A DNA stretch of 64,000 bases from Alphaproteobacteria bacterium (GTDB lineage: Bacteria; Pseudomonadota; Alphaproteobacteria; Thalassobaculales; Thalassobaculaceae): contig JANSYS010000016.1 of NCBI GenBank assembly GCA_024742275.1, positions 1 to 64,000 on the forward strand. The letters are read 5' to 3'. The notes below the pieces were generated by a model. The model worked only from the letters and a program-made list of their open reading frames with translations, was not told the origin of the DNA and ran no database searches. Numbering within the stretch: position 1 is the first letter of the stretch; every line of letters begins with the position of its first letter. The translations under genes were made by a program, and so were the position numbers. This document shows, piece by piece, positions 1 through 64,000 of the stretch.

Positions 1-69
1 ATGGGATGAGTCCGTCAAAAATCCCAGAAATCAGCGCGGATCAGCAAAATCTGGCGGCTAAAACTCGGC

Positions 70-465
70 TCACGCCGCCGTGCAAAGTCTGATCATCACA
101 AGAGGCCGCATAACCGAACGGTTCTTGCGGGTGTCCAGCTCCAGACGAACCTTTTCTGCGTCTCCAACTTGGTGGCTGCTCGTATATTTCGCGATGCGCC
201 TCGCCGGATTCGCTCCCGTTGTGAAAGGATAGTCGACAAACTCATCGCCTGACTGAAGACGATAGCGGCGGTAAAAGCCGCTTAGACCATTGTATGCTGA
301 TGTGTCGTCTTCATAGAATTTTCCCATGTAAAAAAATCGTTCTTGCCACACAGCGCCGGAAAGAAATGGCGCTGGAGGAAGGTGGTTCCTGTCCCTGGGA
401 GCCCAAAGTGAATGATCATGCGGGCGACCTGTGCCATCAGTTGACGCAAATGAATTTACAGCCAA
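70..465 (-). CDS. Hypothetical protein (doubtful)
   Basis: An open frame of 131 codons with no family I recognise. From residue 47 (Met, start at 327) the translation looks protein-like, with aromatic and charged residues such as GFYRRYRLQSGDEF and later SSHQVGDAEKVRLELDTRK. The first 46 residues look less natural, so 327 may be the true start. There is no signal peptide or membrane segment. The stretch has visibly lower GC than the rest of the window, which fits acquired DNA or a degraded gene. It lies alone at the window edge, with no partner to suggest a role. It could also be a random ORF. Confidence 0.35.
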   Translation of the reverse strand: MAVNSFASTDGTGRPHDHSLWAPRDRNHLPPAPFLSGAVWQERFFYMGKFYEDDTSAYNGLSGFYRRYRLQSGDEFVDYPFTTGANPARRIAKYTSSHQVGDAEKVRLELDTRKNRSVMRPLVMIRLCTAA

Positions 466-573
466 TGGGCGAACGATTATGGCGCTGGTGGCGACGGGGT
501 GATCAAGTGCAAAATTTGGATTGATCCATTCGACTGATTGGGCGAGTCGCTAAGAGCTTGACCTCGGCATAAA

Positions 574-601
574 ATCAATTGATGAACAATATCAATCGAT
601 T
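574..601. promoter_or_regulatory. Cluster of short AT-rich dyads upstream of the methyltransferase gene
   Basis: ATCAATTGAT (574-583) is a perfect 10-base palindrome. Its right half ATTGAT (578-583) also pairs with ATCAAT at 591-596 across seven bases, and AATCGATT (594-601) is another 8-base palindrome. They end 36 bases before the ATG at 638. This could be an operator for the methyltransferase gene, but AT-rich sequence makes such short dyads by chance more easily, so the call is tentative. Confidence 0.3.
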
Positions 602-637
602 ATTGTGCTTCCAGCATTGACCAGAAGGCGAATAGAC

Positions 638-1435
638 ATGGCGCGCATCCGGAATAGACGCGACCTGCTAAGCCCGAAGCGGTTCTTTGGTACAGTTTCA
701 GGCGCCAAGCACCACGGTCGATTTTTCGCCGGCTTTGAGTCGATGATGGGCGCGCTCGAGAACCCCGAAGAAATGAAGTTCTCGGCATTCGCTTCCGACA
801 GCATGGTGGTCTGGAACCGCTGTCTCTCGTTCCTGCGCGACCCGTTCTTTCGTGGTATCGCCGACGATCCGAACAACGACACGAAGGACCGGGGGACAAT
901 ATGGCGGACCTACCTTCTGGAGTATTTCGCGCAGGTCGCATCGGGACATCCAGGCGACTTCCTGGAGGTCGGCTGCTATCAGGGCCACACCGCATCAGTC
1001 CTGTGCCAGCGCGTCGACTTCGCGAAGCTCGGAAAGCGATATCACCTCTTCGACCTGTTCGAATGGAACGAGGGTGACCCTCACCTTGATCTTCCGGCGC
1101 TACTGGAGCCGGGATTGTATGAGCGGGTGAAGGCTCGATTTGCGGACAAGCCCTTCGTTTCAATCCACCGGGGCCCGGTGCCGGACACCTTCCCCGGAAA
1201 TCTGCCTGATCAGATCGCCTTCGCGCATATCGACATGAACAACGCGACCGCTGAAGCCGCTGCGGTTGAGGCGATCTACCCAAGGCTTCCGAAGGGCGGA
1301 ACCATCGTCTTCGATGACTATGGCTGGTGGATGCTCTCCGACCAGAAGCAGGCCGTCGATCGAGTGCTGGCCAACACTCAGGACTGCGTGCTCGAACTGC
1401 CGACTGGCCAGGGACTGCTGATCAAGCGGGGTTAG
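638..1435 (+). CDS. TylF/MycF-like class I SAM-dependent methyltransferase
   Basis: A 265-residue protein with a Rossmann-type SAM-binding motif (FLEVGCYQGHTASVL, about residues 107-121) and the acidic metal-site region of the macrocin O-methyltransferase family (AFAHIDMNN, later TIVFDDYGWW). The family methylates sugar hydroxyls on macrolides or surface glycans and needs a divalent metal; the substrate here is unknown. The frame is open from a GTG at 605, but the ATG at 638 has AGAAGG about ten bases upstream and is preferred. It stands alone between a low-GC edge and tRNA-Ser. Role inferred: surface polysaccharide or small-molecule modification. Confidence 0.8.
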   Translation: MARIRNRRDLLSPKRFFGTVSGAKHHGRFFAGFESMMGALENPEEMKFSAFASDSMVVWNRCLSFLRDPFFRGIADDPNNDTKDRGTIWRTYLLEYFAQVASGHPGDFLEVGCYQGHTASVLCQRVDFAKLGKRYHLFDLFEWNEGDPHLDLPALLEPGLYERVKARFADKPFVSIHRGPVPDTFPGNLPDQIAFAHIDMNNATAEAAAVEAIYPRLPKGGTIVFDDYGWWMLSDQKQAVDRVLANTQDCVLELPTGQGLLIKRG

Positions 1436-1477
1436 GACGCCACCGATCGATAGAGCCAATGTGATTTCGGAAAACGT

Positions 1478-1567
1478 TGGCGGACGGGGTGGGATTCGAA
1501 CCCACGAGAGGCTTGCACCCCTGGCGGTTTTCAAGACCGCTGCCTTCAACCACTCGGCCACCCGTCC
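1478..1567 (-). tRNA. tRNA-Ser (anticodon UGA)
   Basis: On the minus strand, a 90-base cloverleaf with a long variable arm, as expected for serine tRNA. It has a 7-base acceptor stem starting GGACGGG, anticodon loop CTTGAAA (anticodon TGA), the T-loop GTTCGAATC, and an encoded CCA at 1478-1480. The 3' end points toward the lower-GC left edge of the window, the usual orientation for an island integrated at a tRNA gene. Confidence 0.97.
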
Positions 1568-1764
1568 ATGGCACGACCCGGTGCAGAGGTTCGGGCGCGC
1601 GATACCATCGATACAAGCGCAAGCCACCCACTGCAAGGACCTGAAAGGGGCAGGGACCGGGGACCAAGGAATGGCCTCTGAGGCCGACGGGCTTGATGCG
1701 GCGGGCCAGCCGTGGCAAACGGCGTGCAGGGGCGGGCACGGTAGGATCGGCCAGGGAGTTGGCG

Positions 1765-2772
1765 GTGACGAAGTCTATGGAACGTGCGCCCTTTTTTGCG
1801 CAGTACGCAGCGGCCCTGTGCGTCGGGCTCGCGCTTCTTCTGGCGGGTCCGGCCCGAGCCAACGAGCAGCCTTTCGAGGCGTGGCTCGACGGGGTCCGTC
1901 AGGAGGCGAGGGAGCGGGGGGTTTCCGACGGCATACTCGATCAGGCATTGGCCGGGGTGAAGCCGATCCCGCGGATCATCGAGCTGGACCGCAGTCAGCC
2001 GGAGTTCAAACTCAAGGTCGACGAGTACTTGAGCCGGGTCGTCACCCAGGGGCGCATCCGCTACGGCCGTGAACTGATGCAGCGGCACGCCGCCATCCTG
2101 GATGAAGTATCGCGGCAGTACGGCGTGCAGAAGCGCTTCATCGTGGCGTTGTGGGGCATCGAAACAGACTTCGGCCGGATCACTGGAGGCTTTCCGGTTG
2201 TCGCCGCTCTGGCGACCCTGGCCTATGACGGTCGGCGGAGCGCCTTCTTCCGCAAGGAACTCATGCTGGCGCTGGAGATCCTCGAGCAGGGGCATATCGC
2301 GCCAGCCGACATGAAGGGGTCCTGGGCCGGGGCGATGGGTCAGAGCCAGTTCATGCCGTCCAGTTTCCATAACTTCGCCATCGATCACGATCGGGACGGA
2401 GACAAGGATATCTGGGGCAGCCTTCCGGACGTATTCGGATCGATCGCGAACTACCTGTCGGGCTCCGGGTGGCGGGACGACCTGACCTGGGGCCGAGAGG
2501 TGTCGATTCCCGCTGGTTTCGACCGGGGTCTGATTGAAAGCGACACCCGCAAGTCGCTCCCCGACTGGCAGGCGATGGGCGTGCGCCGGATGGATGGCGG
2601 GGCGCTGCCGGGCCGGCCGGTTGAAGGCCGGATCGTCGAGGTAACGCAGCGGGACGGCTCCTCCCGCTACTTCATGGCCTACGACAACTTCGAAACCATT
2701 CTGAAGTGGAACCGCTCGACCTATTTCGCGATTGCGGTCGGTACGCTTGCCGATGCCCTTGGAGCACGGTAG
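1765..2772 (+). CDS. Lytic murein transglycosylase, MltB family
   Basis: A 335-residue exported peptidoglycan lytic transglycosylase that cleaves MurNAc-GlcNAc bonds to form 1,6-anhydroMurNAc. After a hydrophobic signal segment (AAALCVGLALLLAGPARA) comes the SLT_2/MltB domain. The catalytic glutamate lies in ALWGIETDFGR, and the conserved GAMGQSQFMPSSF follows. There is no C-terminal peptidoglycan-binding domain. The GTG at 1765 is chosen because AGGGAG (1753-1758) lies six bases upstream; an ATG at 1777 is the alternative. The gene leads a plus-strand run of cell-wall genes (rlpA, dacA) and probably acts with them in wall turnover. Confidence 0.93.
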   Translation: MTKSMERAPFFAQYAAALCVGLALLLAGPARANEQPFEAWLDGVRQEARERGVSDGILDQALAGVKPIPRIIELDRSQPEFKLKVDEYLSRVVTQGRIRYGRELMQRHAAILDEVSRQYGVQKRFIVALWGIETDFGRITGGFPVVAALATLAYDGRRSAFFRKELMLALEILEQGHIAPADMKGSWAGAMGQSQFMPSSFHNFAIDHDRDGDKDIWGSLPDVFGSIANYLSGSGWRDDLTWGREVSIPAGFDRGLIESDTRKSLPDWQAMGVRRMDGGALPGRPVEGRIVEVTQRDGSSRYFMAYDNFETILKWNRSTYFAIAVGTLADALGAR

Positions 2773-2810
2773 TTTCAGGATATAGCGGTGGAATTCAGCG
2801 GGACCACCAC

Positions 2811-3809
2811 ATGATGGGAAACACGATGCTCTTTCGACCGGCAGGCTGTTGGGGTGGGACGCTCGCCATCTGCTTAGCGCTCATCCTGTCAGGCTGTGCC
2901 GAAACGCAGCTCCTTGTGCATACGGCGAAGACGGCGAAGAGCCATAGCGCGCCAGCTTCAGGTGGATACTACAAGGTCGGCAACGCCTATCAGATCAAGG
3001 GCGTCTGGTACTATCCGAAGGAAGAGTGGGACTATGTCGAGACCGGCATCGCCTCCTGGTACGGACCCGGGTTCCACGGCAAAAAGACGGCCAACGGCGA
3101 GATTTTCGACGAGAACGACCTGACGGCCGCACACCGCACCCTGCAGATGCCGAGCATCGTGCGCGTTACCAACCTCGACAACGGTCGCTCCATCGTCGTG
3201 CGGATCAACGACCGCGGACCGTTCGCCCATGGGCGAATCATAGATATGTCTCGGCGTGGCGCTCAGCTTCTCGGTTTCATGCGACAGGGCACCGCCAAGG
3301 TGCGGGTGGAATTGCTGGAGCCGGAAAGTCGGCAGGAGAGGGCGGACGCGCTCGGAGAGACCTACGCACCGCCGCCCGACCCGACATTACCGACGGCGCC
3401 GCCGCCCTCCGCCGCGCCGTCCGGTAGCGTCCAGGTCGCCGTGCTGAATGCGCCTGATGGAGCCCAGGCGGCGCCGCCGGTCGTGGTTGGCGCGAGCACG
3501 CCGAGCGCAGTCCCCACCAGGGCCGCAAGCGCAACGCCTCCCGTGCGCCCATTGGTCAGCCGGACCCCCCCGGTGCCGACGGAGATCTTTATTCAGGCAG
3601 GCTCGTTCGAAGACCCTGCCAACGCCCATCGGCTTACGGGCAGGCTCGGCGCCTTCTTCCATGGCGCTCACGTGCAGCCGGCGGAAGTCTCCGGCAAGAC
3701 CTATTATCGGGTCCGGATCGGGCCCATTTCCGACGTCGACAACGCCGACCAATTGCTCGAGCGCGTGATAGTCGCCGGATACCCGGGTTCCCGGATCGTC
3801 GTCGACTGA
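2811..3809 (+). CDS. rlpA: Septal ring lytic transglycosylase RlpA family lipoprotein
   Basis: A 332-residue lipoprotein. The N-terminus has a lipobox, LILSGC, with the acylated Cys at residue 29. A double-psi beta-barrel RlpA domain spans about residues 76-165 (GIASWYG, ASN-type groove motif TANGE, NDRGPF and the conserved IIDMS). A low-complexity Pro/Ala/Ser linker follows, then a C-terminal SPOR domain (about residues 257-332, FIQAGSFEDPANA) that binds denuded septal glycan. RlpA proteins cleave or organise stem-peptide-free glycan at the septum. The start is taken at the first ATG compatible with the lipobox; the ribosome site is weak, and ATGs at 2814 and 2826 are alternatives. Confidence 0.92.
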   Translation: MMGNTMLFRPAGCWGGTLAICLALILSGCAETQLLVHTAKTAKSHSAPASGGYYKVGNAYQIKGVWYYPKEEWDYVETGIASWYGPGFHGKKTANGEIFDENDLTAAHRTLQMPSIVRVTNLDNGRSIVVRINDRGPFAHGRIIDMSRRGAQLLGFMRQGTAKVRVELLEPESRQERADALGETYAPPPDPTLPTAPPPSAAPSGSVQVAVLNAPDGAQAAPPVVVGASTPSAVPTRAASATPPVRPLVSRTPPVPTEIFIQAGSFEDPANAHRLTGRLGAFFHGAHVQPAEVSGKTYYRVRIGPISDVDNADQLLERVIVAGYPGSRIVVD

Positions 3810-3906
3810 GATTGCCGCGGGCGCCGCACTTCCGTCCCAATTCCGGGCAAAGGTCGCGGCGCTCAGAACGCCAACTGCCACTCCAACCGAAGCGGATCGT
3901 CGAACG

Positions 3907-5061
3907 ATGAGACAGAGCTTCCTGGCCCATATCGCCCCGCTGGCCATCATTCTGGTCCTGATCGCAGCGCCGACCGCCCATGGCGCGAAGATCGAGACCA
4001 ACGCGCGTGAGGCAATTCTGATCGACTACGACACCGGTCAGGTTCTGTTCGAAAAAGACGCCGACAAGCTGATGCCGCCGGCTTCCATGACCAAGATCAT
4101 GACGGTCTTTCTTGCGTTCGAGCGTTTGGCGGACGGACGGCTTCGGTTGGAAGACGAGATCCCGATCTCCGAAAAAGCGTGGAGAAAGGGCGGCTCCAAG
4201 ATGTTCGTCGAGGTCGGAACACGGGTTTCGGTCGACGACATCCTCCATGGGATCATCGTGCAGTCCGGTAACGACGCCGCCATCGCTCTGGCCGAGGCGA
4301 TTTCCGGCACGGAGGAAGCCTTCGCCCAGATGATGACGGAGAAGGCGGCTGAAATCGGCATGCCGAAAGCGACCTTCCGCAACGCGACCGGCTGGCCCGA
4401 TCCGGAACACCGCATGACCGCGAAGGGCCTTGCCGTGCTCGCGCGGGAAATGATCCGGCGGTTTCCCGAGTATTACACGATCTATTCGGAAACGACCTTC
4501 ACCTACAACGGAATCAAGCAGGGCAACCGTAACCCGCTTCTCTACAAGGGTATGGGAGCGGATGGGCTGAAGACCGGTCATACGGAGAATGCGGGCTACG
4601 GCTTGACCGCCAGCGCCAAACGTGGCGATCGCCGGCTGATCCTCGTCGTGAACGGTTTGGGCAGCGTGCGCGAGCGGTCCAGCGAAAGCGAGCGGCTCCT
4701 GGAGTGGGGGTTTCGCGAATTCGACAACTACCGGCTGCTGGAGCGCGGCGAGATGGTCGAACGGGCGTCCGTCTGGCTGGGAGATCAGGAGACGGTGCCG
4801 CTGGTAACCGACGATGAGTTGGTCCTGACGATGCCGCGGGCGGCACGCAAGGAGATGCGGGTCACCGTCGAGTACGAAGGGCCGATTCCAGCGCCGATCG
4901 TCAAGGGACAGGTCGTTGCCCGGTTGCGGGTCGCGGCGCCCGATATGGAGGATAGGGTGATCGCTCTGCGGGCCGGCGAGGACGTCGCCAAGCTGGGGCC
5001 GCTCGGCCGTATTACGTCGGCGGTCGGACACTTGATCTGGGGACCGCCGGCGGGTGAGTGA
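3907..5061 (+). CDS. dacA: D-alanyl-D-alanine carboxypeptidase (PBP5/6 family)
   Basis: A 384-residue serine-type penicillin-binding protein that removes the terminal D-Ala from peptidoglycan pentapeptides in the periplasm. It has an N-terminal signal peptide ending near AHGA. All three active-site motifs are present: SxxK (S60-M-T-K63), SGN (QSGNDAA, S120) and KTG (LKTGHTENAGYG). The C-terminal beta-rich domain typical of PBP5 follows, ending in an amphipathic tail. The stop overlaps the tmk start by eight bases, so the two are translationally coupled. dacF is an alternative name for the same family. Confidence 0.93.
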   Translation: MRQSFLAHIAPLAIILVLIAAPTAHGAKIETNAREAILIDYDTGQVLFEKDADKLMPPASMTKIMTVFLAFERLADGRLRLEDEIPISEKAWRKGGSKMFVEVGTRVSVDDILHGIIVQSGNDAAIALAEAISGTEEAFAQMMTEKAAEIGMPKATFRNATGWPDPEHRMTAKGLAVLAREMIRRFPEYYTIYSETTFTYNGIKQGNRNPLLYKGMGADGLKTGHTENAGYGLTASAKRGDRRLILVVNGLGSVRERSSESERLLEWGFREFDNYRLLERGEMVERASVWLGDQETVPLVTDDELVLTMPRAARKEMRVTVEYEGPIPAPIVKGQVVARLRVAAPDMEDRVIALRAGEDVAKLGPLGRITSAVGHLIWGPPAGE

Positions 5062-5716
5062 CGCGGCGCCCAAGAGCCACACAGCTCATCGCGGTCGTTT
5101 CATCACCCTGGAAGGCGGTGAGGGGGGCGGCAAGTCGACCCAGGCTGACGCCCTGCGCGATTGGTGCGCACAGCGGCAGATACCCGCTCTGCGGACCCGC
5201 GAACCGGGAGGAGCCCCTGGCGCCGAGGAAATCCGTCGCCTACTCGTAACCGGCGAACCCGGAAAGTGGGATGCCGTCACCGAAGCGTTGTTAATGAACG
5301 CGGCCCGGCGGGACCATGTGGTGCGGACCATTCGTCCGGCACTGGCGCGTGGTGACTGGGTGATTTGCGACCGGTTTTACGACTCGACGCTGGTCTATCA
5401 AGGGGCCGCCGGCGGTGTCGCGACGGAAACCCTGCGGAGCCTGATCGATGTCGCGGTGGAAGACACCCGCCCCGACCTGACACTCATTCTGGACATCGAC
5501 GCTGAGACCGGGCTCAAGCGGGCCGGATCTCGCGCCGGATCGGAAACCCGTTTCGAAGGCAAGGGGCCAGCGTACCATGCCCGGGTGACCGAGGGTTTCA
5601 GAGAGCTCGCGGCTCGGGAGCCGGAGCGATGCGTTCTGGTCGATGCCCGACGTCCCGTCGAAGAGGTCACTCGCGATATCCTCGCCGCCGTGTCCGACCG
5701 CCTGCCGGTAGGATAG
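5054..5716 (+). CDS. tmk: Thymidylate kinase
   Basis: A 220-residue dTMP kinase that makes dTDP for DNA synthesis. The P-loop is GGEGGGKST (residues 21-29), followed by the TREPGG motif that binds dTMP and the DRFYDSTLVYQG segment. The LID region around RAGSRAGSETRFE follows. It begins with GTG inside the end of dacA, with conserved sequence starting only a few residues later (RFITLEGGEGGG). It is followed at ten bases by holB, the usual tmk-holB order in alphaproteobacteria. Confidence 0.96.
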   Translation: MSDAAPKSHTAHRGRFITLEGGEGGGKSTQADALRDWCAQRQIPALRTREPGGAPGAEEIRRLLVTGEPGKWDAVTEALLMNAARRDHVVRTIRPALARGDWVICDRFYDSTLVYQGAAGGVATETLRSLIDVAVEDTRPDLTLILDIDAETGLKRAGSRAGSETRFEGKGPAYHARVTEGFRELAAREPERCVLVDARRPVEEVTRDILAAVSDRLPVG

Positions 5717-5726
5717 ACTGCCGCCC

Positions 5727-6863
5727 ATGAGCGACGACCAGCAGCATGACGGGGAGGGAGGGCTTCCGTTACCGGCGGCCGCCACCGAACTGCTCGGCCA
5801 CGGCGAGGCTGAGCGGCTGCTTCTCGACGCTTGGAACTCCGGACGGATGCCCCACGCCTGGCTGTTCGCCGGGCCTCCGGGGATCGGCAAGGCGACACTC
5901 GCGTTCCGGCTCGCCAAATTCGTCCTGTCCGGGGGCGGCGCCGCCACAGGCGGCCTTTTCGGAGAGGCCCTGCCGCCGGCAAACCTCGCCGTCGATCCGG
6001 AAGACGCTGCGGCCCGACTGGTATCCGCCGAGGCGCATCCGGATCTTAGGATTCTTCGGCGAGAGCAGAACAAGCAAGGCGTGATGAGTGCCGTCATTCG
6101 AGTCGACGACGTCCGCGCCTTCGAAAGCTCCCTACACTTCAGGACCGGCGGCGGCGGTTGGCGGGTAGCCATCGTCGACGAAGCCGAGCGCATGAACCGG
6201 AACTCCGAAAACGCACTTCTTAAAATACTTGAAGAACCCCCATCCAAAACATTGATAATAATAATTTCTAATGCATTAAACGGCATGCTGCCGACGACCC
6301 GCTCCCGCTGTCGCCGTCTGATGCTGGCGCCCCTGCCGGACGATGCGGTGGCGGCGCTCGTGATGCGGGCGTATCCGGATATCCTGCCGGCGGATCTCGA
6401 TCTTGTGCTGCGCCTTGCCGAAGGGAGCCCAGGCCGCGCGCTTGAGTTCGTCGCGGCTGGCGGCGCCGACTTGTATCGCAACGTGGCCAAGGTGCTTGGC
6501 GATCTGCCGGAGGTGAACGGCGAGAATCTCCATGCGCTGGCCGGAATCTGGGGCGGACGTAAGCCAAAAGAAGGGGAGGTGGACCCGTTTCGCACCGGGA
6601 CCGACCTCATGATGCGCTGGATCGACCGCGCCATCCGCGCCGCCAACCACGCTCCGGGCCTGCGAGAGATCGTCCCAGGTGACCTTGAAGCGGGGCGCGC
6701 CTTCATCGCCAGGACCGGAGTAGAGGCGGCATTTCGCCGGCGGGAGGCAGCGCGTCGCCTCATTCATCTTGAATCGGCGCTGAACTTGGATCGCAAGCAG
6801 GTTCTGATCGACGCGGTCCATACGTTGGCCTATGGCGAGGGCCTTGAGCGCCGCCGCGCATGA
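5727..6863 (+). CDS. holB: DNA polymerase III subunit delta'
   Basis: A 378-residue clamp-loader subunit of the replisome. It has the AAA+ fold with the Walker A-like loop GPPGIGKATLA (about residues 49-59), and the sensor region ALLKILEEPPSKT followed by TTRSRCRR, which contains the arginine finger SRC. Between them, bases 6207-6281 are strongly AT-rich (22 G/C of 75) although the reading frame and the conserved motif are kept. The encoded stretch LIIIISNALNG is unusual in its Ile/Asn content compared with typical GC-rich alphaproteobacterial homologues. The gene follows tmk closely and probably belongs to the same operon. Confidence 0.93.
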   Translation: MSDDQQHDGEGGLPLPAAATELLGHGEAERLLLDAWNSGRMPHAWLFAGPPGIGKATLAFRLAKFVLSGGGAATGGLFGEALPPANLAVDPEDAAARLVSAEAHPDLRILRREQNKQGVMSAVIRVDDVRAFESSLHFRTGGGGWRVAIVDEAERMNRNSENALLKILEEPPSKTLIIIISNALNGMLPTTRSRCRRLMLAPLPDDAVAALVMRAYPDILPADLDLVLRLAEGSPGRALEFVAAGGADLYRNVAKVLGDLPEVNGENLHALAGIWGGRKPKEGEVDPFRTGTDLMMRWIDRAIRAANHAPGLREIVPGDLEAGRAFIARTGVEAAFRRREAARRLIHLESALNLDRKQVLIDAVHTLAYGEGLERRRA

Positions 6864-6948
6864 GCCTTCGCTTGATCGCATCCCTGCAACGGTTTAGGCA
6901 AAGCCGGTCGTGCGCCGTCCCCCAATCCCACCGAACGTTCGTATAGCC

Positions 6949-7770
6949 ATGTCCGCAACACCGCCCGTTCTGGTCGACAGTCATTGCCATCTCGATTTCG
7001 ACGATTTCGCCCCGGAACTGGACGAGATCGTCGCGCGGGCAGAGCGTGCCGGGGTGGCTCGGATGGTTACGATCTGCACCCGGATCAGGCGGTTCGACCG
7101 TATCCGTGCGGTGGCGGAGCGGTTTCCCTCGGTCTATTGCTCTGTCGGAACCCATCCGCACCAGGCGGGCGAGGAACGGGGCATCCCGACCGATGAGATC
7201 GTCGCCATGGCCAACAGCTACGACAAGGTCGTGGCCATCGGGGAGTGCGGGCTCGACTACTTCTACGACAACAGCCCCCGCGACGCGCAGGAGGAGGGTT
7301 TCCGCGCCCATATCGCCGCCGCGCGGGAGACCGGTCTGCCGCTCGTCGTCCATACACGGGACGCCGATGCGGACACTGCGGCGATCCTCGAAGAGGAATA
7401 CGCCAAAGGGCCGTTCAGCGGCGTATTGCATTGCTTCTCCGGCGGCCGGGAGCTTGCGATGCGGGCGGTCGATATCGGCTTCTATGTTTCCCTGTCCGGC
7501 ATCGTGACTTTCAAGAAGAGTCAGGATCTCCGCGACATCGTCGCCGAACTGCCCGCCGACCGGCTGCTGGTGGAAACCGATGCGCCGTTTCTCGCTCCAC
7601 CGCCCCATCGGGGCAGGCGCAACGAGCCGTCCTATGTGGTCCACACCCACCGCGTGGTGGCGGAGACCATGGGGCTGGACGAAGCCGAGAGCGCTCGGAT
7701 CACCACAGAGAATTTCCTGCGCCTGTTCGACCGGGTCCCGGCCCCCGACGGGTTCGAGGCGGCAGCTTGA
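6949..7770 (+). CDS. tatD: TatD family hydrolase / metal-dependent deoxyribonuclease
   Basis: A 273-residue TIM-barrel metalloenzyme of the TatD DNase family. Metal ligands are visible: the N-terminal DSHCHLDF, the barrel residue GECGLDYF, the histidines in VVHTRDAD and LHCFSGG, and the late LVETDAPFLAP. Family members are 3'-5' exonucleases or esterase-like hydrolases implicated in DNA repair or quality control. The open frame starts at a GTG at 6910, but the ATG at 6949 places the conserved strand at the expected distance. In many alphaproteobacteria metG lies between holB and tatD; here only 85 bases separate them. Confidence 0.92.
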   Translation: MSATPPVLVDSHCHLDFDDFAPELDEIVARAERAGVARMVTICTRIRRFDRIRAVAERFPSVYCSVGTHPHQAGEERGIPTDEIVAMANSYDKVVAIGECGLDYFYDNSPRDAQEEGFRAHIAAARETGLPLVVHTRDADADTAAILEEEYAKGPFSGVLHCFSGGRELAMRAVDIGFYVSLSGIVTFKKSQDLRDIVAELPADRLLVETDAPFLAPPPHRGRRNEPSYVVHTHRVVAETMGLDEAESARITTENFLRLFDRVPAPDGFEAAA

Positions 7771-7780
7771 GCGTGGCGGC

Positions 7781-8560
7781 ATGAAGATCACGATGCTCGG
7801 CTGTGGGGCCTCGGTCGGCGTCCCGAGCCTGAGCGGCGGTTGGGGCCGCTGCGACCCGAACGAGCCGAAGAACCGCCGCCGCCGGTGCTCGATCCTGGTC
7901 GAACACGACGGCCGGCGGGTTCTGGTCGACGCCTCGCCGGACCTGCGCGAGCAGCTGCTGGACGCGCAGGTCGACAGCATCGACGCGCTGCTCTTCACCC
8001 ATATGCATGCCGACCACACCCACGGCATGGACGACCTGCGGCCGCTGTTCTGGACCACGCGGGCGCGTATCCCGACCTATGCCGACGCGGTCACCTGGGC
8101 AGATCTTATGGCCCGGTTCGGATACATGGTCGAGCCGGCGCCGACATCGCCGCCGCATTTCGTGCCGCCTCTGGAGCGCCACGATATCGACGAGGGACGC
8201 TACGAGATCGCCGGGATGTCGGTCGAGGTGATGCGCCAGGACCACGGCGTATCCGGCGAGAGCCTCGGCTTCATCTTCGACGGGCGTTTCGCGTATTCGA
8301 CCGATGTCGCGATCCTGACGGACAACCAGCTAGACCGGCTCGCCGACTGTCGCCTGGATCTCTGGATCGTGGACTGCCTGCGCGAAGAGGAGAGCGGCGC
8401 ACACGCGTCCCTGGCCGAGGCTCTGGACTGGATCGCCAGGGTCGCGCCGAAGCGTGCGTATCTGACCCATATGAATGGGCGGCTCGACTACGCAAAGACG
8501 CTGGAGAAATGTCCGCCGGGGGTCGAACCCGGCTATGACGGGCTGGTGGTGGAACTCTAA
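7781..8560 (+). CDS. MBL-fold metallo-hydrolase (PhnP/RNase Z-like)
   Basis: A 259-residue metallo-beta-lactamase-fold phosphodiesterase-like protein. It begins MKITMLGCGASVGVP, has a Cys-containing loop (GRCDP), and then the metal motif THMHADHTHG (about residues 73-82). The later ligands are QDHG, FAYSTDV and YLTHMN. The family includes PhnP cyclic phosphodiesterases and tRNA-processing relatives; the substrate is not predictable here. It starts ten bases after the tatD stop, the standard tatD-MBL pair of alphaproteobacteria. Its last four bases overlap the end of the convergent gene. Confidence 0.9.
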   Translation: MKITMLGCGASVGVPSLSGGWGRCDPNEPKNRRRRCSILVEHDGRRVLVDASPDLREQLLDAQVDSIDALLFTHMHADHTHGMDDLRPLFWTTRARIPTYADAVTWADLMARFGYMVEPAPTSPPHFVPPLERHDIDEGRYEIAGMSVEVMRQDHGVSGESLGFIFDGRFAYSTDVAILTDNQLDRLADCRLDLWIVDCLREEESGAHASLAEALDWIARVAPKRAYLTHMNGRLDYAKTLEKCPPGVEPGYDGLVVEL

Positions 8561-9243
8561 TCGATTCGTCGCCCACGGCTTGATGCGATTTGCCGCTGGC
8601 GAGCGGCAGAGCTGTCTTGCCCCAACTCCCTGAGGCGCATCATGTTCTCCGGCATCGCTTGCGATCCCAAAGCCCGGTGCCCCGAGCGACGTCGCAGCAT
8701 GGTGCGGAAGCCGTCGCGAACCTGTTGCAGGTCCAGCACCAGATCGTGGCGCGCCGAGACCGCCTCGCAGCGGTCCAGGAGTTCGTCGAAGGCGGCGGCG
8801 CAGCGGGCCGGGAGTCGGATATGAGGGCTCGCCAGGATCAGCCAGCGCGGCTCCTTCTCCGCGCGGAAAGGATCGGTGCGGGCCAGGACGCGCTGAGTGA
8901 CGTAGAACTCCATACAGCCCTGGAAATAGCCGCGAACCTCGAACAGGACCGGTCCTGCCCCTTCCGGAATCTGCGGGATCAATGGGTCGTCGCGCGCCAG
9001 GTCCTCCATCTCGGCCTCCAGGACCGCCAGGTCGATCAGCATCTCCTCCAGGAACAGTTCCAACACATCCGCCTCGGTGGTGTCGGATCCGAAACCGTGG
9101 ACGAAAGCCGCGAGGTGAGGGGGAATGACGGTGTAGTAGTCCTCGCGTGTAGACGATCGGTGGCTGCGGCAGCCGGCGCCCGCGTGCCAGGTCAGAATGC
9201 GGCCCGGTTTCTTCAGCGCGCGTTCGAGTGCTACCCTGGTCAT
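8557..9243 (-). CDS. Conserved-looking hypothetical protein
   Basis: A 228-residue soluble protein that I do not recognise. It has an acidic middle part with predicted helices (TEADVLELFLEEMLIDLAVL) and then LFEVRGYFQGCMEFYV, TDPFRAEKEPRWLILASPHIRLP and a helical, basic C-terminus. There is no signal peptide, transmembrane segment or known catalytic motif. The plus-strand frame over the same bases reads as an unlikely composition, so the minus strand is chosen. It diverges from the small gene at 9282 and converges with the MBL hydrolase, overlapping it by four bases. The last 30 residues are low complexity, so the true product may be shorter. Confidence 0.6.
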   Translation of the reverse strand: MTRVALERALKKPGRILTWHAGAGCRSHRSSTREDYYTVIPPHLAAFVHGFGSDTTEADVLELFLEEMLIDLAVLEAEMEDLARDDPLIPQIPEGAGPVLFEVRGYFQGCMEFYVTQRVLARTDPFRAEKEPRWLILASPHIRLPARCAAAFDELLDRCEAVSARHDLVLDLQQVRDGFRTMLRRRSGHRALGSQAMPENMMRLRELGQDSSAARQRQIASSRGRRID

Positions 9244-9281
9244 TCTCGAAGCGTAGTCTGAAAACGGAGCGGCGTCCCGCC

Positions 9282-9551
9282 ATGATTGACCCGAAGCTGC
9301 TGGGCGATCTCGCCAAGGATCATCAGAAGAACGTCATGACCCGGGACGAGGCGCGCGCCTTCCTGAAGGATCTGATGGCGGTATGTCGACAGCACCGGGT
9401 CTTCCTGCGCACCGCCGACCAGACCATCCGATTCTCGAAGGTCTTCGCCGACAGCGACCAGCGCACCGTGTTGCGGGCCATGGTCGACAAGGAGGGGCGC
9501 TGTGCGGCGGCGCAGATCGACTACAAGAGCCCGTCTCCAAGCCAAGAATAA
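9282..9551 (+). CDS. Small hypothetical protein
   Basis: An 89-residue soluble, helix-rich protein without a recognised domain. It reads naturally (MIDPKLLGDLAKDHQKN, then VFLRTADQTIRFSKVF). The ATG at 9282 is chosen over the upstream start at 9228 because GGAG lies at about 9265 and because it leaves a 38-base intergenic space to the divergent neighbour. Function unknown. It may share a divergent promoter region with the gene at 8557-9243. Confidence 0.55.
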   Translation: MIDPKLLGDLAKDHQKNVMTRDEARAFLKDLMAVCRQHRVFLRTADQTIRFSKVFADSDQRTVLRAMVDKEGRCAAAQIDYKSPSPSQE

Positions 9552-9575
9552 GAGGGGCCGCGCTCCCACGATCCA

Positions 9576-10670
9576 TCAGGATCGCACCAGCACCCCGTAC
9601 CAGCCTAGCCCGGCATAGGTCTCGTAACCTGGCGTCCTGTGGAACCCTACGGTCGTCCCGTCAGGCGCCCGGTAGCTCCCGGACTCCTGAGCGTTGGTCC
9701 GCAGGTCGAAGGTGGCGCCGCCGAACCCGTCTCGGCCGCTGCCATGACCGGCATCGGCGATGACCCGGTTGTTGGCATCCACCAGCATGACACGGGTGTT
9801 GCCGCGTTCGGCGTCAGAGAGCCGGACGCCCTGGACGATCGCCTCAGCCTGCGGACCCCAGTCGAAATGAATGCCCAGTACACCGATCGGGCGACCGTTG
9901 GCCGCGGCGTCTTGCCGGATCGCAGCCGCATAGGTGGCGACGGGCTGGTTGCCGAGTTGGGAATTGGCGGCGATGTCGGCCACCACGTAGTCGTCGCCGG
10001 TCGTGGTCTGCATCGCCTCACGGAACCAGGGTTCTCGCGATACATCGCTTCCAACCGCGTTGTACCGGTCCGGTCGTCCATTGGCCACGACCCGGCCGTG
10101 AGCATCGCAGATCCACAGGTCGAGATAGACGGTATACGCGGATAGAATGACACCCAGACGCTGCGACGCGTGGCGGGCGATGTCGGCATCGGGCTTCTGG
10201 AGACAGTCGACCACGGCACTGTCGGTCGCCCACCAGCGCACGTCGCAGGTTCGCTCATACAGGTTGCGGTCGATCAGTTCGATCGCGTTCAACGCAAGAT
10301 CCACCAGCCGCTGCCCGGTGAGATGATCGACGACCTGACGTCCAATGGTCTCAAGCAGCGAGGTTTTTTCAGAGAGTTCCTTAACCAAGGTGTCCGCGAT
10401 CTCGGCGATCTCCGTCGACACGCCTTTGACTTCGCCCGCGACCACTGCGAAACCACGTCCGAGTTCGCCGACGCGGGCGCTCTCGATCAGAGCGTTCAGG
10501 GCCAGGATACGGGTGCGCTCGGTAATCGATTGGATATCGGCGATCTTCTCGCGGCTGATACGCGCGACTTCCTCGCTTAATCGAATGATGTGTTCCGGAT
10601 CGTTGGAATTCGCATCGTGTAAGGTTTCGGCTCGGACCGGAACGGATAGGGTCTTCGACTGCGAGTTCAT
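9576..10670 (-). CDS. Soluble MCP-like protein: signalling hairpin followed by a Cache-like domain
   Basis: A 364-residue protein with inverted chemoreceptor architecture. Residues about 30-105 are a short methyl-accepting hairpin, whose tip (RILALNALIESAR, then GRGFAVVAGEVK) matches the CheA/CheW-contacting tip of chemoreceptors. Residues about 130-364 resemble a Cache sensor: a conserved RNLYERTCDVRWWATD, then LWICDAHGRVVANG and PWFREAM. There is no signal peptide or transmembrane helix, so the Cache-like domain should be cytoplasmic, unlike typical Cache domains. The methylation helices are very short. A role in energy or metabolite taxis or in a che-like pathway is inferred. No che genes lie nearby. 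Confidence 0.8.
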   Translation of the reverse strand: MNSQSKTLSVPVRAETLHDANSNDPEHIIRLSEEVARISREKIADIQSITERTRILALNALIESARVGELGRGFAVVAGEVKGVSTEIAEIADTLVKELSEKTSLLETIGRQVVDHLTGQRLVDLALNAIELIDRNLYERTCDVRWWATDSAVVDCLQKPDADIARHASQRLGVILSAYTVYLDLWICDAHGRVVANGRPDRYNAVGSDVSREPWFREAMQTTTGDDYVVADIAANSQLGNQPVATYAAAIRQDAAANGRPIGVLGIHFDWGPQAEAIVQGVRLSDAERGNTRVMLVDANNRVIADAGHGSGRDGFGGATFDLRTNAQESGSYRAPDGTTVGFHRTPGYETYAGLGWYGVLVRS

Positions 10671-10699
10671 CGGGGCCTCGGTTGGCAGTGTACGGAGTC

Positions 10700-10747
10700 T
10701 ACGGTTCTCATCGCGGCACCGCCAAGCATGCCGTTATGAGAACCGTA
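10700..10747. promoter_or_regulatory. 12-base perfect inverted repeat upstream of the MCP-like gene
   Basis: TACGGTTCTCAT (10700-10711) is repeated as its exact reverse complement ATGAGAACCGTA (10736-10747), with 24 bases between. It sits 30 to 77 bases upstream of the minus-strand start at 10670, where an operator would lie. The 323-base stretch 10671-10993 holds no gene. Besides this repeat it contains an AT-rich part toward mazG. Confidence 0.5.
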
Positions 10748-10872
10748 CGTGTCCGCCATGCGCAAACGGAAAGCGTTGCTATCGTTTCCTAATAACCACA
10801 AACAGATAGGTATGATAGGAGACGTTCCGGGCAACTCGCCACAGTTTCTTTGCGGACAAGAACAAGATCCGG

Positions 10873-10913
10873 TTGAAATCGGTTCGACAATATTTCCCAT
10901 AATATACATTATG
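10873..10913 (+). promoter_or_regulatory. AT-rich candidate promoter region with a dyad, upstream of mazG
   Basis: This is the most AT-rich part of the spacer. TTGAAA (10873-10878) and TTCGAC (10883-10888) could be -35 elements for CATAAT (10898-10903) or TACATT (10905-10910). CATAAT and ATTATG (10908-10913) form a perfect 6-base dyad around ATAC. No single pair has ideal spacing, so this is only a likely promoter zone about 80-120 bases before the mazG start. Confidence 0.35.
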
Positions 10914-10993
10914 CGCGAACTAGATCTGCACCATGTCCTCCAACTCTGTCCGGGGTTTCCTCGCAACCTCTCGACCGCTAGTCTCCCGCCGCA

Positions 10994-11857
10994 ATGACCG
11001 ATTCAACAAAAACCCAAAACACGTCCGCAGCTCTCGACGATCTTCCGGACGCGCCCTCCATCGACCGCCTCATCGCCGTCATGGCGAAATTGCGCGACCC
11101 CAACGGCGGTTGTCCGTGGGATCTTGAGCAGACGTTCGAGACGATCGCTCCCTTCACCATAGAGGAAGCCTATGAGGTCGCCGAGGCGATCACGCTCCGG
11201 GACATGGACGCCCTGCGAGACGAGCTCGGAGACCTGCTGCTGCAGGTCGTCTACCACGCGCGCATGGCGGAGGAAGACGGCAGGTTCGCCTTCGAGGACG
11301 TGGCACGCGGCATTACCGAGAAGATGATCCGGCGCCATCCCCACGTGTTCGCCGGTGCGAGCATCGAGGACGCCGAAGCGCAGACCGCAGCCTGGGAGGT
11401 TCAGAAAGCGGCCGAGCGCGCCGCAAAGGCCGAGGCCGAAGGCCGCGCCGTCTCGGCGCTCGATGGAGTTTCCGACGCCCTGCCTGCCCTGATGCGGTCC
11501 GTAAAGCTTCAGCAACGTGCTGTACGTGCCGGTTTCGACTGGCCGACCGTCGCCGGTGTTTTCGACAAGATCGAAGAGGAACTCGGCGAATTGCGTGCCG
11601 AGGTCACCGGCGGCGCGGAAGACGACGCCGACCGCATCGAAGACGAAATGGGCGACCTGCTCTTCACCGTGGTCAATCTGGCACGTCACCTGGAGGTCGA
11701 TCCGGAGACCGCCCTGCGCCGGTGCAACGCGAAATTCGAACGCCGATTCAAATACATGGAACGCGCGCTGGCCGCCCATGGCAAGGCTGTCCAGGACGCG
11801 GATCTGTCCGAGATGGAACGGCATTGGCAACGCGCAAAACAGAGCGAGATCCCCTGA
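10994..11857 (+). CDS. mazG: Nucleoside triphosphate pyrophosphohydrolase
   Basis: A 287-residue MazG, which hydrolyses (d)NTPs to NMP and pyrophosphate and so clears aberrant nucleotides. Two MazG domains are visible. The first, around residues 30-110, carries CPWDLEQTFETIAPFTIEEAYEV and the metal-binding ELGDLLLQVVYHARMA. The second, around residues 175-260, carries FDKIEEELGELRAE and EDEMGDLLFTVVNLAR. The length is typical of the two-domain enzyme. In related genomes it often follows the tatD-MBL pair; here three other genes intervene. Confidence 0.95.
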   Translation: MTDSTKTQNTSAALDDLPDAPSIDRLIAVMAKLRDPNGGCPWDLEQTFETIAPFTIEEAYEVAEAITLRDMDALRDELGDLLLQVVYHARMAEEDGRFAFEDVARGITEKMIRRHPHVFAGASIEDAEAQTAAWEVQKAAERAAKAEAEGRAVSALDGVSDALPALMRSVKLQQRAVRAGFDWPTVAGVFDKIEEELGELRAEVTGGAEDDADRIEDEMGDLLFTVVNLARHLEVDPETALRRCNAKFERRFKYMERALAAHGKAVQDADLSEMERHWQRAKQSEIP

Positions 11858-11911
11858 CAGATTTAGGAAGAAAATCTCTCAAGGCACTGAAAAGATTAAT
11901 TGGAGACCGAG

Positions 11912-12667
11912 ATGACAAAGACCGCTTTCATCACCGGCGCGACCAGCGGTTTCGGGCGCGCGACGGCGAAGCGCTTCGATGCCGAAGGTTGGCAGACGGT
12001 GATTTCGGGTCGCCGCGGCGAGCGTCTGGACGCCCTGAAAGCCGAGTTGACCAATCCAAGCCACAGCATCGTCCTGGACGTTCGCGACCGAGACGCGGTG
12101 GCCGCGGCCGTGGACGGGTTGCCGGAGGCCTTCACGCCCATCGACGTGTTGGTGAACAATGCCGGCCTGGCGGTCGGTCTTGAAGGTGCGGACGAAGTCT
12201 CCCTGGACGACTGGGACCTGATGGTGGACACCAACATCAAAGGCCTGATGTACTGCACCCGCGCCCTCCTCCCGCAGATGGTGGCTAACGGGTACGGCCA
12301 TGTCGTGAACATCGGCTCGATCGCCGGCTCTTGGCCCTATCCAGGCGGTAACGTCTACGGCGCGACCAAGGCGTTCGTGCGCCAGTTCTCGCTGAATTTG
12401 CGCGCCGATCTGGTGGGTAAGAACATCCACGTCACCGATATTGAGCCTGGCCTGGCCGAGACCGAGTTCTCGGAAGTCCGCTTCAAGGGCGACAAGGACA
12501 AGGCGTCGGCCGTCTACGACGATGTGGATCCGATCAAGCCGGAAGACGTGGCGGATGCCGTGTTCTGGGCGGCCACGCGGCCGCGGAACATCAACGTGAA
12601 CCGGATCGAGATCATGGCCGGCGCCCAGGCGTTCTCGCCATTCAACATCGTGCGCGGCCTGAAATAG
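11912..12667 (+). CDS. SDR family oxidoreductase, YdfG-like
   Basis: A 251-residue classical short-chain dehydrogenase. The cofactor motif is TGATSGFG near the N-terminus, NNAG follows (DVLVNNAGLAVG), and the catalytic Ser-Tyr-Lys set is in IGSIAGSWPYPGGNVYGATKAFV. The sequence is closest in pattern to YdfG, an NADP-dependent 3-hydroxy acid / L-allo-threonine dehydrogenase, but the substrate is not certain. The ATG at 11912 is chosen because GGAG (11902-11905) lies six bases upstream; the ATG at 11900 has no such site. It follows mazG by 54 bases and ends before a hairpin terminator. Confidence 0.9.
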   Translation: MTKTAFITGATSGFGRATAKRFDAEGWQTVISGRRGERLDALKAELTNPSHSIVLDVRDRDAVAAAVDGLPEAFTPIDVLVNNAGLAVGLEGADEVSLDDWDLMVDTNIKGLMYCTRALLPQMVANGYGHVVNIGSIAGSWPYPGGNVYGATKAFVRQFSLNLRADLVGKNIHVTDIEPGLAETEFSEVRFKGDKDKASAVYDDVDPIKPEDVADAVFWAATRPRNINVNRIEIMAGAQAFSPFNIVRGLK

Positions 12668-12676
12668 CGGCATCGA

Positions 12677-12706
12677 GGGGACCCGACGGGCTGCGGTGCC
12701 CCTTTT
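12677..12706 (+). terminator. Rho-independent terminator after the SDR gene
   Basis: GGGGACC (12677-12683) pairs with GGTGCCCC (12695-12702) with one bulged base, and TTTT follows at 12703-12706. It lies ten bases after the SDR stop and before argC. Confidence 0.6.
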
Positions 12707-12783
12707 CGGCCCGCCGGAAATGCCGCTACCCCTCACCCTGGCACTTCCTGTAAGATTTGCCTCCCGAAACGGAGGAGGCGGTC

Positions 12784-13752
12784 ATGGGATCGGCACGGGT
12801 GTTCATCGATGGCGAGGCAGGTACGACGGGTCTGCAGATCCGTGAGCGTCTGCTGGCGCGTCGCGACATCGAGCTGATTTCCCTCGGCGACGCCGAGCGC
12901 AAGGACGCCGGAGCTCGCCGCGACGCCCTGCACACCGCCGATGTCGCCATCCTCTGTCTGCCGGACGAGGCCGCACGGGAAGCGGCGGCGCTGGCCGAGG
13001 GATCGGATACAAAGCTGATCGACGCGTCGACGGCCCATCGCACGGATGACGGTTGGGTCTACGGCTTTCCGGAATTCCGGGCGGGTCAGCACGAGGCGGT
13101 AGCCGGCGCGACGCGCATCTCCAACCCCGGATGCTATCCGACCGGTGCGATCGCCATCCTGGCACCGCTGATTGCTTCCGGTCTCCTGTCGCGCGACCAT
13201 CCGATCTCGATCAACGCCGTCTCCGGCTACACCGGCGGCGGCAAGGCGCTGATCGCACGCTACGAAGCAGAGGGTCAGAGCGGATATCGGCCCGACGCCT
13301 TTTGGCAGTACGGCCTGAGCCTGGCGCACAAGCATGTCCCGGAGATCACCCGCTGGTCCGATCTGAGCCATCCGCCGATTTTCCAACCGGCGGTTGGCCG
13401 CTTCGCACAGGGAATGCTGGTCAGTGTTCCCTTGGCGCTGTGGGCTCTGGAGAAACGACCAACGGCGGCTGCGATCCATGAGACACTGGCCGCTCAGTAC
13501 AGCGGATCGCGCTTCGTGCGCGTGGTGCCGCTCGGCGAGTCCGATGGCATGAAGGAGTTGGATCCGCAGGCGCTGAACGGGACCAATATGCTGGAGATTT
13601 TCGTCTTCGCGGACGACGCGACCGGACGGGCCGTGGTCACCGCCCGGCTCGACAATCTTGGCAAGGGTGCGTCGGGGGCGGCCGTGCAAAATCTCAATCT
13701 ATTGCTCGGCATGCCGGAAGATGCGGGGATCGAGGTGGCGGCGGCCGCCTGA
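12784..13752 (+). CDS. argC: N-acetyl-gamma-glutamyl-phosphate reductase (short, type 2)
   Basis: A 322-residue NADP-dependent reductase of arginine biosynthesis that converts N-acetylglutamyl phosphate to the semialdehyde. The N-terminal nucleotide motif is VFIDGEAGTTGLQI. The catalytic cysteine lies in SNPGCYPTGAI, and the conserved SGYTGGGKALI follows. Its length and sequence fit the short AGPR family 2 rather than the E. coli-like form. The ATG at 12784 is chosen over the upstream start at 12757 because GGAGGAGG precedes it at 12771-12778. Confidence 0.94.
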   Translation: MGSARVFIDGEAGTTGLQIRERLLARRDIELISLGDAERKDAGARRDALHTADVAILCLPDEAAREAAALAEGSDTKLIDASTAHRTDDGWVYGFPEFRAGQHEAVAGATRISNPGCYPTGAIAILAPLIASGLLSRDHPISINAVSGYTGGGKALIARYEAEGQSGYRPDAFWQYGLSLAHKHVPEITRWSDLSHPPIFQPAVGRFAQGMLVSVPLALWALEKRPTAAAIHETLAAQYSGSRFVRVVPLGESDGMKELDPQALNGTNMLEIFVFADDATGRAVVTARLDNLGKGASGAAVQNLNLLLGMPEDAGIEVAAAA

Positions 13753-13781
13753 GCGTCGGTCCGCTTCCGAGAGCCGGAAAC

Positions 13782-14117
13782 GTGTGGGTCAACGACGGCC
13801 AGGATCCGATCTACGCCGCCTTCTGGCGGTCGCTGGTTGTTTTCCTGGCCATTTTACTGCTGCTGATGCTGGGACGGCTTCTACCGATCTTCATGGACGG
13901 AAGTTTCGGCGGCCCGTCCGCGCTCGGTTACCTGGTGGTCTATCTGCTCGGGTTCCCGATCATCGCCATAGCGGTGTCGGCCGTGTCGGCAGCGGTGTTC
14001 TACGGCATCGCTCCGTTGCGGCGTCTGACCGGACGCCTGCCCTACCCTGTCCTAATGCTGCAGCCGCTGCACATGGCCTCTGCGACGGTGTTCTTTCTGG
14101 TTTTCGTCCGTCCTTAG
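13782..14117 (+). CDS. Small integral membrane protein, unknown
   Basis: A 111-residue protein with three predicted membrane helices (about residues 12-32, 46-72 and 88-108) and almost no soluble part. It starts at a GTG (13782), 29 bases after argC, and may be co-transcribed with it. I do not recognise a family and see no transport or catalytic motif. Confidence 0.55.
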   Translation: MWVNDGQDPIYAAFWRSLVVFLAILLLLMLGRLLPIFMDGSFGGPSALGYLVVYLLGFPIIAIAVSAVSAAVFYGIAPLRRLTGRLPYPVLMLQPLHMASATVFFLVFVRP

Positions 14118-14124
14118 GCCGGCG

Positions 14125-14149
14125 GGGCCCCACGGAACGGGGCCCGACC
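14125..14149. terminator. GC-rich hairpin between convergent genes
   Basis: GGGCCCC (14125-14131) pairs perfectly with GGGGCCC (14139-14145) across a 7-base loop. It lies between the plus-strand membrane-protein gene and the minus-strand gcrA, where a bidirectional terminator is expected. The following T-run is short. Confidence 0.45.
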
Positions 14150-14200
14150 GTTTGCATTCCGCGCCTTCGTCTTGACGGCGCTCGCTCAGGTGGCGGGAGC

Positions 14201-14602
14201 TCAGGCGGCGCTGGTATCGCGCTCTCGCGATGTCGTATAGGCCACGGCGCAGTGCTGGGAGCAGTAAGGGCGTCCCGGTTCCACGGTCGAGCCGCAGAAG
14301 CTGAAGTTGTCGGTCTTCGGATCGCCGATCGGCCAGGAGCAGGTGTTGCGGTCCCATTGCTCCAGGGTCAGGGGCACGGCGCGGCGGCGCTGGATCGGCC
14401 GTTCGTCGCGCTTCGGGTTGGCGCTGCGCACGATCGGCGACTGGCGCTTCGGCAAACCCATGCGGTGGACCTTGCCGACCACCGCGTTGCGCGAAACGCC
14501 GAGCTTAAGCCCGATCTGCGTGATCGACAGCCCTTCGCCCCAGAGCGCCTTCAGTTGCTCCAAACGCTCTTCGTCCCAAACGCTCTGCGAATTGTCGCCC
14601 AT
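14201..14602 (-). CDS. gcrA: GcrA cell cycle regulator
   Basis: A 133-residue alphaproteobacterial transcription factor. It binds GANTC sites methylated by CcrM together with sigma-70 and controls cell-cycle genes. The N-terminal helix-turn-helix is clear (WDEERLEQLKALWGEGL, then LGVSRNAVVGKVHRMGLPKR), and the C-terminal sigma-interacting part keeps the Cys/His pattern (TCSWPIGDP, FCGSTV, YCSQHC). The ATG at 14602 has a perfect AGGAGG a few bases upstream, so the longer frame to 14635 is rejected. Its upstream region is itself full of GANTC sites. Confidence 0.95.
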   Translation of the reverse strand: MGDNSQSVWDEERLEQLKALWGEGLSITQIGLKLGVSRNAVVGKVHRMGLPKRQSPIVRSANPKRDERPIQRRRAVPLTLEQWDRNTCSWPIGDPKTDNFSFCGSTVEPGRPYCSQHCAVAYTTSRERDTSAA

Positions 14603-14645
14603 TCTTGCCTCCTTGCCGGCCGGATCGGGGCGCACCGGTCGACCC

Positions 14646-14856
14646 GACTCGCCGCACCCATATTTAGTGGCTAACGATCAAGAGGCTACGGGATGTGGGG
14701 TGGCGCCACAAGCGCCATAGCCACATCTCGCATAGAATGTTGTGGATAACACAAGAAGTTGTTGATTCGCCGCGACTCGCGATGGAGCCGGGCGTCGCCC
14801 CAACCGGACCGGATTCGGGAATCGCCGGCCGAATCTCCCTTTTCGATTCCTGAATC
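14646..14856. promoter_or_regulatory. gcrA upstream region: eight GANTC sites and a consensus DnaA box
   Basis: GANTC, the CcrM methylation site, occurs at 14646, 14764, 14774, 14812, 14819, 14831, 14845 and 14852; seven of them lie within 93 bases. A perfect DnaA box (TTATCCACA on the minus strand) is at 14741-14749. The 329-base stretch 14603-14931 holds no convincing gene. An inverted repeat TTAG/CTAA at 14664-14674 lies nearer the gene. The combination suggests methylation- and DnaA-responsive control of gcrA. Confidence 0.65.
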
Positions 14857-14931
14857 GTCCGGTTACTTGGTTCCGGCGAGCGGAGACCCACAGGCCGAAT
14901 ATTCCGATGAGAGCCGGGCCCGGCGCGCCGG

Positions 14932-15891
14932 TCAGCCGAGGCCCACCGCCACTTTCGGTGCCGCGAGCCGGCGGTTCCGTTCGCGGATCAGATAGTCGAC
15001 CAGGGCCTGGGGAGCCGAGACGCCGGCGGCGGCTTCGGCGTCCGGGTTGTAGTTGGTGTTCGTGTTGACGTCGTAGACGAAGGGCCGCCCCTCCGCGTCG
15101 CGGGCGAACTCGACCCCGGCGATGTCGATCCCCGACGCCGCAAGGAACCGCTCGATCGCGGCCTCCAGGCTTGGCTCAAGCGCGTTGTTGACCACGGTAA
15201 AGACCGGACCGCCGGTCTCTTCAGCCTCGTCCGGCGCGCAAACGTCGGCCGGGCAGAGCTCGAACGTGCCGCCGGTGTCGATGCGCACGGCGTAGAACAG
15301 CTTGCCGCCGATGAACTCGGCCCGGGTGACGCTGCCGTCGGCGGTGGCAACATAGTCCTGAAGCAGGGTGATCCCGTCGATCGATCCTTGCAGGGTACCG
15401 GCGGCGGCGCGCTCCACAACCTCCCGGGCGTCTTCGAACAGCTGTATGCCGAGCCCCTTCCCGCCCCGGTTCGGCTTCACGATCACAGGCCCGCTCCCCC
15501 AGAGCTTGGCCGCTTCGGCGACCTTGGCATCGCCCAGGGCCGCGACGGTACGCGGGACGGGAACGCCGGCGCGCTTCAGACCCGCAAGCTGGGCAGCCTT
15601 GTTGACCTCGAGGGAGATCGCGCCGGCACCGTTGATCACCGGACGACCATGGGCTTCCAGCCAGGCGATGACGGCGGCTGCGTATTCCGGCGAGTAGCGA
15701 TGACCGCGGGTGTGGGCCGACGCGCTCATCCGGTTGTAGAACAGGCCCGCCGGAGGCTCGGCGGCGAGGTCGATGGCGCCGTCCGAGAGATCGAGATCAA
15801 CGAAAGCCTCGCCGCGTGCCTCGAAAGCGCGCGCGAAGGGTGGAAGCCATTCCGGATTCTCGTGGATCACATGGATCGGCTGATCAGTCAT
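14932..15891 (-). CDS. ATP-grasp domain protein, RimK/LysX-like ligase
   Basis: A 319-residue protein of the ATP-grasp superfamily, whose members join a carboxylate to an amine or thiol through an acyl phosphate. The N-terminal part is a pre-ATP-grasp domain (FYNRMSASAHTRGH). The ATP-grasp core contains PVIVKPNRGGKGLGIQLF (glycine-rich loop and ATP lysine) and ends with the metal ligands in GVEFARD and VYDVNTNTNYN. RimK-like enzymes add amino acids to proteins or make small peptides. No carrier protein or biosynthetic partner is adjacent, so the substrate is unknown. Confidence 0.85.
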   Translation of the reverse strand: MTDQPIHVIHENPEWLPPFARAFEARGEAFVDLDLSDGAIDLAAEPPAGLFYNRMSASAHTRGHRYSPEYAAAVIAWLEAHGRPVINGAGAISLEVNKAAQLAGLKRAGVPVPRTVAALGDAKVAEAAKLWGSGPVIVKPNRGGKGLGIQLFEDAREVVERAAAGTLQGSIDGITLLQDYVATADGSVTRAEFIGGKLFYAVRIDTGGTFELCPADVCAPDEAEETGGPVFTVVNNALEPSLEAAIERFLAASGIDIAGVEFARDAEGRPFVYDVNTNTNYNPDAEAAAGVSAPQALVDYLIRERNRRLAAPKVAVGLG

Positions 15892-16039
15892 CGCGGTCCC
15901 TTCCCTCGTGTCGACACCTGTCTAACGCTCGCATGGAGATGGGACGGTGCCGCGATGCCGCAACAGGGAGGAACCGGACGGGGTGGAAGCGGTTTAATGC
16001 CGCAGAGGCGTTAATAAAAATGCAGGTCCTGCCGATGCA

Positions 16040-16855
16040 CTAGTCCGGCAGCGGACAGCCCATGAAGGCGCCGATCAGCTTGATCTGCTCGTCCAGCATC
16101 GGCTTGCCGAAATAGATCGGGTGGCCCTTGGCCTCGGCCCGTTTCAGCAGCTCGGTGTGAACCGGAGTCATGATGATTTCGCTGACCGCCGTGCCGGGGC
16201 TGAGCCGGTCCACGTCGACCGGCAGCGCGTCGCCGTCGTGCAGGCCGAGCGAGGTGGTGTTGATCACCACGTCGTAGTCCGCCGGATCGGCGTCAGCCGG
16301 AACCCCGCAAAGTTTCGAACCCGGAAACGCCGCCTGCACCCGTTGTCCGAGAGCCTCGGCCTTGGCCACCGTTCGGTTGGCGATGGCGATCTCCGCCGCC
16401 CCCGCCTCGGCCACGGAGAAGGCGATCGACATCCCTGCCCCGCCGGCGCCGAGCTGCAGCACCTTTTTGCCGGTGAAGTCGTATCCGGCCTTCTCCATGC
16501 CGGTGACGTAGCCCTTGCCGTCGAAGTTGTCGCCCAGCATGCGGCCGTCCTCGGTAAAGCGGATGGCGTTCACCGAGCCGACCCGCGCGCCGCCGGGGGC
16601 GAGTTCGTCGCACAGTTCGGCCATCGCCACCTTGTGCGGTACCGTGACGGTCAGGCCGTGAAAGTTGCGGGTCGCCTTCAGCCCGGCGACGACCGCCGCC
16701 AGGTCCTCCGGCTTAACATCGAGCGGCACCAGCACCGAGTCGATCCCCGCCGCCTCATAGGCCGCGTTGAACACCTGGGGTGCGCGTACATGGTCGGTCG
16801 GATGGGCAAGAATGCCGTAGACGGCGGTCTTGCCGGTGATGTTAAGGGTCGGCAT
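16040..16855 (-). CDS. Shikimate dehydrogenase-like (AroE family) oxidoreductase
   Basis: A 271-residue AroE-fold protein. It keeps the catalytic lysine (VTVPHK), the Asn (GSVNAIR), the Asp (GDNFDGKG), the NADP-binding GAGGAG and NRT motifs and the C-terminal ML-Q pair. The N-terminal SxS motif that binds the shikimate carboxylate is replaced: the loop reads AHPTDHVRAP, so both serines are gone, and the Thr before the catalytic Asp is Phe. A substrate other than shikimate is inferred. It lies 16 bases downstream of a BKACE gene and is probably co-transcribed with it. Usually annotated aroE, which may be misleading. Confidence 0.8.
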   Translation of the reverse strand: MPTLNITGKTAVYGILAHPTDHVRAPQVFNAAYEAAGIDSVLVPLDVKPEDLAAVVAGLKATRNFHGLTVTVPHKVAMAELCDELAPGGARVGSVNAIRFTEDGRMLGDNFDGKGYVTGMEKAGYDFTGKKVLQLGAGGAGMSIAFSVAEAGAAEIAIANRTVAKAEALGQRVQAAFPGSKLCGVPADADPADYDVVINTTSLGLHDGDALPVDVDRLSPGTAVSEIIMTPVHTELLKRAEAKGHPIYFGKPMLDEQIKLIGAFMGCPLPD

Positions 16856-16871
16856 CTGATCGGGCGCCGCT

Positions 16872-17807
16872 CTAGAACTTCACCATGTCGCCGCCCTTGA
16901 GGGCCAGCATCTCGCGAGCTTCTTTCGGGGTGGCGACTTCGAGGCTCAACTCCTCGATGATGCGGCGGATCTTGGCGACCTGCTCGGCGTTCGACTTCGC
17001 CAACTCGCCCTTGCCGATGTAGAGGCTGTCCTCCAGGCCGACGCGGACGTTGCCGCCGTTGATCGCGGCCATGGTGGTGAAGTTCATCTGATGCCGCCCG
17101 GCCGCCAGGACCGACCAGTTGTACTGGTCGCCGAACAGCTTGTCGGCGGTGCGTTTCATGAACATCAGGTTCTCGGGATCGGCGCCGATGCCGCCCAGGA
17201 TGCCGAAGATCGTCTGAACGAAGAGCGGCGGCTTCACGAGCCCGCGGTCGAGGAAATGGGCCAGGTTGTAGAGGTGGCCGACATCATAGCACTCGTACTC
17301 GAACTTCACGCCGTGGCCTTCGCCCAGCTCCTTAAGAACGTACTCGATGTCCTTGAAGGTATTCCGGAAAATGAAATCCCGGCTGTTCTCCAGGAACTTG
17401 GGCTCCCACTCGTGCTGGAAGTCCTTCATCTTGTCCAGGATCGGGAACAGACCGAAATTCATCGAGCCCATGTTAAGCGAGGTCATCTCCGGGCTGGCCG
17501 CCACCGCCGCCGCCAGACGTTCCTCCAGGGTCATGCCGTGACCGCCGCCGGTGGTGATGTTCACCACCGCGTCGGAGTTCTGCTTGATGCGCGGCAGGAA
17601 CTCCATGAAGGCTTTGGGATCGGGGGTCGGGCTTCCGTCGGGATTGCGCGCGTGCAGGTGCAGGATCGAGGCACCGGCCTCGGCCGCGTCGATCGCCTGC
17701 TGGGCCACCTCGTCGGCGGTGATCGGCAGGTGCGGGCTCATGGTCGGGGTGTGGATCGACCCGGTGACCGCACACGTGATGATTACCTTGTTCTGCTTCG
17801 CCGCCAT
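16872..17807 (-). CDS. 3-keto-5-aminohexanoate cleavage family protein (BKACE)
   Basis: A 311-residue TIM-barrel enzyme of the beta-keto acid cleavage family (formerly DUF849). These Zn enzymes condense a beta-keto acid with acetyl-CoA to give acetoacetate and a new acyl-CoA. Visible motifs are the N-terminal KVIITCAVTGS, the Zn-site HLHAR, the NITTGGG strand, MGSMNFG and the late VRVGLEDSLYIGKGELA. The beta-keto substrate varies between subfamilies and cannot be read here. It is the first gene of a two-gene unit with the AroE-like dehydrogenase, which could make the keto substrate. Confidence 0.9.
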   Translation of the reverse strand: MAAKQNKVIITCAVTGSIHTPTMSPHLPITADEVAQQAIDAAEAGASILHLHARNPDGSPTPDPKAFMEFLPRIKQNSDAVVNITTGGGHGMTLEERLAAAVAASPEMTSLNMGSMNFGLFPILDKMKDFQHEWEPKFLENSRDFIFRNTFKDIEYVLKELGEGHGVKFEYECYDVGHLYNLAHFLDRGLVKPPLFVQTIFGILGGIGADPENLMFMKRTADKLFGDQYNWSVLAAGRHQMNFTTMAAINGGNVRVGLEDSLYIGKGELAKSNAEQVAKIRRIIEELSLEVATPKEAREMLALKGGDMVKF

Positions 17808-17941
17808 GGCTTCCTCCGTCTGACCGACTTCTTGTTTCGGGCGCTACGGTAGCGGCTCGCCTCCGACGATCAAAGACCCTGAAATCCGTGCCGCGACGAT
17901 TGGCGCGACGGAATTCCGTTCGGTGCCCGTTGAGGACGGTA

Positions 17942-17955
17942 CAGGTGGCCACCTG
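17942..17955. promoter_or_regulatory. 14-base perfect palindrome upstream of the EF-hand/ECF operon
   Basis: CAGGTGGCCACCTG is fully self-complementary. It lies 33 bases before the EF-hand gene start (17989) in the 181-base space between divergent transcription units, so it is a candidate operator for either. No protein is assigned. Confidence 0.4.
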
Positions 17956-17988
17956 ACCGAGTATCACCCCCCAACGGAGACCAGACAG

Positions 17989-18453
17989 ATGACCACCCGT
18001 ATCAAAGCTCTCGCCCTCGTCGCGGCCCTCGGTTCAGCCGTGCTCGTCCCCTCCCTCGCCACTGCCCATGGCGACAAGGACGCCCACGGCCTCCGCGCCG
18101 GAGAGCGTGCCGAGCATATGGAGCGACGCTTTCAGGAGATCGACACGGACAAGGACGGTAAAATCACCGGTGCGGAAATCGACGCCTTTCGCGCCGCCCG
18201 CTTCGCCGCAGCGGACGCCAACGGCGACGGCAAGCTGAGCGTCGAGGAAATGCAGGCCGCCCGGTCCGAGCAGCGCAAGGAGAGGTTTGGCCGTATGATC
18301 GCCCGTCTCGACAAGGACGGCGACGGACAACTAAGCGCCGCGGAGATGCCGAAGCGCGGCGACCGCCTGATGAAGCTGGACAAGGACGGCGACGGCGCTG
18401 TCTCTCTTGAAGAGATGAAGGCGGCCAAGGGCCGTCACGGCCCGAAGCACTGA
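17989..18453 (+). CDS. Exported EF-hand calcium-binding protein
   Basis: A 154-residue protein with a signal peptide (LALVAALGSAVLVPSLATA) and four EF-hand loops: DTDKDGKITGAE, DANGDGKLSVEE, DKDGDGQLSAAE and DKDGDGAVSLEE. It should bind calcium in the periplasm. The C-terminus is basic and His-containing. The ATG at 17989 is chosen because GGAGA precedes it by eight bases and the signal peptide begins there. It is followed 24 bases later by an ECF sigma factor gene, suggesting that it is a target or co-sensor of that system. Confidence 0.88.
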   Translation: MTTRIKALALVAALGSAVLVPSLATAHGDKDAHGLRAGERAEHMERRFQEIDTDKDGKITGAEIDAFRAARFAAADANGDGKLSVEEMQAARSEQRKERFGRMIARLDKDGDGQLSAAEMPKRGDRLMKLDKDGDGAVSLEEMKAAKGRHGPKH

Positions 18454-18477
18454 CCACCCGCGCGAGGAGGCGTCGGC

Positions 18478-19050
18478 TTGACCGATCGATCCCAGGAGGA
18501 TCCCGATGCGGCCCTCATGCCCCGGATCGCGGATGGCGACGCCGCCGCCTTCCGGGCGCTGGTCGACCGTCACGCCGACCGCCTCCTCGCCTTCGCCCAG
18601 CGCATGCTGGGCGATCGCGCGACCGCCGAGGACGTGGTTCAGGACACCTATCTGTCCCTGTGGCGGAAGGCCGGGGATTGGGCACCACAGGCCCGCGTCT
18701 CGACTTGGCTGTACCGGGTGGCGCGCAACGCCGCTCTGGATCGCCTGCGACGGGTCAGGCCCACGGTCGATCCGGAGGACGCCGGTTTGATCGACCCCGG
18801 CCCCGCTCCCGACCGCCGGCTCGACGACGCGGCGACGGCCGACGGCGTGCGGGCGGCCCTCAATGCCCTGCCTGAACGTCAGCGCGCGGCGATCGTGCTG
18901 GTACACTACGAAGGTCTTTCCGGCGCGGAGGCCTCCGCCGCCCTCGATATCTCGGTCGAGGCTCTTGAATCGCTGTTGGCGCGCGGCCGTCGCGCCCTCC
19001 GTCAGGCGTTGGCCGACCGTCGCCTCGAACTTCTGGGAGACTCCCGATGA
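18478..19050 (+). CDS. ECF-type RNA polymerase sigma factor
   Basis: A 190-residue sigma-70 family extracytoplasmic-function factor. Region 2 spans about residues 20-90 (DRLLAFAQRMLGDRATAEDVVQDTYLSLWRKA is its conserved core) and region 4 about residues 120-180 (LPERQRAAIVLVHYEGLSGAEASAALDISV). It begins with TTG at 18478 behind GAGGAGG (18464-18470); an ATG at 18517 is the alternative but would cut the usual N-terminal part. Its stop overlaps the next gene by ATGA. A role in an envelope or metal stress response is inferred from the neighbours. Confidence 0.93.
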   Translation: MTDRSQEDPDAALMPRIADGDAAAFRALVDRHADRLLAFAQRMLGDRATAEDVVQDTYLSLWRKAGDWAPQARVSTWLYRVARNAALDRLRRVRPTVDPEDAGLIDPGPAPDRRLDDAATADGVRAALNALPERQRAAIVLVHYEGLSGAEASAALDISVEALESLLARGRRALRQALADRRLELLGDSR

Positions 19051-19511
19051 CCGACATCACACGCGACCGGGTTCTGAACCTGATCCACGCCTATGGCGGC
19101 GATCCCGCCCGTTGGCCCGGGGCGGAGCGCGAGGCCGCGGTGGCGCGACTGTCAGGAGACCCCGAGCTTGCACGGGCCGCCGACGAGGCCCGAGCGCTCG
19201 ATCTGGCGCTGGATGCTCTGCCCATGCCGCATCCGAGCCCGACGCTTAGGGTCCGCCTGAAGGACATTCCGGAAAGTGGAAGCGGCCTGCTAGATCTGGT
19301 CGCCGGCTGGATCGGCCTTTGGCGCCCGGCTGCCGGGCTGGCGACTGCCGCCGCGCTGGGCGTCCTTATCGGTATAGCCGATCCCAGCCTGCCATTGCCC
19401 GGCTTCGGGACGGAGACCGTTTCCGTGCAATCCGTCGAGACGGCCGACACCGACACCTACTCGCTCGCCGCCGCCTCAGCGGTGGGCTTCGCCCCCCAGG
19501 ATACGTTCTGA
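19047..19511 (+). CDS. Putative anti-sigma factor, single-pass membrane protein
   Basis: A 154-residue protein translationally coupled to the ECF sigma gene. The N-terminal cytoplasmic part (about residues 1-85) starts with VLNLIHAYGGDPARWPGAER and is helical. One membrane helix follows at about residues 95-112 (AAGLATAAALGVLIGIA) and then a short periplasmic tail. There is no zinc-binding H-C-C motif of the ZAS anti-sigma family. Position and topology suggest an anti-sigma factor, but this is inference. Confidence 0.65.
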   Translation: MTDITRDRVLNLIHAYGGDPARWPGAEREAAVARLSGDPELARAADEARALDLALDALPMPHPSPTLRVRLKDIPESGSGLLDLVAGWIGLWRPAAGLATAAALGVLIGIADPSLPLPGFGTETVSVQSVETADTDTYSLAAASAVGFAPQDTF

Positions 19512-19544
19512 GTTCCGCAAGCCTGATCTGAGCCGAGACCCGAT

Positions 19545-20033
19545 ATGACGCGCACCCGCTGGCTGATCCTCGCCCTGCTCGCTTCCCTCGCCGTGAACCT
19601 GTTCATCGGCGGCCTCGCCGTCGGCCGATGGGTCGATCATGGATGGGGATGGCGTGACGGACCGCATCGTCACGCAGGCCCTCCACCGGAAGGCTCCGCC
19701 CCGCGTTGGTTGCGTCGGATGGCGGGAGAAGAGGGCATCGAGACCGTTCGCTCGGTCTGGGGACAGCATGCGCCGATCATCGAACCGCTACGCGTCGAGG
19801 CGGACGCGGCACGGTCGGCCGTAGCCGACGCGCTGGCGGCAAAACCGTTTGTGCGCGCTGATTATGAGTCGGCCTTGGCCGCTATGCGCGAGTCCATGGG
19901 CCGGATGCAGGCGGCGATCCACGGTGCGGTAGTCGATGTGGTGTCCGCCATGACGCCGGAACAGCGCGCCGCGTTTGCCGAACGCGCGCGAGCCTGGGCC
20001 GACAAACGGAGAAGCTCCCCGCCGGCGGACTGA
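19545..20033 (+). CDS. Periplasmic heavy-metal sensor / Spy-CpxP-like protein
   Basis: A 162-residue protein anchored by an N-terminal helix (WLILALLASLAVNLFIGGLAVG). It has a His-rich spacer (HGWGWRDGPHRHAG) and a long helical periplasmic domain like the Metal_resist/Spy/CpxP group (about residues 60-150, ending with MTPEQRAAFAERARAWADK). Such proteins sense metals or misfolded protein beside ECF systems of the CnrYXH kind. It starts 33 bases after the putative anti-sigma gene and closes the four-gene cassette. Metal specificity is unknown. Confidence 0.8.
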   Translation: MTRTRWLILALLASLAVNLFIGGLAVGRWVDHGWGWRDGPHRHAGPPPEGSAPRWLRRMAGEEGIETVRSVWGQHAPIIEPLRVEADAARSAVADALAAKPFVRADYESALAAMRESMGRMQAAIHGAVVDVVSAMTPEQRAAFAERARAWADKRRSSPPAD

Positions 20034-20078
20034 GCACGAAGCGGTAACACTTCACTGGGGCGCGGTGCCCCAGAATGC

Positions 20079-20915
20079 CTAGGTATCCGTCATATCGCCG
20101 ATCACACGCTCGCGAATCTGCTGCCAGCCGTGTTCGTCGGCGGCGGCGATAATTCCACCGTGAAGTTCCGCCGGACGATACGGGCGGCCATCGATGCGGG
20201 CGGCGTAGCCCCCGGCTTCGGCATGGATCAAGAGGCCCGGCGCGTGATCCCAAGGCATGTTCTTCCAGTACACCGCGTAGTGCCAGCGTCCGGTGGCGAG
20301 TTGGATGTAGTCGTAACCCGCGCAGCCCCGTCGGTAGTGCCGGTCGCCGAGAACCTCGTTTGCGCGTTGCCGGATGCCCGACCTTACGGTCTCGGGAAAG
20401 AAGCGGAAGTTGAACGAGCCCTCGACCGCGTCGAGGGCAGCGGCCGGGGCGACCTCCAACCGGTGTCGGTTTCCCTGCTGCAGCATCCAGGCCCCCTCGC
20501 CCTTGGCGGCAACGGCGGTGCGCTTGTCCACTGGCTGATGGATGGCCGCGGCGATGGTCTCGCCCCGGTGGGTGAGCGCTACCATGACGCAGAACCGATC
20601 CTTGCCCTCGGCAAAATTTTTGGTGCCGTCGACCGGATCGACGATCCAGACCGGCGCCTCGCCCTCGATCTTCTTCAGCAGGGAGCGGTCCCGTTCGACG
20701 GACTCCTCACCGATGACGACGGATCCCGGATAGAGCGCTGGGAGCTCTTCGGCCAGGAGGCGCTCGGCCGCCTCGTCGGCGACCGTGACCAGATCGTTCG
20801 GACCGGTCTTCTCACGGATATCGCCGTCGTCCAGGTTGCGCCAGCGCGGCAGGATCTCCGCTTCCGCCACGGCGTCGAGGGTGGCGGCCAACCGGTCGAG
20901 ATCGACGGACGTCAT
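20079..20915 (-). CDS. Inositol monophosphatase family protein
   Basis: A 278-residue Mg-dependent phosphatase of the IMPase/FBPase/HisN superfamily. Metal motifs are VIGEESVE, WIVDPVDGTKNF and MPWDHAPG in the usual order. Members hydrolyse inositol phosphate, histidinol phosphate or 3'-phosphoadenosine phosphates; the sequence alone does not decide. The frame is open to 20963, but the ATG at 20915 has GGAG about ten bases upstream and places the fold start normally. It stands alone, downstream of the groEL terminator and facing the metal-sensor gene. Confidence 0.88.
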   Translation of the reverse strand: MTSVDLDRLAATLDAVAEAEILPRWRNLDDGDIREKTGPNDLVTVADEAAERLLAEELPALYPGSVVIGEESVERDRSLLKKIEGEAPVWIVDPVDGTKNFAEGKDRFCVMVALTHRGETIAAAIHQPVDKRTAVAAKGEGAWMLQQGNRHRLEVAPAAALDAVEGSFNFRFFPETVRSGIRQRANEVLGDRHYRRGCAGYDYIQLATGRWHYAVYWKNMPWDHAPGLLIHAEAGGYAARIDGRPYRPAELHGGIIAAADEHGWQQIRERVIGDMTDT

Positions 20916-20976
20916 GGCGGAACGCTCCGGAACAGGAACTGGCAACGGATCAATACTGGACAATCCCAGACAAACG

Positions 20977-21004
20977 AAAAGGGCCGGACGCGCGGCCCGG
21001 CCCC
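20977..21004 (-). terminator. Rho-independent terminator after groEL
   Basis: Reading on the minus strand, GGGCCGG and CCGGCCC (plus positions 20997-21003 and 20981-20987) form a stem with a 9-base loop, followed by TTTT (20980-20977). It lies 25 bases after the groEL stop. Confidence 0.75.
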
Positions 21005-21028
21005 TTCCCTAGCATGCGTGCGGCAGGC

Positions 21029-22747
<1,719 letters not shown>

Positions 22748-23035
22748 TTAGCCGACCACACCCATGATGTCGGACTCCTTCATGATGAGGAGTTCCTGGC
22801 CGTCGATCTTGACCTCGGTGCCCGACCATTTGCCGTACAGCACGGTGTCGCCCTTCTTCACGTCCAGCGGCTGAACCTTCCCGTTTTCGTCGCGTGCGCC
22901 CGGACCGGCGGCAACGACCTTGCCCTGCATCGGCTTTTCCTTGGCGGTGTCGGGGATGATGATCCCGCCGGCGGTCTTCGTATCGGCCTGCAGCGGCTCG
23001 ATGACCACGCGGTCGTGCAGCGGACGGAATTTCAT
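22748..23035 (-). CDS. groS: Co-chaperonin GroES (10 kDa)
   Basis: A 95-residue lid protein of the GroEL chaperonin. It starts [17 protein letters not shown] and includes the mobile loop around [10 protein letters not shown], then [24 protein letters not shown]. The ATG at 23035 follows a GGAGGAG site, and the longer frame to 23080 would read through the CIRCE element. First gene of the groES-groEL operon. Confidence 0.98.
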
Positions 23036-23073
23036 GGGGTCTCCTCCATGCTGGGTTCTGGAAGCGGCGGGCC

Positions 23074-23100
23074 TTAGCACTCACCGTGATTGAGTGCCAG
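23074..23100 (-). promoter_or_regulatory. CIRCE element (HrcA operator) of groESL
   Basis: TTAGCACTC (23074-23082), nine bases, then GAGTGCCAG (23092-23100) matches the CIRCE consensus, with only the outer two bases of the right arm differing. It lies 38 bases upstream of the groES start, so HrcA repression with heat induction is expected. Confidence 0.92.
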
Positions 23101-23101
23101 G

Positions 23102-23130
23102 GGTATGGGGGTTCAACCCCCTGATGTCAA
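23102..23130 (-). promoter_or_regulatory. Candidate groES promoter with internal palindrome
   Basis: On the minus strand TTGACA (23130-23125) is a perfect -35. Seventeen bases on, CATACC (23107-23102) is a weak -10, just before CIRCE. The spacer contains a 15-base palindrome (23107-23121; arms GGGGGTT and AACCCCC), which could instead be the end of the hflX transcript. Confidence 0.4.
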
Positions 23131-23140
23131 CCGGGCGCCC

Positions 23141-24448
23141 TCAGTCGACGCGTTGAAACCGGTCGCCGAACCGCTTTTCCGCTCGTGCGAGAGCACTCGG
23201 GTCAAGACCGACGGTGATCCGTGAACCGGTCTCGTCGTCGACACGATCGATGATGTCGCCGTGACTGTGGAGCCAGGCTGCGATCTCGCCGTCGGCGTAG
23301 TCGACGAGCAACGTAACGACGCGATGATCGGCCGAGAGTACCTTGTCGATCGCCGCCACCAGATCGGGGATGCCCTCGCCCGTGACGGCGGAGACACAAA
23401 CCGTCTCATCGTTCCGCCGCGCAACCTCGTTCCGCAAGGTGATCCGGCGTTCCTCGGGAAGCCGGTCGATCTTGTTCAGGACATCCAACATCCGCCCCGG
23501 CCGCGTTGTCTCATCGACACCGAGATCCTCAAGCACCGTCAACACGTCGCGCTTCTGAGCCTCGGTATCCGGATGGGAGATGTCGCGGACATGCAGGACG
23601 ATATCGGCTTCGGTGACTTCTTCGAGGGTCGCCCGGAACGCCGCGACCAGATGGGTCGGCAAGTCGGATATGAAGCCGACCGTGTCGGACACGATGACCG
23701 TTCGACCGCCAGGAAGATCGATCCGACGCATGGTCGGATCGAGGGTTGCGAACAGTAGATCCTGGGCCATCACCGAAGCGCCGGACAGCCGGTTGAAGAG
23801 CGTGGACTTGCCGGCGTTCGTATAGCCGACCAAGGCGACGATCGGGAACGGCACACGACGCCTTGCCTCCCGATGCAGTTCGCGGGTCCGCTTGACCTCC
23901 TCGAGCTCGCGCTTGATCCGGGTGATGCGGTCGCCGATGAGCCGCCTGTCGAGTTCGAGTTGGCGTTCGCCGGGGCCGCCGAGAAACCCGGCGCCGCCCC
24001 GCTGGCGTTCCAGGTGTGTCCATGACCGGACGAGGCGGGATCTCTGAAAAGTGAGGGAAGCGAGTTCGACCTGAAGACGACCTTCGTGAGTCCGCGCGCG
24101 TGCTCCGAAGATCTCCAGAATGAGCTGCGTGCGGTCGATGACCTTCACGTTCAGCTCTTTCTCCAGATTTCGCTGCTGGACCGGGGTCAGCGCATGATCG
24201 ACGACGACGACATCGACCTCCATCGCCTCCGCGAGGGCGGCGAACCGCTCGATCTGCCCACCTCCCAGCAGAGTTCCGGGCCGCGGTCTGTTCACCGTGA
24301 CGACTTCGGAATGGGCGTTCTCAAGATCGATCGCCGCGGTCAGACCCACGGCCTCCTCAAGACGCGCTTCCGGATCGCGCACGCCAGGGGCGTCGTCGTC
24401 CTTCGATGGCAGGCGCGGATGCAAGACAATCGCGCGGCTCTTACCCAT
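23141..24448 (-). CDS. hflX: Ribosome-associated GTPase HflX
   Basis: A 435-residue GTPase that splits stalled or heat-damaged ribosomes. The N-terminal HflX domain includes PGTLLGGGQIE and DHALTPVQQRNLEKEL. The linker carries GPGERQLELDRR. The G domain has G1 GYTNAGKSTLFN, G3 DTVGFI and G4 NKID. A short C-terminal domain completes the usual length. It is the gene after hfq on the same strand (50-base gap), the classical hfq-hflX pair, and lies directly upstream of groESL. Confidence 0.95.
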   Translation of the reverse strand: MGKSRAIVLHPRLPSKDDDAPGVRDPEARLEEAVGLTAAIDLENAHSEVVTVNRPRPGTLLGGGQIERFAALAEAMEVDVVVVDHALTPVQQRNLEKELNVKVIDRTQLILEIFGARARTHEGRLQVELASLTFQRSRLVRSWTHLERQRGGAGFLGGPGERQLELDRRLIGDRITRIKRELEEVKRTRELHREARRRVPFPIVALVGYTNAGKSTLFNRLSGASVMAQDLLFATLDPTMRRIDLPGGRTVIVSDTVGFISDLPTHLVAAFRATLEEVTEADIVLHVRDISHPDTEAQKRDVLTVLEDLGVDETTRPGRMLDVLNKIDRLPEERRITLRNEVARRNDETVCVSAVTGEGIPDLVAAIDKVLSADHRVVTLLVDYADGEIAAWLHSHGDIIDRVDDETGSRITVGLDPSALARAEKRFGDRFQRVD

Positions 24449-24498
24449 ACGTCGGTCCAGTCATGCCCGGCAGCTTATCCCATCCGGGGACATTTGGG

Positions 24499-24747
24499 TC
24501 AGCTATCGCTGTCCTCGCCCGGCTCGAACAGGCTAACCGGATGCTGCGGCATGATCGTCGACACAGCGTGCTTATAGACAAGCTGCGAGTGGGCGTCGCG
24601 GCGCAACAGCAGACAGAAGTTGTCGAACCACGTAACTATGCCCTGAAGTTTCACGCCGTTGACGAGGAACACCGTGACGGGCGTCTTATCCTTACGAATC
24701 TTGTTGAGAAAGACATCCTGGACGCTCTGGCTCTTTTCTGCGGCCAT
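24499..24747 (-). CDS. hfq: RNA chaperone Hfq
   Basis: An 82-residue Sm-like protein that pairs small RNAs with mRNAs. It has the Sm1 motif ([22 protein letters not shown]) and the Sm2 motif ([12 protein letters not shown]), including the YKH signature at the uridine-binding face. The short C-terminal tail is acidic, as usual in alphaproteobacteria. It lies downstream of the ntr/trkA/dat genes and leads into hflX. Confidence 0.97.
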
Positions 24748-24854
24748 TGTTTTTTTCCTTCGCTCCTCAATCGGCTCGTCCGCGATGGCGGCGGCACCGC
24801 CCTTTTCGCAGATGCGAGATCATTCTGAAAGATATACCGCGAAATCCTTGCGAC

Positions 24855-25508
24855 TCAACCGCCTAGGACCTCGAGAAGCGCATTGCATCCAAAAAGATGC
24901 GCGGCGGGCGGAAAGGCCGTCATGTCCTCGGGCGGCGGATTATCGGGGTGCAGCAGGATTGGAGTGCATCCGGCACCATGAGCGCATTCCAGATCGACCG
25001 CGCTGTCGCCGACAAACCAGACCCTCGGGCCAGCGGGAACGCCCGTCCCGTCGAGCGCTAGGTGGATGGGATCAGGTGCGGGTTTGTCACGTGGGGCGTC
25101 GGTCGCGCCGACCAGTTTATGGAAGTATCCGTCCCACCCGAGATGGGCCGCTTCGGCGCGCAGATACATGCCGGTCTTGTTGCTGACCACGCCGGCAGGG
25201 ACGCCTGCTTCCGCCAGTGCTTGGAGCAGTTCGACCGATCCCGGCAACGGTTTCAGCGTTTGCAGATGGATCTCGGCGAAACTGTCGTAGAACAATTTCG
25301 AAGCATCTTCCCAACGATCGCCGAACAGGGTCGGAAAACGTTCCCGCATGGAGAGCTTGGCGTTCGCCCTGCATTCGTCCTCGCTCCAGGGCTCGAGGCC
25401 ATACGCGGCGAACGTGATCGCCATGGCCCGAGCGATGCCACCCCAATTGTCGACAAGAGTCGAATCCCAGTCGAACAGGACCGCGTTCGGGCGCGGAAGC
25501 GGATTCAC
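24855..25508 (-). CDS. HAD family hydrolase, phosphoglycolate phosphatase-like
   Basis: A 217-residue haloacid dehalogenase-type phosphatase. Motif I is FDWDSTLVDN with the nucleophilic Asp, motif II is VVSNKT, the lysine region is DKPAPDPIHLAL, and motif IV is WFVGDSAVDLECA. A helical cap follows motif I. It resembles Gph-like phosphatases, but the substrate is uncertain. It overlaps the end of the transaminase gene by four bases, so the two are translated together. Confidence 0.88.
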   Translation of the reverse strand: MNPLPRPNAVLFDWDSTLVDNWGGIARAMAITFAAYGLEPWSEDECRANAKLSMRERFPTLFGDRWEDASKLFYDSFAEIHLQTLKPLPGSVELLQALAEAGVPAGVVSNKTGMYLRAEAAHLGWDGYFHKLVGATDAPRDKPAPDPIHLALDGTGVPAGPRVWFVGDSAVDLECAHGAGCTPILLHPDNPPPEDMTAFPPAAHLFGCNALLEVLGG

Positions 25509-26368
25509 GCCGTGGCCCCCTCCCCGGCGGCATAATCCATGTAGGAGTCCCTGAGTCCGCGCGACAGCGATCCGGCCTTTCCGTTGCCGATGACGGTGTC
25601 GTCGATCTGCGTGACCGGCGTAACGAAGGCAGTGGCGGACGAGACGAACGCTTCCCGAGCGGACTTCGCCTCCTCGACCGAGAACGGCCGCTCGACGAAC
25701 TTCAGTCCTTGCCGGTCGGCCAGCTTCAAGATCGACATACGGGTGATGCCGTTCAGGATGTCGTTGGTCGCCGGCCGTGTGACCAACTCGCCGTCCTGAG
25801 TGACGATCCAGGCATTGCTCGACGTGCCCTCGGTTACCTTGCCGTCCTCATCGACCTGCCACGCCTCGAAAGCGCCGTTCTCCCGGGCCTGCTGCTTACC
25901 GAGCACGTTAGGCAGCAGTGCGATCGATTTGATATCGCATCGCTCCCACCGGATGTCCTTGATCGTGATGACCTTAACGCCGTTCTCCACCGCCTCGGGG
26001 GTGGCCATGGCGATCCGTTTTGCGGTCATAACGATGCTCGGCTTCGCATTTTTCGGAAACGGGTGATCGCGCTTGGCAACCCCGCGCGTTACCTGCATGT
26101 AGACCAGACCGTTCCGGATACGGTTCTGCCGGACCAACTCGCGCATCTGCGCCCGCAAAGCTCCCCGGCTCATCGGATGCGGAATGCGAAGCTCGTCGAG
26201 CGATCGGTCGAGACGCTCGAGATGGGGGATCTCGTCGACCATCACTCCATTCTGCACAAGCACCACTTCGTAAACCCCGTCGGCGAACTGGTAGCCGCGG
26301 TCCTCGACATGCACTTCGGCATGGGAATGGGGAACGAAACGGCCGTTGACGTAGGCGATCCTGGACAT
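25505..26368 (-). CDS. dat: D-amino acid transaminase (class IV)
   Basis: A 287-residue PLP enzyme of fold type IV. It begins RIAYVNGRFVPHSHAEVHVEDRGYQFADGVYEV, the standard start of D-alanine aminotransferases. The PLP lysine region is IKSIALLPNVLGKQQA, and VTEGTSSNAWIV binds the cofactor phosphate. It interconverts D-alanine and D-glutamate for cell-wall synthesis; a branched-chain aminotransferase role is less likely. It sits between trkA and hfq, as in many alphaproteobacteria. Confidence 0.9.
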   Translation of the reverse strand: MSRIAYVNGRFVPHSHAEVHVEDRGYQFADGVYEVVLVQNGVMVDEIPHLERLDRSLDELRIPHPMSRGALRAQMRELVRQNRIRNGLVYMQVTRGVAKRDHPFPKNAKPSIVMTAKRIAMATPEAVENGVKVITIKDIRWERCDIKSIALLPNVLGKQQARENGAFEAWQVDEDGKVTEGTSSNAWIVTQDGELVTRPATNDILNGITRMSILKLADRQGLKFVERPFSVEEAKSAREAFVSSATAFVTPVTQIDDTVIGNGKAGSLSRGLRDSYMDYAAGEGATA

Positions 26369-26418
26369 GGAACCTCCGGCTGGACGGGATAAGGATCGTG
26401 GATGGACGTAGTGGGTAT

Positions 26419-27795
26419 CTAGAAGAAATCGAGCCGAACGGCGAACAGTTTCTCGACTTTCTTGACCGCCTCGTAGGTCGCGAAGACGACCACCCGATCA
26501 CGGGCTTGTATGACGGTGTCGGCCCGCGGCACGATCACTTCCTCGCCACGCACGATGGCGCCGACGATCACCCCGTTGGGAAGCTTGGCGTCCTTCAAGG
26601 GACGGCCAACCAGTATCGATGTCTCCAGGGCTTCGGCCTCGATGACCTCGCCGAAATCCTCGCGCAGCGAATAGACGCTGCGGATGCGGCCGCGACGGAC
26701 GTGTTGCAGGATGGTCGATACCGTGATGGCCCGCGGATTGACGACGGCGTCTATGCCGAGTTGGGTGATCAGCGGCGCATAGGTCGAGGCGTTGATGAGC
26801 GCCACTGTCCGCGCGCAGCCCGATCTCTTGGCCAGCAGCGAACTCAGGATATTGACCTCGTCGTCATTGGACACGGCGACGAAGGTCTCGGTCTGGCTGA
26901 TATTCGCCTCTTCCAGGATTTCCGGATCCAGCACGTCCCCGTTGAGCACCATCGTCCGCTGAAGCGATTGGGCAACCGATCGGGCCCGAGCCCGGTTGAA
27001 CTCGATGACCTTCGCGTTCACGCCGTGATGTTCGCGTTCGATCTCCTCGGCAAGCGTCAGCCCGATGTTACCGCCTCCCGCGATGATAACGCTGCGCGCC
27101 TCCGGTTCCTCATGTCCGAAACTGGCCAGCGCCCGCGACAGGTGCCGACTGTCACAGATGAAGTACACCTCGTCGCCGGGCAGCATTTGATCTTCCGCCT
27201 TCGGCACGATCGCCCGGCCTTCGCGCAGAATACCGACGATCACCACCGCGAGGTCGGTGAACAGCGACGTCAGTTGTCGCAGCGGGGTCTGGATGATCGG
27301 GGTGCTTTCCTCGCATCGCACACCCACGACACGCACCTTGCCGTCCGCCATCGGAACGACGTCGAGCGCACCCGGCACCTGGAGGCGGCGCCCGATGGCG
27401 CGCGCCACTTCGCGCTCCGGCGAAATGATCACGTCGATCGGCATGTGCTCGCGCGAGAACAGATCGGCCCAGATCGGCAGAAGGTAATCCTGATTGCGAA
27501 CGCGGGCGATCTTGGTCGGGACGTTGAAGATCGAGTGGCCGACCTGGCAGGCGACCATGTTGACCTCGTCGCTGTAGGTCACGGCGATCAGCATGTCCGC
27601 ATCCCGGAGCCCGGCCTGCTCCAACACGCTTGGGTATGAGGCAAAACCAGAGATCGCTCGGACATCCAGGGTATCGCTGAGCTTCTGAATCAGCTCAGGC
27701 GATTGATCGAGGACGGTGACGTCGTTGTTCTCGCCCGCGAGGTGGCGGGCGATGCTGGTGCCGACCTGGCCGGCGCCGCAGATGACGACTTTCAT
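26419..27795 (-). CDS. trkA: Trk potassium transport regulator TrkA
   Basis: A 458-residue peripheral membrane protein that gates the Trk potassium channel in response to NAD(H). It is a tandem duplication of RCK_N plus RCK_C. The first half starts VVICGAGQVGTSIARHLAGE, and the second dinucleotide motif is VIIAGGGNIGLTLAEEIE near the middle. It follows ntrX by 24 bases. The trkH/G channel subunit is not in the window. Confidence 0.95.
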   Translation of the reverse strand: MKVVICGAGQVGTSIARHLAGENNDVTVLDQSPELIQKLSDTLDVRAISGFASYPSVLEQAGLRDADMLIAVTYSDEVNMVACQVGHSIFNVPTKIARVRNQDYLLPIWADLFSREHMPIDVIISPEREVARAIGRRLQVPGALDVVPMADGKVRVVGVRCEESTPIIQTPLRQLTSLFTDLAVVIVGILREGRAIVPKAEDQMLPGDEVYFICDSRHLSRALASFGHEEPEARSVIIAGGGNIGLTLAEEIEREHHGVNAKVIEFNRARARSVAQSLQRTMVLNGDVLDPEILEEANISQTETFVAVSNDDEVNILSSLLAKRSGCARTVALINASTYAPLITQLGIDAVVNPRAITVSTILQHVRRGRIRSVYSLREDFGEVIEAEALETSILVGRPLKDAKLPNGVIVGAIVRGEEVIVPRADTVIQARDRVVVFATYEAVKKVEKLFAVRLDFF

Positions 27796-27819
27796 CGTGT
27801 AGGGGCTTTCATGAGGGCG

Positions 27820-29217
27820 TCAGCCGGTCGGACGGACCGGCTTCTCCGCCTGCTGCAGACCGAGAGACTTGAGCTTGCGGTGGAGGGCCGACCGCTCCAT
27901 GCCGACGAAGGAGGCGGTTCGGGAAATATTGCCTCCGAACCTGTTTACCTGTGCCAGAAGATATTCACGTTCGAATGTCTCCCGCGCCTCGCGCAGGCTC
28001 AGCCCCATGATCTCGCTGCCCTTCTCCCATCGCAGCGCCGCCGGGGTGGCGGAACCGATTTCAGGCGGCAACTGGTCGGCGCGGATCGGGTCGCGAGCAC
28101 CACCGCCGGCCATGATCAGCATCCAGTCGACGACGTTGCGGAGCTGGCGCACGTTGCCAGGCCATTCATACGCCTGGAGCGCGGCCACCGCGTCTTCGCC
28201 GAGAGGGCGGGCGGCCATGCCGCTCGCCTCCGCCGACTGGGTCACGAAGTGCCGGGCGAGAAGCGGAACATCCTCGCGACGCTCCCGCAAGGGTGGGACC
28301 CGGATCGGCACCACGTTCAGCCTGTAGAACAGGTCCTCACGGAACCGGCTGGCGCTCATCTCCTGCTGAAGATCGCGGTTGGTGGCTGCGATTACGCGGA
28401 CGTCTACCTCGACCTCGGTGTCGCCGCCGACACGGCGGAACGATTGCTCCTGGAGAACGCGCAGGATCTTGCCCTGGGTTTCCAGCGGCATATCCGCGAC
28501 CTCGTCGAGCAGAAGCGTTCCTTTGTGCGCCAGTTCCAGCGTGCCGACCGTCCGCGGCTCAGACCCACCCGGCTCCGTGCCGAACAGTTCGGTCTCCAGA
28601 CGGTCGGGGGTGAGTGTCGCGCAGTTGAGCACGACGAACGGCCCCTCCACGCGCCGGGAACGCTCGTGAATACGGCGCGCGACGATCTCCTTGCCGACGC
28701 CGGCCGGGCCGGTGATCAGGACGCGGCTACCCGTAGGCGCCACCTTCTCGATCGAGGCGCGTACAGTATTGATACCGCCGGACAGTCCGACCAGATCGGT
28801 TCCGGTCCCGGTGCGGCGCTTCAGATCGTCGTTCTCGCGCCGCAACCGCGCCGCCTCGATCGCCCGTTGCACCATGAAAAGCAGGCGGTCTGCCTTGAAA
28901 GGCTTCTCGATGAAATCGTAAGCGCCCTTCTTGATCGCGGTGACGGCAGTCTCGATCGTGCCGTGGCCGCTGATCATGATCACGGGCAGACCCGGATGAT
29001 CGCGCTGAATGGCACTCAGAATTCCGAGGCCGTCCAGTTCGCTGTTCTGTAGCCAGATATCGAGGATCACAAGCGACGGCATACGCCGGCGAATGCCGTC
29101 CAGCGCTTCCGTCGAGTTTGCCGCTTGGCGGCTGTCGTAACCTTCGTCCTCGAGGATATCGCCGATCAGCATTCTGATATCGGCTTCGTCATCAACGATG
29201 AGGATGTCATTGGCCAT
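27820..29217 (-). CDS. ntrX: Nitrogen/redox response regulator NtrX
   Basis: A 465-residue NtrC-type regulator. The receiver domain (residues 1-120) has the phospho-Asp at D53 (LVILDIW). The AAA+ domain has Walker A GPAGVGKE and Walker B LLLDEVADM. A Fis-type helix-turn-helix ends the protein (SRTASFVGMERSALHRKLKSL). The sigma-54-contacting GAFTGA loop is missing: after ELFG the sequence reads TEPGGSEPRTVG. It may therefore act without sigma-54. It overlaps ntrY by 11 bases and partners it. Confidence 0.95.
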   Translation of the reverse strand: MANDILIVDDEADIRMLIGDILEDEGYDSRQAANSTEALDGIRRRMPSLVILDIWLQNSELDGLGILSAIQRDHPGLPVIMISGHGTIETAVTAIKKGAYDFIEKPFKADRLLFMVQRAIEAARLRRENDDLKRRTGTGTDLVGLSGGINTVRASIEKVAPTGSRVLITGPAGVGKEIVARRIHERSRRVEGPFVVLNCATLTPDRLETELFGTEPGGSEPRTVGTLELAHKGTLLLDEVADMPLETQGKILRVLQEQSFRRVGGDTEVEVDVRVIAATNRDLQQEMSASRFREDLFYRLNVVPIRVPPLRERREDVPLLARHFVTQSAEASGMAARPLGEDAVAALQAYEWPGNVRQLRNVVDWMLIMAGGGARDPIRADQLPPEIGSATPAALRWEKGSEIMGLSLREARETFEREYLLAQVNRFGGNISRTASFVGMERSALHRKLKSLGLQQAEKPVRPTG

Positions 29218-31483
29218 GGGATGCCAGAGCCGGGTTGGTTTCGTTTAGGACCGCGGGCGCCAGTGAGAATAGCAGAGTAACGATCGCGCCGCCTTCCGGA
29301 CGGTCCCGGAGTTCGATCGAACCGTGGTGATCTTCCATGATTTTCTTGACGATGGCCAGCCCGAGTCCGGTCCCTTTTTCACGGGTCGTCACGTAGGGCT
29401 CGGTCAGCCGATCCCGCTCGGTGTCAGGCAATCCGCGGCCATTGTCGGCGACGGCGACGCCAAGCGCGCCTTCGCGACGCTCAAGCTTGACGTCGATACG
29501 GCCGGGCCCGCCCCCCGGTCCCTCCTGGACCCGACGCGCCTCGACGGCGTCCACGGCGTTCTGCAACAGATTGGTGAGTGCCTGGCGGATCTGTCGCGAA
29601 TCGCAGCGCAAGAGCGCCACCTCTTCGCCGACATCGACGGTTACATCCACATCCACCCGACCGCTGCGCTGCAGGTCTACGGCGGCGATAACGACCTCGC
29701 GCAGGTCCTCGTCGCGCATCTGAGGTGTCGGCATGCGGGCAAAGGATGAGAACTCGTCCACCATCCGACCGATATCCTCGACCTGCCGCACGATGGTCTC
29801 GATCATCCGGGTAAAGGTCTCGGGCTCGGTGACGATCTCCTTCAGATACTTCCGCCGGAGACGCTCGGCCGACAGCTGGATCGGCGTAAGCGGGTTCTTT
29901 ATCTCGTGGGCAATGCGTCGCGCCACATCCGCCCAGGCCGCCTTGCGCTGGGCGGACAGAAGCTCGGTCACGTCATCGAAGGTCAGGACGTATCCGGTGA
30001 CCAAGCCTTCGGAAATCTCCGCGGATAGCCGGGCATGGAAGGTACGGTTCTCCCCGTTCTCCAGAGTCATGGCGATCTGATCTGAGGCTTCGCGCCATGG
30101 ACGCTGCGCCACCTCGACCATCAGCGGCTCGAACTCCGGCAGGGTCTCGGCGAAGGTCATGCCCAGCATCTGTTCGAGGTCGAGGGCGAGCAGCCGGCTG
30201 GCGGCGCGGTTCGGAAGATTGATTCGCCCGTCATCGTCGAGACCGACCACGCCGGAGGAGACACCGCCTAGAACCGTCTCTGTGAAGCGCCGACGTTCAT
30301 CGAGCTGGGTGTTGGCGTCGACCAGTTCCTCGTGTTGGGATTCGAGCTGCGCGGTCATCCTGTTGAAAGCCCGCGTCAGGCTCGCGATCTCGTCTAGACC
30401 GACACCGAGCGGCACACGGACGGACAGGTCGCCGTGGCGCACCCTCTCCGCTCCGTCGATCAGCGAACTCACCGGGCGCACAAGCCGGTCGGCGAGCAGC
30501 AACCCCACCCAGATCGCGGCGAGCAGGATCAGCAGCGCCACCAAGGCGAAGACGATGGCGAAGGTAAGCTGGAAGTCGAGCCGGCGGCCTTCCAGGGCTT
30601 CGTACTGGGAGACTGCCTGCTGAGTGTCCTCGACCCGCGCCAGCAGTGCCGGATCGACGAAACGGCCGACGAAGAGGAACGTGTCGACGATTTGGTTAAG
30701 CGCCACCAGCGCCCGCATCCGATCGTCGTCCTCGGATGTGATGATGACCACCTCGCCGCGCCGCGCCCGCTCCATCGCCTGTTCCGGCAATGGTTCGAAA
30801 TCGAAGGCGAAGGACAACCCCGTGCGGGCGTAGACGCGGCCCGCGCCGTCGAACACCACCGCCTCGGTCAGATTGCGGACAGCCGCCTGGGCGGTGATCA
30901 CCTGCTCGAACCGCCGGCTGTCGGACAGCAGGAACGGCGCCTCCCGATTGAGGTCGTTCGCCATCGCCCAGACGTCGCCGCGAATGGTCTGGCGGTGTTC
31001 CTCCAGATAGGCTTCGGCGACGGCGGCAGATTGGGTCACGGCGGTCGAAACCCGTTCGCTGAACCAACCACGGACTCCGAGATCGAAGAAAACCGCGGAG
31101 AACACCGACACGATCAGGGTCGGGGTGACCGCGATCAGAGCGAACAACAGCGCGAGACGAAGATGCAGACGGGCGCCCGCCAGGCCTCGGCGTCGCTCGA
31201 TCCAGATTCGAATGAGTTGACGCACAACCAGCGCGCCAAGTCCGAGCAGGAAAGCGATGTTCAGGTAAACGCAGAGCAGAACCAGATCGAGATCCGGGCC
31301 GAGAGGTCCCGAACGGGTAATCACGATCGCAGTGCCGGCGCCCGACAGGATCGCCAAAAGGCTGAAGGCGACCGCCAATTTCCGCTCGAGCGCGACACGC
31401 CGTGCCCAGCGGCGGAACATCTGCCACAAGGTCAGTCGCGGCGTCTCCGAAGGTGCGTCGCTAAACGTTGAGTGTCCGGTCAT
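29207..31483 (-). CDS. ntrY: Membrane sensor histidine kinase NtrY
   Basis: A 758-residue sensor kinase for NtrX. The N-terminus has two membrane helices near residues 37-60 and 70-90, a third near 105-130, an extracytoplasmic segment, and another helix near 300-325. HAMP (LVRPVSSLIDGAERVRHGDLS), PAS and HisKA (VARRIAHEIKNPLTPIQLSA) domains follow, and then the HATPase boxes (DNGRGLPD, GTGLGLAIVKKI). The phospho-accepting His is in AHEIKNP. It follows ntrC by 66 bases in the same operon. Confidence 0.95.
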   Translation of the reverse strand: MTGHSTFSDAPSETPRLTLWQMFRRWARRVALERKLAVAFSLLAILSGAGTAIVITRSGPLGPDLDLVLLCVYLNIAFLLGLGALVVRQLIRIWIERRRGLAGARLHLRLALLFALIAVTPTLIVSVFSAVFFDLGVRGWFSERVSTAVTQSAAVAEAYLEEHRQTIRGDVWAMANDLNREAPFLLSDSRRFEQVITAQAAVRNLTEAVVFDGAGRVYARTGLSFAFDFEPLPEQAMERARRGEVVIITSEDDDRMRALVALNQIVDTFLFVGRFVDPALLARVEDTQQAVSQYEALEGRRLDFQLTFAIVFALVALLILLAAIWVGLLLADRLVRPVSSLIDGAERVRHGDLSVRVPLGVGLDEIASLTRAFNRMTAQLESQHEELVDANTQLDERRRFTETVLGGVSSGVVGLDDDGRINLPNRAASRLLALDLEQMLGMTFAETLPEFEPLMVEVAQRPWREASDQIAMTLENGENRTFHARLSAEISEGLVTGYVLTFDDVTELLSAQRKAAWADVARRIAHEIKNPLTPIQLSAERLRRKYLKEIVTEPETFTRMIETIVRQVEDIGRMVDEFSSFARMPTPQMRDEDLREVVIAAVDLQRSGRVDVDVTVDVGEEVALLRCDSRQIRQALTNLLQNAVDAVEARRVQEGPGGGPGRIDVKLERREGALGVAVADNGRGLPDTERDRLTEPYVTTREKGTGLGLAIVKKIMEDHHGSIELRDRPEGGAIVTLLFSLAPAVLNETNPALASHGQ

Positions 31484-31549
31484 GGTGCCGTCGCGGGGGT
31501 CACATGGATCGCCGCCCGGGGCGGATGCCGTGTCCCGGACCGGCGGCGA

Positions 31550-33027
<1,478 letters not shown>

Positions 33028-33031
<4 letters not shown>

Positions 33032-34188
33032 GGGGTATCGCTCCCAGCGCTCTGATCACGCCGCCGCCGTACCCGGCGGGGCTTCGGAGCGTCAACGATC
33101 GGCAAGGTGAGCCTGAAGATCGTGCGACGCGGGACTGAGTCCACCTCGATCACCCCGCCGTGGTCGGCCACCGCCTTTGCGACGAAGGCCAGACCGAGGC
33201 CAGAGCCGTTGGTCTTGGTGGTGACGAAAGGCTCGAACAGGTTTGCCTGGAGCTCCTCGGGGATACCGGGGCCGTTGTCCTGGACAGTGACCTGGAGCGG
33301 TAGATGGACCCTTTCGCGCGATCCGGAGACGGCGACCCGCATGCCGTGGCGGTAGCTCGTGGTGAGCGTGATCTCGCCGCCTTCGTACGGAACCGCCTCG
33401 CTCGCGTTCTTAATCAGATTCAGGAAGACCTGAACGAGCAGATCGTGATTTCCAAGAACGGCCGGCAGCGACGGATCGTAGCGCTCGATGAACGTAACCG
33501 TCCGGCCGAAGCCGTTCTGCGCGACACGGCGGCAGCGCTCCAAGACCTCGTGGATGTTGACGGCGGTTCGCTCGATCGGGCGCTCGTCGCTGAACACCTC
33601 CATTCGGTCGACCAGCGCGCAGATCCGGTCCGTCTCGTCGCAGATCAATCGGGTCAAAACCTGCTCGTCGCCGTGGACCGACTGCTCCAGGAGCTGGGCC
33701 GCGCCTCGGATTCCCGAGAGCGGGTTCTTGACCTCATGCGCGAGCATTGCCGCCATGGCACTCACCGACCGGGCAGCACCGCGGTACGAGAGCTGGCGAT
33801 GCATCTTGGAGGCGATTGTGCGTTCTTGCAGATTTACCGCAACCGCGCCGGGCGCTTCCGGGATCGGGGCGATCTGTACGTTGACGACGATCTGGCCGAT
33901 GCGCGGGGATTCGATCTCAAGATCGTAGTCGCTGAGGCCGGATTGGGACGAGCGGGCTTGGGCGATCATGCCGAGCAGCGGGCTATCCTGGGGAACCCAA
34001 TCCGTAAGCTGACGGCCGGCGGCCGCCGCCACACTGGAAGCGAGTAGGTTCTCGGCAGCGATGTTCAGGGACGCGACGCAGTTCTCGCCGTCGAGGACTA
34101 TCACCGCCCAGGGCAAAGCGTTCAGGACGGTGTTGCCGTCCATTTGGGACGAAAGCTGCCCCCGTCCGAGTGTCGCCACGGCCGTCAT
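33028..34188 (-). CDS. ntrB: Nitrogen regulation histidine kinase NtrB
   Basis: A 386-residue soluble kinase/phosphatase that controls NtrC in response to PII. It has a PAS domain (about residues 18-120), the HisKA motif [20 protein letters not shown] with His151, and the HATPase boxes [23 protein letters not shown] and [11 protein letters not shown]. There are no membrane segments. It overlaps dusB upstream and ntrC downstream by four bases each, so dusB-ntrB-ntrC are translationally coupled. Confidence 0.95.
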
Positions 34189-35186
34189 GCCGCGATCCTT
34201 CCGATGCTGTCGGAGTCCCCGAGCGCGGAGAAGAAACCGTCGATCTCTGCGAAAACGGTCTCGGGATCCATCGTGTTGTTGACGCGTTGGCGGAATGCGG
34301 CGGACCCCGGCAGACCGTCCGTGTACCAGCCGATGTGCTTGCGGGCATTCCGGATGCCGGCATGGGTCCCGTAGTGACCGAGCATCGCGTCCAGGTGCTC
34401 GGTCAGGATCGCGCGGCGCTCCTTCGCGTCGGGGTCAGGGCGAACGACGCCGCCGGACAGGGCAGCGGCAACCTGCGCCGGAAACCAGGGCCGCCCGTAA
34501 CACCCGCGACCGATCATCACTCCTTGGGCACCGGACTTTTCGAGGCAGGCGCGCGCCGTCTCGATCGACACGACGTCTCCGTTGGCGACCACCGGGAGGG
34601 AAACGCTGTCCACCACGGCGCGGATTCCGGTCCAGTCCGCTGTCCCCGTATACATCTGGCAACGGGTGCGGCCGTGGACCGTGATCAGGCGAATGCCGGC
34701 GTTCTCGGCGATGCACGCGAGCCGGGGCGCGTTTCGGTTGTCGGAGTCCCAACCAAGACGCATCTTCAGGCTTACCGGAACGTCGACGGCCTTCACGACC
34801 GCCTCCATGATCCGTCCCGCCAAAACCTCGTCCCGCATGAGGGCCGAACCGGCGTACTTGTTCACCACCTTCTTGGCCGGGCAACCCATATTGATATCGA
34901 TTGCGTCCGCGCCCCGATCAACCATCATCCGCGCGGCTTCGGCCATCACCTCCGGCTCCCAACCGGCGATCTGGACGACGGACGGCGTATCCTCGGCGTC
35001 GATTTCAGCCTTGCGCGTCTCCTCGCGGACGTCGCGCAAAACGGCATGGCTGGCGATCATTTCGGTCACGACCAGAGGCGCGCCCAGACGTCGGGCGAGA
35101 CGCCGGAACGGCCGGTCCGTCACCCCGGACATCGGGGCAACGACGACTGGGGCCGACAGCGTGTGCGGGCCGAGTTGAATGCACAT
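34185..35186 (-). CDS. dusB: tRNA-dihydrouridine synthase (NifR3/DusB)
   Basis: A 333-residue FMN enzyme that reduces uridine to dihydrouridine in tRNA D-loops. The TIM barrel shows VVAPMSGVTDRPFR at the start, then IDINMGCPAKKVVN with the catalytic Cys, VSLKMRLGWD, LITVHGRTRCQMY and GVMIGRGCYGRPW. It is the first gene of the ntr operon, the classical nifR3-ntrBC order. Confidence 0.95.
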   Translation of the reverse strand: MCIQLGPHTLSAPVVVAPMSGVTDRPFRRLARRLGAPLVVTEMIASHAVLRDVREETRKAEIDAEDTPSVVQIAGWEPEVMAEAARMMVDRGADAIDINMGCPAKKVVNKYAGSALMRDEVLAGRIMEAVVKAVDVPVSLKMRLGWDSDNRNAPRLACIAENAGIRLITVHGRTRCQMYTGTADWTGIRAVVDSVSLPVVANGDVVSIETARACLEKSGAQGVMIGRGCYGRPWFPAQVAAALSGGVVRPDPDAKERRAILTEHLDAMLGHYGTHAGIRNARKHIGWYTDGLPGSAAFRQRVNNTMDPETVFAEIDGFFSALGDSDSIGRIAA

Positions 35187-35279
35187 TAATTGAGCATCCG
35201 AAGGTTGTGATCAAACTTTAGGCAAGATAGCCGGGTTTCGATGGATCGCAAAGGGTTCATTGCCGACCCTTGCGACGCG

Positions 35280-36086
35280 CTAGGTCCCCAACAGCGCATG
35301 AACCGCTTTCACGCCAGGATAGGCCAGTGTGAGAAGCAGATAGACCGCGAGAACCCCCCGCGCCGCGCGGCGTCCCCGCAACCCGAGGCGGGAATGCGCG
35401 ATGAGTACAGCACCCACCACGAGGAACGCCACCAGAGACAAGATCGATTTGTGGTCGCTGCTGATGAAGGCGTGGCCCGCCGTCACGTTCAGGGCAATTC
35501 CCGAGAGAATACCGGCCCCCAGCACCACTTCGGCCGCCGTCAGCAGTCGGAAAAGCAGGGTTTCGGCGTCGGTCACCGCCGGAAGCGCCGCGCTGATCCC
35601 GAAGGGTTTCTTGGCCTTCAAGGCGCGTTCCTTCAGGAACACTCCGACCCCCGCCACCGCCGCCAGCGTAGCGAGTGCGTAAGTGGCCAGAGACATCATG
35701 ATATGGAGGACGACCCATCCCTCCGGCATACCAACGACGCCTCCCGCATGCGGCGCATCCAGCACGCTGGCGAGCAAAGCCACGATCAGCAGATACGGGC
35801 CGAGGAGCCCTGCCATTCGAGCCATCGTCCCGGACGCGGCGCTGATCGCCGCAAACAGCCCGACCGTCGTCGCTGCCGACACCCAGAGCGCCGCCCCAAG
35901 ACCGCCATCCCAACGATCTCCGAAGCGGATCAGCGTCCAACCCATGGCACCGATCGCGGCCACCGCGACCGCCGCCCAAAACCGACGGTCTCGAGTCGGA
36001 TGGGGTCGCCAGGCAAGAAGCGCCATCGGCAGAATCGAAACCACCGCCGAGAGATTGACCAGCAAAGAGTTGCCGAACAGAGACAT
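35280..36086 (-). CDS. Cytochrome c biogenesis/YpjD-like membrane protein (CcsA family)
   Basis: A 268-residue integral membrane protein with about eight predicted helices. The family features are WVVLHIMMSLATYALATLAAVAGV in the middle and a late HAFISSDHKSILSLVAF, giving two conserved histidines in the membrane as in haem-handling CcsA/CcmC/HemX proteins. The WWD motif of true haem lyases is not visible, so it is closer to the YpjD group of uncertain role. It lies 93 bases upstream of dusB on the same strand and diverges from ispDF. Confidence 0.8.
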   Translation of the reverse strand: MSLFGNSLLVNLSAVVSILPMALLAWRPHPTRDRRFWAAVAVAAIGAMGWTLIRFGDRWDGGLGAALWVSAATTVGLFAAISAASGTMARMAGLLGPYLLIVALLASVLDAPHAGGVVGMPEGWVVLHIMMSLATYALATLAAVAGVGVFLKERALKAKKPFGISAALPAVTDAETLLFRLLTAAEVVLGAGILSGIALNVTAGHAFISSDHKSILSLVAFLVVGAVLIAHSRLGLRGRRAARGVLAVYLLLTLAYPGVKAVHALLGT

Positions 36087-36172
36087 GACCCGATGCCTAC
36101 ACTAAGATCCGCCCCCACTCCACGATCAACATAGCGCTGTATCCAAGCCATGCCTCCCCGGACCCTACCCTC

Positions 36173-37354
36173 ATGACCACCGTCGCCCTGATCGTCGCCG
36201 CCGGCAGGGGCGAACGCGCCGGCGGAGGACTCCCGAAACAGTACCGGCCTCTTGCCGGCATTCCGGTTCTGCGGCGGGCGATCGACGTTTTCCTGGGGCA
36301 TCCGCGCGTCGATGCGGTGCGGGTGATGATCGCCGAGGAACACGCGTCGCTCTATGAGACCGCAACGGCCGGCCTCGACGTGGGACCGCCGGTCATTGGT
36401 GGAACGGAGCGACAGGCATCCGTCCTGAACGGCCTCGAAAGTCTGAGCGATGCTGCACCCGACCGGGTGCTGATCCATGACGCAGCGAGGCCCTTGGTCC
36501 CCGCCGCAGTGATCAACCGGGTACTCGATGCGCTGGACGGTGCTCCCGCGGCGTTGCCAGTCCTTGCCGTCGCCGACACCCTCAGACGGGGCGCCGACGG
36601 GGTTGCCGCCGGAACGGTGAGTCGGGACGGACTCTGGCGGGCGCAGACTCCCCAGGGCATGGCTTTTTCGGCCATCCTGGACGCCCATCGACGAGCCTCC
36701 GCTGAGGGGATCGCGGTCACCGACGACGCCGCACTCATGGAGTGGGCCGGACACGCCGTTGCCCTGGTCACCGGCGCCGAGGACGCGATGAAAATCACCA
36801 CCGCTGAGGATTTCGCCATGGCAGAGCGACTGATCGCCGGCGCGACGGAGACCCGGGTCGGTACCGGGTTCGACGTTCATCGTCTGGGCGAGAAGGAGCC
36901 CGGGGGGATCGACGGGGTCGCCCTGGGCGGCATCGTCATTCCCCATGACCGAGCGCTCCTCGGCCATTCCGACGCGGATGTGGGGCTCCACGCGCTGACC
37001 GACGCCCTATTGGGCGCGCTCGGAGACGGGGATATCGGCGCCCATTTCCCGCCGAGCGACCCGCAGTGGAAAGGCGCCGCCTCCGACCGGTTCCTGGCCG
37101 ATGCCTGCCGGCGGGTGCGGGATGCCGGAGGGGCGATCCGGCATCTGGACCTGACCATAATCTGCGAACGGCCGAAGGTCGGCCCGTATCGGGAGCCGAT
37201 GCGCGCGCGCATTGCCGAGATCTGTGGGGTTTCCGTAGAGCGAGTCTCCGTCAAGGCGACAACGACCGAACGCCTGGGGTTCCCAGGCCGCGGCGAAGGC
37301 ATCGCCGCCCAAGCCGCCGCCACCATCGCCCTACCGTTTCGGGACCAGCCGTGA
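36173..37354 (+). CDS. ispDF: Bifunctional IspD/IspF (MEP pathway)
   Basis: A 393-residue fusion catalysing two steps of isoprenoid synthesis. The N-terminal cytidylyltransferase (residues 1-225) has VALIVAAGRGERAGGGLPKQY and VLIHDAARPLV. The C-terminal MECDP synthase (residues about 232-393) has VGTGFDVHRLG and LLGHSDADVGLHAL with Zn ligands, and IGAHFPPSDPQWKGA. Alphaproteobacteria commonly carry this fusion. Its stop overlaps the GTG start of pgpA. Confidence 0.96.
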   Translation: MTTVALIVAAGRGERAGGGLPKQYRPLAGIPVLRRAIDVFLGHPRVDAVRVMIAEEHASLYETATAGLDVGPPVIGGTERQASVLNGLESLSDAAPDRVLIHDAARPLVPAAVINRVLDALDGAPAALPVLAVADTLRRGADGVAAGTVSRDGLWRAQTPQGMAFSAILDAHRRASAEGIAVTDDAALMEWAGHAVALVTGAEDAMKITTAEDFAMAERLIAGATETRVGTGFDVHRLGEKEPGGIDGVALGGIVIPHDRALLGHSDADVGLHALTDALLGALGDGDIGAHFPPSDPQWKGAASDRFLADACRRVRDAGGAIRHLDLTIICERPKVGPYREPMRARIAEICGVSVERVSVKATTTERLGFPGRGEGIAAQAAATIALPFRDQP

Positions 37355-37836
37355 ACAGTGCCAGGCCCTCCCTCGCGTCGCCGGCAATCCTGATCGCCAC
37401 CGGCTTCGGCACCGGCTACCTACCCAAGGCGCCGGGCACCTGGGGATCCCTGGCGGCAGCGTTGCTGGCCTGGCCGATGGCCCAGGCGGGCGGCCCGCCA
37501 GCGCTTCTGCTGGGTGCGGTACTGGCGACGCTGGCGGGCACCTGGGCAACGCGGATCTATATCGAACGCACGGGCACCCAGGATCCAGGCGCGGTGGTCA
37601 TCGATGAGTTTGCCGGGCAATGGCTCACCCTCGCGCTCTGCCCCATGCACCCGCTCTGGTGGGCTTTCGCCTTCGCCGCCTTCCGGCTCGCCGACATCTC
37701 CAAGCCCTGGCCGGCAAGCTGGGTCGACGGCAACATGCACACGCCGTTCGGGGTTATGCTGGATGACCTGGTGGCCGGCGCCTACGCCGCCCTGCTGGTC
37801 TGGATAGCCGCCGCCTTGCTGTGGCCCACCCCGTGA
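37351..37836 (+). CDS. pgpA: Phosphatidylglycerophosphatase A
   Basis: A 161-residue membrane phosphatase that makes phosphatidylglycerol from its phosphate. It carries ATGFGTGYLPKAPGTWGS near the N-terminus, the metal motif DPGAVVIDEFAGQWLTL, and DISKPWPASWVDGNMHTPFGVMLDDLVAG. Three to four membrane helices are apparent. The GTG at 37351 overlaps the ispDF stop (GTGA). It is followed by cinA after 23 bases; the order ispDF-pgpA-cinA is widespread in the class. Confidence 0.94.
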   Translation: MNSARPSLASPAILIATGFGTGYLPKAPGTWGSLAAALLAWPMAQAGGPPALLLGAVLATLAGTWATRIYIERTGTQDPGAVVIDEFAGQWLTLALCPMHPLWWAFAFAAFRLADISKPWPASWVDGNMHTPFGVMLDDLVAGAYAALLVWIAAALLWPTP

Positions 37837-37859
37837 CTTCTCCGCAACGGAGGCTCACC

Positions 37860-38345
37860 ATGCTCCCCGACGTTCTCCTCGACCTCTCCGCCCAGGTGCT
37901 CGATCGGGCAAAGGCGCGCGGCGTTATGATCGCTACGGCGGAATCCTGCACCGGCGGCCTTATCGCGGGCTGTCTAACCGAAATCGCCGGCTCATCGGCG
38001 GTCGTCGACCGCGGGTTCGTTACCTATTCGAACGAGGCGAAGATCGAGATGCTCGGCGTGCCGGCGGAGACGATAGCAGCCGTGGGCGCCGTCTCCGAAG
38101 AGGTGGCCCGGGCCATGGCCGAAGGCGCGTTGACCCGGTCTGCCGCAGACCTGACGGTTGCCGTCACGGGCGTGGCCGGACCCGGCGGCGGCTCAGCGGA
38201 GAAGCCGGTCGGGCTGGTGCATTTCGGCTGCGCGCTACGCGATGGGAAGACGGTGCATCGAAAGGTGATCTTCGATGGCGACCGCTCGGACGTGCGGCGG
38301 GAAACGGTCAGGACCGCGCTGGAGATGTTGCGGGAGCGGTTGTAG
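37860..38345 (+). CDS. CinA C-terminal domain protein (NMN amidohydrolase, PncC-like)
   Basis: A 161-residue stand-alone CinA C-terminal domain. Family members deamidate nicotinamide mononucleotide in the pyridine nucleotide cycle. Motifs are ATAESCTGGLIAGCLTEIAGSSAVVDRGFVTY and VTGVAGPGGGSAEKPVGLV. The ATG at 37860 is preceded at six bases by CGGAGG. It ends directly against the convergent coq10-like gene with no space. Confidence 0.92.
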   Translation: MLPDVLLDLSAQVLDRAKARGVMIATAESCTGGLIAGCLTEIAGSSAVVDRGFVTYSNEAKIEMLGVPAETIAAVGAVSEEVARAMAEGALTRSAADLTVAVTGVAGPGGGSAEKPVGLVHFGCALRDGKTVHRKVIFDGDRSDVRRETVRTALEMLRERL

Positions 38346-38777
38346 TCAGCCGTAGAGCGCTTTGGCGCGATCCTCGAAGGCCTGGACCATCCGGCGGACC
38401 GCCTCATTGAAGAACAGGCCCATGATCCGCTGCAGCACCAAGTTCTTGAATTCGAAATCAACGTAGAAGTCGATCAGGCAGCCGCCATCCCGCTCCCGGA
38501 AGACCCAGTGGTTGTTCAGGTAGCGGAACGGTCCATCGGTGTAGGTGACGTCGATCCGGCGATCGTCATGGTGCAGTTCCACCCTCGACGTGAACCGCTC
38601 ACGGATCATCTTGTAGCCGATCATCAGGTCGGCGAAGAACACCGCTCCTTCGCGCTTCTTGATCCGCGCGCCGACGCACCAGGGCAGAAATTCGGGGTAG
38701 CGGTCGACATCGGCGACGAGCGCGTACATCTGGTCCGGCGAATAGGGAACGACGCGCTTTTCGGCGTGTGTTGGCAT
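38346..38777 (-). CDS. COQ10/RatA-like START domain protein
   Basis: A 143-residue START/Bet v1-fold protein of the Coq10-RatA family. It begins with the typical RVVPYSPDQMYALVADVDRYPEFLPWCVGARI and continues with LMIGYKMIRERFTSRVEL. Family members bind ubiquinone and aid its function; RatA of E. coli has been described as a ribosome-association toxin. In alphaproteobacteria it lies beside lipA, as here (20-base gap), favouring the quinone role. Confidence 0.9.
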   Translation of the reverse strand: MPTHAEKRVVPYSPDQMYALVADVDRYPEFLPWCVGARIKKREGAVFFADLMIGYKMIRERFTSRVELHHDDRRIDVTYTDGPFRYLNNHWVFRERDGGCLIDFYVDFEFKNLVLQRIMGLFFNEAVRRMVQAFEDRAKALYG

Positions 38778-38797
38778 CCGGGTCTGATCTGGTCCGG

Positions 38798-39850
38798 TTA
38801 TTCGGCGGCAGGCGCGACGGGAGGCGCTGCGGAGGATGCGACAGGCTGACTCTCGGCAAGTTGGGCGAGCACGTCCGCCTCACGTACCGGTTTGCCGGCA
38901 AGCCGGGCGTCGCGCGCGGCACGCAGCTTCGCGAAATCGTCGCCGGCGAAGTAGGACGACCGGGTCAGGGGCGAGGCCGACACCATAAGGAACCCCTTGT
39001 TGAAGGCGCGGGATTTGTAGGTATCGAACTCCCTCGGTTCGACGAAGCGGTCGACCGGATGATGCTTCGGCGTCGGCTGCAGGTACTGGCCGATGGTCAT
39101 GAAGTCGACCTCGGCAGACCGCAGATCGTCCATCACCTGGAGCACTTCCTCGCCGCCCTCGCCCAAGCCGACCATGATGCCGGACTTGGTGAAGATCGAC
39201 GGGTCCATCTCCTTGACCTGATGCAGCAGATGCAGCGAGCCGAAATAGCGCGCGCCCGGCCGCACGGTGCCATAGAGCCGCGGCACGGTCTCAAGATTGT
39301 GGTTGAAGACGTCCGGCTTGGCCGCGACGACGATGGCCAGCGCGTCTTTCTTGCGCCGGAAGTCGGGTGTCAGCACCTCGACAGTCGTTCCCGGCGAGTG
39401 CTTGCGAATCTGCAGGATGGTCTCGGCGAAGTGACCGGCGCCGCCGTCGGGCAGGTCGTCGCGGTCCACCGAGGTGATGACCACGTGGTTCAGGCCGAGC
39501 TTGGCGACGGACTTGCCGACATTCTCCGGCTCGTGCGGATCGAGCAGGTCCGGGCGCCCGGTGGCGATGTTGCAGAAAGCGCAGGCACGGGTGCAGACCG
39601 AGCCCAGGATCATCATCGTCGCGTGCTTCTTCGACCAGCACTCGCCGATATTCGGGCACGCGGCCTCCTCGCACACGGTATGGAGGTTATGGTCGCGCAT
39701 GATCTTGCGCGTCTCGTGATAGGTGGCCGAGGTCGGCGCCTTGACCCGGATCCAGTCCGGCTTGCGCTTCTGCACCGGGTTGTCCGGCTTATGCGCCTTC
39801 TCGGGATGGCGGACCCGCGCCTTGTCGGCAGAAATGGTCGCCTCTGTCAT
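38798..39850 (-). CDS. lipA: Lipoyl synthase
   Basis: A 350-residue radical SAM enzyme that inserts two sulfurs into octanoyl groups on E2 and H proteins. It has both iron-sulfur motifs: the auxiliary cluster [12 protein letters not shown] and the radical SAM cluster [20 protein letters not shown] near the C-terminus provides the usual RSSY serine ligand. An Ala-rich tail of about 30 residues is extra. It is placed with the PDH genes whose E2 it lipoylates. Confidence 0.97.
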
Positions 39851-39893
39851 CGCTCGGTCCTTTACCGGCTAGATCCCTGCAGGATTGCGAACC

Positions 39894-41306
39894 TCAGAAG
39901 TGGATGGCCCGGCCGTAGGCGTCAAGGACGGACTCGTGCATCATCTCGCTGAGGGTCGGATGCGGGAAGATGGTGTGCATCAGCTCCGCCTCCGTGGTCT
40001 CCAGGGTCATGGCGACCCCATAGCCCTGGATCAGCTCGGTGACCTCGGCGCCGATCATGTGGGCACCCAGCATCTCGCCGGTCTTGGCATCGAAGATCGT
40101 CTTCACCATGCCCTCGGGCTCGCCCAGCGCGATCGCCTTGCCGTTGCCGATGAACGGGAAACGGCCGACCTTCAGCTCGTGGCCCCTCTCCTTGGCCTGC
40201 GCCTCGGTCAGGCCGACGCTGGCGATCTGCGGGCGGCAGTAGGTGCAGCCCGGCACCAGGTCCGTGTTGATCGGGTGCAGGCCCTTCACGCCGGCGATCC
40301 TCTCGACGCAGAGGACCCCCTCGTGGCTGGCCTTGTGGGCAAGCCAGGGCGGTCCGGTAAGGTCGCCGATGGCGTAGACACCCGGCTCGCCGGTCTCCAT
40401 CCACTCGTTGGTCACCACGTGGGTCTTCTCGACCTTCACCTTGGTACCCTCGAGGCCGATGTTCTCCACGTTGCCGACGATGCCGACGGCGAGGATCACC
40501 CGGTCGACCTCCAGGGTCTCCTTCTTGCCCTTCACCTCGATCTCGGCCTTGGCGCCCTTGGAGGTCGCCTCCAGCTTGTGGACCTTGGCGCCGGTGTGGA
40601 CCTTCATGCCCTGCTTGGTGAACTGCTTGAGGGCGAAGGCGGAGATCTCCGCGTCCTCGGCCGGCAGGATCCGGTCGACCACCTCGACCACGGTCACCTC
40701 GGCGCCCATGTCGTGGTGGAAACTGGCGAACTCCATGCCGATGGCGCCGGAGCCGATGACCAGCAGCTTCTTCGGCATGGTCTCGGGCACCATCGCTTCC
40801 TTGTAGGTCACGATGGTCTTGCCGTTCGGCTCCATGCCCGGAAGGGTGCGGGCGCGGGCGCCGGTGGCCAGGATCACGTGCTTGGCGCTGTAGGTTCCGG
40901 CGGCCTTACCGTCCTTGCTCACCTCCACCTTGCGCAGGCCGCCCGACGCGCCGGCCAGTTTGCCCGCGCCGTCGATGACGGTGACCTTGTTCTTCTTCAG
41001 CAGATGGGCGACGCCCGACGAGAGCTGCTTCGCCACGTCGCGAGACCGCTTAACCACCTTCTTAAGATCGAACGATATGTCCTTGGCGGAAAAGCCATAG
41101 CCGTCGAGGTTGTGCAGGATGTGCCCGACCTCGGAGGAGCGCAGAAGCGCCTTGGTCGGGATGCAGCCCCAGTTCAGGCAGATTCCGCCGAGATGCTCGC
41201 GCTCGACCACAGCCGCCTTCATGCCGAGTTGGGCGGCACGGATCGCGGCGACATAGCCGCCGGGCCCGCCACCAACCACGATGACGTCGAATTGGGTATC
41301 GGCCAT
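39894..41306 (-). CDS. lpdA: Dihydrolipoyl dehydrogenase (E3)
   Basis: A 470-residue FAD disulfide oxidoreductase. The FAD motif is VVGGGPGGYVAAIRAAQLG, the redox-active pair is in GGICLNWGCIPTKALL, the NAD motif is VIGSGAIGMEFASF, and the C-terminal base is in HPTLSEMMHE. It reoxidises lipoamide in pyruvate dehydrogenase and probably in the other oxo-acid complexes. It starts 13 bases after pdhC. Confidence 0.96.
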   Translation of the reverse strand: MADTQFDVIVVGGGPGGYVAAIRAAQLGMKAAVVEREHLGGICLNWGCIPTKALLRSSEVGHILHNLDGYGFSAKDISFDLKKVVKRSRDVAKQLSSGVAHLLKKNKVTVIDGAGKLAGASGGLRKVEVSKDGKAAGTYSAKHVILATGARARTLPGMEPNGKTIVTYKEAMVPETMPKKLLVIGSGAIGMEFASFHHDMGAEVTVVEVVDRILPAEDAEISAFALKQFTKQGMKVHTGAKVHKLEATSKGAKAEIEVKGKKETLEVDRVILAVGIVGNVENIGLEGTKVKVEKTHVVTNEWMETGEPGVYAIGDLTGPPWLAHKASHEGVLCVERIAGVKGLHPINTDLVPGCTYCRPQIASVGLTEAQAKERGHELKVGRFPFIGNGKAIALGEPEGMVKTIFDAKTGEMLGAHMIGAEVTELIQGYGVAMTLETTEAELMHTIFPHPTLSEMMHESVLDAYGRAIHF

Positions 41307-41319
41307 ATCTCGCCTCCCC

Positions 41320-42627
41320 TTACAGCAACATGGTCAGCGGATCTTCGATCAGCTTCTTGAACGCGGCCAAGAACTCGGCCCCGACGGCACCGTCCACCAC
41401 CCGGTGATCGACCGACAGGGTGCAGCTCATCACCGTGGCGACGGCCAGCGCGCCGTCCTTCACCACCGCCCGCTGCTCGCCCGCACCAACCGCCAGGATC
41501 GCGCCCTGGGGCGGGTTGATGACGGCGGCGAAGTCCTTGATGCCGAACATGCCCAGATTGGAGATCGAGAAGGTGCCGCCCTGATACTCCTCCGGCGACA
41601 GCTTGCCGTCCCGGGCCCGCGTGGCGAGATCCTTCATCGAGGCCGAAATCTCCTTCAGACCCTTCGAGCCGGCATCCCGGATCACCGGCGTGATCAGGCC
41701 GCCCTCGATGGCCACGGCGACGGCGATGTCGACCTGGTCGTAGATCCGGATCGCCTTCTCGGACCAGGTGGCGTTCGCCGCCGGCACCTGCTTCAGCGCT
41801 ATGGCCGAGGCGCGGATCACCAGATCGTTGACCGATAGTTTGTAGGCGTCGGACTTGGCGTTCAGGTCCTTGCGGACCTTGAGCAGCTCGTCGATCTCGC
41901 AGTCGATGGTCAGGTAGAAATGCGGGGCGAACTGCTTCGACTCCGCCAGGCGCTTGGCGATCACCTTGCGCATGTTGGAGTTCGGGATCTCCTGGTAGCT
42001 CGGCAGGCCCGGTACGTCAGGCGACGGCGCCTGCGCGGCGGCCGCCGGGGCCGCAGCGGGAGCCGCGGCGGCCTGCGGAGCGGCGGCCGTCTTCGGCGCG
42101 CCGCCGGCCATCGCCTTCAGGATATCCGCTTTGACGATCCGACCGTTCGGTCCCGAACCGGCAACACCGCTCAGATCAAGTCCCGCCTGCTCGGCCATGC
42201 GCTTCGCCAGGGGGCTGGCGAACACGCGGCCGCCGGACTTGGCGGGAGCGGGTGCCGCCGGTGCGGAGCTCGGCGCGGGCGCAGGCGCTTCCTTCGCGGG
42301 CTCTTCCGCCTTCGGGGCAGAGGTCGCTGGGGCCGGGCCTGCCGGGGCGGATCCGCCATCGGCGGGAATGTCGGCCGCGCTCTCGCCCTCTTCCAGCAGG
42401 TAGGCGATGACCGCATTGACGGCTACGCCCTCGGTGCCGTCCGACACGACGATCTTGCCGATCGTCCCTTCGTCGACGGCCTCGACCTCCATGGTCGCCT
42501 TGTCGGTCTCGATCTCGGCGATCACGTCGCCCGGAGAGACGGTGTCGCCCTCCTTGACCATCCACTTGGCGAGGTTGCCCTCGGTCATGGTCGGCGACAG
42601 CGCCGGCATCAGAATGGGAGTAGGCAT
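41320..42627 (-). CDS. pdhC: Dihydrolipoamide acetyltransferase (PDH E2)
   Basis: A 435-residue core component of pyruvate dehydrogenase. It has one lipoyl domain (residues 1-80, lipoyl lysine in [10 protein letters not shown]) and an Ala/Pro linker. The peripheral subunit-binding domain is near residues 130-165 (ASPLAKRMAEQAGLDLSGV), and the catalytic domain has the DHRVVDGA motif close to the C-terminus. The open frame runs far upstream, but the start at 42627 is fixed by the [12 protein letters not shown] beginning. The lipoyl domain is about 92 % identical to that of pdhB. Confidence 0.96.
   Translation of the reverse strand: MPTPILMPALSPTMTEGNLAKWMVKEGDTVSPGDVIAEIETDKATMEVEAVDEGTIGKIVVSDGTEGVAVNAVIAYLLEEGESAADIPADGGSAPAGPAPATSAPKAEEPAKEAPAPAPSSAPAAPAPAKSGGRVFASPLAKRMAEQAGLDLSGVAGSGPNGRIVKADILKAMAGGAPKTAAAPQAAAAPAAAPAAAAQAPSPDVPGLPSYQEIPNSNMRKVIAKRLAESKQFAPHFYLTIDCEIDELLKVRKDLNAKSDAYKLSVNDLVIRASAIALKQVPAANATWSEKAIRIYDQVDIAVAVAIEGGLITPVIRDAGSKGLKEISASMKDLATRARDGKLSPEEYQGGTFSISNLGMFGIKDFAAVINPPQGAILAVGAGEQRAVVKDGALAVATVMSCTLSVDHRVVDGAVGAEFLAAFKKLIEDPLTMLL
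42358..42627 (-). repeat. Lipoyl-domain repeat, copy in pdhC (second copy 43776-44045 in pdhB)
   Basis: The first 90 codons of pdhC and pdhB differ at only seven residues and are similar at DNA level in the same orientation, about 1.4 kb apart. This is a direct repeat formed by domain duplication, and recombination across it would remove most of pdhB. Confidence 0.8.
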
Positions 42628-42641
42628 CGCTCGGTCCCCCC

Positions 42642-44045
<1,404 letters not shown>

Positions 44046-44147
44046 TCGGTGTCCCCCCTCTCGGGTGCAGCGGCCATGTCGCCCTCCGGGCAGGCCGCGC
44101 GATTGGTTCGCTGGCGAGCGTTCGCGTCCGGTCAACCGGCCGGACGG

Positions 44148-45224
44148 TCAGTGCGCCTCGACCAGCACGTCCGTCCAGAGTTCCTCGACATCCGGCTCCG
44201 GACTCTGCTGAGCGAAGTCGGCGGCGTCGGTGATGAGATCCTTCACCTCCCGATCCACCTTCTTCAGAGTGTCCTCGTCCACCCCCTGATCCAGGACAAG
44301 ACGGCGCAGAGTATCGATCGGGTCGTGCTCCTGGCGCATCTTGTTGACCTCCTCCTTGGTCCGGTACTTGGCCGGATCGGACATGGAGTGACCGCGGTAG
44401 CGGTAGGTCTTCATTTCCAGGATGAACGGACCCTTGCCCTCTCGACAGTGCTTGACCGCCTTTTCGCCCGCCGCCTTGACGGCCAGGACGTCCATGCCGT
44501 CCACCTCTTCGCCGGGAATGCCGTAGGCGTGGCCGCGCTGAGCCAGGGAGGGGCCGGCGGCCGCACGATGCTGGGACGTGCCCATGGCGTACTTGTTGTT
44601 CTCGATGATGAAGATCACCGGGAGCTTCCAAAGGGCGGCCATGTTGAAGCTCTCATAGACCTGGCCCTGGTTCACCGCACCGTCGCCGAGATAGGTCAAG
44701 GAAACCCGATCGGTTTTCCGGTAACGGTGATTGAAGCCGAGGCCGGTACCGATCGGCACCTGCGCGCCGACGATCCCATGGCCGCCATAGAAGTTCTTCT
44801 CGCGGCTGAACATGTGCATCGAGCCGCCCTTACCCTTGGAGTATCCGCCTATGCGTCCGGTCAGTTCCGCCATGACGCCACGGGCTTCCATTCCGCAGGC
44901 CAGCATGTGGCCATGATCGCGATAGGAGGTCACGACCGTATCGCCCTCCCCGATCGCCGCCTGCATCCCGACGACCACCGCCTCCTGTCCAATGTAGAGG
45001 TGACAGAAGCCGCCGATCAGGCCCATGCCATAGAGTTGCCCCGCCTTCTCCTCGAAGCGGCGGATCACCAGCATGCCGCGATAGTAGCCGATGAGCTCGT
45101 CCTTGGACGGCATCGCTTTCGTCGCGGTTGCGGATCTGGCAGTACGGGACGTGCGTTTGGCAGCAGGTTTTTTCGTGGCGCCCGAATTATTCGAGGCCGA
45201 CTTCGTCGTGGCTGCACGGGCCAT
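44148..45224 (-). CDS. pdhA: Pyruvate dehydrogenase E1 alpha
   Basis: A 358-residue thiamine diphosphate subunit that decarboxylates pyruvate. The TPP motif is GDGAVNQGQVYESFNMAALW ending in IIENN, and the phosphorylation-loop-like YRYRGHSMSDPAKYR follows. A Lys/Ala/Ser-rich, probably flexible extension of about 35 residues precedes the fold. The ATG at 45224 is selected because GGGGGAG lies just upstream; a TTG at 45269 would add 15 residues. First gene of pdhABC-lpd, with nested dyads upstream. Confidence 0.95.
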   Translation of the reverse strand: MARAATTKSASNNSGATKKPAAKRTSRTARSATATKAMPSKDELIGYYRGMLVIRRFEEKAGQLYGMGLIGGFCHLYIGQEAVVVGMQAAIGEGDTVVTSYRDHGHMLACGMEARGVMAELTGRIGGYSKGKGGSMHMFSREKNFYGGHGIVGAQVPIGTGLGFNHRYRKTDRVSLTYLGDGAVNQGQVYESFNMAALWKLPVIFIIENNKYAMGTSQHRAAAGPSLAQRGHAYGIPGEEVDGMDVLAVKAAGEKAVKHCREGKGPFILEMKTYRYRGHSMSDPAKYRTKEEVNKMRQEHDPIDTLRRLVLDQGVDEDTLKKVDREVKDLITDAADFAQQSPEPDVEELWTDVLVEAH

Positions 45225-45301
45225 GGGTCTCCCCCTGTTCGTGGCCGGGGCGCTTTTGGTCCGCGCCAACCCGGTGCAAACAGAACTAAGGGAAACACGT
45301 C

Positions 45302-45346
45302 ACATTTTCAAGATGCGTAACATCTTGTGTTGCAACGCAAAAATGT
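45302..45346. promoter_or_regulatory. Nested dyad symmetries upstream of pdhA
   Basis: CAAGATG (45309-45315) and CATCTTG (45321-45327) form a perfect dyad. ACATTTT (45302-45308) and AAAATGT (45340-45346) form a second, outer pair. A near-perfect 16-base palindrome centred on TTGCAA spans 45325-45340. They lie about 80-120 bases upstream of pdhA in an AT-rich spacer, so an operator or promoter for the PDH operon is likely. The regulator is not identified. Confidence 0.45.
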
Positions 45347-45382
45347 ATTTTAACTGTTTTCCGGTTAAGCGCTCGAAATCAC

Positions 45383-45736
45383 TCAGCGAACAGCGACGTT
45401 TAAGACCAGGTCCCCGGTCGGAATGAGCCCGTTGCCGATGACGACGGAATCCGCTGGAACATACCCGAGAACCAAACGCGCCCGTTCTTCCAGCAGATCC
45501 GTGTCCAGGCTGCCCGGATGAAGGCGAACGACCCGGTCCTCGAGCGCGCGGCGTTCGGCCGCGACACCGGCCAGCACGGCGCCGGCATCGGCGATCTCCA
45601 CGTCAAGACGCTGCCAGGCCCGCAGGCCACGATCGCCTTCAACCGCATGAAACACGAAATAAGCCATCAGCAGGGAGGCCATCAAGGGCCCGAGAACCTT
45701 TGGAACGCGACGCTTCAGTTCCGTCGACAAGGACAT
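45383..45736 (-). CDS. FtsB/DivIC-like septum formation initiator
   Basis: A 117-residue bitopic membrane protein. One helix (about residues 12-32, PLMASLLMAYFVFHAVEG) is followed by a coiled-coil stretch rich in Arg/Glu/Leu (RLDVEIADAGAVLAGVAAERRALEDRV) and the LLEERARLVLGYVPADSVVI tail typical of FtsB. It should join the FtsQLB divisome complex. The ATG at 45736 has GGAGGG upstream. Its place between eno and pdhA is standard for alphaproteobacteria. Confidence 0.88.
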   Translation of the reverse strand: MSLSTELKRRVPKVLGPLMASLLMAYFVFHAVEGDRGLRAWQRLDVEIADAGAVLAGVAAERRALEDRVVRLHPGSLDTDLLEERARLVLGYVPADSVVIGNGLIPTGDLVLNVAVR

Positions 45737-45880
45737 CACGCCCTCCTGATCACGAATCGTCCGCATTGAATCATGAGCGGAATCAAGGGTCACCGTGAAC
45801 AGAACGCGAATCGAAGGGCTGCAGGGCGCGAATCCGGGGAACGTGTTGCAGAAATGACTCAGCCGACGCGCCGGGCGGCG

Positions 45881-46483
45881 TCAGGCCCTGCGCGTGTGCT
45901 TCAACGCCCTTTCGCGCCACGCATTGAGCACGTCGGCGATGATGATCGCGTCGCCGGACCCGTCCTCGAACACCAACCCAACCGGCAAGATCTGGCTGTG
46001 ACCGGTCAGAAATCGGTTCAGCGCCCGCATGACGGCAAATCCCCGATCGGCGTCGAACACGACATAGGCGAGCTTCGGATTGCGCCCGGTACCGCGTCCG
46101 GCCATGGAGAATTCCGAGACCTCATCCCAACGATACCGGCGAACCGACCAGAGCCGCGCAACTGTCATCCCGTCGCGGTCGAGACGGACCTGCAGTCGGT
46201 TCAGAAGGTTGGTCGCGGCGAGAAACAATCCGCCCGCGATGAAGCCGATGGCGATCATGGCCCAGCCGGTTTCGGGCCGTGGTTCGTCTCCGACGACGAG
46301 CGCTCCGCCTGTCGCCGCAACCACGGCACAGGCAAACGGGAACACGCCCCGCCGCCATCCGGGCAGCTTCAGGGTGTCACTGTCGCCGAGCCTGGATGGA
46401 TGCGTTCGGGGCTTGTCCGAGCGAGGCTTCGACGCCCGGAGGCCGTCGCCGGACGGTCTCGCCGTTTCGGGATTGTTGCGCAT
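45881..46483 (-). CDS. Hypothetical membrane protein with a possible bacterial PH-like domain
   Basis: A 200-residue protein with a polar, basic N-terminus of about 45 residues. Two membrane helices follow (about residues 48-66 and 74-94), then a beta-rich cytoplasmic domain that includes VRLDRDGMTVARLWSVRRYRW. The layout resembles bacterial PH-domain membrane proteins, but I cannot assign a function. It starts 13 bases downstream of the eno stop and is probably in the same transcript. Confidence 0.6.
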   Translation of the reverse strand: MRNNPETARPSGDGLRASKPRSDKPRTHPSRLGDSDTLKLPGWRRGVFPFACAVVAATGGALVVGDEPRPETGWAMIAIGFIAGGLFLAATNLLNRLQVRLDRDGMTVARLWSVRRYRWDEVSEFSMAGRGTGRNPKLAYVVFDADRGFAVMRALNRFLTGHSQILPVGLVFEDGSGDAIIIADVLNAWRERALKHTRRA

Positions 46484-46496
46484 TCCGACCGATCAG

Positions 46497-47867
<1,371 letters not shown>

Positions 47868-47927
47868 TCAACACGACAAGTTCAACAAGACGTGAGGTTG
47901 AAGGGCAGGGTGTAAACACCGCGACGT

Positions 47928-47956
47928 TTGAAAAGAGCGCCTTTTGGTATTAAATA
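47928..47956 (+). promoter_or_regulatory. Candidate sigma-70 promoter for the gene at 48006
   Basis: TTGAAA (47928-47933) and TAAATA (47951-47956) are separated by exactly 17 bases, a strong match to a housekeeping promoter and unusually good for this GC-rich genome. Transcription would begin about 40 bases before the ATG at 48006. Confidence 0.6.
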
Positions 47957-48005
47957 GTGGAAGCCGTTCAGAATTAACGTTCGGCGCATGATCAGGGAGT
48001 TCGAC

Positions 48006-48437
48006 ATGGCCATCGGCGGCGTCGAGACGCAGTCCACCGCTCAGCTGTCCACGCTGCGGAACACACAGACGGCCCGGACAGAAGATACCCGCGCCCAGCA
48101 GGAAGTGCAGGATGCCAGGTTCATCTCCAGCGGTGCCACGGAGACGGAAAGCGTCGCGGCCCGGTCGGGCGTCAACGAGGACGTCGCGGATCGCTTCGGC
48201 TTCGGAACGCCGGCGACGACACTCGACAGCCAGTCGCTCAGCACGCTGATCCAGGCGACGCAGGAACAGAACGACTCACAGGCCCAGGACGACAGCGACG
48301 CGGAATCGCTAGCCGCCGACGAGACGCGCCAGCAGCAGGCCGTCGCCGGGAACAGCACAAACTCTCTTGCGCCGGGCACGACGGCCGGCTTAGCGAACGG
48401 GTCGACCGATACGCGGGGCGTTTCGCTCCTGGTTTAG
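48006..48437 (+). CDS. Ser/Thr/Gln-rich probably disordered hypothetical protein
   Basis: A 143-residue protein of low hydrophobicity, rich in Ser, Thr, Gln, Ala and Asp, with no Cys or Trp and few aromatics. It is probably intrinsically disordered. There is no signal peptide or membrane helix, and I recognise no family. The ATG at 48006 has AGGGAG six bases upstream, better than the ATG at 47988. It has a good promoter before it and a clear terminator after it, so it looks like a genuine, monocistronic gene. Confidence 0.65.
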   Translation: MAIGGVETQSTAQLSTLRNTQTARTEDTRAQQEVQDARFISSGATETESVAARSGVNEDVADRFGFGTPATTLDSQSLSTLIQATQEQNDSQAQDDSDAESLAADETRQQQAVAGNSTNSLAPGTTAGLANGSTDTRGVSLLV

Positions 48438-48463
48438 TCCCGGCGACCATTACGGATACACTT

Positions 48464-48488
48464 CGCGGCGGCCCCAGGGCCGCCGTTT
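48464..48488 (+). terminator. Rho-independent terminator
   Basis: CGGCGGCCC (48466-48474) pairs with GGGCCGCCG (48477-48485) and is followed by TTT. It lies 28 bases after the stop of the disordered-protein gene. Confidence 0.7.
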
Positions 48489-48571
48489 GCGTCCGGGAGA
48501 GGATCTACCGGACACCATGTTTCGCGGAGGCTCACGCGTCTCCTGCTTTCTCCTAGTTCGCCCGGTGTGCC

Positions 48572-49063
48572 ATGTCCGATACGCTCAACAGCCCCGCGTT
48601 CAGCGCGCTCTCCGCTCCGGCCGAACTGGGAAACGACTATCCCGGCGATCTGGCGGACGCATCCGCCGGGCGGATCAAGCGCCGGCTCGGCGTGTATGGC
48701 GGCCTCAACAACTACGGCGTGAACCATGTCACCTTGCCGGTGGGGTGCCAGTCCGCGCTGCGCCACTGGCATACGCGGCAGGACGAGTTCGTCATGGTGT
48801 TGAGCGGTGAACTGATCCTCCTGACCAACTCGGGAGAACAAACGCTCGGCGCCGGAGACTGCGCCGCCTTCCCCGCCGGTCGCGCCGACGGCCACGCGCT
48901 TGTCAACAGATCCGCAACCGAAGCCACGTATTTGGAGATCGGCGACCGTACCGCCGGCGACGAAGTCGACTATCCGGATGTGGACATGGCCGTGCGTTGG
49001 ATCGATGGAAAGGAGTTCTTCGTTCGCCGGAGCGACGGATCGATCATCAAGAAAGTCGGCTGA
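48572..49063 (+). CDS. Cupin domain protein
   Basis: A 163-residue single-domain cupin. The two cupin motifs are visible: the first around ALRHWHTRQDEFVMVLSGEL (metal-binding His, His, Glu) and the second around GAGDCAAFPAGRADGHALVN (final His). A C-terminal part with WIDGKEFFVRRSDGSIIKKVG resembles uncharacterised cupins. It may bind a metal and a small ligand, but the reaction is unknown. It stands alone between a terminator and the convergent TPR gene. Confidence 0.85.
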   Translation: MSDTLNSPAFSALSAPAELGNDYPGDLADASAGRIKRRLGVYGGLNNYGVNHVTLPVGCQSALRHWHTRQDEFVMVLSGELILLTNSGEQTLGAGDCAAFPAGRADGHALVNRSATEATYLEIGDRTAGDEVDYPDVDMAVRWIDGKEFFVRRSDGSIIKKVG

Positions 49064-49069
49064 TGACCG

Positions 49070-50464
49070 TCAATCCCTCGCCAAGAGAGCCTCGGCTCTT
49101 GCACGAGCCCCATCGGCCGCTTCCTGTCGACCGATCGCATTGAGGGCTTCGGCGTATTTTCGCCAACTCCAAGCGGAAGTCGGTTTCGCGGCAGTCCGTT
49201 CTGCCAGAAGCGCCCGCGCCAGCCGCGCGTCGGCCTCGACGGCAGCGCTGACAAGCATTTCCTCGAAGACATCCCGCTGGGCGTGGCTGCCGCCAATACA
49301 GTACAGGTCGTAGCGGATCGAATGCAGCGCCTCGACCGTTCCTACCGCGTCGCCTTTCGCCAATGCCGCCATCGCCGCCGCCGTCGCCGTCCCGACGCGG
49401 GCGGCAACGCGGCCCTGCGTAGTCGATGCACTGGCATAGCGCTCCAAATGCCCGGCCAGTGCCGCCGCAGCTTCCGGTTCTCCGCCTTTGATCAACGCCA
49501 TCAGGTAATGGAGCGACACGAAGACCAGTTCATGGTCCTCCACATGCCTCATCGAGATGCGTGCGAGATCCTTCCACCGGGCGCCGACGTCGACCCCGTA
49601 CATCTCCAAGCGCCACAGAAGCGAAGCGCCGTTGCAGACGTCAAGATACATGTCGGCGTCCAGATCGGAGGCGATCTGCCGATCATAGAGCGCCAGTACG
49701 GCATCGAACTCGTGGCGTTCGAGATGAAACAACGCCTGATGCCAATAGAGGTGGAAGCGGAAGTTGTTGGTCGACGACCAGGACGGCTCCAGCCCTTTCA
49801 CCCAGTCCACCCCTTCCCGGTGGCGACCCTGCATCTCGAGGACATGGGCGACCGCATGCACGGCCCAGGCATCGCCGGGATTGCGCTCCACGGCCTCTCG
49901 TCCGACCGCCTCGGCTTGAGCATACTCGCCCGCTTCCTCGAGACCGAAGGCGTGCATGCCGAGCAGAAAGCCGTAGTCGGGGTCGTCGGCACTCCATTCC
50001 GGCAGGACTCGGGCTGTGCTGTCCCGCATCATCCGTCCTTCGCCGGCATAGAAATGATTGAAATGGGCGAGGCGCAAGGCAAGAACATCCTTCGGATGGT
50101 CGACGACGATCCGTTCCCAGCAGCGGGTCGTCTCGTCGATGTCCTCAGCGCACCAAGCCTCCAGCGCCGCAAGATGCTGCGCCTCCCGATCGTTCATGCC
50201 GGCCGCGTCGGCCTTGGATCGCGCTGCGGCCAGCGCGCTCTTGGCCCGCTCGGCCATGGCCCCGCTTCCAAAGAGTTTGAAGAGATACCCTTTTGCGACA
50301 TGGCCCATGGGCATGTCCGGGTCGGCCGCAAGAACCTGTTTCAATTCGTTGCCGATATCCCGGCCGAACCCGAGGTAGGAAGAAACCATGCGATCGAACG
50401 CCATCACGGCATCCGGCCGAGCTGTGGTGTAGGTTAGGCCGTAGCGGCCTTCCTGGATCGCCAT
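49070..50464 (-). CDS. Tetratricopeptide repeat protein, TTC38-like
   Basis: A 464-residue soluble all-helical protein. The middle carries NPGDAWAVHAVAHVLEMQGR, then a conserved block with FRFHLYWHQALFHLERHEFD and ALYDRQI, and later a His-containing HVEDHELVFVSLHYLMALI. This pattern matches what I recall of the animal TTC38 protein, whose function is not established. The conserved His residues are notable. There is no signal peptide. It follows the kdsA gene by 18 bases on the same strand. Confidence 0.8.
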   Translation of the reverse strand: MAIQEGRYGLTYTTARPDAVMAFDRMVSSYLGFGRDIGNELKQVLAADPDMPMGHVAKGYLFKLFGSGAMAERAKSALAAARSKADAAGMNDREAQHLAALEAWCAEDIDETTRCWERIVVDHPKDVLALRLAHFNHFYAGEGRMMRDSTARVLPEWSADDPDYGFLLGMHAFGLEEAGEYAQAEAVGREAVERNPGDAWAVHAVAHVLEMQGRHREGVDWVKGLEPSWSSTNNFRFHLYWHQALFHLERHEFDAVLALYDRQIASDLDADMYLDVCNGASLLWRLEMYGVDVGARWKDLARISMRHVEDHELVFVSLHYLMALIKGGEPEAAAALAGHLERYASASTTQGRVAARVGTATAAAMAALAKGDAVGTVEALHSIRYDLYCIGGSHAQRDVFEEMLVSAAVEADARLARALLAERTAAKPTSAWSWRKYAEALNAIGRQEAADGARARAEALLARD

Positions 50465-50482
50465 GACGCTCCTTTTCCGCCC

Positions 50483-51328
50483 TCAATCGAGCGTGATCGG
50501 ATTCGCTTTGGCAATGCTATCGAAGGCCCTGAATGTGGCCAACAGGCCGGCGACCTGATCAAGCGGAACCATGTTCGGGCCGTCGGACGGCGCGCTGTCG
50601 GGCTCGGGATGGCACTCCATGAAAACCGCCGCGACGCCGACCGCCAGAGCGGCGCGCGCGATCACCGGCACGAACTCGCGCTGACCACCGGAAGAGTTGC
50701 CCTTGCCGCCCGGCTGCTGGACGGAATGGGTCGCGTCGATCACCACCGGATACCCGTCGCGGGCCATTTCCGGCAGACCGCGCATGTCGGAGACCAGGGT
50801 GTTGTAGCCGAAGCTGGTGCCGCGGTCGGTGAGCAGAATGTTCATGTTGCCTGTCGCGGCCACCTTGGCGGCGATGTTTGCGACATCCCAGGGGGCCAGA
50901 AACTGCCCTTTCTTCACATTGACGGCCTTGCCCGTCTCCCCTGCGGCCACGACAAGATCCGTCTGTCGGCACAGGAACGCCGGGATCTGAAGCACGTCGA
51001 CGGCTTGGGCGGCGATCGCGCATTGGGCAGGTTCGTGAACGTCGGTCAGCACCGGGCAACCGAACTTCTCGCGGATCTCGGACAGGATCGACAGTCCCCG
51101 GTCGATGCCGACGCCGCGTCCGGCGTTCAGGCTGGTGCGGTTCGCCTTATCGTAGGACGCCTTGAAGATCAGCGGGACCCCGGCAGCGGCCGTGATCGCG
51201 ACGAGCTCCTCGGCAACCTCCAGCGCATGCTCCCGGCTTTCGATCTGACATGGCCCGGCGATCAGGGAGAACGGGCGGTCGTTGGCGACGGCAACGTCGC
51301 CGATACGCACGGTGCGGGCGGCAGGCAT
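50483..51328 (-). CDS. kdsA: 3-deoxy-8-phosphooctulonate synthase (KDO-8-P synthase)
   Basis: A 281-residue enzyme that joins phosphoenolpyruvate and arabinose 5-phosphate for the LPS inner core. Motifs are LIAGPCQIESREHAL, FKASYDKANRTS, PVLTDVHEPAQC and QIPAFLCRQTDL. DATHSVQQPGGKGNSSGGQREFV follows later in the barrel. It shows the organism makes KDO-containing LPS. It follows pyrG by 18 bases, the usual pyrG-kdsA order before eno. Confidence 0.96.
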   Translation of the reverse strand: MPAARTVRIGDVAVANDRPFSLIAGPCQIESREHALEVAEELVAITAAAGVPLIFKASYDKANRTSLNAGRGVGIDRGLSILSEIREKFGCPVLTDVHEPAQCAIAAQAVDVLQIPAFLCRQTDLVVAAGETGKAVNVKKGQFLAPWDVANIAAKVAATGNMNILLTDRGTSFGYNTLVSDMRGLPEMARDGYPVVIDATHSVQQPGGKGNSSGGQREFVPVIARAALAVGVAAVFMECHPEPDSAPSDGPNMVPLDQVAGLLATFRAFDSIAKANPITLD

Positions 51329-51346
51329 AGCGGGGTCCTTTCCGGA

Positions 51347-52981
51347 TCAGACCAGACGCGACTGCTCCACCGCCGCGGCGATGAAGCTGGTGAACAGCGG
51401 ATGCGGATCGAACGGCTTTGACTTCAGCTCCGGATGAAACTGCACGCCTACGAACCAAGGATGGTCCGGCCGCTCGACGATCTCCGGCAGCACCCCGTCC
51501 GGCGACATCCCGGAGAACCGCAATCCCGCCTCTTCCAGGGCCGGCTTGTAGTTGATGTTGACCTCGTAGCGGTGCCGATGACGCTCGTGAATCAGGCCGT
51601 CGCCGTAGATGTCGCGCACCCGGCTACCGTCTTCCAGCCGACACTCATAGGCCCCGAGACGCATGGTGCCGCCATAGTCGCTCTCCGAATCGCGGGTCTC
51701 CGTCACATTCCCCCGGGTCCATTCGGTGAGCAGGCCGACGACCGGCTCATCGCAGGGACCGAACTCGGTGGAGCCGGCATTCGGGACGCCCCCGCCAGAG
51801 CGGGCCGCCTCGATACAGGCCATCTGCATGCCGAAGCAGATTCCGAAATACGGGATCTTGCGCTCGCGCGCAAAGGTCACGGCGGCGATCTTGCCCTCCG
51901 ATCCTCGCTCACCGAACCCACCTGGCACCAGGATGCCGTGGACATCCTCGAGGCGCATGACCGCTTCGCTCTCGGTCTCGAAGATCTCGCTGTCGATCCA
52001 GTCGAGCTCGACCTTCACATTGTTGGCGATGCCGCCATGGGTCAGCGCTTCGGCTAGAGACTTATAGCTATCCAGCAGGCTCGTGTATTTGCCGACGACC
52101 GCGATCTTGACCCTGCCCTCCGGATTGTCGACCCGGTCCATGATCCCGGTCCAGCGTTCCAGATTCGGCTCGCTCTCGTCCTGCAGCAATCCGAAATGGC
52201 GGAGCACTTCGGTATCCAGTCCGTCCTCGTGATAGCGCAGCGGCACCGCGTAGATCGACGACGCGTCCAGGGCCGGAATGACCGCTTCGGGACGGATGTT
52301 ACAGAACTGACCGATCTTGCGGCGCTGGTCGCTCGGGATATCCCTGTCACAGCGGCACAACAGGATGTCCGGCTGGATACCGACGCTCTGCAGCTCCTTG
52401 ACCGAGTGCTGGGTCGGCTTGGTCTTTAGCTCGCCAGCAGACGGGATGTAGGGAACCAGCGTGAGATGCAGGAACAGCGACCGCTCGTGGCCGAGTTCGT
52501 TGCCGAGCTGACGAATCGCCTCGAGAAACGGCAGGCCTTCGATATCGCCCACCGTCCCGCCGATCTCGCACAGAACGAAGTCCTCGTCCGTGATGTCGCC
52601 CTTGGCGAACTCCTTGATGGCGTCGGTGACGTGCGGAATGACTTGAATGGTGGCGCCGAGATAGTCGCCGCGACGCTCCCGCGTGATCACGTCCATGTAT
52701 ATCTGGCCGGTGGTCACGTTGTCGCTCTTGCGCGCCGCGACGCCAGTGAAACGCTCGTAGTGGCCAAGATCCAGATCCGTCTCCGCCCCATCATCGGTGA
52801 CGTAGACCTCACCGTGCTGATACGGACTCATGGTGCCCGGATCCACGTTCAGATAGGGGTCCAGCTTGCGCAGACGAACCTTGTAGCCGCGTGCTTGCAG
52901 CAACGCGCCCAAGGCTGCGGAGGCGAGACCTTTTCCAAGGGAGGAGACCACGCCGCCGGTAATGAAGATAAACCGCGTCAT
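51347..52981 (-). CDS. pyrG: CTP synthase
   Basis: A 544-residue enzyme that aminates UTP with glutamine. The N-terminal synthase domain begins [21 protein letters not shown] (P-loop) and contains [16 protein letters not shown]-like sequence. The C-terminal class I glutaminase has the nucleophile in GICFGMQMA and the final His/Glu in [10 protein letters not shown]. Length and order are normal. It lies 112 bases downstream of secG. Confidence 0.97.
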
Positions 52982-53093
52982 GGGCGTTCCTTATACATCA
53001 TCGGGCGCGATCCAAGCACGCGTTGTGACAATCCGGCGCCACGAATGCGGTGCCGGCCGAGAACGGGCGGGAATTTCCCGCTATATCAAGATG

Positions 53094-53417
53094 TTACTGT
53101 GAGAGAGGCGCTGCCGGAGCGGTCGGCTCGTCTGATTGCTCGACGGCCGGAGCCCGGTCGACGATCGACGATGTGGTCGTCTGCGACGCGAGAATCGCCA
53201 ACACGAGGCTGGTCGTCATAAAGCACGCAGCGAGAATCGCCGTGGTCCGCGTCAGCAAATTAGCTGTCCCGCGCGCCGACATGAAAGACCCAAGGCCACC
53301 ACCGCCGCCGCCGCCGCCGCCGATGCCGAGCCCCCCGCCCTCGCTACGTTGCAGCAGCACGGTGACGATCAGCGCGAGCGCGATCATGAGATGTACGGTG
53401 AGAATAATCAGTTCCAT
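53094..53417 (-). CDS. secG: Preprotein translocase subunit SecG
   Basis: A 107-residue protein with two membrane helices (about residues 2-22 and 55-75). It aids SecYEG protein export. The conserved loop LQRSEGGGLGIG is followed by a run of nine glycines before FMSARGTANLLTRTTAILA. The C-terminus is polar. Glycine stretches here are common in the class but this one is long and encoded by a simple GGC-type repeat. It sits between pyrG and tpiA as usual. Confidence 0.93.
   Translation of the reverse strand: MELIILTVHLMIALALIVTVLLQRSEGGGLGIGGGGGGGGGLGSFMSARGTANLLTRTTAILAACFMTTSLVLAILASQTTTSSIVDRAPAVEQSDEPTAPAAPLSQ
53296..53323. repeat. Trinucleotide (GCC/GGC) repeat inside secG
   Basis: About nine tandem CCN triplets, mostly CCG, encode the glycine run of SecG on the minus strand. 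The tract could change length by slippage, adding or removing glycines without shifting the frame. Confidence 0.7.
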
Positions 53418-53534
53418 GTCGAACCCCGGTCTTCGGTCGGCGCGGTTTGTACCGCTTCCGTCGGTCGTTGGCCAGTCCGTCGTTTACTCACGCCAAGTTG
53501 CGACCGCACGCGCTGACGGGCGGCGCGGTCGCGG

Positions 53535-54278
53535 TCAGGGCGTCGCCCTGGCAATGCCGAGAAAATCCTCGGCCTTCAGAGAGGCGCCGCCGACGAGCGC
53601 ACCATTCACATTCTCGACCGCCATCAGTTCGGCGGCGTTGCCCGGTTTCACGGATCCGCCGTACAGCACCCTGACGCTGTCCGCGTCGCCTGTGATTTCC
53701 GACAGGACCGCACGGATATGGGCGTGGACGGCGGCCACGTCATCCGCGGTCGGCGTGCGTCCAGTTCCGATCGCCCAGACGGGCTCGTATGCGATGACCA
53801 GCGACCCGCCATCGAGACCGTCCGGGACGGAGCCCCGGAGCTGGCGCTCCACGACATCGGGGGCGGCGCCTGCATCGCGCTCCGCCTCGGTCTCGCCGAC
53901 GCAAACGATCGGTACAAGGCCGGCCCGCCGAGCGGCCTGCGCCTTCGCGCGCACGGTGGCATCGTCTTCGCCGTGGTCGGCTCGACGTTCTGAATGACCG
54001 ACGATCACATACCTGCACCCAAGATCGGCGAGCATCTCCGGCGCGACGTCGCCCGTATGGGCGCCACTCTGCGCGGTGTGGCAGTCCTGAGCGCCGAGCT
54101 CGATCCCGCTGGACGCAAGGACGGCGCCGACCGGCGCGAGATAGACCGACGGCGGACAGACGGCCAGGTCGACGCCCGCGTCGCGCGCGCCGTCGACCAA
54201 AGCGGATGCGAGCATCTCGGCGGTCTTGCGGTCCAAGTTCATCTTCCAATTGCCTGCGATCAGCGCGCGCGGGGCCAC
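53535..54278 (-). CDS. tpiA: Triosephosphate isomerase
   Basis: A 247-residue glycolytic enzyme interconverting dihydroxyacetone phosphate and glyceraldehyde 3-phosphate. GNWKMN, the catalytic His region [10 protein letters not shown], the catalytic Glu in [12 protein letters not shown], and [11 protein letters not shown] are in order. The frame is open to 54458, but the GTG at 54278 is preceded by GAGGAGGAG and begins the conserved sequence ([13 protein letters not shown]). It diverges from the foldase gene at 54473. Confidence 0.96.
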
Positions 54279-54472
54279 GGCGGTCTCCTCCTCGGTCGTC
54301 GCTCGATGGATCGGATTCAAGGCGTGCTCTACCACGGCCCGGCGCCCGGCGCCAACCGCCGACCCGGGCGTCCTGCCCTTCCCTCGCCCGAAGCCTTGCT
54401 TTCCAACGCCTACGGAGCCTACAACCCTCATCCGAAGAGTACCCGCGACCCGCTGCATCAGGCCGCCAGATC

Positions 54473-56365
54473 ATGCTTCAGTTCATCCGCTCCAAAGTCA
54501 CCTCGATCTTCGTGAAGATCCTGTTCGTCCTTCTGATCGCAAGCTTCGCGGTCTGGGGGATTGGCGACACGATCTTCGGCAATCCCGCGGGCCGGGCGGC
54601 CGTCGAAGTTGACGACGACGTGCGCGTGACCGCTGTTGAGGCGGCGGGCGAGTTCGATCGCGCCCGTCGGCGGCTCGGGGTACCGTTGACCGTCGATCAG
54701 GCGATTCAGCTCGGCCTGCTGGATCAGACCCTGCAGAACCTTACGGTGGAAAGCCTGATGGTCGCGGCGACGAACCGCTTGGGTCTCTCCGCCAGCGACG
54801 GTCAAGTGGTCGAGCTTATCCGCCAGCAGTTTCGCGACAGCCTTGGTCAGTTCGATCGCACGGCTTATCAGACCTACCTCGCGTCCAACGGTTGGACGGA
54901 AGAGGACTTCGTCGCCCGCGCCCGGCGCGATCTGGCGCGGAACCAGTTGATCGGCGCCGTGGCAACAGTCGGCGAGAACACCGTTCCGGAGGTCTTGGTC
55001 CGCACCCTTCACGATTATCGCGAGGAACGCCGGGTCGCCGACGCCGTGCGGATCGACGCGAGCGCCCTGCCCGCGCCTGCGCTGCCCGACGACGCGGCGC
55101 TCCGCGCCTACTTCGACGCGAACAAAGAGAGCTACGAGACGCCGGAGTACCGTGGGGTCAGTTGGATCGAGATCTCGCCTCAATCCGTGGCCGAGACCAT
55201 CGAGATCCCCGAGGAAGAACTGCGGGCAGCCTTCGAGGAACGACGCGACAGCTACGGCACGCGCGGCTCGCGGACGGTAGACCAGGTTCTTCTCCCCGAC
55301 CGGGAGGCGGCCCGAGCCGCCTACGACCGTATCCTGGCGGGCGAGGATTTCGCGGCGGTGGCGGAAGACATGACCGGCATGACGGCCGCCGAGCTCGACT
55401 TGGGCACCGTCTCGCGGGTCGACCTGCCCGAGGGAACGGCCGACGGCGTGTTCGCCGTGACCGAACCGGGAGGGGTGACCGAACCTCTGGAGAGCGACTT
55501 CGGCTGGCATCTGTTCCGCATACGCGATGCCGAGGTCGGCGAGCCCGCGACTTTCGAGAACGTCCGCGACGACCTCAGACGCGACCTGGCACTGGACCGG
55601 GCGTACGACGCGGTGTTCGAACGCTCGAACGCTCTGGAGGACGAACTGGCCGGCGGATCGACCCTGGAAGAGGCGGCCCAGGCTCTCGGCCTCCCGGTCA
55701 ACCAGATCCCCTTCATCGCACGCGACGGCAGCCAGCCTGCCGGCGGTATCGTGACCACCGTGCCCGGCGAACCATTCCTGGCCACCGCGTTCGACATCCA
55801 GACCGGCGAGGTAAGCCAGTTGGACGAGACCCGCGACGGCACCTTCTTCATCCTGCGTGTCGACGGTGTCGAACCACCGCGTATTCCCGAACTCGGTCAA
55901 ATCCGCCCGAAAGTTATCGCCGACTGGATTCTGGAACAGCGTTTGGAGGCGGCCGAGGATACGGCCGATTCCATCGTCGCCGCCGTCGAAGAAGGACGTT
56001 CTCTCGAAACCGTGGCCGCCGAGCGCGGCCTTCAGGTCGAGCGTCTGCCGGCCATCACCCGCCGCGGCGCAGGCCTGCCCGATGGCTGGCCCCCGGCCGT
56101 TGCCGGCGCTCTCTTTGCTCTGGAGACCGGTGGCGCCAGCGCCGTCAGCAGCGGGAGCGGTGCGGCTGTCGTCAGTGTGGTGGAGGTTATCAAGGGTGGC
56201 GGCGATATGGCCGCTCCCGAGGAACGGGTTCGCCAGGAACTTACAGGGGCCCTCTCGTCGGACGTGATCGAACTGCTGATCGCCGATCTCGAGCAACGTC
56301 ACGAGGTTCACGTCAATCCGGCCGTGGTCCGGCAGCTGTTCACCCTCAGCGAAGAAGCGCAATGA
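54473..56365 (+). CDS. PpiD/SurA-like periplasmic peptidyl-prolyl isomerase
   Basis: A 630-residue membrane-anchored foldase. It has one N-terminal helix (FVKILFVLLIASFAVWGIGD), an SurA_N-type chaperone region (residues about 40-200) and a parvulin domain around residues 260-350. The large C-terminal part also resembles chaperone sequence. It should help outer-membrane and secreted proteins fold. The ATG at 54473 fits the conserved MLQFIRSK start; the open frame extends further upstream only by chance. It overlaps trpE by four bases (ATGA). Confidence 0.9.
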   Translation: MLQFIRSKVTSIFVKILFVLLIASFAVWGIGDTIFGNPAGRAAVEVDDDVRVTAVEAAGEFDRARRRLGVPLTVDQAIQLGLLDQTLQNLTVESLMVAATNRLGLSASDGQVVELIRQQFRDSLGQFDRTAYQTYLASNGWTEEDFVARARRDLARNQLIGAVATVGENTVPEVLVRTLHDYREERRVADAVRIDASALPAPALPDDAALRAYFDANKESYETPEYRGVSWIEISPQSVAETIEIPEEELRAAFEERRDSYGTRGSRTVDQVLLPDREAARAAYDRILAGEDFAAVAEDMTGMTAAELDLGTVSRVDLPEGTADGVFAVTEPGGVTEPLESDFGWHLFRIRDAEVGEPATFENVRDDLRRDLALDRAYDAVFERSNALEDELAGGSTLEEAAQALGLPVNQIPFIARDGSQPAGGIVTTVPGEPFLATAFDIQTGEVSQLDETRDGTFFILRVDGVEPPRIPELGQIRPKVIADWILEQRLEAAEDTADSIVAAVEEGRSLETVAAERGLQVERLPAITRRGAGLPDGWPPAVAGALFALETGGASAVSSGSGAAVVSVVEVIKGGGDMAAPEERVRQELTGALSSDVIELLIADLEQRHEVHVNPAVVRQLFTLSEEAQ

Positions 56366-57867
56366 GCAACAGTCCGGACTTCGACGCGTTCCGCCGCGAC
56401 TACGAGGCGGGACGGGCGCAGGTCGTCTGGACCACGCTCGTCGCCGATCTGGAGACCCCGGTTTCGGCGATGCTCAAGCTCGCCGACGGTCGCGCCAACG
56501 CCTTCCTCCTGGAGTCCGTTGAAGGTGGGGCGGTGCGAGGCCGCTACTCGATCATCGGTCTGAAACCCGACGTGATCTGGCGCTTTTACAAGGCCAAGGC
56601 CGAGATCAACCGCCAGGCCCGGATCGACGCGGACGCCTTCGAGCCGGTCGACGAACCGCCTTTGGCCTCTTTGCGCAAGCTGATCGGCGAGAGCAAGATC
56701 GACCTCCCGACCGAGGTGCCGCCGATGGCGGCCGGCCTTTTCGGCTACATGGGCTACGACGCGATCCGGCTGTTCGAGGACATTCCCGACGACAATCCGG
56801 ACACGCTCGGCATCCAGGACGGCATCATGCTGCGGCCGACGATCGTCTGCGTATTCGACAATATCGACGACATGGTGACCATCATCACGCCGGTCTATCC
56901 GAGCGAGGAAATGTCGGCGAGCGCCGCCTACTCCGCCGCCTCGGAGCGCTTGGCTGACGTGGTGTCGGACTTCGAACGTTCCCTGCCCTACCGCCGGGAG
57001 AACGCGCGAAACATAGATGCGCTGCCGGAGCCGGTGTCGAACACCGGTCGCGAACGCTATCACGAGATGGTCCGGCGGACGGTCGACTACATCAACGCGG
57101 GCGACGCGTTCCAGGTGGTTCCGTCCCACCGCATGTCCGTACCGTTCAGCCTGCCGCCTTTCGCGCTCTACAGATCCTTGCGTCGCCTGAATCCCTCGCC
57201 CTTCCTGTTTTTCTTCGACTTCGGCGCCTATGCCATCGTCGGTTCAAGCCCCGAGATCCTGGTGCGGCTGCGAGACGGCGTGGTGACGATCCGCCCGCTC
57301 GCCGGGACCCGCAAGCGCGGCGAAACGCCCGAAGAGGACAAGGCGCTTGCCGAGGAATTGCTCGCCGACCCGAAGGAACGGGCCGAGCACTTGATGCTGT
57401 TGGACCTCGGCCGCAATGACGTCGGTCGGGTGGCGGAGATCGGCACGGTGGAGGTGAAGGACCAGTTCACCATCGAGCGCTACAGCCACGTCATGCATAT
57501 CGCCAGCCATGTCGACGGCAAGCTCGACGCCGATAAGGACGTCCTTGAGGCGCTGTTCGCCGGCTTCCCGGCGGGAACGGTCTCCGGTGCCCCGAAGGTT
57601 CGGGCGATGGAGATCATCGACGAGCTCGAGGTTTCAAGACGCGGCGTCTACGCTGGCGCCGTCGGCTATCTGTCGGCCAACGCGATGGACACCTGTATCG
57701 CCCTGCGCACCGCTCTGGTGAAGGACGGCACGATGTACGTCCAGGCCGGCGGCGGCGTGGTTGCCGACAGCGACCCCGAAGCCGAGTGGCAGGAGACCCA
57801 AAACAAGGCCCGTGCCCTGATCCGCGCGGCCGAGGAAGCCGTGCGGTTCGCGGCCAAGCGATCCTAG
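56362..57867 (+). CDS. trpE: Anthranilate synthase component I
   Basis: A 501-residue chorismate-using enzyme, the first step of tryptophan synthesis. It has the N-terminal regulatory region (LLESVEGGAVRGRYSIIG, with the feedback-site LLES) and the catalytic part with GYMGYDAIRLFE, PSPFLFFFDF, GSSPEILVRL, RPLAGTRKRG, LLDLGRNDVGRV and FPAGTVSGAPKVRAM. It is coupled to the foldase gene. The glutaminase gene trpG, often next in alphaproteobacteria, is not adjacent here. Confidence 0.97.
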   Translation: MSNSPDFDAFRRDYEAGRAQVVWTTLVADLETPVSAMLKLADGRANAFLLESVEGGAVRGRYSIIGLKPDVIWRFYKAKAEINRQARIDADAFEPVDEPPLASLRKLIGESKIDLPTEVPPMAAGLFGYMGYDAIRLFEDIPDDNPDTLGIQDGIMLRPTIVCVFDNIDDMVTIITPVYPSEEMSASAAYSAASERLADVVSDFERSLPYRRENARNIDALPEPVSNTGRERYHEMVRRTVDYINAGDAFQVVPSHRMSVPFSLPPFALYRSLRRLNPSPFLFFFDFGAYAIVGSSPEILVRLRDGVVTIRPLAGTRKRGETPEEDKALAEELLADPKERAEHLMLLDLGRNDVGRVAEIGTVEVKDQFTIERYSHVMHIASHVDGKLDADKDVLEALFAGFPAGTVSGAPKVRAMEIIDELEVSRRGVYAGAVGYLSANAMDTCIALRTALVKDGTMYVQAGGGVVADSDPEAEWQETQNKARALIRAAEEAVRFAAKRS

Positions 57868-57934
57868 GCCTGCATCCTCGATCCGCCCGCCACGAGCCGG
57901 TGGACCGACGCATGCGGAGGGGCCTATGGAGCGG

Positions 57935-59137
57935 CTACTCCGCGGGTTGAGCCACCGGGCGAGACCGACGGGACGACGGCAGCAAAAGTCCGGCGATGGC
58001 TCCGGCGCCGGCGAACAGCGCGAGCAGGATCAGCAGCGGCTCGAAATCGCCGGCCATGTCATAGAGCTGGCCGACAAGCGGCACACTGATTGCCGAGACG
58101 CCGAGAGATACGAGGAATTTCACGCCGAAGGCTGTTCCCCGCCAGGCCGGCGGCGAAAATTTGGCGAACAGGCTGTTCTCCGCCGGAACGAAGGCCGTGT
58201 TGACCAGAACCATCATCGCCGCCACAGGAAGCAGCAACGGCCCGGCGATGGTCGCGGCAGCTGCGAGAAACGGAATCTGGAGCGCCCAGCAGGCGATGTA
58301 GACCCGCTTGAGATCGAACCGATCAGCCATCCAGCCGCCCAGCATTTGCGCCAGTGCGGACACGCCGTAGATCAACGAGACCAGCAGCCCCACCCCTGCG
58401 GTGGTGTCGACGAGCCCGCCGAGCCGCTGGTCGAACAGCTTCGGCATGGCGAAGGAGGTCGACTGGTAGATCAGACCGGAGAAGGCGATGGTCACCATAA
58501 GGACCAATGCGCCGCGAAGCATGTCGCCCCGGCTCGCCTCGCTGGCCGCAGCATGGTGGACAGCCCGATTGTCCCCGACTAGCCCGAGCAGGATGGATGC
58601 CACCAGAGCGAGACCGACAACGACACAGACCGCTCCCGGTACGTAGAACGCCCATTGCCAACCGAATGCGGCGGCCAGAGTTCCCGCCACCGCCGCCCCC
58701 CCGGCGGTGCCCAACGAACCGAAAACGCCATTGATTCCAAGCGCTCGTCCCCGAGTCGCCGGATCCCGCGTGACCCAGGCGATGCCAACCGGATGATAGA
58801 TCGAGGCAAAGAGACCTATGCCGCCGAGGCCGATCGCCATCTCCACGGGCCCCTCCGCAAAGCCGGTCGCCACGCACATGCCCCCGGTCCCGAGGAAGAA
58901 CAGCGCCATCATGCCCGGCGCGCTCCAACGATCGGCGAGCCACCCTGCAGGAACCGCAGCGGCACCGAACAGGATCTGGCCGGCAAGCATCAGCGCGATC
59001 AGGTCGCCGAACGACATGTTCCATGCCCCTTCGAGGGACAGGACGACCGTGGGATACAGCAGCATCAGCAAGTGCGAGAACGTGTGGCCGACGCAGGAGA
59101 AACCCAGCGCCAGGCGGGACGAGATGGACAGGGACAT
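57935..59137 (-). CDS. MFS transporter
   Basis: A 400-residue major facilitator with about 12 membrane helices. The loop 2-3 motif GWLADRW and its second-half counterpart GGWMADRFDLKR are visible. The start MSLSISSRLALGFSCVGHTFSHLLMLLYP with HTFSH resembles transporters of unknown substrate near the fosmidomycin-resistance group. The ATG at 59137 is behind GGAGAGG; a longer frame exists but has no membrane start. The substrate cannot be given. It faces away from the small genes that follow. Confidence 0.88.
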   Translation of the reverse strand: MSLSISSRLALGFSCVGHTFSHLLMLLYPTVVLSLEGAWNMSFGDLIALMLAGQILFGAAAVPAGWLADRWSAPGMMALFFLGTGGMCVATGFAEGPVEMAIGLGGIGLFASIYHPVGIAWVTRDPATRGRALGINGVFGSLGTAGGAAVAGTLAAAFGWQWAFYVPGAVCVVVGLALVASILLGLVGDNRAVHHAAASEASRGDMLRGALVLMVTIAFSGLIYQSTSFAMPKLFDQRLGGLVDTTAGVGLLVSLIYGVSALAQMLGGWMADRFDLKRVYIACWALQIPFLAAAATIAGPLLLPVAAMMVLVNTAFVPAENSLFAKFSPPAWRGTAFGVKFLVSLGVSAISVPLVGQLYDMAGDFEPLLILLALFAGAGAIAGLLLPSSRRSRPVAQPAE

Positions 59138-59288
59138 GGCATTCCTCTCCAACGGACTATCCCACGGTCCGGAGACCACGGACAAGCGCCAGACGCATCT
59201 GGCCGACCTCGCAAGAACAGCAGAACCGACGTCGACAATCGGTTTCATGTCCTTGCCCTCGGCGCTCCCGCTTTCTACAGTCACCGCT

Positions 59289-59561
59289 ATGGCGGGGGCG
59301 GCACAATCATCAAGAAAACCGGCACGCAAGACGAACCGGGCCGGCCCCACCGGGCCACAACGGGACTGGCTGCGCCGCGGACTGGATCAACCCGGCGGCA
59401 AGCTTCCGCTGTTCGACCAGCATGGGCAGCGCGTCAATGCTCGGATGGTCCGGGCCTGCATGGAGCGCGGATGGGCCGAGCCTTGGTTCGAAAACCCGCT
59501 CAAACCCGACTGGTTGGTCTGCAAGTTGACGCCCGCCGGCCGAGAAATTGCCGGTGCCTGA
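59289..59561 (+). CDS. Small hypothetical protein, possible winged-helix
   Basis: A 90-residue basic protein with a disordered N-terminus and a conserved-looking second half (WLRRGLDQPGGKLPLFDQHG, then MERGWAEPWFENPLKPDWLVCKLT). The end, KLTPAGREIAGA, resembles the last strand and helix of some small winged-helix or MarR-like proteins. The start is uncertain; ATGs at 59247 and 59289 are possible and neither has a good ribosome site. Function unknown. It precedes another unknown gene by 76 bases. Confidence 0.5.
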   Translation: MAGAAQSSRKPARKTNRAGPTGPQRDWLRRGLDQPGGKLPLFDQHGQRVNARMVRACMERGWAEPWFENPLKPDWLVCKLTPAGREIAGA

Positions 59562-59637
59562 ATTGCACCGGAGCTGCGGGTCGCTGGACAGCGATGGTCT
59601 GTCCGGCGATGATTTCGACAGCCGTCGAGGGAATTGA

Positions 59638-60135
59638 ATGACACTAGACGACTACCTGACCGTCATTGCCGCCAGCAAACCCGGGGACTGGCGCGCAACA
59701 GTCCTGCCGACATTCCTATTCCGCGTCGTACCCATCCGGGCGGCGGGGGGATCGACCGTAGACTTCGAGGTCCACGAACACTCAACTACTCTCACCTTCG
59801 TCCGCGACATCCGGTTCGGCATGGCCTGGGGGCTCATCGGCGATAAGAACTACGCCGAGCCCTGGATCGAGAAGCTACCCAACAAGCGGGCGCAGGGCGT
59901 GCTGATCGATTTCATGTTCAACGGCGCGCTGGTCTATCGAGACATGCTGGTCGCCGTCGACGGCTGGCGCTGTATCATGCCGCAGCCCATCGACGACGCC
60001 GGACCCGTCTTCCGGGTTCCGAAGCGTCGGTTTGAAATCGCCAAGTTGGTCCACCAACTCGTCGGTCCGGAAACAAGCTTCGATTCATATTTCAAGAGGG
60101 TCGGGATGCAGGTCGTTGACGAGGCTTGGCCCTGA
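59638..60135 (+). CDS. Hypothetical protein
   Basis: A 165-residue soluble protein without a recognised family. It contains FVRDIRFGMAWGLIGDKNYAEPWIEKLPNK and FNGALVYRDMLVAVDGWRCIMP, and a helical C-terminus. It has few charged clusters and no signal peptide. A palindrome (GTTTTAAAAC with CCTC/GAGG flanks) lies 13-31 bases after its stop and may end the transcript. It may form a unit with the preceding small gene. Confidence 0.6.
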   Translation: MTLDDYLTVIAASKPGDWRATVLPTFLFRVVPIRAAGGSTVDFEVHEHSTTLTFVRDIRFGMAWGLIGDKNYAEPWIEKLPNKRAQGVLIDFMFNGALVYRDMLVAVDGWRCIMPQPIDDAGPVFRVPKRRFEIAKLVHQLVGPETSFDSYFKRVGMQVVDEAWP

Positions 60136-60147
60136 ATTTCTCTATAA

Positions 60148-60166
60148 CCTCGTTTTAAAACAGAGG
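60148..60166. terminator. AT-rich hairpin after the hypothetical gene
   Basis: CCTC (60148-60151), the palindrome GTTTTAAAAC (60152-60161), and GAGG (60163-60166) form one dyad with a single extra A. It has no clear T-run beyond it, so it could be a terminator or a protein site. It lies between convergent genes. Confidence 0.4.
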
Positions 60167-60216
60167 ATTGCCTGGTTTTCTTCGGCGATCTTATGAACTA
60201 GACCGATCCGATCTCC

Positions 60217-60984
60217 TCAGTCTTTGTAGTCCGGCTCATCCCGATCTAGCAGCCGCATCAATGCCGCGAAATGCCGATGGGCCTGAGCACGCTCGGAACT
60301 CGAGGCCATCTGATCCGCAGTCATGCGGGCGACATCCTGGGGAACGCGGCGCAGAGGAGCGTGGGTCGACATGGCGATGACCTGAGCCTGGGCTGCGCGC
60401 TCCAGATAGTACAGATCGTCGAAAGCCTCGGCGACGTTGCGGCCGGTGACGACTACACCGTGATTGGCCAGGAACGCGACCCGCTTGCCCCCTTGAAGGG
60501 CCGCGGCGATCCGCTCCCCCTCGGAGTCGTCTAGAGCCAACCCGTTATACAGATCATCGTATGCGATCTGATCATAGAACTTTAGCGCCGTTTGCAGCAC
60601 GGGCTCCAGCCGGCCCGCCTCCAGCATCGTTATCGCCGTGGCGTAAGGCATATGCGTGTGCAGCACCACCTTGGCATCCGGAACTAGACGATGGATATGG
60701 TAGTGGATGAAGAACGCAGTTGGTTCCGGCGGCTCCTTCCCGTCGACTGCATTGCCTTCCGCGTCGACCTCTACCAGGTCGCTCGCCCGCACCTCCGACC
60801 AGTGATAGCCATGCGGGTTGATGAGGAAACGGTCGTCCTCTCCGGGGATCACGGCCGAGAAATGATTGCAGATTCCTTCGTGCATGCCCATGCGAACCGC
60901 CCAACGGAGGGCTGCGGCCAGCTCAATCCGCGTTCTGGCGCGAACGTCGAGACTGTCGGTCGGAGATACGGCGGCAAGAGACAT
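60217..60984 (-). CDS. Class II aldolase/adducin family protein
   Basis: A 255-residue zinc-dependent aldolase-fold protein. Zn ligands are expected in VVLHTHMPYATAI and in the later FLANHGVVVTGRNVAEAFD. The N-terminal part has NHFSAVIPGEDDRFLINPHGYHWSEV, a pattern shared with proteins of the adducin type. The ATG at 60984 is chosen because GGAGG is five bases upstream; the ATG at 60996 is less good. It is close to the tRNA-Pro gene but not linked to any pathway here, so the sugar phosphate substrate is unknown. Confidence 0.88.
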   Translation of the reverse strand: MSLAAVSPTDSLDVRARTRIELAAALRWAVRMGMHEGICNHFSAVIPGEDDRFLINPHGYHWSEVRASDLVEVDAEGNAVDGKEPPEPTAFFIHYHIHRLVPDAKVVLHTHMPYATAITMLEAGRLEPVLQTALKFYDQIAYDDLYNGLALDDSEGERIAAALQGGKRVAFLANHGVVVTGRNVAEAFDDLYYLERAAQAQVIAMSTHAPLRRVPQDVARMTADQMASSSERAQAHRHFAALMRLLDRDEPDYKD

Positions 60985-61060
60985 GGGGACCTCCATCGGC
61001 AGCCATCCGAACGCGGATCGGCTGTGGGCGACGGGGGTAAACGGGCCGGGTTAGATCGGA

Positions 61061-61137
61061 TGGTCGGAGCGGCGGGATTCGAACCCACGACCCCCACACC
61101 CCCAGTGTGGTGCGCTACCAGGCTGCGCTACGCTCCG
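61061..61137 (-). tRNA. tRNA-Pro (anticodon GGG)
   Basis: A 77-base cloverleaf on the minus strand: acceptor stem CGGAGCG with CGCTCCG, anticodon stem CCACA/TGTGG around CTGGGGG (anticodon GGG), T-loop GTTCGAATC, and an encoded CCA at 61061-61063. Confidence 0.97.
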
Positions 61138-61231
61138 ACGCGGCGGACTATATGCGATCCGTCGGGGAGCTACAACACGCTGCACCCTATAATATCAGCC
61201 AAGATTCCGTAAATTCGTTCCGGCGACGGCC

Positions 61232-61744
61232 TCAGTTCCGCGCGTCAGCCAGCAACTTCTTCAATGCCTCAAATTCGGCGACGAGTGCCTCGACCTTGGT
61301 ACGGTCCATGACGACGGATGTCGCCTCGACTTCCGCCGACGGCGGAGACGCCAAGGTGGCACCGTTGCCGTTGCTGGGCGGCGGCGTGGTGACCGGCGGT
61401 TCCGTCGGCGCGTCGCCCGTCTGCACCGCCCGGGCGGTCTCGCCCGCAGTCGGCATCCGAACCGCGCCCTCCCGCAACAGCTTCTGAACGCCCTTGATGG
61501 TATATCCCTCGCGGTACAGCAGCTCGCGAATGCGGCGTAGCAGAGCGATATCCTCGGGGCGATAGTACCGGCGTCCACCACCGCGCTTCAGCGGTCGGAC
61601 CTGGCTGAACTTCGTCTCCCAGAAACGTAGGACGTGCGGCGGTACGTCGAGATCGTCGGCAACCTCGCTAATCGTGCGAAAGGCCGCCGCCGACTTGCCG
61701 TTGCGGCGCGGCGCAGTTGATGAGCTTGTCTGCGTATCGACCAT
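61232..61744 (-). CDS. MerR family transcriptional regulator
   Basis: A 170-residue regulator. The winged helix-turn-helix of the MerR family is at about residues 20-90 ([25 protein letters not shown], then [19 protein letters not shown] and [11 protein letters not shown]). The C-terminal half is Pro/Thr-rich and has no metal-binding cysteines. It is the usual MerR-type neighbour of ihfA in alphaproteobacteria, of unknown effector. It lies 20 bases downstream of ihfA on the same strand. Confidence 0.9.
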
Positions 61745-61764
61745 CGCACGCTACCCCCGAGGGG

Positions 61765-62073
61765 TTAGTCCCCCGAGTCTCGGTTGATCCGATTCTTCAA
61801 AACGTGCGAAGGACGGAAAACCAGCACGCGACGCGGCAGGATGGGGACCTCTTCTCCGGTCTTCGGATTCCGTCCGATTCTCTTGCCCTTCTGCCGGACC
61901 GAGAAGCTGCCGAACGAGGAGATCTTCACCATCTCTCCCCGTACAAGCGCGCCAATCATTTCATCAAGAACCGACTCGACGAGATCCGCCGATTCGTTCC
62001 GGGAAAGCCCAACTTCCTGGTAGACGGCCTCGCTCAGATGAGCGCGGGTGATCGTTTCGCCGGCCATACGCAC
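61765..62073 (-). CDS. ihfA: Integration host factor subunit alpha
   Basis: A 102-residue DNA-bending protein of the HU/IHF family. The N-terminus [33 protein letters not shown] and the beta-arm region [22 protein letters not shown] are typical. The heterodimer with IhfB bends DNA in recombination, replication and sigma-54 transcription, which is relevant for the NtrC system here. It is preceded by its own candidate promoter. Confidence 0.96.
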
Positions 62074-62090
62074 CCCCGTTGTGTAAGAAC

Positions 62091-62119
62091 ACGGTACCCC
62101 GAACGAATCGTAGCGTCAA
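62091..62119 (-). promoter_or_regulatory. Candidate ihfA promoter
   Basis: On the minus strand TTGACG (62119-62114) and TACCGT (62096-62091) are separated by 17 bases. Transcription would begin a few bases before the ihfA ATG region, leaving a short leader. The -10 is only a partial match. Confidence 0.4.
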
Positions 62120-62133
62120 TTAATTCGGTGATT

Positions 62134-63171
62134 TCAGGCGATTGGCGCGACTTCCTCGCGTGCCGTCTCGCTCCCCGCCCGGTCCGACAGCGCGGGAACG
62201 CCGAAACGGACCAATCCTGCGCCCCAGGCGAGACCGCCGCCGATTGCCTCAAGGAGCAAAAGATCACCCGACCGAACGCGACCGTCTCGCACCGCCTCGT
62301 CCAACGCCAACGGAACCGAAGCGGCCGATGTATTGGCGTGGCGCTCGATCGACACAACCACCTTCTCCGCCGGAAGCTTCATCCGGTTCGCCATGGCGTC
62401 GATGATACGCCGGTTCGCCTGATGCGGGATCAACCAGTCGACGTCTGCCGCTTTGAGGCCATTGGCATCCAGCGACTCGTCGATAACGCTGGAGAGCTTG
62501 GAGACCGCGTGCCGGAAAACCTCCTTGCCGTTCATTCTCACATGGCCGACCGTCCGGGTCGTCGACGGGCCGCCATCGACATAGAGGATGTCGCGCTCGC
62601 GGCCGTCGGAATGCAGGTGGGTCGAGAGTACGCCCCAGCCATTCCCCGTGCCGCCATCGGTCGACCGCAGCAGCACCGCGCCGGCGCCGTCGCCAAACAG
62701 GACGCAGGTGCTACGGTCCTCCCAGTCCAGAAGACGGGAAAACGTCTCGGCCCCGATGACAAGCGCGGTGCGGGCCTGTCCGGCCTTGAGGAAATTGTCG
62801 GCGACGGCCAGGGCATAGACGAAACCAGCGCAAACCGCCTGCACGTCGAAGGCCGCTCCGTTGAACGCGCCGAGGGCCTTCTGAACCTTTGTCGCCGTCG
62901 CCGGGAAGGTATCGTCGGGCGTGGTCGTGGCCACGACGATCAGATCGATGTCCTCACCTTCGAGGCCGGCCATGTCCAGCGCGTTGCGTGCCGCCTTGAT
63001 CGCGAGATCGCTCGTCAGTTCGCCCTCGCCCGCAAGATGGCGTTGGGTGATGCCCGTGCGCTGGCGGATCCATTCATCCGACGTGTCGACCCAGGTCGAC
63101 AGTTCCTCATTGCTGACCACGCGTTCGGGAAGATAGGACCCGGTCGCGATCATCAGAGAGCGTCTCATCAT
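62134..63171 (-). CDS. fabH: Beta-ketoacyl-ACP synthase III
   Basis: A 345-residue condensing enzyme that starts fatty acid synthesis from acetyl-CoA and malonyl-ACP. The catalytic Cys is in [11 protein letters not shown], the His in [10 protein letters not shown], and the Asn in [19 protein letters not shown] and the C-terminal [14 protein letters not shown] follow. It overlaps plsX by four bases (ATGA type). The order plsX-fabH-ihfA-merR is standard in the class. Confidence 0.96.
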
Positions 63172-64000
63172 GCCGTTGCCACCGCAGTTGGTTGCTCTTC
63201 CGGCCGATCGAGGCCGCCGTTGGTCAGCTCCTCGCGGACCTTCTCAAGAAACCCATAGCGTTTCATGTCGGCCGCCACGCCGATGGCGTTGGCGAAGCCC
63301 AGAGCGTCCGTCCCGCCATGGCTCTTCACCGCAATGCCATTGAGACCGAGGAACATGGCCCCATTATACCGCCGCGGATCCATGCGTTGCCGCAACTGGC
63401 CGACGGCGCCGCGCGCTAGCAGATATCCGAGCTTGGAAAGCAAGGAGTTTCGGAACGCATCACGCAAGAATTGCCCGATCAGGCGCGAAGTCCCCTCCGC
63501 CGTCTTCAAAGCGATGTTTCCAGAGAATCCGTCCGTCACCACCACGTCTACGGTGCCGGCAGGAATGTCGTCACCTTCCACGAACCCGTGAAACTCGAAA
63601 GGCATATCGGTCATGGAGCGAAGGATGGTCGCCGCCTCGCGCACCGATTCATGCCCCTTCTGCTCCTCGCTGCCGACGTTGAGAATGCCGACCACCGGCC
63701 GTTCCACACCGAGAACGGTGCGCACGAAAATCTGCCCCATGATGGCGAACTGAACCAGATTTGTGGCATCGCAGACCACGTTGGCGCCGAGATCGAGCAT
63801 CGCGCTCTCGCCGCGCCTGGTCGGGAAGAAACCGGCAATGGCCGGCCGGTCGATACCGGGGATCGGACGCAGCACCAGTTTGGACATGGCCATCAGGGCG
63901 CCCGTATTACCGGCAGAAACCACGCAGTCGGCCCTGCCCTGGCTCACAAGGTCGATGGCCATCCGCATGCTGGAATGCTTGCCCTGCCGCAGAGCCACCG
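63168..64000 (-). CDS. plsX: Phosphate acyltransferase PlsX (5' part missing)
   Basis: The last 276 codons of PlsX, which forms acyl phosphate from acyl-ACP in phospholipid synthesis. Conserved stretches include [53 protein letters not shown] and the C-terminal [22 protein letters not shown]. The gene enters from beyond position 64000, so about 70-80 N-terminal residues are outside the window; the GTG at 63998 is an internal codon, not the start. Confidence 0.95.

Follow-up and report, generated by a model that had tools for sequence, protein, structure and literature searches.

GcrA and the methylase CcrM form a core epigenetic cell-cycle module of Alphaproteobacteria. Control of the gcrA gene itself has been described in few species, and the accessible portions of the literature name Caulobacter, Agrobacterium, and Sinorhizobium (in the last case through a small RNA). 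The closest described system is gcrA of Agrobacterium tumefaciens, where six sites for CcrM (GANTC) lie in the 250 bp upstream of the gene, far above the chromosome average; CcrM methylation lowers the activity of the promoter, in A. tumefaciens as well as in E. coli, and the proposed model is that passage of the replication fork releases the promoter (PMC11514494). At gcrA of Caulobacter crescentus, one DnaA box is present and DnaA acts as an activator (PMC3193534). The accessible text of Brilli et al. (2010) reports no significant DnaA motif at Caulobacter gcrA and predicts one in Hyphomonas neptunium and Maricaulis maris (PMC2877005).

GANTC is also found at other cell-cycle promoters. At Caulobacter mipZ, ctrA P1, and ftsZ it is read via methylation (PMC3667746, PMC8116508), with two sites at mipZ and one at ctrA P1, and ctrA promoter regions of Sphingomonadales and Caulobacterales contain up to five or six sites in 300 bp (PMC8116508). 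One class of Caulobacter promoters has GANTC between the -10 and -35 elements; start sites whose GANTC falls outside the -35 to -10 region, at most 50 bp upstream, make up another class, with its minimum at 40-60 minutes (PMC4287350). The latter class is only a pointer for the locus described here, because most of its GANTC sites lie further out.

The gcrA gene studied here resembles that of A. tumefaciens in having a GANTC cluster directly upstream and differs from it in density and arrangement, with seven sites in 93 bp, partly as palindromic pairs, against six in 250 bp; a perfect DnaA box whose distance to the candidate promoter is fixed comes in addition. This comparison is by description only. 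A single DnaA box is shared with C. crescentus gcrA, again compared by description only. Like mipZ, ctrA P1, and ftsZ, it has GANTC at a cell-cycle promoter, in this case many sites, and the core is free of them in all but one candidate promoter of the family. The first-pass annotation had held the cluster to be denser than the one or few sites at known Caulobacter cell-cycle promoters; the Agrobacterium gcrA and ctrA counts call for a qualification here. Given the published precedent at Agrobacterium gcrA, the array is of a kind already known, and the region is best seen as a variant of the known CcrM-sensitive, DnaA-linked gcrA promoter. For the host family, the open-licence literature yielded no publication on a Thalassobaculum methylome or on Nisaea gcrA and no matching title on gcrA control; in its accessible text, Thalassobaculum and gcrA were found together only in work on Caulobacter CdnL.

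The gcrA upstream region and its GANTC array

The window, the whole stretch of DNA that was analyzed, is 64,000 nucleotides long and encodes gcrA on its minus strand. The protein scores well above the cut-off of 26.9 bits in a profile search with PF07750 and matches it in two stretches (profile positions 3-73 and 102-152 of 155), which cover both the N-terminal DNA-binding part and the C-terminal sigma-interacting part. The position of the start codon is kept among relatives. The upstream neighbor, an ATP-grasp (RimK-like) gene that is likewise on the minus strand, has its end at 14932, and the whole GANTC cluster lies inside the 329-bp intergenic region between the two genes. The features of the locus are as follows.

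14201..14602, minus strand: gcrA coding sequence, 133 aa, ATG at 14602, stop at 14201-14203; PF07750, 122.4 bits
14608..14614, minus strand: likely ribosome binding site AAGGAGG, at -12 from the ATG
14646..14650, minus strand: GANTC (GAGTC) in the putative 5' leader, at -48 from the ATG; a block of invariant alignment columns in 10/10 type A genomes
14683..14688, minus strand: candidate -10 element TAGCCT, identical in 10/10 type A genomes
14692..14698, minus strand: second arm of a dyad, CCACATC, overlapping the promoter spacer (from pair counts)
14706..14711, minus strand: candidate -35 element TTGTGG, 17-nt spacer to the -10 element, at -109 from the ATG
14721..14727, minus strand: first arm of the dyad, GATGTGG (from pair counts)
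14741..14749, minus strand (gcrA strand): DnaA box TTATCCACA, starting 38 nt upstream of the candidate -35 element, at -147 from the ATG
14764..14778, minus strand: GANTC pair (14764, 14774), 10 bp apart, 57 and 67 nt upstream of the -35 element
14812..14823, no strand: palindromic GANTC pair GATTC-GG-GAATC
14831..14835, no strand: lone GANTC between both palindromic pairs
14845..14856, no strand: palindromic GANTC pair GATTC-CT-GAATC, with equal 7-bp spacing in relatives G002 and G004

The GANTC sites start at 14646, 14764, 14774, 14812, 14819, 14831, 14845, and 14852, that is, from far to near, at -254, -247, -233, -221, -214, -176, -166, and -48 from the ATG. All eight sites that the first-pass annotation had listed in 14646-14856, seven of them in the 93 bp of 14764-14856, are present, as is the perfect DnaA box at 14741-14749, between the upstream cluster and gcrA. 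This box is the sole exact one in the window.

We compared the cluster with a genome sample of 2,350,305 bases (the window plus 140 further stretches), which is about half of the 4,690,577-base assembly. The sample contains 4,964 GANTC sites, or one per 473 bases; the annotation had expected about one per 300 by chance, which is roughly what base composition gives, but the measured rate is lower. Within the window, 129 sites were observed against 377 expected from dinucleotide shuffles, a deficit in line with the GANTC depletion reported for CcrM-bearing genomes (PMC3973325). Against this background, the gcrA cluster is the densest in the sampled 2.35 Mb, with seven sites per 100 bp. No other 100-bp span in the sample exceeds five sites and no other 211-bp span exceeds seven, a value reached on a repeat-rich, cassette-like contig. 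The comparison of GANTC density with the genome, proposed along with the annotation, thus left the gcrA region unmatched in the sampled 2.35 Mb. When the 329-bp region was shuffled (dinucleotide, n = 20,000), eight sites were reached in 4/20,000 shuffles and seven sites in 93 bp in 0/20,000. Exact DnaA boxes number eight in the sample, counted on both strands.

The sample contains 20 separate spans with at least four GANTC sites: gcrA with seven, one span with five, and 18 with four, six of which are on a single 9.3-kb contig (C50). Several four-site spans fall inside called reading frames with no evident cell-cycle role, so small GANTC clusters alone mean little. Contig C50 (L080 1-9307) has 77 GANTC sites in 9.3 kb and looks like an integron gene-cassette array: a 71-nt repeat occurs in it eleven times, every 529-1184 bp, with short open reading frames in between. 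In the window, six GANTC sites in 221 bp (61775-61995) surround a minus-strand gene, which by eye we take to resemble a subunit of integration host factor. Another six in 107 bp (45754-45860) immediately precede a minus-strand gene, 45383 to about 45736, whose product is FtsB/DivIC-like (PF04977, 39.4 bits). Part of this stretch, 45768-45860, is the five-site 100-bp span, the second densest in the sampled 2.35 Mb; it is located upstream of the FtsB-like gene, or partly inside it if a longer start is used. A probable ccrM leader contains four GANTC sites within 57 bp where the reading frame begins (L148 6247-6303, near 346.3 kb of contig C48), and these four precede the part that encodes the methylase domain. 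Because clusters are seen also at the ccrM leader and the FtsB-like gene, they may flag genes of the GcrA/CcrM module.

The candidate promoter is a consensus call. The pattern TTGN3-N16-18-TAN3T is found in 29/30 upstream regions of the family (G032 being the exception), although its placement is not always aligned and in a few loci, such as G013, the match is probably a chance one; a stricter promoter scan of 14500-15000 called none. Among the 29 candidate promoters, one GANTC site (in G017) overlaps the core, against 64 sites located 5-120 nt upstream; the core of the host genome's own candidate promoter has no such site. As far as the promoter call goes, the region therefore does not have the GcrA-activated core promoter of the Caulobacter type, in which GANTC lies in or overlaps the -35 to -10 region.

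A dyad, GATNTGG...CCANATC, flanks the candidate -35 element in type A genomes (14692-14727 in the window) and changes in a coordinated manner between relatives. In these genomes 85.7% of 70 cells are paired, 10/70 are unpaired, and seven have changed on both sides, the most among 3,949 arm pairs, with neighboring registers of the same helix tying; three other arm pairs exceed it in paired share. Its covariation score was reached in 0/500 shuffles, but the number of pairs with a double change (two) was reached in 297/500 and is ordinary. Possible explanations of the dyad are an operator, a cruciform, drift among related sequences, or, should transcription start further upstream, a leader hairpin.

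Candidate gcrA promoter types in the family

The host genome is Thalassobaculum-like: its named relatives place it near Thalassobaculum, with GcrA 92% identical to that of T. litoreum and 96% identical to that of a Thalassobaculaceae assembly (among the best 80 of 96 relatives). Our family set comprised 36 genomes. GcrA was matched in 31 of them, and all their upstream regions but that of G031, 30 in total, were read; among the 36, no match was found in G001 and G005 (host genus, 1.5 Mb each), G011, G015, and G035. Half of the upstream regions (15/30) have no perfect DnaA box, and three groups can be told apart.

Type A consists of 10 genomes (the host genus, g3, g5, and g6), grouped partly by the presence of the DnaA box, and has 3 to 8 GANTC sites in 300 bp. 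Within the host genus, gcrA was found in four of six genomes, with 8, 6, 7, and 7 sites; the other type A genomes have 5-6 (G018, G009, G010) or 3-4 (G007, G038, G043). All ten have GANTC 57-58 nt upstream of the -35 element and 8/10 have it at 66-68 nt; they also share the leader GANTC, and the far cluster is variable. Type B, also of 10 genomes (g2, g4, g7, g11, and g12, where the label "Nisaea-like" for g2 was inferred from site patterns equal to those of L161-L162), has no perfect DnaA box and 2 to 7 GANTC sites in 300 bp. These are located 8-9 nt (7/10), 26-27 nt (9/10), and 35-37 nt (7/10) from the -35 element, with further sites at 47 and 57 nt in 2/10 and others at 14, 70, 79, 110 nt, and beyond. 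The third group, nine AT-rich genomes of g8 and g9 and G014 of g10, has none or one; the five g8 genomes have the DnaA box, and the four g9 genomes and G014 do not.

The GANTC cluster is thus kept in all four gcrA-bearing genomes of the host genus, in agreement with the conservation that the annotation had called for, but it is missing in nine AT-rich members of the family, and GC-rich members outside the host genus have fewer or shifted sites. As a control for specificity, we counted 16 symmetric pentamers in the gcrA upstream regions, with the rates of the host genome applied to all groups. In type A (n = 10), GANTC is the most over-represented pentamer (5.40 vs. 0.63 per 300 bp), followed by TGNCA (1.90 vs. 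0.59). GANTC also has the top ratio in type B (3.60 vs. 0.63; runner-up AANTT, 1.60 vs. 0.44), and in the third group, where A/T words are raised, it is not (0.50). Chance or generic enrichment as the source of the gcrA cluster is ruled out by the genome sample, the shuffles, and these pentamer controls; the array is a real, apparently selected feature.

In the host genome, a ccrM-type open reading frame on contig C48 encodes both an N6_N4_Mtase domain (PF01555, 219.5 bits) and a RAMA domain (PF18755, 62 bits), with GANTC as its putative specificity. A RAMA-type methylase gene was found in 28/36 family genomes: in 10/10 of type A, in 8/10 of type B (the two genomes without it are 69-70% complete), and in 7/9 of the AT-rich genomes read. 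These AT-rich relatives can thus do without the array, as they have ccrM but no cluster. In genus g10 the RAMA domain was matched in 0/2 genomes (95-96% complete), and the one g10 gcrA upstream region read (G014) has only one GANTC, at -6, which is a single comparison but in line with a role of methylation.

The DnaA box is fixed relative to the candidate promoter. It starts exactly 38 nt upstream of the -35 element in 10/10 type A genomes, which are GC-rich, and 48 nt upstream of it in 5/5 g8 genomes, which are AT-rich. A spacing of 38 nt that is fixed across ten otherwise changing sequences fits an activator that touches polymerase.

We also examined named loci, the best 80 of 96 relatives retrieved with two peptide patterns, which were split into family (L152-L175) and outside (L176-L231) by the drop in GcrA identity (at least 58% vs. 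at most 49%) rather than by taxonomy. These loci overlap in species with the genome set (L153 of T. litoreum has the pattern of G002), and the two sets were not summed. At least three GANTC sites in 300 bp were seen in 13/24 family loci and in 1/56 outside loci, and a perfect DnaA box in either orientation in 13/24 and 32/56, respectively; some outside loci have a poorly placed start codon (e.g., L177, L183, L195, L211, and L226), and L218 has only 183 bp of upstream sequence. A DnaA box at gcrA is therefore widespread, whereas the GANTC cluster is confined to part of one family. Class-wide, gcrA was found in 125/192 genomes, with GANTC counts limited to the fetched loci.

Where a TTG...TA promoter can be called, the boxes outside the family prefer a small number of distances from it. 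Our distance survey covered 44 box-bearing entries (including G000, G003, and G004, with reverse-orientation boxes left out); a promoter could be called in 37/44, and seven had no call. The distance from the box to the called -35 element across orders was 17 nt (7 loci), 25 nt (1), 27-29 nt (11), 38 nt (11), 40-41 nt (2), or 48 nt (5). For L163 and L223 one of two promoter calls was picked, and for L227 the last of two boxes was used. A Rayleigh test on the distance from the box to the -10 element at a period of 10.5 bp gave p = 0.003 for 12 lineages and p = 0.046 for nine, with lineages delimited by eye, and for the nine lineages periods of 11-12 bp fit equally well or better. Because the test was post hoc, the evidence that the DnaA box is helically phased across orders is suggestive only.

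Candidate control of gcrA and competing explanations

We favor, at a probability of about 0.52, a DnaA-activated gcrA promoter whose output is gated by CcrM target sites arrayed upstream, a reading drawn from sequence comparison and from analogy with the described systems. According to it, gcrA would be transcribed from a sigma70-type promoter, candidate TTGTGG-N17-TAGCCT, and DnaA would probably activate it from the box fixed 38 nt upstream of the -35 element. CcrM would methylate the seven upstream GANTC sites, passage of the replication fork would render all seven hemi-methylated together, and this change would alter gcrA transcription. By the Agrobacterium example, the expected sign is that full methylation holds the promoter down and hemi-methylation releases it. 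In this manner, gcrA may sense whether its own DNA was just copied.

The first-pass annotation had proposed a feedback loop of GcrA, CcrM methylation, and DnaA on gcrA. On the one hand, the sites exceed chance and persist in close relatives, the genome has a ccrM-type gene, and the box fits DnaA control as in Caulobacter. On the other hand, the part assigned to GcrA fares less well, as GANTC in the core promoter is seen in 1/29 family promoters, unlike in the Caulobacter -10/-35 class. Several observations also weigh against the gated promoter as such. The nine AT-rich relatives have gcrA with no or one GANTC, yet 7/9 carry the RAMA-type gene; the promoter is a consensus call on which the stricter scan is silent; and the sites move between genera.

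A further point is the position of gcrA on the chromosome. The host assembly is in 88 contigs, and the distance between gcrA and the origin was taken from two relatives in which gcrA shares a contig with hemE, mnmG, and dnaA, which we take to mark the origin. In the single contig of G039, of about 4.7 Mb, gcrA is located at 0.20 Mb and the three markers are at 2.27-2.39 Mb, 2.1-2.2 Mb away; in G004, gcrA is at 3.92 Mb and the markers are at 0.90-1.06 Mb, 2.9-3.0 Mb apart along the contig. The ccrM gene is near the markers in both (2.42 Mb in G039 and 1.01 Mb in G004). In these two relatives, gcrA is thus probably far from the origin and ccrM near it. As for the markers, the accessible text of a published survey describes dnaA in Rhodospirillales as not conserved near ori and finds no conserved position for the genes examined there, except parAB and clpX (PMC8116508). 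Agrobacterium gcrA, by contrast, is about 0.43 Mb from ori1, a difference that also counts against the gated promoter. Given the distance of gcrA from the origin markers, its hemi-methylation would come late in replication.

Autoregulation is a possible, if doubtful, alternative to the gated promoter: GcrA bound to methylated GANTC would recruit sigma70-RNA polymerase to the gcrA promoter or block it there. GANTC methylation improves DNA binding by the GcrA proteins of Caulobacter, Brucella, and Sinorhizobium (PMC3667746), and the type B sites 8-9 nt (7/10) and 26-27 nt (9/10) from the -35 element would bring polymerase within reach. However, Caulobacter GcrA is a sigma2-binding cofactor (PMC7403470), and the near absence of GANTC from the core promoter (1/29) speaks against a simple GcrA-sigma70 mode of activation like that in Caulobacter. 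In type A, moreover, the nearest upstream GANTC is 57-58 nt from the -35 element, and phrase searches in the main text of two GcrA papers yielded nothing on the gcrA promoter.

We consider unlikely a more elaborate version in which gcrA has two interchangeable upstream inputs and its many GANTC sites jointly form a low-noise sensor of fork passage at a locus distant from the origin, with GcrA output tied to the end and not to the start of replication. In type A, the DnaA box would keep a constant helical distance and the GANTC array would lie behind the box. Type B would have lost the perfect box and moved GANTC beside the -35 element in steps of about 10 bp (8-9, 26-27, 35-37, 47, and 57 nt).

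It is improbable that the GANTC sites are occluded by another protein and remain locally unmethylated, marking a region of binding rather than sensing the fork. Local GANTC hypomethylation in alphaproteobacteria has been published (PMC5172544), and dense palindromic pairs could be protein sites, but no candidate protein or motif was found for the region. Furthermore, the sites change position between genera yet stay GANTC, which points to the methylation motif itself.

A role of the palindromes in RNA or DNA structure (a terminator of the ATP-grasp gene or a hairpin), with GANTC incidental, is very improbable. The stretch 14790-14880 folds somewhat better than its shuffles (z of -1.91 and -2.05; 10 and 5 of 200 shuffles match), but this gain is modest, no terminator-like site was found in 14500-15000, there was no Rfam match up to an E value of 1, and relatives without the palindromic pairs still carry GANTC; we therefore rejected a terminator or RNA element. 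Hardly credible at all is a titration site for DnaA or GcrA, which the annotation had also offered: dense GANTC next to a DnaA box might suggest it, but a datA-like DnaA titration site is a cluster of several DnaA boxes, the window contains a single exact one (exact boxes being what was scanned), and eight GANTC sites are few against roughly 9,900 expected genome-wide (one per 473 in 4.69 Mb).

The lineage itself forms a natural series: some members have the DnaA box together with the array, some have the array without a perfect box, and some have the box without the array. Comparing such members could separate the contributions of the individual inputs, and Thalassobaculum litoreum (DSM 18839), which is in culture, is one candidate for this.
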